A stretch of DNA of 37,620 bases from Candidatus Brevefilum sp. (lineage in GTDB: Bacteria > Chloroflexota > Anaerolineae > Anaerolineales > Anaerolineaceae), in contig JARGGB010000028.1 in NCBI GenBank assembly GCA_029210815.1, forward strand, positions 1 to 37,620. The letters run 5' to 3'. The translations under genes were made by a program, and so were the position numbers. A model generated the notes under the pieces. It ran no database searches and was not told the origin of the DNA. It saw only the letters and a program-made list of their open reading frames with translations. Shown piece after piece: positions 1-37,620 of the stretch. Positions within the stretch are counted from its first letter, which is position 1; every line of letters starts with the position of its first letter.

Positions 1-436
1 TCCACAGCCACCATGCATCCCCTGTCATTCTGAGCACTAAATAGATCACTTCGATCAGGATCAAACCCATCACGGCGCCAATCGCCAGGTTTTTGATCAA
101 ATCTGTGATCCAATCCTTCAAAGTTTGGTTGGAAAGGTCAAACTGATGGGGAAGCACAAAACCGGTGTAATAGCTGAGCGGCAGATTAAGAAGAAAATAA
201 TTGCCCCCAAAAACTGCCGCAAAGGCAGGTACCAGCAGCCAATCGCTGCTGATAAATCCGCTCAGCCAGGTGCGCAGCCCGACAGCCCAACCCGTTGTCA
301 ACCAAAGGAGGGCATAAACCAGGCTGATCACCTGGTCCACCAGCCAAAGTCGTCGTTTGATACGGGCGTACTGCTTGGCTTGCTTTTGGCGGTCGGCGTC
401 AATATTTGGCATTGATTGAATTTTATCCTGGCTCAT
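1..436 (-). CDS. M48-like membrane protease, N-terminal part (runs off the window)
   Basis: This is a partial gene. The ATG is at 436 on the minus strand with a GAGAG ribosome site upstream, and about 145 codons are visible with no stop before base 1. The protein starts with a charged segment, then has three or four hydrophobic stretches. A segment reading LPLSYYTGFVLPHQFDLSNQ, followed by a helix with WITDLIKN, is typical of the five-helix N-terminal domain of CAAX-type (Ste24) M48 metalloproteases (PF16491). The zinc HExxH site should lie beyond the left edge, so catalytic competence cannot be judged. It is probably an integral membrane protein in quality control or processing of other proteins. 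The next gene, the S8 protease, is divergent. The family call rests on recognising the N-terminal pattern only. Confidence 0.7.
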   Translation of the reverse strand, partial: MSQDKIQSMPNIDADRQKQAKQYARIKRRLWLVDQVISLVYALLWLTTGWAVGLRTWLSGFISSDWLLVPAFAAVFGGNYFLLNLPLSYYTGFVLPHQFDLSNQTLKDWITDLIKNLAIGAVMGLILIEVIYLVLRMTGDAWWLW

Positions 437-600
437 GTTTTACTCTCTCATTATTTATTTTTGCATTGAATTATAGCAGGTAACCCATTTGGATGAATGA
501 TTTGAACGGATTTTAGGCTGGCATGCTTCTTGCTGTGTTAAAGGTACTTAAATATTCGATGAGCAGCAAGGAATCATCCTTATTTGGTTTGGAGCAAGTT

Positions 601-3006
601 ATGAAACACAAAAAAGCATTGGTTATCGGCTCAATTATCTTGTTGATTGTTATCGTCACATTATGGGCGAAGGATATCCTTCAATGGGAGAAAAATGATG
701 CTGGTTTTTCAGAACCGGTGGTTGACCCCGCCTTGGTATCAGCAGCAAAGCTTGCCGACTCCCTGGATTACCTGATTTACTTTGAGGAAAAGGCAGATCT
801 GACGGGTGCTTATGAGCTGTCCTGGGAAGAGCGGGGCTGGTATGTCTATGATACCCTTGTGGCGCAGGCTGAAGAGTCACAGGCGAAGGTGCGAAAATAC
901 CTTGATAAACGCGGTGTGACCTACCAGTCATTTTGGATTGATAATGTAATCGCTGTTGAAGATTCGAATGCCTTAACCTTTAACGGTTTGATGAAATTCT
1001 TGGAAATCGAATCCATTCAATCTATCCCGGTGATCTCCCTTGCAAACCCAATCGGCGGGGTGATTGATGAGGCGCCGGAATCATTAGATCAAGCGACCCC
1101 GAATCAACTGCATATTAACGCAGATGATGCCTGGTCTGCTGGCTTTATGGGGCAGGGATTGGTGGTGGGCAGTATTGATACAGGTGTACGTTACACCCAT
1201 GAAGCGCTCAAGGACCAATACCGTGGATATTCGGAGGAAACTTATTTTTCACACGGCTTTCAATGGTGGGATGCGGTGAATGGGTCTGTTGCACCCTATG
1301 ATGACCACGGGCACGGTACCCATACGACGGGCATCATGGTCGGTACCGATCGGTTTGGAAACGTTCTTGGCGTGGCACCAGAAGCGCAATGGATGGCTTG
1401 TAAGGCGATTGACAAAAATGGCAGCGGTTTGGGATGGGATTTCCTGGAATGCGGTCAGTTCATGCTTGCCCCATGGGATCAGGATGGGCAAAACAACAAC
1501 CCCAATTTGCGGCCGCATGTGGTCAATAATTCCTGGGGGAACTGCAGTCAGAGTTACACGGACTGGTTTGCGGGCACGATCGATGCCTGGCTTGCTGCTG
1601 GCATCTACCCGGTTTTTGCGAACGGCAACGCCAGCAACTGCGGCTATGAGATGCCGCCTGGACTTGGTACGGTGGGCAGCCCGGCGCGTGCTTTTAACGT
1701 GACTGCGGTTGGCGCGACAGGTGCCGATGATGGACAATTAGCCAATTTCTCAACCTGGGGACCCACGGATGATCCTGACACTCTGAATGGCGAACCTTAT
1801 CCGTTGATCAAACCGCAGGTGGTCGCACCCGGGGTCAACATTCGATCTTCGGTTAGCTCAGCTGATAATGACTATGCTTATTGGGGCGGCACATCCATGG
1901 CTGCGCCGCATGTTTCTGGTTTAGTGGCATTGATGTGGCAAGCAGGGGACTGCCTGCTTGGGGATTATGCCCAGACTGAAAATCTGATTGAGAAATCAGC
2001 CGTGCCGATTCCGTATGAGACGGGCAGCGGTGATGAAGGACCAGGGAATGTGCCCAATCACGCAACTGGTTGGGGAGAGATTGATGTGATTGCTGCTGTA
2101 GAGGAAGCGGAAAAATTTTGCGGCGATAGCGAGGAAATGATCCTCCTATCGGGCAGCGTGATGGATGGCGGCGGTCATGGCTACCCGTTGTATGCCAGGG
2201 TCAGCCTGGTGTCTGACCATCATAAGCCGGTGACCTACACAGATCCATTTGACGGCAGCTTTTCCATGAAAGTTTATCGGGACGTCCTTTATAACCTGGA
2301 AATCACTTCAGAAATCCCGGGCTATCAGCCGATCCAGGAAACCAGGCTGGTTTTCAGTGAACAAAACGCGATCCGGGATTATCAAATGCCGGTGGTGCTG
2401 AGCTGTGATGCGCCTGGTTATCTTCCTGTTGAAGAAGTGGTGAAATTTGGTAAAGAGATTCCTGATGCCGGGCTTTGCTCAATTCAAGAGGGGGGCCTTT
2501 TAGCCGGCTTTGTTGTGGACATAAGAACTGGTTTGCCAGCCGATGATGCCTCGATTTCGAGGGACGGTTATTTTGTTGAGTCACAAGGGACACCTGAAGA
2601 CCCGAATCTCCCGGATGGCTTTTACTGGGCATTTCAACCCACAACACAGGACCAGGAAAGCATCACGATTTTGGCAGCCAAGGATTTCTATCAAAGCCAG
2701 GAAGTGGATATTCTGATAAAGCAGGACAGCATCACTCAAAAAGATTTTGCATTACGACATTATCGCGACATCCTTAAGGCATCCTCTTCAATGCTTTGGG
2801 AGAAGGTCGTAGATTTTGCAGGTGTGGTTTGGGATAAAATTGCGGTATTTGGGATGATGATCTGGGATCATATTGCACAATTCTTTATTCAGATTTGGGA
2901 AAAAATCGCTGCCTTCTTTTCAAACATTTGGCAAAGTATTGTCGCATTCTTCAACAGGTTGTCGGAAATCCTCACAGCATGGTTTATCCGCACCTTTAAG
3001 CCTTGA
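601..3006 (+). CDS. Secreted or membrane-anchored S8 (subtilisin) serine protease with C-terminal 11-residue repeats
   Basis: The protein has 801 residues from the ATG at 601, chosen because GGAG lies 6 nt upstream and the product then begins with a signal or anchor (MKHKKALVIG plus a hydrophobic run). An in-frame start at 523 would put an unlikely 26 residues in front. After an inhibitor-I9-like propeptide (about 45-150) comes the subtilisin domain. The catalytic triad is visible: Asp193 (SIDTG), His238 (GHGTH) and Ser432 (GTSMAAP). The oxyanion Asn is about 343. Residues 515-725 look like beta-sandwich or carboxypeptidase-regulatory-like repeats. Residues 731-796 are six tandem 11-residue units rich in Trp, Ile and Phe (see the separate repeat). 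Family knowledge predicts extracellular proteolysis after propeptide removal. The substrate is unknown. It stands alone, with no inhibitor or transporter gene beside it. Confidence 0.92.
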   Translation: MKHKKALVIGSIILLIVIVTLWAKDILQWEKNDAGFSEPVVDPALVSAAKLADSLDYLIYFEEKADLTGAYELSWEERGWYVYDTLVAQAEESQAKVRKYLDKRGVTYQSFWIDNVIAVEDSNALTFNGLMKFLEIESIQSIPVISLANPIGGVIDEAPESLDQATPNQLHINADDAWSAGFMGQGLVVGSIDTGVRYTHEALKDQYRGYSEETYFSHGFQWWDAVNGSVAPYDDHGHGTHTTGIMVGTDRFGNVLGVAPEAQWMACKAIDKNGSGLGWDFLECGQFMLAPWDQDGQNNNPNLRPHVVNNSWGNCSQSYTDWFAGTIDAWLAAGIYPVFANGNASNCGYEMPPGLGTVGSPARAFNVTAVGATGADDGQLANFSTWGPTDDPDTLNGEPYPLIKPQVVAPGVNIRSSVSSADNDYAYWGGTSMAAPHVSGLVALMWQAGDCLLGDYAQTENLIEKSAVPIPYETGSGDEGPGNVPNHATGWGEIDVIAAVEEAEKFCGDSEEMILLSGSVMDGGGHGYPLYARVSLVSDHHKPVTYTDPFDGSFSMKVYRDVLYNLEITSEIPGYQPIQETRLVFSEQNAIRDYQMPVVLSCDAPGYLPVEEVVKFGKEIPDAGLCSIQEGGLLAGFVVDIRTGLPADDASISRDGYFVESQGTPEDPNLPDGFYWAFQPTTQDQESITILAAKDFYQSQEVDILIKQDSITQKDFALRHYRDILKASSSMLWEKVVDFAGVVWDKIAVFGMMIWDHIAQFFIQIWEKIAAFFSNIWQSIVAFFNRLSEILTAWFIRTFKP
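2791..2988 (+). repeat. Six tandem 33-bp units coding for 11-residue hydrophobic repeats
   Basis: The last 66 residues before the RTFKP tail split cleanly into six 11-mers: MLWEKVVDFAG, VVWDKIAVFGM, MIWDHIAQFFI, QIWEKIAAFFS, NIWQSIVAFFN and RLSEILTAWFI. Trp is at position 3 in five units and an acidic residue or Gln follows at position 4. Period 11 fits a continuous amphipathic helix (three turns per unit). The DNA copies have diverged, so the repeat is old. It probably forms a membrane-surface or membrane-inserting helix that tethers the protease; that role is inference. Confidence 0.85.
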
Positions 3007-3108
3007 GAAAATCAGCCTTGTGCTTGTGAATATGTTTTAATCTTGCCATTTTGACAAATGCCAGGGTGATGGGGGTGTGGGCGAGGGAAATTATCAATTA
3101 GGACTGAG

Positions 3109-3114
3109 TATAAT
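3109..3114 (+). promoter_or_regulatory. -10 box placed for a leaderless transcript
   Basis: A perfect TATAAT ends 9 nt before the ATG at 3124. There is no SD between them, so the transcript would begin within a few bases of the start codon. No good -35 is present at the usual distance (the hexamer there is GGAAAT). Confidence 0.45.
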
Positions 3115-3123
3115 CAGGTCATC

Positions 3124-3531
3124 ATGCAGACTGTACTCTATGATGTGGTGACCCTTTATGATTGTATGCAAGACCCGGCGACGATGGCGTGGCTGGTTCA
3201 TCTTAACCTGCCCCTGCCCAATACTGCGCCTCCCGGCCGAAACCCTGCACCGCTGGAAATTGCCCGGGTACTGGATAACATGAAAAATATTCGGGTTTCA
3301 TACCGGGTTTCTAAAAATGCTTGGGAAGCGGCAATCCTATCTCGTTCGGATGTTTCCTGGGCAAGTTTGGCGGTTAAAAGTTTTTCAGGTGACCTTGAAG
3401 AAGCGCATGCCTTTTGTTTTCCTGCTGGTTGGGACGAAATGATTTTGCAGGTGACTTTGCAATTGGCGAAGCTTTGCGGACCGATGGTCTTGCTGCCAGA
3501 TTCGGGGGATAAGCCGCTGGTGGTTTATTGA
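3124..3531 (+). CDS. Hypothetical protein, 135 residues
   Basis: I do not recognise a family. The product is soluble-looking, with no signal peptide or membrane helix. It is rich in Leu, Ala and Val, with a Pro-rich stretch (about 28-43) and four Cys-free hydrophobic segments in the second half (AILSRSDVSWASLAVKSF, MILQVTLQLAKLCGPMVLL). Base usage matches neighbouring genes and no long frame opposes it, so it is probably real. There is no SD before the ATG; a TATAAT 9 nt upstream suggests leaderless expression. It lies between the S8 protease and the convergent UvrA-like gene, with 42 bp to the latter's stop. The context gives no function. Confidence 0.6.
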   Translation: MQTVLYDVVTLYDCMQDPATMAWLVHLNLPLPNTAPPGRNPAPLEIARVLDNMKNIRVSYRVSKNAWEAAILSRSDVSWASLAVKSFSGDLEEAHAFCFPAGWDEMILQVTLQLAKLCGPMVLLPDSGDKPLVVY

Positions 3532-3573
3532 GCCATCAGAAAAACCGACCTTCGAAATGAAATTGGAAGAGTT

Positions 3574-5817
3574 TTAGCTGATATTGAGCTGTGATCGCAG
3601 GTGTTCTGCGGTGTGTGAGTTTTTAGCGTTGAGCATTTCACGGGGTGTGCCTTTAAAGATGATCTGCCCACCTTTTGTCCCGCCTTCAGGACCCAGGTCA
3701 ATCACCCAATCGGCATTCTTAACGATTTCCAGATTGTGTTCAATGACGACCACTGTGTTTCCTTCATCCACAAGCTGATTTAGCATCGATAGGAATTTCT
3801 CTAAATCTGCCATGTGCAGACTGACTGTTGGCTCATCGAGAATGTATATGCTGCCTGATTTTTGGAGCACCGCAGATAACTTAATGCGCTGGCTTTCACC
3901 GCCTGAATACGTGCTCAAGGCTTGACCGAGGGTCAGATAGCCCAGCCCGACATCTTCCAGGGTTTTGAGCTGCTTGATCAGGCTGGTTCCCTCGAAAAAT
4001 GATAAAGCCTCCAGGACTGTCTTCTCCAGGACATCGCTAATGGATTTCCCCCGCCATGTATAATCAAGCACCGCTTGTTTGAAGCGTTTTCCCTTGCAGC
4101 TTTCACACCTTGATTTCACAGGGTCCATAAAGGGGAGTGATATCTCAATTGTCCCCGAGCCATTACATTCAGGGCAGGCACCTTTGGAATTGAAGCTGAA
4201 AAGTGACCGACTTACCTTGTTGGCATCCGCAAAAAGATCGCGTATCTCATCCATCATGCCAGCGTATGTTGCTGTAATGGATCGCGAGGAGCTTTGTATC
4301 GGGGATTGGTCGAAATAGATGGCTTGTGGATAGTCTTCTAAAAATGCTTCCATCAAACTGCTTTTACCCGCACCTGCCACACCAGTGATTACGCTCAGGA
4401 CACCCTCTGGGATGTCAACGGTGATATTTTTCAGATTGTGTTTTGTCGCATTATGGATGGTGAATTTTCCGGCGGCTTGTCTAAATGAACCCTTGATGCT
4501 GTTTTTACGCTTCAAATACTGTCCTGTCAGGGTTTGTGACTTTAACAAACCCTCCAGAGTCCCCTGGTAAACGATTTCACCGCCGTCTTTCCCTGCATCC
4601 GGTCCTAAATCGACAATGTGATCGGCAATGGCGATCACATCGGGGTCGTGTTCCACAACCAGTACGGTGTTGCCCATATCTCGGAATGCTTGCAGCATTT
4701 TATTCAATCCCTGGACATCATGCGGGTGCAGTCCGATGGTGGGCTCATCGAAGATATAAGTGAGATCTGTCAGGCTGCTGCCAAGATGCCGAATCATTTT
4801 GATGCGCTGGGCTTCCCCTGCAGAAAGGGTCATGGTTGGACGGTCAAGCGTCAAATAGTCCAAGCCCAGGGTGACCAGGTGCGATAAACCATCATTGATT
4901 GAGGAAATGATTGGGGCGGCTTTTGGACTGTCGACAGCAGATAAAAACGCAAGCAGCGGTTTAGCTTCTAAGCTCGCCAACTGGGCTATATTTTTCCCGT
5001 TGATTTTGCTGCTTAATGCTTGTCGATTAAGGCGGGTTCCAAGGCACAGCGGACAGATTCCCCGTGTTGTGACATTTTCGATTGCCAGTTGGGTTTCTTC
5101 ACTTAAAGCTGTAATATCTTTTTTTAAATAACGGCGTGTGAATGTCTCTATCAGCCCTGCGTAATTGCGCAGAAAAATGTCCTGCTCGTCTTTCAATCGA
5201 GGGTGTTCTTTGTCACCGTGCAGGAACATTTGCCATTCTTCCGCGGTGTAATATGCTAATTTTTTATCCCCATTGAAAAGTCCCAGGCTGGCATAGCGCT
5301 GCCATTGGTAACTGAGGATTGGAAACCTGATTGCCCCCTGGTTGATTGATTTATCTCGGTCCAGGAGTTTTTCAAGGTCAAGATTTACTTTTTCCCCAAG
5401 CCCGTCGCACTCCGGGCACATGCCTTCTGGTTCGTTAAAGGAAAAGGCATTGGAAAAACCGATGTGCGGTTCACCGATTCGCGAAAATAAGAGGCGAAGC
5501 AAAGAAAATATCTCGGTAATTGTCCTTACTGTTGATCGATTGTTTCCCCGGATTTGTTTCTGATTGATGACCACCGATGCAGTCAGGTTTTGCAGCGAAT
5601 CGGCATCCGGCCTGCCGGCAAGGGGCAGGTAGTTGGTGAAGGTCGCGTTGAGCTGTCTTTGCGCTTCTGCTGCGATAGTGTCAAAAACAAGGGAGGATTT
5701 CCCTGCCCCTGAAACCCCTGTGAAGACCGTAATTTTGCCTTTGGGTATTTCCAGGGAGATGTTTTTGAGGTTATTTTCCCTGGCACCTGTTATCCTGATT
5801 GCGTTTTTCATCGACAA
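3574..5817 (-). CDS. UvrA-like double ABC ATPase without the UvrB-binding domain (DrrC-type)
   Basis: The protein has 747 residues against about 940 for housekeeping UvrA. Two UvrA-type ATPase halves are clear: Walker [10 protein letters not shown] (about 34-42) with signature [10 protein letters not shown] and Walker [13 protein letters not shown]; then GVAGAGKSS with [10 protein letters not shown] and [11 protein letters not shown]. Zinc-finger cysteines are present ([20 protein letters not shown] with CESCKG). After the [10 protein letters not shown] motif the chain goes straight to CPEC, so the UvrB-interaction insertion of true UvrA is missing. Known short relatives include DrrC of anthracycline producers, linked to self-protection from DNA-binding drugs. 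A role in recognising or releasing DNA adducts is inferred. Its ATG is preceded by AGAAAGATGATC, a weak SD. It is followed by the convergent 135-residue gene. Confidence 0.88.
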
Positions 5818-5973
5818 GGATCATCTTTCTTCTATTAATTTATTGTAACAAAATTGTTGAAGGATTATTTAATTTTGGTGAAAACACAGGGGGATCGTAA
5901 AGGCGACAATCAAAAGAGTGGAAGCGAGTTTTATGAAAAATGCCAGGTAGAAAATAAACGAAATGACTGCCAT

Positions 5974-6053
5974 CTACCTAACCCTAAATCCCTTCCCTGA
6001 AAGGAAGGGACTTTAAAAAAACCTCTAGCCGATTCGAAAAGGGCAGGGGGTAG
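5974..6053. repeat. Nested inverted repeat, REP- or MITE-like
   Basis: The inner stem is TCCCTTCC (5989-5996) and GGAAGGGA (6003-6010) around a 6-nt loop. The outer arms are CTACC (5974-5978) and GGTAG (6049-6053). A further AGGTAG at 5945-5950 can pair with the left outer arm. No T-run follows on either strand, so it is not an ordinary terminator. It looks like a dispersed intergenic palindromic element, but I cannot see whether it recurs in the genome. Confidence 0.4.
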
Positions 6054-6070
6054 GTTTTGCTTAGGCTTAG

Positions 6071-6095
6071 AAAGCCTTGATAAAGTCAAAGCTTT
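6071..6095 (-). terminator. Weak hairpin after the 63-residue peptide gene
   Basis: AAAGCCTTGA (6071-6080) and TCAAAGCTTT (6086-6095) form a stem with one mismatch around TAAAG. On the minus strand it lies 24 bases past the stop of the small gene and is followed by CTAAGCC, not a clean T-run. It may limit read-through or stabilise the 3' end. Confidence 0.3.
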
Positions 6096-6119
6096 TAAGC
6101 GTCCTAATGAAACTTATTA

Positions 6120-6311
6120 TTAGAAAATCGCAATTAACAGGACAATTGGTAAGGCTAAGAATATACCTACTACTACCAGAATGGCAAGAGCGGCACCTAA
6201 GAGGCCAAACGCCAAACCAAAAACGCCGCCGATCAGACCCGTTACAAGGCCAAACAAGCCTTCAATTAAACCAAGAATTAATCCAACAAGACCTTCAATT
6301 AAACCAATCAT
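6120..6311 (-). CDS. 63-residue glycine/leucine-rich membrane peptide with 11-residue repeats
   Basis: The frame has an excellent SD (AAAGGAG at 6319-6325, 7 nt from the ATG), which supports a real gene. The product is almost wholly hydrophobic. It splits into 11-mers with Gly-Leu or Gly-Ile at the start: GLIEGLVGLIL, GLIEGLFGLVT, GLIGGVFGLAF and GLLGAALAILV, followed by a strongly hydrophobic end. Only two acidic residues and no basic ones are present. The underlying DNA carries two copies of CCTTCAATTAAACCAA on the plus strand, so the repeat arose partly by recent duplication. It is likely a membrane-embedded or amphipathic helix peptide. The function is unknown. Toxin-like, channel-like or structural roles are all possible, and nothing nearby decides. 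Confidence 0.6.
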   Translation of the reverse strand: MIGLIEGLVGLILGLIEGLFGLVTGLIGGVFGLAFGLLGAALAILVVVGIFLALPIVLLIAIF

Positions 6312-6416
6312 AGTTAAGCTCCTTTCATACTGATCTACGAAAAGAGCGTAAAAAGTTGCAAATTTGTGGAAGTTTGTTTCCCATCATATCCCCTGGGATT
6401 AAGGAATTTTACTAAT

Positions 6417-7817
6417 TTAACGAGACCTGGCGGACTTATATGAATCCAGCGTTCGCTGCCGGGCGAATTTATGATCCACGATTCTTTGTGGATAGTTTTT
6501 ACCGAGTTTGAAATTGTGGGATTTCGCTTCCTCTTGGGTCATTTTCCAGGGTTCATGACGATATTTTATGGGCAATTCGCTTAACTCTGGGACCCACCTG
6601 GCAATATATTCGCCATCGGGATCATGTTTTTGTCCCTGGAGAACCGGGTTGAAAATTCTGAAGTAGGGGGCTGCATCGGTACCGGTGCCGGCAGACCACT
6701 GCCAGCCGCCATTGTTGGCAGCGGGGTCGCCGTCGACAAGATTCGCCATGAACCAGGATTCTCCCTCCTGCCAGTTGATGAGCAGGTCTTTGGTCAGAAA
6801 AGATGCCGCGATCATCCTTCCGCGGTTATGCATCCAACCAGTGTTTAATAACTGGCGCATGCAGGCGTCTACAATTGGGAAGCCGGTTTGCCCCTCCTGC
6901 CAGGCTTGCAGGTCTTCGGGTGCATTCCGCCAACGGATATCCTTGTAATCCTCACGGAAGGGTCCGTCCATAACTCGTGGGAAGTGATAAAGGATGGCTG
7001 TGTAAAATTCTCGCCAAACAAGTTCATCCATCCAGGTGCTGATCTCTGAACGCTTCTGATCACCTTTCGCCTGTATCCTGGCGACCTGGGCTTTTGCAAA
7101 GGCTTCCCTTGGCGAGATCAAGCCAAAACGCAGGTAAGGGGAGAGCTGAGAAGTGCCTTCCAGACCCATGCGGTCGCGCCGGCTCTGGTATTTTTCAATA
7201 TCATTCTCAATAAAGCTGGAGAGTCGGTTTCTGGCTTCTTCTTCTGTTCCCGGGAAACCAGCCGGGGCATCTGCTTCTTGCAGGGAGTCTGTCTGCAAGC
7301 CTTCAGGTAGAGGAGGTAGTTTTTCTGGTGCCGGCAGGATGGCAACGGGTGTTGGCAGGGGCTTTTCGTACCAGGTGTTCTTGTAGGGTGTGAAAACGAC
7401 ATAGGGGTCACCATCGTTCTTCAACACCGATGTCGGATGACGCAGAACCACACCCTGTGAGAATTTAAGGTTAAAATTTGCTTTTATTTCCTCGTCCCGG
7501 TGACGGGCAAAGGGACTGAAATCCTCGTGGGCATAAATTGCCATGTCCTCAAGGTCTTCACTTAAAGATTGGAAAGCTTTGTTTGCAGGCCCCTGGCGTA
7601 TGATCAGCTGACTTCCCCTTTTTTTAAGCTGCTGGTCCAGGTCAGCGAGGGCACTCAACAGGAAAGCCCGTCGTTTAGGTGCGGCTTCTAACATCAACTC
7701 GGGTTCGATGATGAACAGGGGGACCATGTAATCTGCCCTTTCAAGGGCGGCATGCAGGGTTTGATTGTCACTAAGGCGGATATCCCTTCGGATCCACCAG
7801 ATATTTGTTTGGCTCAT
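6417..7817 (-). CDS. phrB: Deoxyribodipyrimidine photolyase (CPD class I)
   Basis: The protein has 466 residues, a normal length. The N-terminal Rossmann-like domain (about 1-130; MSQTNIWWIRRDIRLSDN) binds the antenna cofactor. The C-terminal FAD domain shows TSQLSPYLRFGLIS, WMDELVWREFY, GFPIVDACMRQL, TGWMHNRGRM and NGGWQWSAGTGTDAAPYFRIFNP, all hallmarks of CPD photolyases. It repairs UV-made cyclobutane dimers in DNA using light. Its ATG has AAAGGAG upstream. The 64 bp before it contain no strong promoter, but an intrinsic terminator and a small upstream transcription unit lie just beyond (7881-8092), so part of its expression may depend on read-through from there. Confidence 0.95.
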   Translation of the reverse strand: MSQTNIWWIRRDIRLSDNQTLHAALERADYMVPLFIIEPELMLEAAPKRRAFLLSALADLDQQLKKRGSQLIIRQGPANKAFQSLSEDLEDMAIYAHEDFSPFARHRDEEIKANFNLKFSQGVVLRHPTSVLKNDGDPYVVFTPYKNTWYEKPLPTPVAILPAPEKLPPLPEGLQTDSLQEADAPAGFPGTEEEARNRLSSFIENDIEKYQSRRDRMGLEGTSQLSPYLRFGLISPREAFAKAQVARIQAKGDQKRSEISTWMDELVWREFYTAILYHFPRVMDGPFREDYKDIRWRNAPEDLQAWQEGQTGFPIVDACMRQLLNTGWMHNRGRMIAASFLTKDLLINWQEGESWFMANLVDGDPAANNGGWQWSAGTGTDAAPYFRIFNPVLQGQKHDPDGEYIARWVPELSELPIKYRHEPWKMTQEEAKSHNFKLGKNYPQRIVDHKFARQRTLDSYKSARSR

Positions 7818-7880
7818 AAGGACTCCTTTGTTATTTAATTGTAATAAATTTATTGAAAATGATGTGAGTTTGTAAGAGGT

Positions 7881-7910
7881 TAAAAGAAAGCCGCCCGGTC
7901 AGCGGGCGGC
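7881..7910 (-). terminator. Intrinsic terminator between the 17-residue frame and phrB
   Basis: On the minus strand, GCCGCCCG (7903-7910) and CGGGCGGC (7890-7897) pair perfectly around a 5-nt loop and are followed by TTTCTTTTA. This is a strong factor-independent terminator. It ends the short unit that starts near 8057 and sits 63 bp before the phrB start, so it could act as an attenuator. Confidence 0.85.
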
Positions 7911-7939
7911 GTTTCCTCGTTCTTTGGCCGTAGCACCAA

Positions 7940-7993
7940 TTATCGAATGTTCCCGAGGAGTGGTGCCACAGCCGTTGTTAAGTTACTAAACAT
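7940..7993 (-). CDS. 17-residue small reading frame or leader peptide upstream of phrB
   Basis: ATG at 7993, stop TAA at 7940-7942; the peptide reads MFSNLTTAVAPLLGNIR. It has a perfect SD (GGAGGT at 8002-8007) at the ideal 8-nt spacing, a near-consensus promoter upstream and an intrinsic terminator downstream. There is no run of one amino acid as in biosynthetic leader peptides. The codons from 7965 to 7955 form the anti-SD arm of a hairpin with the ribosome site, so translation and folding are coupled. It could be a leader peptide controlling phrB, a small protein in its own right, or an incidental frame inside a regulatory RNA. Confidence 0.5.
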   Translation of the reverse strand: MFSNLTTAVAPLLGNIR

Positions 7994-8009
7994 AGTACAC
8001 CACCTCCTC
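7955..8009 (-). promoter_or_regulatory. Hairpin that sequesters the SD of the 17-residue frame
   Basis: On the minus strand, GAGGAGGTGGTG (7998-8009) contains the SD. CACCACTCCTC (7955-7965), inside the reading frame, can pair with it along 11 bp with one bulged G. The loop holds the start codon and the first codons. A second small stem (AGAAGC with GCTTCT) lies upstream near 8029-8047. This is the layout of a translation-controlled or ligand-controlled leader. Confidence 0.6.
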
Positions 8010-8063
8010 TTTTCGTGGGATAGCAAGGTTGAGAAGCGAGAAGGCTTCTAAATTGTTGAGTAT

Positions 8064-8092
8064 AGTATCACATAAGAGGGGGGCTTTGTCAA
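8064..8092 (-). promoter_or_regulatory. sigma70-type promoter of the small transcription unit
   Basis: On the minus strand, TTGACA (8087-8092) and GATACT (8064-8069) are separated by 17 bp. Transcription should start near 8057, giving an RNA of about 180 nt up to the terminator at 7881. Confidence 0.7.
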
Positions 8093-8286
8093 TCAAAATT
8101 TACGTCAAGCTTATACAAATCGTGAGGGGGAATTCCAGGCGCAGGACCTTCCGAGTCTAAAAACGAGTCGAATGACCCCCCAAAAGCCTTATTCAGTTTA
8201 TGAACTTGAGGTTACAAGCGTTGTTTTGTAAAAAACTTTGCTTTTGTAATCAGCCTTGAGCCTGGTCAGCGGCTTTATTATCCGGG
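8093..8286. other. Gene-free stretch downstream of ptsH
   Basis: This stretch lies between the ptsH stop and the small-unit promoter. I see no reading frame with support and no strong terminator; a GTTTTGTAAAAAAC run near 8222-8236 is the only obvious self-complementary piece. Confidence 0.4.
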
Positions 8287-8550
8287 TTATTCTCCAAAGT
8301 CTGAATTGATGAGCTCAGATAATGCCTGGATGGCTTCCACCTCATCAGCACCTTCAGCTTGAATTTTAATTTCAGAATTTGCGCCAACGCCCATGCTCAG
8401 TACGCTGAGGATGCTTTTTGCATTCGCGGTTTTGTCTTTAAAATCAACGGTGATGTTCGATTCATATTGTGCCGCTGTTTTCACGAACAAAGCTGCTGGT
8501 CTGGCGTGTAAGCCCACTGGGTTTGTGACCGTAATGGTTAATTCCTGCAT
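8287..8550 (-). CDS. ptsH: Phosphocarrier protein HPr
   Basis: The protein has 87 residues, the usual HPr length. His15 lies in GLHARPA, the site phosphorylated by enzyme I, and Ser46 lies in AKSILSV, the regulatory site used by HPr kinase in many bacteria. HPr passes phosphate from enzyme I to EIIA proteins, here most likely the glucitol-type IIA encoded at 15.6 kb. No ptsI is in the window. The gene is divergent from the SorC regulator of the PTS cluster. Upstream are a TTGACT-16-TAATAT promoter and a large hairpin in the presumed 5' leader. The SD is GGAGAG directly before the ATG. Confidence 0.96.
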   Translation of the reverse strand: MQELTITVTNPVGLHARPAALFVKTAAQYESNITVDFKDKTANAKSILSVLSMGVGANSEIKIQAEGADEVEAIQALSELINSDFGE

Positions 8551-8613
8551 TTTCTCTCCTTTTCCACCCCACGTTCTGAATGATGATTGAAACCTTCACC
8601 GACGTATTGATGG

Positions 8614-8656
8614 ACCCAATAATTAGTGATGATGAACAAGCTTGTCATCAATGGGT
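8614..8656 (-). promoter_or_regulatory. Large inverted repeat in the ptsH 5' leader
   Basis: The core ACAAGCTTGT (8636-8645) is a perfect palindrome, extended by TGATG (8630-8634) and CATCA (8646-8650) with one bulged A, and by outer arms ACCCA (8614-8618) and TGGGT (8652-8656). It lies just after the predicted start of the ptsH transcript. It may be an operator or an RNA stem. Confidence 0.5.
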
Positions 8657-8670
8657 TGATTTGATTTCTA

Positions 8671-8698
8671 ATATTATCATAGTTGACCATGAAGTCAA
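8671..8698 (-). promoter_or_regulatory. ptsH promoter
   Basis: On the minus strand, TTGACT (8693-8698) and TAATAT (8671-8676) have a 16-bp spacer. The -35 region (TTAATTGACTTCA then a mismatch then GG) is nearly the same as that of the thiamine riboswitch promoter at 28655. Confidence 0.55.
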
Positions 8699-8883
8699 TT
8701 AAGTTAGCATGGGACAGCCAGAATAATCACAGCGCAGTTGGCGAGAATTTGTCAAGGCTTTTTTCTAAGCCAATAAAGGACCCAAATCACCAGGAGCTGT
8801 TGCTCTAATCATTTATTGTGTTTTAAAAAACTTTGGGTTCCCTTTAGCGTTTGAAATTCGCCTGAAATTTGCGAAAATTGACC

Positions 8884-8912
8884 TTGACAGCGGGAAAAAA
8901 TTTTTATATAAT
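8884..8912 (+). promoter_or_regulatory. Consensus promoter of the SorC regulator and PTS/dehydrogenase cluster
   Basis: TTGACA (8884-8889) and TATAAT (8907-8912) are perfect consensus boxes with a 17-bp spacer. Transcription should start near 8919, inside the first operator repeat. Confidence 0.85.
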
Positions 8913-8945
8913 TCACATATGTGAAACTCAAATTACATATGTGAA
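8912..8945 (+). promoter_or_regulatory. Tandem operator repeats for the SorC regulator
   Basis: TTCACATATGTGAA (8912-8925) is a perfect 14-bp palindrome that begins at the last base of the -10 box. ACATATGTGAA occurs twice (8915-8925 and 8935-8945), exactly 20 bp apart, so both copies face the same side of the helix. The position over the transcription start suggests repression of the regulator's own promoter. Assignment to this regulator is inference from location. Confidence 0.7.
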
Positions 8946-8958
8946 TTTGTGGAGTGAT

Positions 8959-9924
8959 GTGACAGAATTCGGTCTTCCAGAAGAACGGGTCAAGCTTTTG
9001 GCAAATATCGCAGAAATGTATTTCAGGGAGGGTAAAAACCAATCTGAGATCGCGGCTGTGGTTGGCATGACACGCTCAAATGTTTCCAGATTATTAAAAG
9101 AAGCCAGAGAATCAGGTGTTGTCCAAATTCATATTAATCACCCCATCAATGAAAACCAAACACTCGCTCAACAATTGATCGAGCGTTTTAATTTAATTGA
9201 TGCAAAAATCATTGATGTTACCCAATTTGATGAACTGCTCCCAAAATTAGGACGCGCTGCTGGTAAAGAATTGATCAAGTACTTGCGACCTGGCTGTGTT
9301 TTAGGAACTGCCTGGGGTACAGCAATTAGCGCAACAGTTGACCAGGTGGAAATGAAAATCCCGATACCGGGGATAAAAGTTGTGCAATTACTGGGCGCTC
9401 AAGGTGCACATATTAAGGAATATGACGGACATGCTATTGTAAGGCGTCTGGAAGAGAAATTTGGTGCAGAAGGCATTTATTTTCATGCCCCATTTTTTGT
9501 TGAAGACAGCCGCATGTCAGAATTGATCATGCAGTCGAAGAGCATTGAAGAAATTGTAGAAATGGCAGAGGAGGCAGACGTTGCGCTGCTTGGGGTTGGA
9601 AGTATCGATATTGATCATTCCAGCTATTACTTAGCCGGGTATATCTCAAAAGAAGAAATACTGGCTATCCAGGAAGAAGGCGTTGTTGGTGATGTCTGTG
9701 CTAAATTCTTTGATTCCGGTGGGAACCTGGTCAATCATGATTTGAAAGATCGGATGATTGGAATACCGGCCAAAGTTTTGATGAAAATTCCAGTTCGATT
9801 GGGTGTTGCGGGTGGCCTGGCAAAGGTTGAGCCCATTATCGGTGCATTAAAAGGAAACTTTATTAATATTCTTGTTTCGGACACGGCTACGGCTGTTGAA
9901 GTGTTGAAAAGAACGCAGAATTAG
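8959..9924 (+). CDS. SorC/DeoR-type sugar-responsive transcriptional regulator
   Basis: About 321 residues from the GTG at 8959, which has GGAG 4 nt upstream. A GTG at 8941 is in frame but lies inside the second operator repeat, and a longer upstream frame would cover the promoter. The N-terminal helix-turn-helix reads YFREGKNQSEIAAVVGMTRSNVSRLLKEARESG. The rest is the SorC sugar-binding domain, with GTAWGTAI, HAPFFVED, LLGVGSID, DRMIGI and the C-terminal VAGGLAKVEPIIGALKG motif. Members bind a phosphorylated sugar or polyol, often the PTS product, and control the linked catabolic genes. The E1alpha gene follows 27 bp later, so it probably heads the operon and controls itself through the tandem operators. 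Confidence 0.92.
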   Translation: MTEFGLPEERVKLLANIAEMYFREGKNQSEIAAVVGMTRSNVSRLLKEARESGVVQIHINHPINENQTLAQQLIERFNLIDAKIIDVTQFDELLPKLGRAAGKELIKYLRPGCVLGTAWGTAISATVDQVEMKIPIPGIKVVQLLGAQGAHIKEYDGHAIVRRLEEKFGAEGIYFHAPFFVEDSRMSELIMQSKSIEEIVEMAEEADVALLGVGSIDIDHSSYYLAGYISKEEILAIQEEGVVGDVCAKFFDSGGNLVNHDLKDRMIGIPAKVLMKIPVRLGVAGGLAKVEPIIGALKGNFINILVSDTATAVEVLKRTQN

Positions 9925-9951
9925 GCGTTGAAAATTTTAAGGAAGGAATTT

Positions 9952-10983
9952 ATGCCCCCAACGAAAGTAGATGCAAAATTTGATAACGAAAAAACAGAAG
10001 ATGTGTTAACGAGAGCAGAGAAATTAAGCCTCTCCAAAAAAGACCTGGTCGAGATGTACAGAACAATGATCAAAATCCGGCTCTTTGAAGAGATGGCTGA
10101 CAAATTATATGCTTTAGGTAAGGTGCACGGGACGATGCATCTTTCTGCTGGTCAGGAAGGTGTCGCTGTTGGAACCGGCACAGTTATGCATGATACCGAT
10201 TATCTCCTCAATCATCATCGAGGTCACGGCCATTTTATTGCCAGCGGTGCAGATATTGACAAGATGATGGCAGAGTTTCTTGGGAGGGAGACCGGTTATT
10301 GCAAGGGGCGCGGCGGTTCAATGCATATTGCTGATGTGGATGCCAATAACCTCGGAGCGAATGGCATTGTTGGCGGCGGTATTCACCTGGCTGCTGGCGT
10401 GGGACTCGCGATCAAAATGAAGGAAGAGGATAATGTTGTTTTGGTCATCTTTGGTGACGGTGCTGCAAACCAGGGTATTCTCCATGAATCATTCAATATG
10501 GCTGCTATTTGGGATTTGCCTGTAGTTTATCTTTGTGAGAACAACCAGTACGGCATGTCTGCAGCCGTGACAAGGGTATCATCGAAGGTACCTTTCAAAG
10601 GTCGGGCAGAAGCCCACGGCATCCCCGGATATTTCGTAGACGGTAATGATGTATTGGGCGTGTACGAAATAATGAAAAATGCTGCCGAACATGCACGATC
10701 ACGGAAGGGACCAGTTTTTGTTGAAGCAATGACTTATCGTTACTTTGGTCACTCCAAGAGTGATCGAAATTTATATCGCACAAAAGAGGAAATTCAAGCC
10801 TGGAAGGAAGAAGATCCGATCGGTCGCTTTGAGACATTATTACTTGATGCCAAGGTGATCACAGATGCTGATATTGATGAAATTTATCAAGAAATGAATC
10901 AGGCCATTGATGAAGCAGTATCCTTTGCTGAGAATTCACCTGAACCTGATCCATCAGATGTTACGGAGTTTGTATATGCCTGA
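9952..10983 (+). CDS. TPP-dependent 2-oxoacid/acetoin dehydrogenase, E1 alpha subunit
   Basis: The protein has 343 residues from the ATG at 9952, which has AAGGAAGGAA upstream; an in-frame TTG at 9928 lacks an SD. It contains [37 protein letters not shown] and the TPP/Mg motif [15 protein letters not shown] ending in CENNQYGMS, as in AcoA and PdhA proteins. With E1 beta it decarboxylates or cleaves a 2-oxo or hydroxyketone substrate and passes the acyl group to lipoyl-E2. The GANGIVGGG segment and short length are closest to acetoin-dehydrogenase-type E1 alpha. Substrate assignment is uncertain: linkage to a polyol PTS points away from housekeeping pyruvate dehydrogenase. The stop overlaps the E1 beta start by 8 nt, so the two are translationally coupled. 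Confidence 0.93.
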
Positions 10984-11962
10984 AATTACTTATCGTCAAG
11001 CTGTAAAAGACGCCATGGTTGAGGAGATGCGTCGTGATGAGCGTGTCTTTTTAATTGGAGAAGATATTGGCACATATGGTGGTGCTTTTGGTGTTAGCGC
11101 TGGCATGTTGGAAGAGTTTGGACCAGAGCGAATTGTTGAAACACCCATTTCCGAGGACGCCATTGTCGGTGCTGCCGCAGGGGCAGCCATGATTGGGATG
11201 CGCCCTATAGCAGAAATCATGTTCATGGACTTTATTTTGTTGGCAATGGAACCGCTGGTCAATCAAGCTGCAAAAGCCCGTTATATGTTCGGTGGAAAAG
11301 CAACGGTCCCCATGGTTATTCGTATGCCAAGTGGTTCAGGTACAGGGGCTGCAGCCCAACACTCCCAATCTTTGGAGACGATCTTGATGCATATTCCGGG
11401 TATCAAAGTTGTAGCACCCAGCACTCCTTATGATGTGAAGGGATTGTTGATCAGCAGCATTCGCGACCTGAATCCTGTTTGTTTTGTTGAGCATAAATTG
11501 CTTTACAAAGAGAAAGGTGAAGTCCCTGATGAGGAATACACCATTCCTTTAGGTGTGGCTGACATCAAAAGAGAGGGAAGTGATATTACCGTTGTTTCCT
11601 CTGGAATAATGGTTCACAAATCCCTGAAGGCGTCGGAAATTCTGGCTGATGAAGGTATTTCCGTGGAAGTGGTTGATCCACGAACCTTGAAGCCTTTAGA
11701 CGTTGATACAATCTCTAAATCTGTCAAAAAGACAGGTCGGATGCTGGTCGTTCATGAGGCTGTAAAGACTGCAGGATGGGCTGGTGAGATTATGGCATCC
11801 ATCTCAGAAACGCCAGCATGGGACTACCTGGATGCGCCAATGCGACGCCTTGCAGGCAAGGATGTACCGATACCTTATAATCCAAAATTAGAAGCTGCCG
11901 CAGTTCCGCAAGTTGATGATATCGTTCAAGAAATCCGAGCGATCGTCCATAATAAGTACTAA
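10976..11962 (+). CDS. TPP-dependent 2-oxoacid/acetoin dehydrogenase, E1 beta subunit
   Basis: The protein has 328 residues. The start is the ATG at 10976, preceded by GGAG and overlapping the E1 alpha stop; the open frame extends upstream into E1 alpha but is not needed. Family features are [75 protein letters not shown] and the C-terminal transketolase domain ([27 protein letters not shown]). E1 beta completes the TPP-binding heterotetramer with E1 alpha. The full E1-E2 module without E3 suggests that dihydrolipoyl dehydrogenase is shared with other complexes. Confidence 0.93.
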
Positions 11963-11976
11963 ATCAGGAGGAAAAA

Positions 11977-13320
11977 ATGCCAACACCTTTTATTATGCCT
12001 AAAATGGATATGGACCAGGAATCGGTCTTTATTGTTGAGTGGTTGAAGAAAGAAGGGGAGCTAGTCGAAAAAGGGGAACCGGTGATCATTGTCGAAACGG
12101 ATAAGATCACCAGTGAGGTTGAGGCTCCAGCCTCAGGGAAATTAGCGCACATTCTTTATGGAGAAAATGTCGAAGCGCCTGTCACAGAGGTGATTGCTTA
12201 CATCCTTGCAGAGGGTGAAAGCGAAGCTGATTTACCAGATTCCGGAACGCAAACAGCGCCCGCTGAAGAAGTATTGGAAGAGACTGAAGAAAGTGCACAA
12301 CCCAAAGAAACACCTGGAAAAATTGCCACGCCACTGGCCGCCCGTATGGCAAAGGAGAAAAACCTTGATCTGAGCTTGATCCCTGCTGAGGGTGAGAAGA
12401 TCACCAAGGATGATATTGTAGCATATTTAAAAGAAGGGGACCAGGTTCAGCCAAGGGTCAAGACACCGGCAACACCCGCGGCACGCCGTTTATCATCTGA
12501 AAGGGATGTTGCCTTGGACCAGGTTGAAGGTTCGGGTCCTCGCGGGCGTGTTCAAGCCGCCGATGTTTTGGAAGCTGCCAGTGATCAAAAAGCAAAGTTC
12601 ATTGGGATAGAACCTTCTTTTGCGTCTGGTGAGACTGTGCCGCTGTCTAATATGCGCAGGCGTATCGCGGATCGATTAACGGCCAGTTACCAGGAAACGC
12701 CCCACATTTATTTGACTGTTGAAGTAGATATGTTTGAAGCTGAGCAAAGCCGCAAGCGGATGAACACCCTGGCAGTTGAAGAGGGATCATCGCCAATTTC
12801 GGTGACAGCTTACCTGGTACGGACCGTAGCCTGGGCTCTTAAGGGGCACTCGATGTTGAATGCCAGCTTGACAGATGAGGGCATTGCGGTATGGGAAGAC
12901 ATCAATATTGGGGTTGCAACCTCCATTGATGAAGGTTTAATTGTGTCGGTTATTCCCAATGCTGACCGGCAGTCTATCCGTGAGATTAACCAGAAGCTGC
13001 GATATTTGACGAAACAAGCGCGGGAGGGCGCCCTGACACGTGAGGAAGTTCAGGGCGGCACCTTTACAATTTCCAACCTTGGTATGTACGGCATCCAGTC
13101 CTTCACGGCCATCATCAACCCGCCGCAATCAGCCATTTTGGCAGTCGGCGCCCTGAAACGAAAACCGATCGTCGTAGATGATCAAGATAACATCGCAGTT
13201 CGTCCAATGATGATCATGACTTTGGGTGTGGACCATCGCCTGGTTGACGGCGCTGTCGCTGCTGCGTTTTTAGCTGAGTTGGTAAAGGCTGTTGAAAATC
13301 CTGAATATTTGCTGATGTGA
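11977..13320 (+). CDS. Dihydrolipoamide acyltransferase (E2) of the dehydrogenase complex
   Basis: The protein has 447 residues with AGGAGGAAAAA before the ATG. Residues 1-78 form one lipoyl domain with the modified Lys43 in ETDKITSEVEAP. There follow an acidic linker, a peripheral-subunit-binding domain (about 110-150, ATPLAARMAKEKNLDLSLI) and a second segment of the same type (about 164-205, TPAARRLSSERDVALDQVEG then GPRGRVQAADV). The catalytic core ends in DHRLVDGA, with the active His and the Asp-Gly pair of CoA acyltransferases. It takes the acyl group from E1 and makes acyl-CoA. Two consecutive binding domains are less usual in single-lipoyl E2 proteins and could allow different E1 and E3 contacts. 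Confidence 0.94.
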   Translation: MPTPFIMPKMDMDQESVFIVEWLKKEGELVEKGEPVIIVETDKITSEVEAPASGKLAHILYGENVEAPVTEVIAYILAEGESEADLPDSGTQTAPAEEVLEETEESAQPKETPGKIATPLAARMAKEKNLDLSLIPAEGEKITKDDIVAYLKEGDQVQPRVKTPATPAARRLSSERDVALDQVEGSGPRGRVQAADVLEAASDQKAKFIGIEPSFASGETVPLSNMRRRIADRLTASYQETPHIYLTVEVDMFEAEQSRKRMNTLAVEEGSSPISVTAYLVRTVAWALKGHSMLNASLTDEGIAVWEDINIGVATSIDEGLIVSVIPNADRQSIREINQKLRYLTKQAREGALTREEVQGGTFTISNLGMYGIQSFTAIINPPQSAILAVGALKRKPIVVDDQDNIAVRPMMIMTLGVDHRLVDGAVAAAFLAELVKAVENPEYLLM

Positions 13321-13413
13321 GCGTGTTCCTGGGAATCACCTTTCAGTTTCATTTAGATTGAATTGGGGGCTGGTTCTCAGAAAAACAAAAAAGGAAAACA
13401 GGTTTTTATTGAT

Positions 13414-13851
13414 ATGATATCTTCATTTTTGGAGAATTTTAATTACAGTTACATCTTTATTATTTTGGCGGTGACTTATGCCCTGCAGTTATTACTGACT
13501 GGCTGGCAAGCCAAACGCTTTTACCGCCGGTTAAGAGAACTGCGTAAAGACGGTTTGCTATCTATTGGCCTGTCTGGTGGAAAATGGTCGGGACGGACCT
13601 ATGCTGTCCTTGTTGTGGATAAAAACCTGGACATTATTAATGCAGGAAAACTTTCTGGTATGACGGTTTTTTCCCAGTTAAAGACGATTGACGAAGTGAT
13701 TGGGTTGAACGCTCGGGATTTATTGGAGGAAAGCAGGCAGTTTGAAATTAAGAAGAAATTGCTGGAAGCATTTCGTAATGCTGCGAAAGCTTATTTTGAT
13801 GAATCCGGCGAACCGGTGTCGGAGACCAAGATAAATCATTCGATTTCTTGA
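13414..13851 (+). CDS. gutM: GutM-like glucitol operon activator protein
   Basis: The protein has 145 residues from the ATG at 13414. It starts with a membrane helix (about 10-30: SYIFIILAVTYALQLLLTGW), followed by KRFYRRLRELRKDGLLSIGLSGGKWSGRTYAVLVVD, the signature of the GutM family (PF06923). In enterobacteria GutM is a small activator of the glucitol operon. In Gram-positive clusters it sits just before the PTS genes, as here. The SD is weak (ACAGG about 10 nt upstream). It is 93 bp from E2, so it is probably in the same transcript. Its mechanism is poorly known and its membrane segment suggests it may sense PTS state. Confidence 0.85.
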   Translation: MISSFLENFNYSYIFIILAVTYALQLLLTGWQAKRFYRRLRELRKDGLLSIGLSGGKWSGRTYAVLVVDKNLDIINAGKLSGMTVFSQLKTIDEVIGLNARDLLEESRQFEIKKKLLEAFRNAAKAYFDESGEPVSETKINHSIS

Positions 13852-13985
13852 TTTCTCTACATCAAGAAGTGGGCAACTAAGGAGAAGTTGAGAAGCATGA
13901 GAAAGGAGAAGATTATAAGTAAGAGCACTAAAAAATTTTTTTCGGTTGTATTTCTGTTCTATTCTTTAACTAATGGAGGTTTACA

Positions 13986-14537
13986 ATGGAAGCTTTAGTA
14001 AAGGCTGCCGAGTGGTTCATCGGCTTATTCATTCAAGGCGGTCAGACATTCTCCGGTCTTGTGGTCGGGATCATACCACTCTTGATCGTGTTGATGACGT
14101 TCGTCAATGCATTAATTGCGTTGATCGGAACGGACAAAATTGATGCCGTCGGCAAATTGGCTGCACGTGAAGGTATTTTATACTATCCAATTCGGTATAT
14201 GGTTTTACCTTTCCTGGCAGTGTTTTTCTTGACAAATCCTATGGCTTACACAATGGGTCGTTTCTTACCGGAAAAGTATAAACCGGCATTTTATGATTCT
14301 GCTGTGTCCATGGTCCACCCACCACTGGGTGTTTTCCCTCATGTCAACCCCGGTGAGTATTTCGTTTGGGCGGGTATTGCTAACGGAATAACAGAAGCTG
14401 GCTATAATGTAGGCGATCTCGCAATTCGCTACCTGCTGGTCGGTTTTGTTGTTATCCTGCTTCGCGGTATTGTGACTGAGCGTATTTCTGCAATCATGTG
14501 GAAACGCGAAGAACAACCAGAAGCATCAGCTGTATAA
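13986..14537 (+). CDS. srlA: PTS glucitol/sorbitol-type EIIC component
   Basis: The protein has 183 residues with TGGAGG upstream of the ATG, as for SrlA/GutA. It is strongly hydrophobic, with about four membrane segments. Recognisable family stretches are GGQTFSGLVVGIIPLLIVLMTF, MVHPPLGVFPHVNPGEYFVWAGIANG and FVVILLRGIVTERI. It forms part of the membrane channel that moves the polyol while it is phosphorylated by IIB. The next gene follows after 16 bp. The substrate class (hexitol, pentitol, tetritol or branched polyol) cannot be read from the sequence. Confidence 0.93.
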   Translation: MEALVKAAEWFIGLFIQGGQTFSGLVVGIIPLLIVLMTFVNALIALIGTDKIDAVGKLAAREGILYYPIRYMVLPFLAVFFLTNPMAYTMGRFLPEKYKPAFYDSAVSMVHPPLGVFPHVNPGEYFVWAGIANGITEAGYNVGDLAIRYLLVGFVVILLRGIVTERISAIMWKREEQPEASAV

Positions 14538-14553
14538 TTGGAGGAGATAAAAA

Positions 14554-15093
14554 ATGAAACGCATCAATAAACTTTTAGAAACGATTGGTCGTGGTGTAGG
14601 TAGGGTCGTTGGCGCTATGTACCAAGCCGGTCGAGAATCCATTGATCAGGTTATTACGAATGTGCTGCCTTTTATGGCATTCATTTCGTTGATCATTGGT
14701 ATCATTTTAGCAACCGGTGTTGGTGACTGGATTGCAAACTACCTGTCTCCTTTGGCAGCCAGTTTACTTGGCCTTGTCGTTATGTCGATCATTATTGCCA
14801 TTCCGGTTCTTTCACCCTTGTTAGGACCTGGCGCTGTGATTGCGCAGATCATCGGTACACTTCTTGGTACACAATTTGCTACCGGTGCTATCCCAGCACA
14901 ATATGCCTTACCAGCTTTGTTCGCAATTAACCCCCAGGTGGGCTGCGACTTCATTCCTGTTGGTTTGGCGTTGGGAGAAGCGGAACCTGAGACGGTTGAG
15001 GTCGGTGTGCCTGCTGTTTTGTTCTCTCGCTTTGTCACTGGCCCCGTATCTGTTGTTCTTGCTTACCTAGCAAGCTTTGGTATGTACCAGTAA
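14554..15093 (+). CDS. srlE: PTS glucitol-type EIIC' (C-terminal half of SrlE as a separate gene)
   Basis: The protein has 179 residues with GGAGG before the ATG. It matches the membrane half of E. coli SrlE (VITNVLPFMAFISLIIGIILATGVGDWIANYL, LLGPGAVIAQIIGTLLG, NPQVGCDFIPVGLALGEAEPETVEVGVPAVLFSRF). In E. coli this domain is fused behind the IIB domain in one chain. Here it is a gene of its own and comes before IIB. It has about five hydrophobic segments and completes the membrane sector with SrlA. A strong hairpin follows at 15111-15139. Confidence 0.92.
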   Translation: MKRINKLLETIGRGVGRVVGAMYQAGRESIDQVITNVLPFMAFISLIIGIILATGVGDWIANYLSPLAASLLGLVVMSIIIAIPVLSPLLGPGAVIAQIIGTLLGTQFATGAIPAQYALPALFAINPQVGCDFIPVGLALGEAEPETVEVGVPAVLFSRFVTGPVSVVLAYLASFGMYQ

Positions 15094-15110
15094 AATTGTT
15101 ATGAAGGTAA

Positions 15111-15139
15111 AGGTAGGGATAACCTGGTTATCCCTACCT
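15111..15139 (+). promoter_or_regulatory. Strong intercistronic hairpin inside the PTS operon
   Basis: AGGTAGGGATAACC (15111-15124) and GGTTATCCCTACCT (15126-15139) are perfect inverted repeats around one T. No T-run follows (AATATTAGATATT), so this is not a classic terminator. It separates the membrane PTS genes from the soluble IIB and IIA genes and may set mRNA stability or their ratio. Confidence 0.65.
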
Positions 15140-15183
15140 AATATTAGATATTAGCAAATCAAGTCTTTTGAAAGAGAGGAAAA

Positions 15184-15561
15184 ATGCCTGAATATAAGAA
15201 AATTGTAATTGAAGCTGGTCCCGGTGGTTGGGGAGGACCTATGACCGTAGAACCTAAACCCGGACGGGAATTGATTGCATCTATCACTGGAGGTGGGATT
15301 CATCCCATAGCCCATAAAATTGCTGAATTAACGGGCGGAAAAGCTGTTGATGGATTCCGCGGCGGCGCCCCCTTTGATCAAATCGCTTGTGCTGTGATTG
15401 ACTGCGGCGGCACTGCACGGGTAGGTGTTTATCCCATGAAGAAAGTCCCCACCTTGGACATTTACCCAACAAAACCCGCCGGCCCGTTGTTTCGATTCAT
15501 CACCCCCGAATATTTTGTCTCAGGTGTTCGATTAGAAGACCTGGAAAAATTAAATTCCTGA
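15184..15561 (+). CDS. srlE: PTS glucitol-type EIIB (N-terminal domain of SrlE as a separate gene)
   Basis: The protein has 125 residues with AAAGAGAGGA before the ATG. It matches the N-terminal domain of E. coli SrlE: GPGGWGGP, ELTGGKAVDGFRGG and the phosphocysteine Cys74 in AVIDCGGTARVGVYP. IIB takes phosphate from IIA and gives it to the incoming polyol. It is a free-standing soluble domain here. The stop is followed after 22 bp by the IIA gene. Confidence 0.92.
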   Translation: MPEYKKIVIEAGPGGWGGPMTVEPKPGRELIASITGGGIHPIAHKIAELTGGKAVDGFRGGAPFDQIACAVIDCGGTARVGVYPMKKVPTLDIYPTKPAGPLFRFITPEYFVSGVRLEDLEKLNS

Positions 15562-15583
15562 AACGGAGATTGGGAGCAAGTCG

Positions 15584-15952
15584 GTGATAAAATATCAAGC
15601 GACAGTGACTGAAATTGGCCCACTTGTAGTTGAATTTGTCAACGCAGGAATCCTCGTGTTTTTTGGTGCCAAGGCCCCCCCGGAATTACGAGAATTCTCA
15701 ATCATTCACGATGGTAAAGAATTACTAGAAAATGTTGAACCGGGTGATGAAGTCGTGATTGATGACGCTTCATATAAAGTTCTTGCCGTTGGTGAGGTTG
15801 CAAACACAAATCTCGGAAATTTGGGGCACCTAGTCATGAAGTTTAACGGCATGGAAGTGGCAGAATTACCCGGTGATGTGTGTGTGGAAGAAAAACCAGT
15901 TCACCCCGTAGAGATAGGAACGGTTTTTAAAATATTAAGTGATCAAATATAA
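15584..15952 (+). CDS. srlB: PTS glucitol-type EIIA component
   Basis: The protein has 122 residues from a GTG at 15584 with GGGAG 7 nt upstream. It matches SrlB (ATVTEIGPL, GAKAPPELREFSIIHDG with the presumed phospho-His, VLAVGEVANTNLGNLGH, ELPGDVCVE). It accepts phosphate from HPr, whose gene is at the other end of the cluster, and passes it to IIB. The oxidoreductase gene follows after 11 bp, which puts it in the same operon. Confidence 0.92.
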   Translation: MIKYQATVTEIGPLVVEFVNAGILVFFGAKAPPELREFSIIHDGKELLENVEPGDEVVIDDASYKVLAVGEVANTNLGNLGHLVMKFNGMEVAELPGDVCVEEKPVHPVEIGTVFKILSDQI

Positions 15953-15963
15953 AGGGAAAAGAA

Positions 15964-17262
15964 ATGGCAACTTTAAAAGAAGAACTATTTGAGCGCGAGC
16001 AGAAAGAGGGACCCTACCGAATTGGCCTGGTTGGCGCTGGCCAGATGGGGACGGGTTTAATTTCACAGATTGAAAAGATGTATGGCCTTAAGATTGTCGC
16101 GGTCTCTGATATTATGCCAACCCAATCCAAAGACGCCTATATTGAATCAGGTATTGATGCTGAAAAAGTCCATTGGGTCGAAGATGATTTGGATGAAGCG
16201 GATCGATTAATTAATGACAGCCAGCGTGTTGCCACACATTCTTCTCAATTCCTGGTGAATATCCCTTCATTGGATGCCATTGTTGAGTGCACGGGAATCC
16301 CCAATGTGGGCGCTGTGATTTGCAATCAAGCCATTGAAGCCTCCAAGCCGATTATAAATATGAATGTTGAGACGGATGCAACCATTGGTCATTATCTCAC
16401 ACTAAAGGCCAGGGAAAAAGGCGTTATCTATTCACTGGTTGCAGGCGATGAGCCAGGATCGATTAAAGAAATTTACGACTTTGCCGATGCATTGGGCTTT
16501 GACATCTTTGCGATTGGGAAAGGCAAGAATAATCCCCTCGATCGGACAGCAACCCCTGATTCACTTGCTGAACGGGCGAAGAAAAAGCAAATGAGCGCGA
16601 AAATGCTGTGCTCCTTTGTCGACGGAACCAAGACCATGGTAGAGATGACTTCCATTGGGAATGGAACCGGGTTTGTACCAGAAATACGGGGTGCTTATGG
16701 ACCGGTGGTCGATGTTGAAGACCTTCCTAAAGTTTTTGCGCCAAAGTCAGCCGGCGGTATTTTTAAGGAAGAACATGTGGTTGATTATGCGGTTGGTCCA
16801 GCCCCCGGTGTTTTTGTGATCATCACAACAGATCAGCCTAAAATCATCAAAGACCTCAATTATCTTGGCCTGACAGGTCACGGCAATTATTGGAGTTTAT
16901 ACCGTCCTTACCACCTGGCGAATCTTGAGGCGCCGATTACGATTGCTAATGTCGTTTTGCATCAACATGCCACTTTAGATATGCCGCTGGTTCCTGTGGC
17001 TGAAACGGTTGCAACGGCGAAGAAGGATCTGAACCCTGGTGATGTCATCGATTACCTGGGCGGCCATACCGTTTACGGTATGATCGAAAAAGCTTCGGTT
17101 GCCAGAGAACAAAATCTTGTTCCATTGGGTATCGCTGTGGGCGGTGTGATTCAAAAGCCGGTTAAGATGGGTGATGCTATTCGTTATGAGGACATTGCAC
17201 TCAGAGAAGATGACCTGATTGTGAAGCTGAGGCGCGCACAAGACAAAATGATCATGGATTGA
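15964..17262 (+). CDS. NAD(P)-dependent oxidoreductase, homoserine-dehydrogenase-like with SAF domain (COG4091 type)
   Basis: The protein has 432 residues. The N-terminal Rossmann fold (about 15-160) shows GLVGAGQMGTG and IVECTGIPNVGAV. The middle domain has LVAGDEPGSIKEIYDFADALGFDIFAIGKGKNNPLD. The C-terminal region (about 340-425: PVAETVATAKKDLNPGDVIDYLGGHTVYG) is a SAF domain. This matches the group annotated as homoserine dehydrogenase-like, which is common in sugar and polyol catabolic clusters and is not thought to make homoserine. Within this operon it most likely oxidises, or oxidises and rearranges, the phosphorylated polyol made by the PTS. The exact reaction is not known to me. The next frame starts 10 bp after its stop. 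Confidence 0.88.
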   Translation: MATLKEELFEREQKEGPYRIGLVGAGQMGTGLISQIEKMYGLKIVAVSDIMPTQSKDAYIESGIDAEKVHWVEDDLDEADRLINDSQRVATHSSQFLVNIPSLDAIVECTGIPNVGAVICNQAIEASKPIINMNVETDATIGHYLTLKAREKGVIYSLVAGDEPGSIKEIYDFADALGFDIFAIGKGKNNPLDRTATPDSLAERAKKKQMSAKMLCSFVDGTKTMVEMTSIGNGTGFVPEIRGAYGPVVDVEDLPKVFAPKSAGGIFKEEHVVDYAVGPAPGVFVIITTDQPKIIKDLNYLGLTGHGNYWSLYRPYHLANLEAPITIANVVLHQHATLDMPLVPVAETVATAKKDLNPGDVIDYLGGHTVYGMIEKASVAREQNLVPLGIAVGGVIQKPVKMGDAIRYEDIALREDDLIVKLRRAQDKMIMD

Positions 17263-17272
17263 CTTGTTTTGA

Positions 17273-17906
17273 ATGCTTGATTCTTACAAGAAAATTACGA
17301 ATGGGCTGGTGAATTGGATTAGCCGCGTAGGATCAGCAAGTCGTGGTTTAAACGATTCACTGGTCTCAAAAGATGTCCAAACAAAATTTTTGGAATCAGT
17401 CAAATACGCTGGTTCTAAAGCTTTTGTTTTGGATTCCCTGGCTGAAATGAGCACGCGGCATTCGCAATCCTATTTCCTGGTGGTCGGGCCCAATATGCAG
17501 CTGCAAAACATCAAGGCTGGTGATATCATCCTTCATTCAATCGATAAGGATTGGACCAGTGCTGACCACACTAATTCCCGCCATATCGATTTGCATAAGC
17601 AAATCTATCAACATACAGGGTCAAGAGCTGTCCTTTTATGTCATCCTCGCTGCGCTTATATTATGCAGCAAAAGAACATAAAGCCGGGTTTTTTCAGCCT
17701 TACCCGGATTGCGGGAAATTGTTAACAGTTATGCTGTAATTTCTCCGGATGATTTTTCCGCTCAGCTAGAAAATCATCATCTTTTATTTATTCCTGAGGT
17801 TGGTTTGTTCAGCCATGCGGCAGATCTTTTGGATGCAGTTTACCAGGTTGAAGTGTTTGAGTGGATCTGTTCAATTAGTTTTGCTCTAGATCGATATGCC
17901 AGGTAA
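17273..17906 (+). pseudogene. Frameshifted class II aldolase/adducin-like gene
   Basis: Two frames fit one about 210-residue class II aldolase-like protein. The first (17273-17725) ends at a stop after FFSLTRIAGNC. The second runs from about 17709 to 17906, one base out of phase, and continues with REIVNSYAVISPDDF and a typical C-terminal helix region (ENHHLLFIPEVGLFSHAADLLDA). A single-base change near 17705-17712 would join them. The zinc site is also unusual: where active members have a His-x-His and a catalytic Glu, this one reads LLCHPRCAY and SRHIDLHKQIY. So even the repaired protein might not be an active aldolase. It is the last gene of the PTS operon. The alternatives are a sequencing error or a decayed gene. 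Confidence 0.72.
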
Positions 17907-18230
17907 TTAAGTCTTATCGATATGTATATTAATTCTTAATCCAAATCGTCCAAGTTCGAAATGCTAATATCCTATTGATAATTTTGAGGAAAAATGTTAC
18001 CGAAAGCGGATAAACGTTTGCAAGGGATCAATACGACATGCTTTAAATGTAAATCATAAAAATTTGTCGAGTCGGTCAATGGTTTAGTTGCAGCAATTGA
18101 TTATTAAAGGACATTTTTCATTTAAATTGTTCATTTACAAAGGCAACGACCGTTACATCATTTCACGCTGGTATAATCTAAGGAGGGCATTTCCCCGCAG
18201 CTTGCTGCGAAATAGCGGTAAGATTAATAA
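17907..18230. other. Gene-free AT-rich stretch before the IS200-like element
   Basis: I see no supported gene. A TATAATC followed by TAAGGAGGG at 18172-18188 resembles the promoter and ribosome site of a gene, interrupted at once by the left end of the IS200-like element. A 21-codon frame at 17994-18059 with GAGGAAAA upstream is probably chance or a remnant. Confidence 0.4.
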
Positions 18231-18680
18231 ATGAGTGAGCTGATTAGGAAAAGTCACAATGTCTCTGCATAAATATATCATTATGTTTGTCCTGCAAAAT
18301 ACCGAAGGGTAGTGATAGATAAAAAAGTAGATGAAATCATAAAGCAAACCTGTCTGGAAATATCAAAGCGGTATGAAATAAAATTCATAGAAATAGGAAC
18401 AGATCGAGACCATGTACACTTTCTAATCCAATCAATCCCGAGGTACAGTCCGATAAAAATTATACAGACCGTGAAAAGTATCACAGCAAGAGAAGTATTT
18501 CACCAAGCACCAGAGGTGAAAAAGCAGTTGTGGGGAGGAGAATTCTGGTCTGATGGATATTATGTAAGTACAGTAGGACGACATGGGAGTGAAGAAACAA
18601 TACGGAAATATGTACAAAAACAAGGAGAGTCAAACGAATATAAGCAGTTACACACAGAACAACTTAGTCTGTTCAACTAG
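18231..18680 (+). pseudogene. tnpA: IS200-type Y1 transposase, interrupted by an in-frame TAA
   Basis: From the ATG at 18231 the frame reads MSELIRKSHNVSA, then TAA at 18270-18272, then IYHYVCPAKYRRVVIDKK and on to the stop at 18680, all in one phase. This is the known start of IS200-like transposases with one nonsense codon. The HUH motif appears as DHVHFL and the catalytic Tyr probably as GYYVSTVG. A GTG at 18312 could start a 122-residue fragment, but it would lack the first beta strand (YHYVCPAKYRR). The copy is most likely inactive in cis; its hairpin ends could still be moved by another transposase. Confidence 0.8.
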
Positions 18681-18692
18681 AAATTTGTAACT

Positions 18693-18722
18693 GCAAGATA
18701 CCCCGCAGCTTGCTGCGGGGAG
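18693..18722 (+). terminator. Right-end hairpin of the IS200-like element
   Basis: CCCCGCAGC and GCTGCGGGG (18701-18720) form a perfect 9-bp stem around TT. It is the transposase recognition hairpin and no T-run follows, so it is a poor terminator by itself. Confidence 0.35.
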
Positions 18723-18764
18723 GCTTCATTTACCGGGCAATTATCAACCAAGCAGGAGGAAGCA

Positions 18765-19916
18765 ATGCAATACCGAAAATTTGGATCTTTAGATTGGGAC
18801 GTGTCAGCCCTGGGGTTTGGTGCGATGCGTTTGCCCATCCTTGACGATGACAGCAGTAAAATTAACGAACCCTTAGCAACAGAAATGATTCGATATGCCA
18901 TCGATCACGGTGTTAATTATGTTGATACCGCCTATCCATACCACCAGGAACAGAGCGAGCGTTTTGTCGGCAAAGTATTGAAAGATGGCTACCGGGAAAA
19001 AGTGAGGTTGGCAACAAAGATGCCCTGCTGGCTGGTGAAAGAAGAAGCTGATTTTGACCGCTTTTTAGACGAACAAATGAAGCGATTGGATGTCAACTTT
19101 ATCGATTTCTATCTTTTACACTCATTGAACGCTAAATCCTGGCAAAAAATGCAAGATCTGGGTGTGTTTGATTGGGCTGAAAAGCGGATGGTAGAAGGGA
19201 TGTTTGGTCACCTGGCTTTCTCCTTCCATGATGACTACCCGGTTTTTGAGTCGATTGTCAATGGCTACGATAACTGGACCTTTGCCCAGATCCAATATAA
19301 TTTTATTGATGTTAATTACCAGGCTGGGAAGAAAGGATTGAATCTGGCTGCTGATCGGGGTTTAGCGGTCGTGGTGATGGAGCCTTTGCGAGGCGGTATG
19401 ATTGCGAAAAATCCACCGCCAAAACCAGTGGCGGAGATTTGGGAAAAGGGTGAACGTGATTGGACGCCAGCAGGCTGGGCTTTTAACTGGTTATGGGATC
19501 AACCTGAGGTTTCGACGATATTGAGTGGGATGAATACCATGGCAGATGTTGAAGAAAATATTCGCCTGGCTTCTGAAGCTGAAGTTGGAAAATTGACTGA
19601 GCAGGATCGAGAGCTTGTGGCAGAAGCACGGGAAGCTTATGCTTCATTAGCGCCTATTCCCTGCACGCAGTGTGAATACTGTTTGCCCTGTCCAAGCGGT
19701 GTTGCTATTCCAACAATCTTTGAGATCTATAACGACGCTGTCTCTTTTGACGCCTGGGGGCACGGGCGCTGGGCTTATAACAACAATATTAAGGTTGAAG
19801 CCCGGGCTGATAATTGTATCGAATGCGGCGAATGTGAAGCCGTCTGCCCGCAGCAAATTGAAATCATCGATTGGCTGGCAAAGGTTCACGAGGAATTGGC
19901 TCAACCCGTTAAGTAA
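18765..19916 (+). CDS. Aldo/keto reductase with C-terminal 4Fe-4S ferredoxin domain
   Basis: The protein has 383 residues with AGGAGGAAGCA before the ATG. The AKR barrel has the usual tetrad: Asp54 and Tyr59 in YVDTAYPYH, Lys85 in LATKMP and His119 in YLLHS. The tail has CTQCEYCLPCPSGVAIP and CIECGECEAVCPQQIEI, the second set being a typical 4Fe-4S motif. This fused type is common in anaerobes. Substrates are generally unknown; the clusters could pass electrons between ferredoxin and the carbonyl or NAD(P) site. It lies downstream of the IS200-like element, which may separate it from its former promoter. It is followed by a strong terminator. Confidence 0.93.
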   Translation: MQYRKFGSLDWDVSALGFGAMRLPILDDDSSKINEPLATEMIRYAIDHGVNYVDTAYPYHQEQSERFVGKVLKDGYREKVRLATKMPCWLVKEEADFDRFLDEQMKRLDVNFIDFYLLHSLNAKSWQKMQDLGVFDWAEKRMVEGMFGHLAFSFHDDYPVFESIVNGYDNWTFAQIQYNFIDVNYQAGKKGLNLAADRGLAVVVMEPLRGGMIAKNPPPKPVAEIWEKGERDWTPAGWAFNWLWDQPEVSTILSGMNTMADVEENIRLASEAEVGKLTEQDRELVAEAREAYASLAPIPCTQCEYCLPCPSGVAIPTIFEIYNDAVSFDAWGHGRWAYNNNIKVEARADNCIECGECEAVCPQQIEIIDWLAKVHEELAQPVK

Positions 19917-19935
19917 ATGGACATAGAAAACATGA

Positions 19936-19980
19936 AGGCTGTCTCTTCAAATTTGAAGAGACAGCCTCTCTCTTTATTTT
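19936..19980. terminator. Bidirectional intrinsic terminator between convergent genes
   Basis: AGGCTGTCTCTTCAAA (19936-19951) and TTTGAAGAGACAGCCT (19952-19967) are a perfect 32-bp palindrome. On the plus strand it is followed by CTCTCTTTATTTTA. The minus strand reads CATGTTTTCTATG after the stem. It ends the aldo/keto reductase transcript and probably the HExxH gene transcript from the other side. Confidence 0.85.
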
Positions 19981-19997
19981 AATGGTCTATTCTACTG

Positions 19998-21131
19998 TCA
20001 GGATACAGCGTCTGCCAATAAGTCTTCATACCAGATGTCTGGGTTTCCAATTTTTGTTTGCCAATCTGGCATCAATATGTCTAATAAACGTGCCTGGAGC
20101 ATACCGGAGTAATAAAATAAGGTTTCGCTGCCATTTTTTGCAGCGGTTTTCGCATTATTAAGCTCGTTCTTCCAGCGTTTTTCATAACCCTGGTAGACAT
20201 CGAAATCTTTGTCATCAAGTATATTCGAGATAGGTTGATAGCTGGAGGGGTCAGAAGCGTTTTCCCAGATTTCTAATTCGACATATTTTGCAGACCCTTC
20301 AAGCCACTCAAACCGTTTTTCATAAAGTTCAAATGCTTGGGATAAATCGACTTCGTTCCGGCGTTGTTCCCTTGTGTTCAGAAAGCTACGGACGAGTTCA
20401 ATTTGTGTTGATGTATCCTTTTCTTCAACGGCGTCGATGAGAAATTGAACTTCTGTTTCCCAGGCTTCACCCATCTCCGGGTAAAGGTTTTCGTAAGCTT
20501 CTGTAGAACGATACGCTTTTTCTGCGTCTTCAAATCGCTCAGGGAAATTTTCAACCTGGTACGCATGAAAACTTTCATGGACGAGCGCTGTAATGTAATG
20601 ATCTGTTGAAAGCAGCATTAACCGGTAAGGAAAAACCTGCGAGATAACCGGCGGCAGGTCCTGTTTAAAGAGATTGATGAAACCAACATTGGTTGCGTTT
20701 TTGGTTGTCATACTGCCGGCATATTGCCCGTTTGACAGGGGTTCCGTAAAAGCCTGGTAATCTCTTTCTTTTTCCTGGACATAAACGGGAAGCTTATTGA
20801 CCTGTGCACCCTCCAGTAAACGCCAATTCTCCAGGTTTTCCTGCGAATTAATTAGAAAAGCATGCGAATCGTTGAAGAGTAATATTGGCATGCTGGCATT
20901 CAGACTCGGCCAGGTTTGATCGCCGAGACGACCCATCAGGTTAAGTGTCTCTTCTGCTCGATATAAGTCTTCCTGGGAAAGCCTGTCTGGTGTGGATGAG
21001 GCTTTTGGAAGGAATTGATTGGAGATAAAGGATATTCCGGCTGTCAGCAAGCATAAACCTAGCAGGCTTAAAATTATGACCGTTATCTTTCGGTTGCGCT
21101 TTTTTGGTTTCTTTTCGTCGGTTAATTGCAT
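19998..21131 (-). CDS. Membrane-anchored protein with an HExxH zinc-protease-like motif
   Basis: The protein has 377 residues. A basic N-terminus (KKPKKRNRK) precedes one membrane helix (about 15-38, TVIILSLLGLCLLTAGISFI). The rest is predicted outside the cell. About residue 184-188 it reads VHESFHAYQVE, which fits HExxH, followed by an acidic helix and an Glu-rich segment (YPEMGEAWETEVQFL) that could give the third zinc ligand. I do not recognise the family. It is divergent from the DUF2085 gene. A zinc peptidase function is plausible but rests on the one motif. Confidence 0.7.
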   Translation of the reverse strand: MQLTDEKKPKKRNRKITVIILSLLGLCLLTAGISFISNQFLPKASSTPDRLSQEDLYRAEETLNLMGRLGDQTWPSLNASMPILLFNDSHAFLINSQENLENWRLLEGAQVNKLPVYVQEKERDYQAFTEPLSNGQYAGSMTTKNATNVGFINLFKQDLPPVISQVFPYRLMLLSTDHYITALVHESFHAYQVENFPERFEDAEKAYRSTEAYENLYPEMGEAWETEVQFLIDAVEEKDTSTQIELVRSFLNTREQRRNEVDLSQAFELYEKRFEWLEGSAKYVELEIWENASDPSSYQPISNILDDKDFDVYQGYEKRWKNELNNAKTAAKNGSETLFYYSGMLQARLLDILMPDWQTKIGNPDIWYEDLLADAVS

Positions 21132-21273
21132 TGGACCTCATTTATAATTTTTTCGTTTAATATACCCGAACAGGATTACAGATGAAAGTCTCTTTTAGAT
21201 TAAATCGTCCGGGTAATTTATTTTTGCAACTAATTTTCAACAATCTCGTATATTGAGTAGGCGGGCAATTTGC

Positions 21274-21302
21274 TTGCGCTCATTATACGAAGCTTCTATA
21301 AT
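21274..21302 (+). promoter_or_regulatory. Promoter placed for a near-leaderless mRNA
   Basis: TTGCGC (21274-21279) and TATAAT (21297-21302) have a 17-bp spacer. The predicted start of transcription is 21308-21310, and the ATG codons are at 21306 and 21312. There is no SD. Confidence 0.6.
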
Positions 21303-21311
21303 CATATGACC

Positions 21312-22193
21312 ATGGATACATCACAAAAACAACAAAAAAAAGCGTCAACCTGGCGGTGGGTTTTAATAAGCCTGGCAGTGATATTAAGCCTTGCCTGGTT
21401 ATATTTGACTCCCCCTGGTTTGTTGGGCAAAGCAAATGCTGTCGGTTATGCAGTATGCCACCGTATCCCCGAACGCAGTTTCAAAATCGGCAATCTTGAA
21501 ATGGCAATGTGTGCTCGATGTTCAGGGCTTTTTCTGGGCGCCTTGCTTGGGCTGATCTTCCAGATGGCTCAGGGGCGTAAAGGGAAAATGCCCCCGATCC
21601 CTGTCGCAATTTTATTCGGTGTGTTTGCCCTTTCATGGGTGTTGGACGGCATCAATTCCTTCTCAATGCTCATGCCAATGATCCCGTCACTCTATCAAAC
21701 GCAAAACTGGACTCGCCTGGTAACCGGCACGGGCATGGGTTTGGCGATCTCTGCAATTTTGCTGCCCGCTTTTATTCAAACGATGTTTACAGATTGGCAA
21801 GAAACGTCAAGTTTTGGTAAGTGGTATCACATTCTGATGCTGCTTGTTCTGGCAGCAGTGTTGGACGCGCTGATCTTGCTTGAATTACCGATAATCCAAT
21901 ACCTTCTTTCATTATTAAGCGCTGCCAGTGTGCTGGTGCTTTTGACGATGATTTACAGCATGGTTTTGGTGATGGTATTCAAAAAAGAAAACACTTTTGA
22001 GTCAGCAAATCAGCTTTTCATCCCGCTGGTTGGCGGTTTCATGATTGGATTAATTCAAATTGGCGCAATTGACCTGCTGCGATACAAATTAACAGGCACG
22101 TGGGACGGTTTCAATATTGCCATCCTATCAACTATAATTAAGTTAGAAGATACTGCGGACGGATTTTATCAAGGTTCAGGACCTCAGTTTTAA
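21312..22193 (+). CDS. DUF2085 family membrane protein
   Basis: About 293 residues from the ATG at 21312 (the ATG at 21306 is also in frame). The diagnostic region is VCHRIPERSFKIGNLEMAMCARCSGLFLGALLG, with a Cys-His pair and a CARC motif between the first two helices. About seven hydrophobic segments are visible, so it is an integral membrane protein. The family (PF09858) has no assigned biochemical role; the cysteines suggest metal or redox binding. It is 16 bp from the DUF4126 gene, which has its own SD, so the two are probably co-transcribed from the promoter at 21274-21302. Confidence 0.85.
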   Translation: MDTSQKQQKKASTWRWVLISLAVILSLAWLYLTPPGLLGKANAVGYAVCHRIPERSFKIGNLEMAMCARCSGLFLGALLGLIFQMAQGRKGKMPPIPVAILFGVFALSWVLDGINSFSMLMPMIPSLYQTQNWTRLVTGTGMGLAISAILLPAFIQTMFTDWQETSSFGKWYHILMLLVLAAVLDALILLELPIIQYLLSLLSAASVLVLLTMIYSMVLVMVFKKENTFESANQLFIPLVGGFMIGLIQIGAIDLLRYKLTGTWDGFNIAILSTIIKLEDTADGFYQGSGPQF

Positions 22194-22209
22194 GAGAGGA
22201 AAAATTTTT

Positions 22210-22770
22210 ATGGACATATTAGCAGCTTTTGGATTGTCTGCCAGTGCGGGCTTGAATGCTTATATCCCGCTCTTGGTTGTATCAATCCTGGCCCGGTTTA
22301 CCGATGTTATCCAACTGTCAGAACCATGGAACGCCATGGAAAGCTGGTGGATTATTGGGACTTTGCTTGTCTTATCAATCGTAGAGTTTTTTGCAGATAA
22401 AATACCGGCAGTAAATCACATTAACGACGCCATTCAAACTTTTATTCGTCCGACAGCTGGTGCGGTTTTATTTGCTGCCAGCGCAAACGTCATTACGGAA
22501 ATTCATCCCATTCTTTCACTGGCTGCGGGCTTATTAGTGGCGGGCAGCGTTCATGTTATCAAATCCGCTGCCGTCCGCCCGGTTATCACAGCCACAACTG
22601 CAGGTTTGGGGGACATCCCGGTGAGCATTCTCGAGGATGTTATATCGACCACACTGTCAGTTTTATCTGTGCTGCTGCCGATTGTTGTTGGGATTGTGCT
22701 GGTATTGATGGCAATTTGGATCGTTCTGTGGTTGTCCAGGCGATCGAAACGTTATGAGCGTAAAGCTTGA
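22210..22770 (+). CDS. DUF4126 family membrane protein
   Basis: The protein has 186 residues with AGAGAGGAAAA upstream. The start MDILAAFGLSASAGLNAYIPLL is the typical opening of DUF4126 proteins. There are five or so hydrophobic segments, among them AAGLLVAGSVHVIKSAAVRPV and a last helix ending in WLSRRSKRYERKA. It is an inner-membrane protein of unknown function, probably in one operon with the DUF2085 gene. Confidence 0.85.
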   Translation: MDILAAFGLSASAGLNAYIPLLVVSILARFTDVIQLSEPWNAMESWWIIGTLLVLSIVEFFADKIPAVNHINDAIQTFIRPTAGAVLFAASANVITEIHPILSLAAGLLVAGSVHVIKSAAVRPVITATTAGLGDIPVSILEDVISTTLSVLSVLLPIVVGIVLVLMAIWIVLWLSRRSKRYERKA

Positions 22771-22824
22771 TGCAATTGAATAGATTAGAGAATACGAATC
22801 ATTTCTAATTTTTAGGAGGGATAT

Positions 22825-23166
22825 ATGTCAGAACAAGATTATCGTCAAGTACCACCCCCAGGATATGGGCAGCAGACCTCTCCTCTTGCTGTGATCAGTT
22901 TAATTTCCGGCATTGCCAGCTATTTTATTATCCCACTTATCGGCGCGATTGCAGCAATTATCACCGGGAATATTGCAATGAAAGAAATTCGTTAAAGTGC
23001 CGGTCAGCTTACGGGTGAAGGCATGGCTCACTGGGGCATGATATTGGGTTGGATCAATATTGGCCTGAGCGTGATTGGTTTGTGCTTCCTTGTTCTTGCC
23101 ATTGCTGGCATTGTCTCATTGCCGTTTTGTTTCATGCCCTTTACCAACATGGATTTCATGCAATAA
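22825..23166 (+). pseudogene. DUF4190-type membrane protein gene with an in-frame TAA
   Basis: A good SD (TAGGAGGG) precedes the ATG at 22825. The frame runs 56 codons to TAA at 22993-22995 and then continues in the same phase to TAA at 23164. The joined product of about 113 residues is a complete DUF4190 protein: a Pro/Gly/Gln-rich head (PPPGYGQQ), a first helix pair (LAVISLISGIASYFIIPLIG), the conserved loop (GNIAMKEIR, stop, SAGQLTGEGMAHWGMILG) and a last helix. In relatives the residue after EIR is often Glu or Lys, so a GAA or AAA to TAA change fits. The short first half alone would be a 56-residue one- or two-helix peptide. A sequencing error is possible. Confidence 0.8.
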
Positions 23167-23199
23167 GCGTTTCTATTTGTAATATTTGCGGAGGATGTT

Positions 23200-23406
23200 A
23201 TGACAGAGAATCAAATTGACAACCCTGAATTTCTAGAGGTGCCTGAGAAGAAAAGCAACAAGACGCTGTGGATTATCCAGGCTGTCCTAGCTGTGTTCGT
23301 CATTTGCTGCTGCGTTATTTTCGCGCTGGTGTTGATGTTTGTAATACCAGCAGACCGCTATCAACAGCTTCGTTATGGTTTGGTGCCGTTATTCGCTTTT
23401 CTTTAA
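23200..23406 (+). CDS. Small single-helix membrane protein, 68 residues
   Basis: It has a strong SD (GCGGAGG) before the ATG. The N-terminus is acidic and polar (MTENQIDNPEFLEVPEKK), followed by one long hydrophobic helix with a CCC cluster (LAVFVICCCVIFALVLMFV) and a short tail. I do not recognise a family. It lies 33 bp after the broken DUF4190 gene and may have worked with it at the membrane. It converges on the thiamine operon. Confidence 0.6.
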   Translation: MTENQIDNPEFLEVPEKKSNKTLWIIQAVLAVFVICCCVIFALVLMFVIPADRYQQLRYGLVPLFAFL

Positions 23407-23438
23407 CTAGCAGAAGGAATTCGTAAATTAGTTGAGCT

Positions 23439-23470
23439 AAGAGGTGCTGGAAAGCATCTCTTATTGCTTT
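23439..23470. terminator. Hairpin between convergent transcripts
   Basis: AAGAGGTGCT (23439-23448) and AGCATCTCTT (23453-23462) pair with one G-T wobble around GGAA, followed on the plus strand by ATTGCTTT. It overlaps the DUF402 stop. It is a moderate terminator candidate for the small membrane gene. Confidence 0.5.
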
Positions 23471-23943
23471 AAAATCTCGTTGAGCCTGTTCTCTTCTACA
23501 ATTGTCTTTAGTGTATCCAATGCTTGCAGTGCTTTTTGCCGGCTGTATTCATCCAGATCCAACGCATCAAATTCATCTTCGTCCAAAATTAAGAAGTCTC
23601 CATCCGGGTAGACCAGGATATCGAGGGCAAGATCAATGTATGTGATCTTGCCGGGGCTGAATTCTGCTGGGCTTGTTACGTTGCAGTACCATGCCTTAAG
23701 CCGATCATCATCCCGGTCATGAATCTCGAAAACGTTGTACCAGCGATTTGAATAATAACGTTCTATGGATCGGTCGTTGGTTCGCAATGTGATCCCGTGG
23801 AAAGGTCGGTCGTCAATATTGAAGAAAGCTTCGACCAGCACGCTGTGTGTGTCTTTCGCAATAACACGACCTAGATAGCGCCAAACCTCTTCGTGCTGCG
23901 TATTCATTTTGATGATATTTACCAAGTTGTTAACCTGGCTCAT
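23461..23943 (-). CDS. DUF402 family protein
   Basis: The protein has 160 residues and its start overlaps the ATPase gene stop by 4 nt, so it is translated as the last gene of the thiamine operon. Typical DUF402 features are GITLRTNDRSIERYYSNRWYNVFEI, LKAWYCNVTSPAEF and the acidic segment YIDLALDILVYPDGDFLILDEDEFDAL. Known relatives hydrolyse nucleoside di- or triphosphates (Ntdp of staphylococci) or act on RNA. In a TPP-regulated operon a phosphatase for TPP, TMP or a related compound is an inviting idea, but it is inference. Confidence 0.85.
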   Translation of the reverse strand: MSQVNNLVNIIKMNTQHEEVWRYLGRVIAKDTHSVLVEAFFNIDDRPFHGITLRTNDRSIERYYSNRWYNVFEIHDRDDDRLKAWYCNVTSPAEFSPGKITYIDLALDILVYPDGDFLILDEDEFDALDLDEYSRQKALQALDTLKTIVEENRLNEILKQ

Positions 23944-24998
23944 GACTCATCCCCTTCATTTTCCAAGCAAAGCACATCACCGGGTTTGAAGTAAATTGTT
24001 AATTTATCTCCCACAGGCACTGGTTCGCTCAAGCTTACATTAAATAGGGGGATGCTTTTGTTAATCTTCATTGTCAGATGATAGGCTTCACCCTGGAAAA
24101 CCTGGTCAACAACCTCGCCGGTGATCTGGTTAGGACAACGCGCTTCATATCTGCAAGCCCGAGTTGGTCTGAAAAGCAGTGTCGCCTTCTCACCTATATG
24201 TGGGGGGTCCTGTTCGCAGCTTGCCTGGATGATCCCCATGGGTGTGTCAAGCTTCAACGGTGAGCGTTCAATCACATGCCCTTCAACCAGGTTGCCAAGC
24301 CCAAAAAATTTTGCCACCCAAACGTTCTTGGGATGGTGATAGATTTCATGGGGTGCACCGCTTTGCAAGATGAACCCATCGTGTAACAGCAGCAGGCGGT
24401 CTGCAATGGCAAAGGCTTCTTCCTGGTCATGGGTGACGTAAATAGCAGGCACTTTTGTATCCCTGAGGATGCGGCGTAATTCTTTACTGAGCTGTTCTCG
24501 AAGGGTACGGTCAAGAGCACCCAGGGGTTCGTCCAGCATCAACAAGCGCGGCTGCGGTGCTAATGCCCTGGCAAGTGCAACACGCTGTTGTTCACCGCCT
24601 GATAATTCCGTCACCTTTCGGTCAGCAAAATCAGCCATATTGATGGTTTCGAGTGCATTCTTGACGCGTCCCCGGATTTCATCCTGGGGACGATTTTGCA
24701 TGCGGAGCCCAAAAGCAATATTTTCAGTGACATTTCGATGGGGAAAGAGTGCGTAATCCTGGAACATCAAACCAAAATGACGCTGGTGCGCTGGCGTTCC
24801 TGCCATGTCATTGCCCTTCCAGAGCACAAGGCCGCCTTCAGGTTCTTCGAGACCGGCGATAATTCTGAGAAGGGTGCTTTTACCGCTGCCGGATGAGCCC
24901 AAAAGACAAATGGTCTCATCCTGTTCTACGACAAAAGAGACTTTATTAAGTAAGGGCTTGCCCTCGTAAGATTTTTCTATATTTTCAACAGTGAGCAT
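23940..24998 (-). CDS. ABC transporter ATP-binding protein, probable thiamine uptake (ThiQ-like)
   Basis: The protein has 352 residues. It has Walker A GSSGSGKST, the Q-loop region MFQDYALFPHRNV, signature LSGGEQQRVALARAL, Walker B LLMLDEPLGALD and the switch His in VTHDQEEAF. A C-terminal TOBE-like domain (about 240-350) makes it longer than enterobacterial ThiQ and closer to iron(III)/spermidine-type ATPases. Assignment to thiamine rests on the riboswitch and thiN in the same operon. Its ATG shares one base with the permease stop (TAATG). Confidence 0.88.
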   Translation of the reverse strand: MLTVENIEKSYEGKPLLNKVSFVVEQDETICLLGSSGSGKSTLLRIIAGLEEPEGGLVLWKGNDMAGTPAHQRHFGLMFQDYALFPHRNVTENIAFGLRMQNRPQDEIRGRVKNALETINMADFADRKVTELSGGEQQRVALARALAPQPRLLMLDEPLGALDRTLREQLSKELRRILRDTKVPAIYVTHDQEEAFAIADRLLLLHDGFILQSGAPHEIYHHPKNVWVAKFFGLGNLVEGHVIERSPLKLDTPMGIIQASCEQDPPHIGEKATLLFRPTRACRYEARCPNQITGEVVDQVFQGEAYHLTMKINKSIPLFNVSLSEPVPVGDKLTIYFKPGDVLCLENEGDES

Positions 24999-26719
24999 TA
25001 GAATATGTCCTTACCCGGAAGACGCAGTCGTTCAATAACAAGAATACCACCCGCACAAACCACCATCAATATTGTGGACATCGCCAGTGCCTGGCCGTAG
25101 TTCATGGCACCGGGCTGGGAAATGTAGCGGAAGATTGCTACAGGGAGGGTCGGGTATTCAGGTCTGGAAAGGAAGGTGCTGGCGCCAAATTCTCCCAGTG
25201 AGATCGTTAGCGCAAAAATAATCGCCACCAATATGGATGGTGCCATTAAAGGAAGATCAACTTCTCGCCAAACCATGAATGGTGGGGCGCCAAGTACTTT
25301 TGCAGCGCTTCTTAAGGAATAAGGAATGCTCTGCAGAGCCGGGCTGAGGGTTCGAACGACAAAGGGCAGGGCAACCAGGCTGTGGGCGATCGGCAGAAGG
25401 ATTGGGAAATTGATATTACTGAAGGGCGGGCGATTGAACACGATGATGAACCCCAGCCCTAATGTAATGGCGGATGCACCTAAAGGCAGCATCAGCAATG
25501 GGTCGAGGATGTTGTTGATTGGGCTGCTCTGCTGAAGGGCATAAGCAACGAGCAGTCCGAAGAAGAGCGTGATTACAATGGTTATCAGGGCAAACATAAA
25601 GGAATTTCTTGCTGCTGCAATCGGCGGTACGTAAAAAAGCGATCCGCGGCGGTTGATGCCCAGTTCTTTGTAATAATCCAGAGTAAATCCATGCTGGATT
25701 TCGCCGCGTTCACCCCGGTTTGCCTCCAGTTTCACAAAGGATCGCAAAGCAAGTGACGCCATGGGGGAAATCAGCAGGGTGAATAAAGAGATCACAAGCA
25801 GTATCACTAAGACCTTTTCAACCCCCCTTTTTGGTTTCCGAACCCCGACAACCTGCGCACGCGGTGAGATTTGCAGCGCCTGCTGGCCGCTCAACCTGCG
25901 GTGTGCGATGGTAATGATTAAGGTGCATATCAACTGAAGGATGGAAAGGATGCTGGCAAGGGGCAGGTTGAGCAGATGCAAGGCTTGAATATAAATCTCA
26001 ACTTCCAGTGTTGCGTATTGCGGCCCTCCCAACATCAGCACCACGCCAAAACTGGTGAAGTTGAATAAAAACACCAGCAGGGTGGCAGCATATATTGATG
26101 GTCTCAGCAAGGGCAGGGTGACTTCTTTGAAGGTTTGCCATGGGCTTGCGCCGAGAACTTTTGCTGCATGTTCCAGGCGGATGTTCTGCTGTGCCCAGGC
26201 ATTGCTGACCACACGAATGACGATGGTGGTGTTGTAGAATACATGCGCTGTGAGGATTGCCCCGAAGGTATTCAGGAATTGAATTGGAGGGGAGTCAAGA
26301 TTGAATAGGAGCATCAAACCCAGGTTGATCCAGCCGCGGGGTCCTAAAAGTGCATTGAAACCGGCGGCAACGACAACCGTCGGTAAAATGAAGGGAAGGG
26401 TTGTTAATGTCCTTAAGGTCTTTTTCCCGGGAAAGATGAAATGGGTGAACAGCCAAGCCCCGGGCAAACCGATGACCAGGGTCAGCAGCGTTGAAAGTGA
26501 TGCCTGGAAAATGGTGAACCTGAGGGGTGCCCAGATTTTTTGCAGGTTGAGGTCTGAGAATTGGAAACCCCACCTCGGAGAGATCAACAGGTTGAACAAA
26601 GCCAGCAAGGGTTGGTAGAAAAAGTATCCAAGAAATATTCCTGGCAGGAGCCAGAAGGCTATTGCCCGCCAGTTGGGATTTTTTGCCCGGGTTATAAATC
26701 GGGCAGCGAATGTGCTCAA
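24998..26719 (-). CDS. ABC transporter permease, fused double domain, probable thiamine uptake (ThiP-like)
   Basis: The protein has 573 residues and two permease halves. Each has its EAA-type loop: EHAAKVLGASPWQTFKEVTLP in the first and RSAAKVLGAPPFMVWREVDLP in the second. About 12 membrane segments are visible. The two-domain fold is the ThiP/FbpB type. It overlaps the binding-protein gene by 4 nt and the ATPase gene by 1 nt. The substrate is inferred from the operon. Confidence 0.9.
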   Translation of the reverse strand: MSTFAARFITRAKNPNWRAIAFWLLPGIFLGYFFYQPLLALFNLLISPRWGFQFSDLNLQKIWAPLRFTIFQASLSTLLTLVIGLPGAWLFTHFIFPGKKTLRTLTTLPFILPTVVVAAGFNALLGPRGWINLGLMLLFNLDSPPIQFLNTFGAILTAHVFYNTTIVIRVVSNAWAQQNIRLEHAAKVLGASPWQTFKEVTLPLLRPSIYAATLLVFLFNFTSFGVVLMLGGPQYATLEVEIYIQALHLLNLPLASILSILQLICTLIITIAHRRLSGQQALQISPRAQVVGVRKPKRGVEKVLVILLVISLFTLLISPMASLALRSFVKLEANRGERGEIQHGFTLDYYKELGINRRGSLFYVPPIAAARNSFMFALITIVITLFFGLLVAYALQQSSPINNILDPLLMLPLGASAITLGLGFIIVFNRPPFSNINFPILLPIAHSLVALPFVVRTLSPALQSIPYSLRSAAKVLGAPPFMVWREVDLPLMAPSILVAIIFALTISLGEFGASTFLSRPEYPTLPVAIFRYISQPGAMNYGQALAMSTILMVVCAGGILVIERLRLPGKDIF

Positions 26720-27789
26720 GGTAAGACGGTCTCCATCCAGGCTTCAATCCAGGCTTCCCGGTTTTCATCAATCAAATCGGGGGATAATGTTGCAGGTTGG
26801 TCAGGTATTTGAACGTTCTCTATAAATGCTTCTGGCAGCTGTGCATCCGGGTTGACAGGGAAAACGAACATTTGCATTGGTATGTCCTCCTGGAAGGCAG
26901 GACTGAGCATAAAGTCAACAAATATTTCAGCCAGGTCCCGGTTGGCTGTACCTTTAAGAATGCCGACAAATTCGATTTGCCGGAAGCAGGTATTGGGGCC
27001 GATGATGGAAGCTGTTGGGGCTTCATCCAGGGGTGTTTCGGCAAATATGACCTCCGCTGCGGGGCTGGAACCGTATGAAACCACCATAGGCTGCGGTCCC
27101 TGGCCGGTGGAACCGCTGAAGTTTGAGTAATAGGCGGTTTCCCAGTCGCTGGCAACAACCAGGCCGTTTTGTGAAAGCTCTGCCCAGAATTTCAGGTAGC
27201 CTTCTTCACCAAATTCAGCGATGGTCGCCATCAAGAAAGCCAGCCCTGGTGAGGATGTGGCGGGATTTTCAGTAACGAGTAAGCCTTCATATTCAGGCAG
27301 CGTCAGGGCTTCGAGGGATTCGGGCACAGCCAGGTTGTTCGTTTCGAAATAGGCTTTATCATAGTTGATGCACACATCCCCGTAGTCCACAGGGAGGGCA
27401 TTGCTGCCGGAGTCCAGTTTGAATGAGTCAGGAATATTTTCCAGCAAAGGAGATGCATAGGGCTCAAAAATATCTTCCTGCAGTGCTCGTGTGAGGAAAG
27501 TGTTATCGATGCCATAAAACACATCCGCTAAGGGATTGTCCCTGGAAAGTATTGCCTGATTCAATGCGGACCCTGTATCCCCACTGCGAATGAAACTGAT
27601 GTCAACATTGTTCTCACTTTCGAATTGGGAGATCAGGTCTTCGCTGACGGCAAAGGAGTCATGGGTCATGACTCTCAGAGTTCGCCGTTCACCAGGCTCG
27701 GATGTTCCTTGCGGGGAACACGCCATCAACAGGACTGTCAGAATCATTAAAGCTGCCAGGTGATGTAGGCGTCTTTTTTTTGATAACAT
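26716..27789 (-). CDS. Substrate-binding lipoprotein, probable thiamine-binding protein (ThiB/TbpA-like)
   Basis: About 357 residues from the ATG at 27789, 1 nt after the thiN stop; GAGAGG precedes it. The longer upstream frame would run through thiN. The N-terminus is a lipoprotein signal (RLHHLAALMILTVLLMAC) with the lipobox LMAC. The mature part resembles ThiB: LRVMTHDSFAVSEDLISQFES, DVFYGIDNTFL, LPVDYGDVCINYDKAYF and VVSYGSSPAAEVIF. It captures the ligand outside the membrane and delivers it to the permease. Confidence 0.92.
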   Translation of the reverse strand: MLSKKRRLHHLAALMILTVLLMACSPQGTSEPGERRTLRVMTHDSFAVSEDLISQFESENNVDISFIRSGDTGSALNQAILSRDNPLADVFYGIDNTFLTRALQEDIFEPYASPLLENIPDSFKLDSGSNALPVDYGDVCINYDKAYFETNNLAVPESLEALTLPEYEGLLVTENPATSSPGLAFLMATIAEFGEEGYLKFWAELSQNGLVVASDWETAYYSNFSGSTGQGPQPMVVSYGSSPAAEVIFAETPLDEAPTASIIGPNTCFRQIEFVGILKGTANRDLAEIFVDFMLSPAFQEDIPMQMFVFPVNPDAQLPEAFIENVQIPDQPATLSPDLIDENREAWIEAWMETVLP

Positions 27790-27790
27790 A

Positions 27791-28462
27791 TCAACCTCTC
27801 TTTTCATTTTTGGTTGTTGTTTCATGAATACACAATAACGAACCTTTTTCAACGGTGATGGTCGCATCTGTACCGGTAAGACGGTTGCTGATGCCGCGTG
27901 TCTGATCGGGGTAGAGGGTTTCATTATTGAGCGGGTATTTTAATCCTTTGGTTGTGATGCCTTCAGCAGAACCGTTGATGGGGACCAGTGAAATGAGCTG
28001 CCCTGGTTCACCTGAAAGCAAAGCCTGCTCTCGAATCAGGAAGACATCTCTTTTCCCGTCGACCAGGTGGGTGTCAATACATCGCAATTCATCACGCGTT
28101 AGCAAGAAGATGTTGGCAAGGGTTTGATCGATGCGGTTCCCAAGTGCAGCGACGATCCAGATGGTTTTGGGGTTCATTTCAAGGGCAGCCTGGATGGCAA
28201 GTTCAAGGTCGTTCTGGTCTTTATCGGTGGGAAATTTTTGGATTTTAGTTTTCTTTTCTCGGTAGGGCTGAAGGGTAGCTTCATCGATTGAATCTAGATC
28301 GCCGATGATCAGGTCAGGTTCTAAATTCAGGGGGATCATGTGATTCAATCCGCCGTCCACTGCAATCAGGAAATCAGCATCCCCCAGTTTTTGAGCAATC
28401 GCTTTTGGTTCTGGTAATTCCCCATTGGCAAAAAGGACAATTTTTTGATATTTTGGGCTCAT
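27791..28462 (-). CDS. thiN: Thiamine pyrophosphokinase (ThiN type)
   Basis: The protein has 223 residues from the ATG at 28462, which follows the terminator hairpin. The open frame extends to 28516 but that part lies in the riboswitch. Motifs are FANGELPEP, LIAVDGGLNHMIPLNLEPDLIIGDLDSID and FPTDKDQNDLELAIQAAL, which bind thiamine and ATP-Mg. It converts thiamine to TPP, the ligand of the riboswitch, so uptake and activation are under one feedback loop. TPP is also the cofactor of the E1 enzyme at 10 kb. Confidence 0.94.
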   Translation of the reverse strand: MSPKYQKIVLFANGELPEPKAIAQKLGDADFLIAVDGGLNHMIPLNLEPDLIIGDLDSIDEATLQPYREKKTKIQKFPTDKDQNDLELAIQAALEMNPKTIWIVAALGNRIDQTLANIFLLTRDELRCIDTHLVDGKRDVFLIREQALLSGEPGQLISLVPINGSAEGITTKGLKYPLNNETLYPDQTRGISNRLTGTDATITVEKGSLLCIHETTTKNEKRG

Positions 28463-28498
28463 AAAAATAAACACCCTTCCATTTTGTGGAGGGTGTTT
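28463..28498 (-). terminator. Riboswitch-controlled terminator that also covers the thiN SD
   Basis: On the minus strand AAACACCCTCCA pairs with TGGAAGGGTGTTT (28469-28498, one bulge), followed by ATTTTT directly before the ATG. The SD-like GGAAGGG is in the 3' arm, so the same hairpin could stop transcription and hide the ribosome site. Confidence 0.75.
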
Positions 28499-28511
28499 GT
28501 GTTGTCGCAAT

Positions 28512-28603
28512 CTCATCCCTCCGCCGGCATTATCCGGATCAGGTCTTGCGGGTCGAAGATTTGCATCTTCCTCTCAGCCTGTGTGATCAGGCTCCCCGTT
28601 CAA
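28512..28603 (-). ncRNA. TPP riboswitch (THI element)
   Basis: Read on the minus strand, it has the conserved blocks in order: CGGGGAGCCTG, GGCTGAGAGGAAG, ACCCGCAAGACCTGATCCGG, and ATAATGCCGGCGGAGGGA. These are the hallmark stems of the thiamine pyrophosphate aptamer. It precedes thiN and the thiamine-type transporter and probably switches them off when TPP is plentiful, through the hairpin at 28463-28498. Confidence 0.97.
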
Positions 28604-28630
28604 CTGTCATGATTATTTTATTATGTTGAT

Positions 28631-28660
28631 ATCCTACCACATGAGGTGCCTTGAAGTCAA
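28631..28660 (-). promoter_or_regulatory. Promoter of the thiamine operon
   Basis: On the minus strand TTGACT (28655-28660) and TAGGAT (28631-28636) have an 18-bp spacer. Transcription should start near 28624, some 20 nt before the riboswitch. Confidence 0.65.
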
Positions 28661-28901
28661 TTAATGACAGCGTACTGAGAGGGTCATTAGAAAACTTTTG
28701 ATTGCTTTTGCACCTTGGAACTGTTCAACCTAAGAAGGGTGGGAACAGAGCCCCACCACTACAGGAAATTGTAATTTTATGTTGGCATTGAAAATTTGAT
28801 GCTGTTGTAAACAGCCGCATTATTGAATTCTGTGTGGAGAACTGCCTGACAGAGTATACTAAAATTATTCAAGTATTACTAAATTTACACTGGAGGTGGC
28901 T

Positions 28902-29606
28902 GTGAGTTTACATATCGGTGCTAAAGATGGTCAGATTGCAAAGAGCATTCTCTTGCCTGGGGATCCTTTGCGGGCAAAATTCATTGCAGAACAGCTTCTG
29001 GATGGGGCTGAATGCTTCAACCAGGTGCGGGGAATGTATGGGTATACAGGAACATACAAAGGTAAACGCGTTTCAGTGATGGGTACTGGCATGGGGATGC
29101 CCTCACATTCGATCTATGTCCATGAGTTGATTGTTGACTATCATGTTGAAAATTTGGTGCGTGTTGGGACCTGCGGCGCGATTCAAAAAGATTTAAAGAT
29201 TGGGGATGTTGTCCTGGCGATGACAGCGTCCACAGATTCCCGGATGAACACACTATTGTTTAATGGGATTGACTTTGCACCCAGCGCCAATTTTGATTTA
29301 TTGCTTTCAGCCTGGCAAGCGGCACAGGCACGAGGTTTGAAGGTTGATGTGGGCGCCATCTTGAGCTCGGACGTGTTCTACAATGATGAGGATCCAGATT
29401 GGTGGGTGATCCTGGATAAATATGGCATCAAGGTTGTGGAGATGGAAACCAGTGCGCTTTACAGCCTGGCAGCCCGTTTCAATGCCAGGGCGCTTTCAAT
29501 CCTGACGGTGAGCGACAATATCCAGACCGGTGAAAATGCATCCCACCAGCAGCGCGAGCAGGGCTTTTTAGCGATGGCAGAATTGGCCGTGGAGATTGTG
29601 CCATAG
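28902..29606 (+). CDS. deoD: Purine-nucleoside phosphorylase (DeoD type)
   Basis: About 234 residues from the GTG at 28902, chosen because the SD GGAGG (28892-28896) lies 5 nt before it; the in-frame GTG at 28896 overlaps the SD itself. The protein shows [57 protein letters not shown] and TVSDNI with the Asp that handles 6-oxo and 6-amino purines. It splits purine (deoxy)nucleosides with phosphate to base and (deoxy)ribose 1-phosphate. A TATACT at 28855-28860 may be its -10 box. Confidence 0.95.
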
Positions 29607-30029
29607 CATCCCACAGCTTACAACAAAATCTGCAGGTGCGATGTCGGGTGGGGACTTCACCCTCATAGGAAGCTTGCAATCCCAAAGTTTCATACTTTTT
29701 CCGATGTCAATAAATTCAACAAAGCAGTTTTTGAAAAATGAGATAACACGGCGAAAATGTTTATCAATAAACCAATGCATTTATTCGATAAATGGGGTAG
29801 AATACCCCTGCTTCAGAAACGGGATTTTTAGTTAAAACCAAATTGTTAAATTATCTGCTTTGAGAGGGCGTTTGAATAATCAAGATTCATAACAGAAAAA
29901 ATCAACTTTGCTTGACTCTTGTGTTTCATTTTGCTATAATGATAACTTGCGCTTTGCGCTGATTAATCTATTTAAACAGATATTTTTTATGTCAAAATCC
30001 CGGCAACCATAGTTTCCCAGGAGAGTTTA
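29607..30029. other. Intergenic stretch and leader before rpoB
   Basis: It holds a short perfect inverted repeat GGGGTA-GAA-TACCCC (29794-29808) that overlaps a TAGAAT, the rpoB promoter at 29912-29940 and an about 80-nt leader with a GCGCTTTGCGCT repeat. No L10/L12 genes precede rpoB. A 70-residue minus-strand frame in the left part has no SD or family resemblance. Confidence 0.55.
29912..29940 (+). promoter_or_regulatory. rpoB promoter
   Basis: TTGACT (29912-29917) and TATAAT (29935-29940) have a 17-bp spacer, and TTTGCTTGA surrounds the -35 box exactly as at the rpsL promoter. Confidence 0.85.
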
Positions 30030-33000
30030 ATGGCAGATTTATTGCCCGTCAAATCATACAGACGTATTCCGGTTGGATTAGACTTACCGAAATTAATACA
30101 GGTCCAAATGGATTCCTTTGAGCGGCTTAAGCGAGAAGGATTTCATAGTTTATTTGCAGAAGTTTCCCCGATTGAATCTTATAACAAGGGAATGCAGCTT
30201 TATTTCCCCACTGGTGATGACTTTTCAAAAGAGTGGGATCTTAAGTACTGGTACGAAGACCCCAAGAACACCATTGAGGAATGCCTTGAGCGTGACTTAA
30301 CTTACGCGTCACCTTTATATGTGACCGTGTTATTAAAAGGAAAAGAAATCCCTGAACCGATCAAACAAGACCTGTTCATGGGCGATTTCCCCGAGATGAC
30401 CCCCAAGGGTACCTTCATTATTAACGGCACTGAACGGGTGGTGGTCAACCAATTGATCCGCTCTCCTGGTGTGTATTTTGAACGAGAGCTGGACCGAGCA
30501 ACCGGGCGCTACCTTTCAACAGCAAAGATGATCCCTGACCGGGGCGCATGGATGGAGTTTGAAACTCGTAAGCATGATTACATCATCATCAAATTTAACC
30601 GACGCCGAACCACACCGATCACGGTGTTCTTACGTGCCCTGGCTGAAGTTGATGACGGTATACCATTAGAAGACAGCCCAATCAAAACTGGCTCTGATGA
30701 AGAATTGATGGCATTATTTGAAGATGTCGATAACAATCCAGATCGACCCTTCATCGCCTCATCCATCAACCAGGAACCCGAGTGGGACCTGACTGATGGG
30801 AAGACAGTTGCACAGGCAGCTTTGATTGAATTCTTCAAGCGTTTACGCCCTGGCGACCCGCCAACCTTAGAAAACGCAAAAGACTTCCTTGAGGAACAAC
30901 TTTTTGACTATCGACGTTATGACCTTGAAAGGGTTGGGCGTTATAAATTAAATCAAAAACTGGATCAGGACATCCCGATCAGCCATCGTACAATCACGAA
31001 GTCTGATATCGTTTTACTTGTTCGCCGTATGATTGAGATCAATAACGGCGTTGAACGCGGGGATGATATCGATCATCTTGGCAATCGCCGTGTAAAAACC
31101 GTTGGCGAGCTCATCCAGAATAAACTGCGTGTTGGCTTGCGCCGGATGGAACGTGTCATCCGTGAACGCATGTCAATCCGCGATCAGGACCAGGTTTCAC
31201 CAACGAGTTTGGTAAATATTCGTCCTGTTGTGGCATCACTGCGCGAGTTCTTTGGGTCCAGCCAGTTATCCCAATTCATGGAAGAAACAAACCCGCTTTC
31301 TGAACTCCGGCACAAAAGAACGCTGTCAGCGTTAGGTCCGGGTGGTTTGCGTCGTGAACGCGCTGGGTTTGACGTTCGTGATGTTCACCATACGCACTAT
31401 GGGCGCATCTGCCCGATTGAAACCCCAGAAGGTCCAAACATTGGTTTGATCGGTCGTATGGCAATGTATGCCACGGTGAATGAATACGGCTTTATTGAAA
31501 CACCCTATCGCAAAGTTCTTAAATCACTCAAGCCCTCGGATGAACTCGTTGGTCGTGAATTACGGGAAGATATTAAAGAGTCTGAAACTGACGAAGTGAT
31601 TGCAGAGAAGGGTGAAAGAATAACAGAAGCGCTGGCAAAGAAACTGTCAAAGCTGGAACGTGACAGGATTTTAGTGACGCCTTTTGTGACTGATGATTAT
31701 CAATATTTATCTGCAGACCGCGAAGATAAATTTGTGATTGCCCAGGCAAATGCGCCATTGAATGAACACAATGAGTTCATGCGACGTGTTTCCTGCCGGT
31801 ATCACTCCGGGTTCAATATCAGCAACCCTGAAGAGATTGACTACATGGATGTGGCACCGCAGCAGATTGTGGGAGTTAGCGCTGCATTGATCCCATTCCT
31901 TGAGCATGATGATGCGAACCGGGCTTTGATGGGCTCCAACATGATGGCGCAAGCTGTTCCGCTGGTGCGACCGGAAATCCCGATTGTGTCTACGGGTATG
32001 GAAGCGCATTCTGCAATTGATTCAGGCCAGCTTGTTGTTGCTGAGGAAGACGGCGAAGTTGTTTCTGTGACTGGCCGGATGATCAAAGTTCGCGAGAGCG
32101 ACGGTAATATCCGTATTTATACCTTGCAAAAGTATCGCCGTTCGAACCAATCAACCTGTATTGACCAGCGTCCAGCGGTTATCAAAGGCCAACGGGTTAA
32201 GAAGGGGCAGATCATTGGCGATTCATCGTCATCCGTTGACGGCAATTTAGCCCTCGGGCAGAATGTGTTGATTGCTTTTGTCTCCTGGGAAGGCGGCAAC
32301 TTTGAGGATGCGATCCTGATTTCTGAGAAATTGGTTCAGGAAGATCGCTATACTTCTGTTCACATTGAAAAGCACGAAGTGGAAGCACGCGATACCAAAC
32401 TTGGCCCCGAGGAGATCACCCGGGATATACCCAATGTTGGCGAGGAGACTATTCGCAACCTCGATGAACATGGCATCATCCGCATTGGTGCAGAAGTTGG
32501 CCCCAATGACATCCTGGTTGGTAAAATCACGCCAAAGGGTGAAAAAGAACTGACCCCTGAAGAGCGACTGCTTAGAGCAATTTTCGGTGAAAAGTCACGC
32601 GATGTCAAAGATACATCCTTGCGAATGCCCCATGGTGAAAAGGGTACGGTTGTTGATGTAAAAGTTTTCACACGCGAAGAGAACTCCGATCTCAAAGCCG
32701 GTGTGGATATGATGGTGCGTGTATCCGTTGCCCAAAGGCGTAAGGTCACAGAAGGTGACAAGATGGCTGGGCGGCACGGGAACAAGGGCGTTATCTCAAT
32801 GGTGGTTCCTGTTGAAGATATGCCATTCCTTGAAAATGGACGTCCGATTGAGATCATTTTGAATCCATTAAGTGTGCCTGGACGTATGAACCTTGGTCAG
32901 CTGCTTGAAGTTCACCTTGGCTGGGCTGCCGAACGGCTTGCTTTCAGAGCCCTGACCCCCGTCTTTGACGGTGCAACGGAATATGAAATTGAAGCTGAAT

Positions 33001-33935
33001 TAGCCCGTGCCTGGATGATCGACAGAGCCTGGGAAGTCACAGGTGATAAAGCCTGGGATTGGTTGAAACAGCAAGAATATGATCCGGATGCGATCCAGGA
33101 TGATGATGAAGTTCGATTGCTTTACCTAGAAGAATGGTTGGGTGATCGCGGTTATGATGTCTATGATTTCAGTGCGAACCGTGATTATGCACGCCGTGTG
33201 ACATTGAAAGAGTGGCTCCGTGACGAAGGTTATGATCCGGAGAAGATCACTTTCTTTGAAACGGATGAAGTCTCCTTGTTAGAGCGTGATGACCAGGATA
33301 CTGCAGCTATTACTGCTTGTCTTCAGCTGTGGATGAAATCCTATGGCTATGAGGTTGACGAAAACCTGGGCGAAGAAGAATTAAAGGTAAAGGCACGTGA
33401 GGTGATGAAGGAAGTTGATCGCCCCATGCCAACCCTTGGTAAACAAAAATTGCGTGACGGCATGACCGGTGAATATTATGATCATCCCGTCACTGTAGGT
33501 TTGATGACAGTACTCAAACTACACCATCTTGTTGAAGACAAAGTGCACGCCCGTTCAACAGGCCCATACAGCCTTGTGACTCAGCAGCCGCTGGGTGGCA
33601 AAGCTCAATTTGGTGGACAGCGCTTTGGTGAGATGGAAGTTTGGGCGCTTGAGGCATATGGCGCAGCTTATACATTGCAAGAGATGCTGACTGTGAAATC
33701 CGATGATGTCACCGGTCGTGTGAGCACCTACGAGGCAATCGTAAAAGGAGAACCAATTGAAGATCCGGGTATCCCCGCTGCCTTCAAGGTTCTGGTAAAA
33801 GAGATGCAAAGTTTGGGTCTTGCAATTGAAGCTGTTCTGGAAAACGGCGATATCAATACCTTTGGAAAGGACGAAGATAAAGCTCGAATACCAAATACGC
33901 CCACTGGTCTGATCAGCATTGGCAGGGATATCTAA
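30030..33935 (+). CDS. rpoB: RNA polymerase beta subunit
   Basis: The protein has 1301 residues with CAGGAGAG upstream of the ATG. It has all main beta-subunit regions, such as [20 protein letters not shown], the rifampicin region [20 protein letters not shown] followed by [44 protein letters not shown] and the C-terminal [25 protein letters not shown]. Between FDGA (979) and [15 protein letters not shown] (1143) there is an acidic insertion of about 150 residues with a recurring WL-x3-GYD pattern. Two usual rifampicin-contact residues differ. The gene is followed by rpsL with its own promoter, not by rpoC, which is unusual. Confidence 0.98.
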
Positions 33936-33959
33936 AGACATCTTTTCGGGAAAAATGAT

Positions 33960-33977
33960 TCAAGCAAATTTGCTTGA
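33960..33977. promoter_or_regulatory. 18-bp perfect palindrome over the rpsL -35 box
   Basis: TCAAGCAAATTTGCTTGA is fully self-complementary and covers TTGA of the -35 box. The right half-site TTTGCTTGA occurs again over the -35 of rpoB, where the left half is not complementary. It looks like a protein-binding site, though its regulator is unknown. Confidence 0.6.
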
Positions 33978-34002
33978 CGACCCCGAAGGTGCATGGTAGA
34001 AT
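33974..34002 (+). promoter_or_regulatory. rpsL-rpsG-fusA-tuf promoter
   Basis: TTGACG (33974-33979) and TAGAAT (33997-34002) have a 17-bp spacer. Transcription should start near 34009, giving a leader of about 140 nt before rpsL. Confidence 0.8.
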
Positions 34003-34022
34003 CATCCCTCGTTACCTTCAAG

Positions 34023-34101
34023 CTGGCCCTATAATCCCGGCCAGACCCTGGAGGAAAAATTGGATAGCAGTGAGGCCATCTTGAAAGATGATGATGGCCT
34101 C
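34023..34101 (+). promoter_or_regulatory. Structured leader of the rpsL transcript
   Basis: Two perfect stems lie in the leader: CTGGCC/GGCCAG (34023-34028 and 34039-34044) and GAGGCCATC/GATGGCCTC (34072-34080 and 34093-34101). A small frame starts between them at TTG 34060 with GGAGG 5 nt upstream. No terminator T-run follows the second stem, so control of translation or RNA processing is more likely than attenuation. Confidence 0.5.
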
Positions 34102-34161
34102 CATTATTGGAAGAAGACATTATTTAGTTTTAGATTTGGAGGCAAATGTGCCAACCATTAA
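34060..34161 (+). CDS. Possible 33-residue leader frame overlapping the rpsL start
   Basis: TTG at 34060 has GGAGG (34050-34054) at good spacing. The frame reads [19 protein letters not shown] and on to TAA at 34159-34161, 14 nt past the rpsL GTG, in another phase. It has no recognisable domain. Ribosomes on it would open the hairpin at 34072-34101 and reach the rpsL start, so it could couple the two. It may also be chance. Confidence 0.3.
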
Positions 34162-34564
34162 TCAATTGATACGCAAAGGCCGAAAATCGAAACGCAACAA
34201 GAGCAAGTCGCCTGCGCTGCAGTATACGTATAATTCACAAAAGCAGAAACGTATTCGCCAGCCTAAGGGTGCGCCGCAGAAACGCGGTGTTTGCACGGTC
34301 GTGCGTACAATGACCCCTAAGAAACCGAACTCCGCTTTGCGGAAAATCGCCCGTGTGCGCTTAACGAACCATATGGAGGTCACGGCTTATATTCCTGGCG
34401 AAGGTCACCAGTTACAGGAGCACTCTGTTGTGCTCGTGCGCGGTGGACGTGTTAAGGACCTGCCTGGCGTTCGTTATCATATTGTCCGAGGCACACTGGA
34501 TTCAACTGGTGTTGAGGATCGCACACGCGGTCGCTCAAAATATGGCGCCAAAAAGCCGAAATAA
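34148..34564 (+). CDS. rpsL: 30S ribosomal protein S12
   Basis: The protein has 138 residues from the GTG at 34148, which has GGAGG 5 nt upstream and gives the normal start [13 protein letters not shown]. An ATG at 34088 in frame would add 20 unlikely residues. The decoding-site loops [12 protein letters not shown] and [13 protein letters not shown] have the usual lysines, so no streptomycin-resistance substitution is visible. The C-terminus is the common SKYGAKKPK. Confidence 0.98.
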
Positions 34565-34583
34565 CCAGTTGGTCCGTTTAAGT

Positions 34584-34654
34584 TAGGGCGAAGCATTTTA
34601 ATCGGTCTCATAGGGGATAGTTTAGATGCTTTGCCCTATTTTAATTTTTGTTTT
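34584..34654 (+). promoter_or_regulatory. Large stem between rpsL and rpsG, terminator-like or S7-binding site
   Basis: TAGGGCGAAGCAT (34584-34596) and ATGCTTTGCCCTA (34626-34638) pair over 13 bp with one G-U wobble around a 29-nt loop, followed by TTTTAATTTTTGTTTT. In E. coli, S7 binds the rpsL-rpsG gap and represses its own translation. This structure is in the same place, but the T-rich tail also fits a partial terminator. Confidence 0.6.
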
Positions 34655-34669
34655 ATGTAAGGAGTAAGA

Positions 34670-35140
34670 ATGGCGCGTAGATATACACCAGAAAAACGAG
34701 AAGTCACACCTGATGTTCGATTTAAGAATCTGGATGTTCAGATGATGATCAATCGAATCATGATCAAAGGTAAAAAGAGCACAGCCACAAGGCTGATGTA
34801 TGACGCCCTTGATTTGATTGAAGAGCGCACTGGTAAAGACCCGATAGAGACATTCGATGCAGCACTCAAGAACGTCTCCCCACTGATGGAAGTACGGCCA
34901 CGACGAGTTGGTGGTGCGACCTACCAGGTGCCAATGGAAGTGGAACCCAGCCGCCGGAAGACTCTGGCGATGCGTTGGATCATCACAGCCTCACGGGCAC
35001 GACCGGGTAAATCCTATGCGGAAAAGCTGGCGAATGAATTGATGGATGCTGCCACGAACAGCGGCGCAGCATACCGCCGTCGAGAAGAAGCACACCGTAT
35101 GGCAGAAGCCAACCGCGCTTTTTCCCATTTTCGCCTCTAA
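34670..35140 (+). CDS. rpsG: 30S ribosomal protein S7
   Basis: The protein has 156 residues with AAGGAG upstream. The family pattern is clear (MARRYTPEKREVTPDVRFKN, IMIKGKKSTATRLMYDAL, VRPRRVGGATYQVPMEV, RRKTLAMRWII, RRREEAHRMAEANRAFSHFR). It binds the 3' major domain of 16S rRNA and starts head assembly. In bacteria where this is known, S7 is the feedback repressor of the str operon. Confidence 0.98.
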   Translation: MARRYTPEKREVTPDVRFKNLDVQMMINRIMIKGKKSTATRLMYDALDLIEERTGKDPIETFDAALKNVSPLMEVRPRRVGGATYQVPMEVEPSRRKTLAMRWIITASRARPGKSYAEKLANELMDAATNSGAAYRRREEAHRMAEANRAFSHFRL

Positions 35141-35180
35141 GAAATTTGTTATTTTACTGAATCCGATTGGATGAAAAGTC

Positions 35181-37259
35181 ATGCCTGACGTTCAAGAATA
35201 TCCATTAGAAAAATACCGCAACATTGGTATTATCGCGCATATTGATGCCGGTAAAACCACGACAACTGAGCGGATTCTTTTCTACACTGGCAAGACTTAC
35301 CGTTTGGGTTCAGTTGACGATGGGACAACCGTTACTGACTGGATGGAGCAGGAGCGCGAGCGTGGAATCACCATTGTCTCTGCTGCTGTAACAACCTTTT
35401 GGAAAGACTATAAGATCAACCTTATTGATACCCCCGGTCACATTGACTTCACTGCTGAAGTTCAGCGGTCTTTGCGGGTGTTAGATGGTGGTGTTGTGGT
35501 TTTTGATTCTGTGCAGGGCGTGGAACCGCAGAGTGAGACTGTTTGGCGGCAGGCAGATCGTTATGCCGTCCCAAGAATTTGTTTTGCCAACAAAATGGAT
35601 CGCGTTGGCGCTTCTTACGAACGCACATTGGCTTCCATTGAGGATCGCCTCGGTGCGAATCCTTTGGGCATGCAGGTTCCAATTGGAAGAGAAGAGGAAT
35701 TTATCGGTGTGGTCGATCTGCTGACCGAACAGGCGATCTTCTTTGAAGATGAGTTAGGCAGCCAACCGAGATATGGTGAAATCCCGGAAAACCTGGTTGA
35801 TGTTGTCAAGGAAAGACGCGTTGAACTTGTCGAACGCATTGCTGAGCTTGACGATGAATTAACCATGAAATATCTTGAAGGTAAGACGCTTACACTGGAC
35901 GAAATGAAATCTGTATTGCGAAAAGCGGTTTTGGAAAACAAGATTTACCCGGTGTATTGCGGTTCTTCCTTAAAGAATAAAGGCGTACAGCCTTTGCTGG
36001 ATGCCGTTATTGATTTTTTGCCATCCCCGCTTGACGTACCTCCTGTTGTAGGCATTCAACCTTCAACGGACGAAGAAGTCTTACGGCCTCCGGAAGATGA
36101 TGCACCAATGTCTTCACTGGTCTTTAAAATTGTGACCGATCCATACGTTGGGCGCTTAGCCTATATTCGGGTTTATTCAGGCAAAATCAAAAAAGGTTCT
36201 ACCTATCAAAACACCTCACAGGATAAAAAAGAGCGTGTTGGGCGTTTGCTGCGTATGTATGCAGACCACCGTGAAGATGTGGATGAATTAGGTCCTGGCG
36301 ATATTGGCGCTATTTTGGGGTTGAAGCAAAGTTACACTGGTGACACCTTAAGCGATTCTTCGAATCATATCATTCTTGAAACAATCAGCTTTCCTGAACC
36401 GGTTATTTCTGTTGCGATTGAACCCAAAACACTGGCTGACCAGGATAAAATGGGCATTGCATTGCAGAAACTGGCTGAAGAGGATCCCACGTTTAAAGTG
36501 CGGCAGGATGAAGAGACTGGCCAAACAATCATTTCAGGTATGGGTGAACTTCACCTGGATATACTCGTTGACAGAATGCTGCGCGAGTTCAAAGTTCAGG
36601 CAAATGTCGGCAACCCGCGTGTCGCTTATCATGAGACGATCACAAGGACTGTCCCTGAAGCTGAATACAAGTTTGTAAAACAAACGGGTGGGCATGGGCA
36701 ATACGGTCATGTTGTTTTGCGAATTGAGCCCCTTGAAAGTGGGTCGGGTTTTGTATTTGATGAAGAAATTCGCGGTGGATCAATTCCACAAGAATTTATC
36801 CCCGCTGTTGAAAAGGGTGTCAAAGAAGCAGTTGAAAGCGGCGTTGTTTCTGGTTACCCGATGACGGACCTGAAGGTAACACTGCTTGATGGTTCTTACC
36901 ACGAGGTCGATTCAAGTGATATGGCTTTTCGAATGGCAGCCATTTTTGCGTTTCGCGAAGGCGTGCCGAAGGGGAGGCCTGTATTACTCGAACCGATTAT
37001 GAAGGTTGAGGTTGTTGTACCTGAAGAACACACAGGCGATGTTCTGGGGCAGATCAGCTCCCGACATGGGAATGTGTTAGGCATGGATTTGCGACCTGGT
37101 AATGCCCAGGCAGTTCATGCGGAGGTACCATTAGCAGAAATGTTTGGTTATGCAACTGAACTTCGTTCTGCCACAAAAGGACGCGGTGTGTTTACCATGG
37201 AGTTTAAGCATTACGCACCGGTCTCAGAAGCTGTTATGAAAAAAATAACAGGATACTAA
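35181..37259 (+). CDS. fusA: Elongation factor G
   Basis: The protein has 692 residues, the usual length. It has the G motifs [27 protein letters not shown] and NKMDR, and then the family domains II to V ([25 protein letters not shown] and the C-terminal [16 protein letters not shown]). It drives translocation and, with RRF, ribosome recycling. There is a weak SD (GATTGGATGAAAAG) before the ATG. It is 40 bp from rpsG and probably in the same transcript. Confidence 0.98.
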
Positions 37260-37303
37260 ACGATTATTTGAAATTATTTTTAGATTGAGGAGTAATTTAT
37301 AAA

Positions 37304-37620
37304 ATGGCCAAGGAAAAATTTGATCGCTCAAAGCCGCACCTCAACGTGGGAACAATGGGACATATTGACCATGGTAAGACCACGCTGACAGCGGCGATCA
37401 CCAAGGTTCAGGGATTGAAGAAACTTGCGGATTATCGAGACTTCTACTCGATTGACAATGCGCCGGAAGAAAGAGAGCGCGGTATCACCATCAACATTTC
37501 GCATGTTGAGTACCAAACCGAAAAACGGCACTATGCACACATCGACATGCCGGGACACCGTGACTACATCAAGAACATGATCACGGGTGCAGCGCAGGTT
37601 GACGGTGCGATATTGGTGGT
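37304..37620 (+). CDS. tuf: Elongation factor Tu, N-terminal part (runs off the window)
   Basis: There is a partial frame of about 105 codons from the ATG at 37304, with GAGGAG 11 nt upstream. It starts [20 protein letters not shown], with the P-loop [10 protein letters not shown], the switch I end [12 protein letters not shown] and the switch II region [15 protein letters not shown]. The last is unusual: most EF-Tu have DCPGHADY, so Cys81 and Ala85 (E. coli numbering) are Met and Arg here, while the catalytic His84 is kept. It delivers aminoacyl-tRNA to the ribosome. Confidence 0.95.

Follow-up and report, generated by a model that had tools for sequence, protein, structure and literature searches.

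The window, that is, the whole stretch of 37,620 nucleotides that was analysed, belongs to a contig of Candidatus Brevefilum sp. (JARGGB010000028.1). Using Pfam, an HPr gene is found at 8287-8550 and a photolyase gene at 6417-7817, and these two genes flank the element considered here. The end of the element lies 63 bp before the start of phrB at 7817, on the same strand, phrB being recognised by its Pfam photolyase domains. In this interval, an earlier note had described a promoter, a small stem, a Shine-Dalgarno (SD) sequence, a frame of 17 codons and a terminator on the minus strand, and all five are indeed found there. The layout is as follows, from the promoter to the terminator:

8087-8092, minus strand: -35 hexamer TTGACA; the exact hexamer occurs in 51 of the 67 promoters found among the genus representatives.
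8064-8072, minus strand: extended -10 TGTGATACT, consisting of GATACT (8069-8064) and an upstream TG, behind a 17-nt spacer.
7881-8057, minus strand: inferred transcript of about 177 nt, its start predicted from the -10 and its end from the terminator.
8033-8048, minus strand: small 5' stem-loop GAAGC-cttctc-GCTTC, from the predicted fold.
8012-8026, minus strand: conserved 5' motif (TT)GCTATCC(CACGAA), from alignment A3.
7998-8010, minus strand: strand 1, the SD sequence AGAGGAGGTGGTG, with the SD GAGGAGGTG from 8009.
7940-7993, minus strand: micro-ORF of 17 codons plus TAA, starting with ATG at 7993; peptide MFSNLTTAVAPLLGNIR.
7955-7973, minus strand: strand 2, within the ORF; 7961-7973 pairs with strand 3 and 7955-7965 with strand 1.
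7926-7938, minus strand: strand 3, TGGTGCTACGGCC, just 3' of the stop codon; 13 bp with strand 2.
7881-7910, minus strand: intrinsic terminator GCCGCCCG-ctgac-CGGGCGGC followed by a U tract (stem 7910-7890, U tract to 7881).

Taken alone, promoter- and terminator-like motifs are weak evidence in this DNA (21 versus 8.5 expected and 18 versus 7.2 expected, respectively, in the 6 kb scanned). The tail of the organism's own 16S rRNA, GGATCACCTCCTTTC, is present once in the genome. Two helices can be drawn around strand 2. In helix 1:2, the SD GAGGAG(G)TGGTG (8009-7998) faces CACCACTCCTC (7965-7955) and can form 11 pairs, as had been noticed earlier, with one bulged G. In helix 2:3, GGCTGTGGCACCA (7973-7961) forms 13 bp with strand 3 (7938-7926), and this helix is part of the minimum free energy fold (z of -5.5; none of 200 shuffles as stable). 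When strand 3 is left out, the window RNA is predicted to fold into helix 1:2, and with strand 3 present it is predicted to fold into helix 2:3.

Other features of the window may be mentioned here. A perfect TTGACA-17-TATAAT promoter followed by two similar palindromes, TTCACATATGTGAA (8912-8925) and TTACATATGTGAA (8933-8945), is found within 8884-8949, where the ORF 8869-9924 begins; this ORF encodes a SorC-type regulator whose sugar-binding domain is PF04198. A dehydrogenase-complex operon stands behind this ORF, and the palindromes are probably the operator of the regulator; the same palindrome also occurs near the element at locus L010. A TPP riboswitch (RF00059, 67 bits) is located at 28499-28608 on the minus strand. 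Finally, a very hydrophobic, glycine-rich and repetitive ORF of 63 amino acids (MIGLIEGLVGLILGLIEGLFGL..., 6120-6311, minus strand) is placed between the photolyase gene and an ABC-type gene (3574-5817).

The earlier note had judged a chance assembly of these parts unlikely, and this is borne out by conservation. With a 220 bp query, blastn retrieves the element from 14 of the 15 other genomes of the same genus (E≤3.3e-15), which rules out chance; the sole genome without a match, G007, is 71% complete. The organism's own genome has one copy, five further blastn matches having E≥1.7. Two models were then used at larger distances: R1, a covariance model that contains the 2:3 pairs, and R2, which models the 5' half of the element from sequence alone. 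The genomes searched were those of Chloroflexota, 151 from a single outgroup phylum and 25 from one further order. R1 detects the element in 92/147 genomes of the family at E≤0.1 (88/147 at E≤7e-11 by our count), in 199/301 genomes of the order at E≤0.001 (133 of the 174 of good quality) and in 57/400 genomes of the phylum at E≤0.001. R2 detects it in 166/298 genomes of the class at E≤1e-4, each genome listed giving exactly one match. At the level of the phylum, R2 matches about 107/400 genomes at E≤1e-4, a hand count that includes two matches that look false (G482 and G589), and 178/400 at E≤0.02. None of the 151 genomes of the outgroup phylum matches R2 at E≤1e-4 (best 3.2e-4), and 20 of them match at E≤0.02, so that the looser figure for the phylum must hold chance matches. 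Genera g15 and g17 are mostly devoid of the element, which is therefore dispensable.

A pattern scan gave at least 120 matches; the 80 listed are in Chloroflexota records, among them the cultured Anaerolinea thermolimosa IMO-1, with the exception of L160 and L170. The record L160 (CP070731, labelled Flavobacteriaceae bin416) holds a full copy of the element. Because 24 other genomes of its order have no element at E≤0.02, and because the gene that immediately precedes the copy shares 70% identity over 453 amino acids with one beside the copy of L295, from the window's order, L160 was taken as a chimeric or misjoined record and not as evidence for presence in Flavobacteriaceae; it may instead reflect a transfer. 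The match in L170, labelled as an archaeon, was discarded as a chance match, since it looks like coding sequence by eye and R2 does not match there at E≤0.05. Mobility of the element was also rejected, as no plasmid or phage match to the element of the window was found and the pattern is absent from viral contigs. Two copies in one genome were seen in G169 (contigs C357 and C353) and in G035 (two places on C64); the score of the C357 copy (E 1.7e-30) resembles the scores seen in the window's genus, and this copy may be a contamination. The relatives are mostly present as one copy per genome across much of Chloroflexota.

For the comparisons that follow, 120 members found with R1 and 40 distant loci found with R2 were picked across families from the matches listed, non-randomly, the window being outside the 120. 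A promoter of the TTGACA/TATAAT type ending 35-110 nt upstream of the SD was found in 67 of 78 genus representatives, compared with 4 of 225 control windows. Of these 67 promoters, 51 have exact TTGACA and 57 are TG-extended; the remaining 11 of the 78 representatives had no promoter by the pattern used. A terminator-like structure follows the element in 76/79 representatives versus 50/228 control windows. These figures support the view that the element is an autonomous, phylum-wide putative transcription unit, and it is in this sense that the earlier suggestion of an independent small protein or regulatory RNA holds.

The same note had also proposed an attenuator for the photolyase gene. Such a role, as a transcription attenuator or leader for phrB, is suggested by the position 63 bp upstream on the same strand and by a photolyase-like gene downstream of 6 other loci of the family. 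However, at the 120 related loci (the window itself left out), 117 downstream genes could be called; 54 of them share the strand of the element (45 of these within 150 nt) and the other 63 are on the opposite one, and no common downstream gene was found among them. The commonest, at 19 loci, is a phosphofructokinase cluster in convergent orientation, identified by Pfam on one member. The photolyase-like cluster accounts for only 6 of the 117, all in the window's own family f1; by eye, a photolyase-like gene is also downstream at L009, L013 and L017, outside the 117-gene set. Because the neighbouring genes differ among relatives, the element is not a conserved phrB leader. Moreover, no competition between terminator and antiterminator was found in the fold of the window RNA, where blocking strand 3 leaves the terminator stem unchanged. 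The attenuator was rejected on synteny and on the element having a terminator-like structure of its own, and a role of this kind appears extremely unlikely.

This raises the question of what the unit encodes. In 120/120 members, a closed frame of 14-22 codons opens with an ATG whose distance from the start of GGAGGTG is 13-16 nt (L240 has GGGGGTG in place of GGAGGTG). When the position of the hairpin is determined without reference to the ORF, frame 0 has its first stop codon in the hairpin loop or the 3' arm in 79/79 representatives, compared with 10/79 and 3/79 for the other frames. Among 39 distant loci found by the 5' half alone, 34 have an ORF of 13-22 codons; the other frames give 8 and 1. 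Locus L372, which has two ATGs and an ambiguous start, was left out of this R2 set. The longest exact match of the SD to the complement of the 16S tail has a median of 10 nt in the 79 representatives; in Staphylococcus aureus, long pairing by extended SDs is reported to matter in some cases (PMC13009471). Comparison among the relatives thus shows that the putative unit and its open frame are conserved.

The peptide is a different matter. Within the window's class, it is fairly uniform (M.DSS...A(A/V)ASLL), the anti-SD part being mostly read as A(A/V)ASLL or ASP (A-S-L/A-S-P). Several outer families translate the corresponding RNA in a different register, as (S/R/G)-(I/V)-T, giving SITEG, RITSG or GVTAG. 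The RNA pairing has thus been kept through a change of reading frame, and the frame is still open. A recurrent feature across families is the N-terminus, M-x-(D/S)-S-S. The C-terminus is variable, with a terminal R or K in 41/79 representatives, and the ORF of L241 encodes an unrelated 22-mer. In the ORFs of members L066-L105 and L226-L305, serine codons at positions 2-6 are AGT in 209 of 225 cases, compared with 13 of 184 for later serine codons; this bias could stem from a function of the peptide, from codon-specific sensing or from an RNA motif. It can be proposed that the element is a micro-protein gene, of which the peptide of 14-22 residues would be the product and the helices the means of autoregulating its translation. 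The frame kept in every member, the shared N-terminus and, in the window's class, the common A(A/V)ASLL core and basic C-terminal residue speak for it. However, the A..SLL part is constrained by RNA pairing, and the change of register in other classes, the L241 peptide and the variable C-terminus also speak against it; we hold this explanation to be unlikely.

The small ORF and the sequestered SD also recall a type I toxin mRNA, and a promoter-like pattern on the opposite strand, seen in 9/79 representatives, is somewhat more frequent than in shorter control windows (4/225). Against this, the GRAVY of the 79 peptides has a median of 0.2 (range -1.95 to 1.56) and their best 12-residue window a median of 0.77, so that as a rule they are not predicted to form a membrane helix; in addition, the element is a single-copy, phylum-wide one with no link to plasmids, phages or viral contigs in the searches above. 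A toxin function is hardly credible on these grounds.

The two helices were compared by means of a swap test, in which the duplexes of native strands are set against those of strands exchanged between families. For helix 2:3, the native duplex is better in 77/79 representatives (-31.0 versus -23.7 kcal/mol when swapped), and for helix 1:2 in 70/79 (-24.5 versus -21.9 kcal/mol), control pairings being better in 35-36/79. Outside the order, the native duplex is better in 15/15 cases for 2:3 and 12/15 for 1:2. It should be noted that R1 contains the 2:3 pairs, so that the 2:3 statistics of the 120 members found with it lean towards 2:3, and the set found with R2 is the fairer test of the helices. 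In this set, which still counts three loci that look false-positive (L363, L365 and L374), 1:2 and 2:3 each beat the mean of the swaps in 29/39 loci, compared with 14-17/39 for controls; ranked among the swapped pairs, the native one reaches modest medians of 0.395 (1:2) and 0.237 (2:3), compared with 0.48-0.79 for controls. In alignment A4 (100 sequences, fitted to the 2:3 structure), double changes are found in 12 of the 13 pairs of helix 2:3, and none of 500 shuffles reaches any of the covariation measures. In several outer families, strand 3 is almost a copy of strand 1, GGTGATGCCC. Both helices have nucleotides of strand 2 in common in 79/79 representatives (median 12 nt), and the state with strand 1 free is predicted to be more stable than that with strand 3 free in 76/79, by a median of 8.2 kcal/mol.

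In five families (f38, f88, f91, f74 and f62), helix 1:2 is weak, with energies of -9.8 to -15.6 kcal/mol; as a consequence, the OFF state described below may not be universal, or these members may have been misread. The RNAalifold consensus on alignment A1 (without L019, for which a contig end falls in the element) gave helix 2:3 and a pairing of the 5' motif with the SD, and no helix 1:2. That alternative pairing of the 5' GCYATC region with strand 1 was not supported by the swap test (36/79), nor was a pairing of the same region with codons 1-5 (35/79). Overall, comparison shows the predicted helices 1:2 and 2:3 to coevolve and to be conserved, 1:2 not in every family. The SD-sequestering helix of the earlier note is supported by this coevolution, but it constitutes one half of a two-state structure, of which the 13-bp 2:3 hairpin had been overlooked. 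The same note had made its proposal depend on stems and frame being conserved in relatives; the helices and the frame are kept, but the small 5' stem-loop is, by eye, absent as such from most of them.

Two further explanations give the RNA itself the main part. The first one is a riboswitch-like or protein-binding element, in which an aptamer with the GCYATC and AGU motifs would control the micro-ORF. It draws on motifs that are conserved although they are not part of the helices (in alignment A3, the G, C and A of the 5' motif GC.A are near-invariant), and on a precedent, since PMC2864571 describes a riboswitch candidate before ORFs of typically 17-100 amino acids. However, only 42/79 representatives have AGTAGT in the opening 24 nt of the ORF, no conserved multi-helix aptamer was seen and no Rfam family matches at cut-off; we consider such an element quite unlikely. 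The second one is a trans-acting sRNA, whose C-rich anti-SD loop (CCCUCCUC) would block the SDs of other mRNAs, the ORF being secondary. In the window's order, the predicted 2:3 state does expose CUCCUC in a loop. Yet CUCC is lost in several families outside the order in which the pairing with their own strand 1 is kept (e.g., L234 and L238); inspection by eye and duplex calculations across families revealed no conserved accessible anti-SD loop, and an sRNA of this type would have no need of an open frame. This makes a dedicated anti-SD sRNA very unlikely.

Altogether, we consider it probable that the element is an autonomous sRNA or micro-mRNA whose SD is governed by a bistable switch, that selection acts on the process of being translated and not on the peptide, and that the RNA has its output in trans. 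The unit would consist of a strong sigma-70-type promoter and a transcript of about 150-200 nt with a near-perfect SD, an ORF of 14-22 codons and an intrinsic terminator. In the proposed OFF state, strand 2 would pair with strand 1, hiding the SD and/or the AUG. In the ON state, strand 2 would pair with strand 3, located after the stop codon, leaving strand 1 free; the two helices would be mutually exclusive. In a nascent or 3'-trimmed RNA lacking strand 3, helix 1:2 would be favored and the start site hidden, and the finished RNA is predicted to shift to helix 2:3, with the SD and the AUG open. A translating ribosome would then melt strand 2 and halt in the loop. Because it would pass strand 2 and stop in the loop, each round of translation may both open and reset the switch. 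That the act of translation is most likely what is selected follows from the frame being kept open while the peptide changes and the register shifts between classes.

Within the favored switch model, we infer that the unit is transcribed and translated, that the switch runs in the direction given above and that the output is exerted in trans. As there is no conserved downstream gene and, across classes, no conserved peptide, the output would be the RNA itself. The RNA may sense or titrate ribosome or initiation activity, and possible outputs are its own stability, a hold on 30S subunits or an activity in trans gated by translation. More tentatively, the element may be a stand-alone sensor of the translation state, where the micro-ORF allows the ribosome to read and reset a bistable RNA and where this RNA, and neither a gene nor a peptide, is the output; this version is possible, and we do not hold it with the same confidence. 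If it is true, the output would be titration of ribosomes or a trans-acting RNA gated by initiation. In either case, annotators would gain a model for a gene hidden by length cut-offs.

At the cut-offs of Rfam 15, no family matches the element in the window, where the TPP riboswitch is the only match elsewhere; at the loci of relatives (sets of 10 and 18), no match at the element reaches cut-off, including Downstream-peptide and Chloroflexi-1. The overlaps below threshold (Leu_leader, 30.3 bits of 50; SorY, 29.9 of 111; Bp1_684, 24.4 of 44; CC2171, 22.9 of 75) were taken as chance, a different family appearing in each locus, as was an ar14 match in L241 (E 0.53), on the opposite strand and touching the end of the element. 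Among the papers listed in searches of a library with few subscription journals, none describes the element by title or by the start of the abstract.

The leader-peptide attenuators of trp, his and leu operons have a short ORF over one arm of mutually exclusive hairpins, near a terminator, and the position of the ribosome picks the fold. Like them, the element has exclusive pairings that involve a short ORF, with a terminator nearby. Unlike them, it has no conserved downstream gene, its terminator is a separate hairpin and the predicted switch acts on its own SD and AUG. The logic of attenuators, in which an ORF belongs to an RNA switch, would here be uncoupled from the regulation of a downstream gene.

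In type I toxin mRNAs, among them hok and bsrG, cis elements hide the ribosome-binding site, and hok becomes active once its 3' end is processed and the RNA refolds (PMC8309996). The element shares with these the features of a small mRNA, a short ORF and a hidden ribosome-binding site; it differs in that its peptides are mostly not hydrophobic, and the only sign of an antisense RNA is the promoter-like pattern on the opposite strand in 9/79 representatives. Its predicted order is also the inverse of that described for hok, the finished RNA being ON and the RNA lacking its 3' part OFF. From the same phylum as the element, Chloroflexi-1 (RF01698) is a candidate RNA that PMC2864571 lists for Chloroflexus aggregans only, and it has no match at the element or at the loci of relatives. 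The Downstream-peptide motif was proposed to control a very short ORF in cyanobacteria, and this motif (yfr6) resembles the element in that a conserved RNA structure is tied to a very short ORF on a small transcript (PMC2864571). In the Downstream-peptide motif, the structured region is the 5' UTR of the ORF (PMC2864571), whereas in the element the ORF itself would be an arm of both helices; the Rfam results for the window and for the loci of relatives contain no match to this motif. With this difference, the Downstream-peptide motif (PMC2864571) is the nearest precedent that we have seen for a conserved RNA that would serve a tiny ORF.
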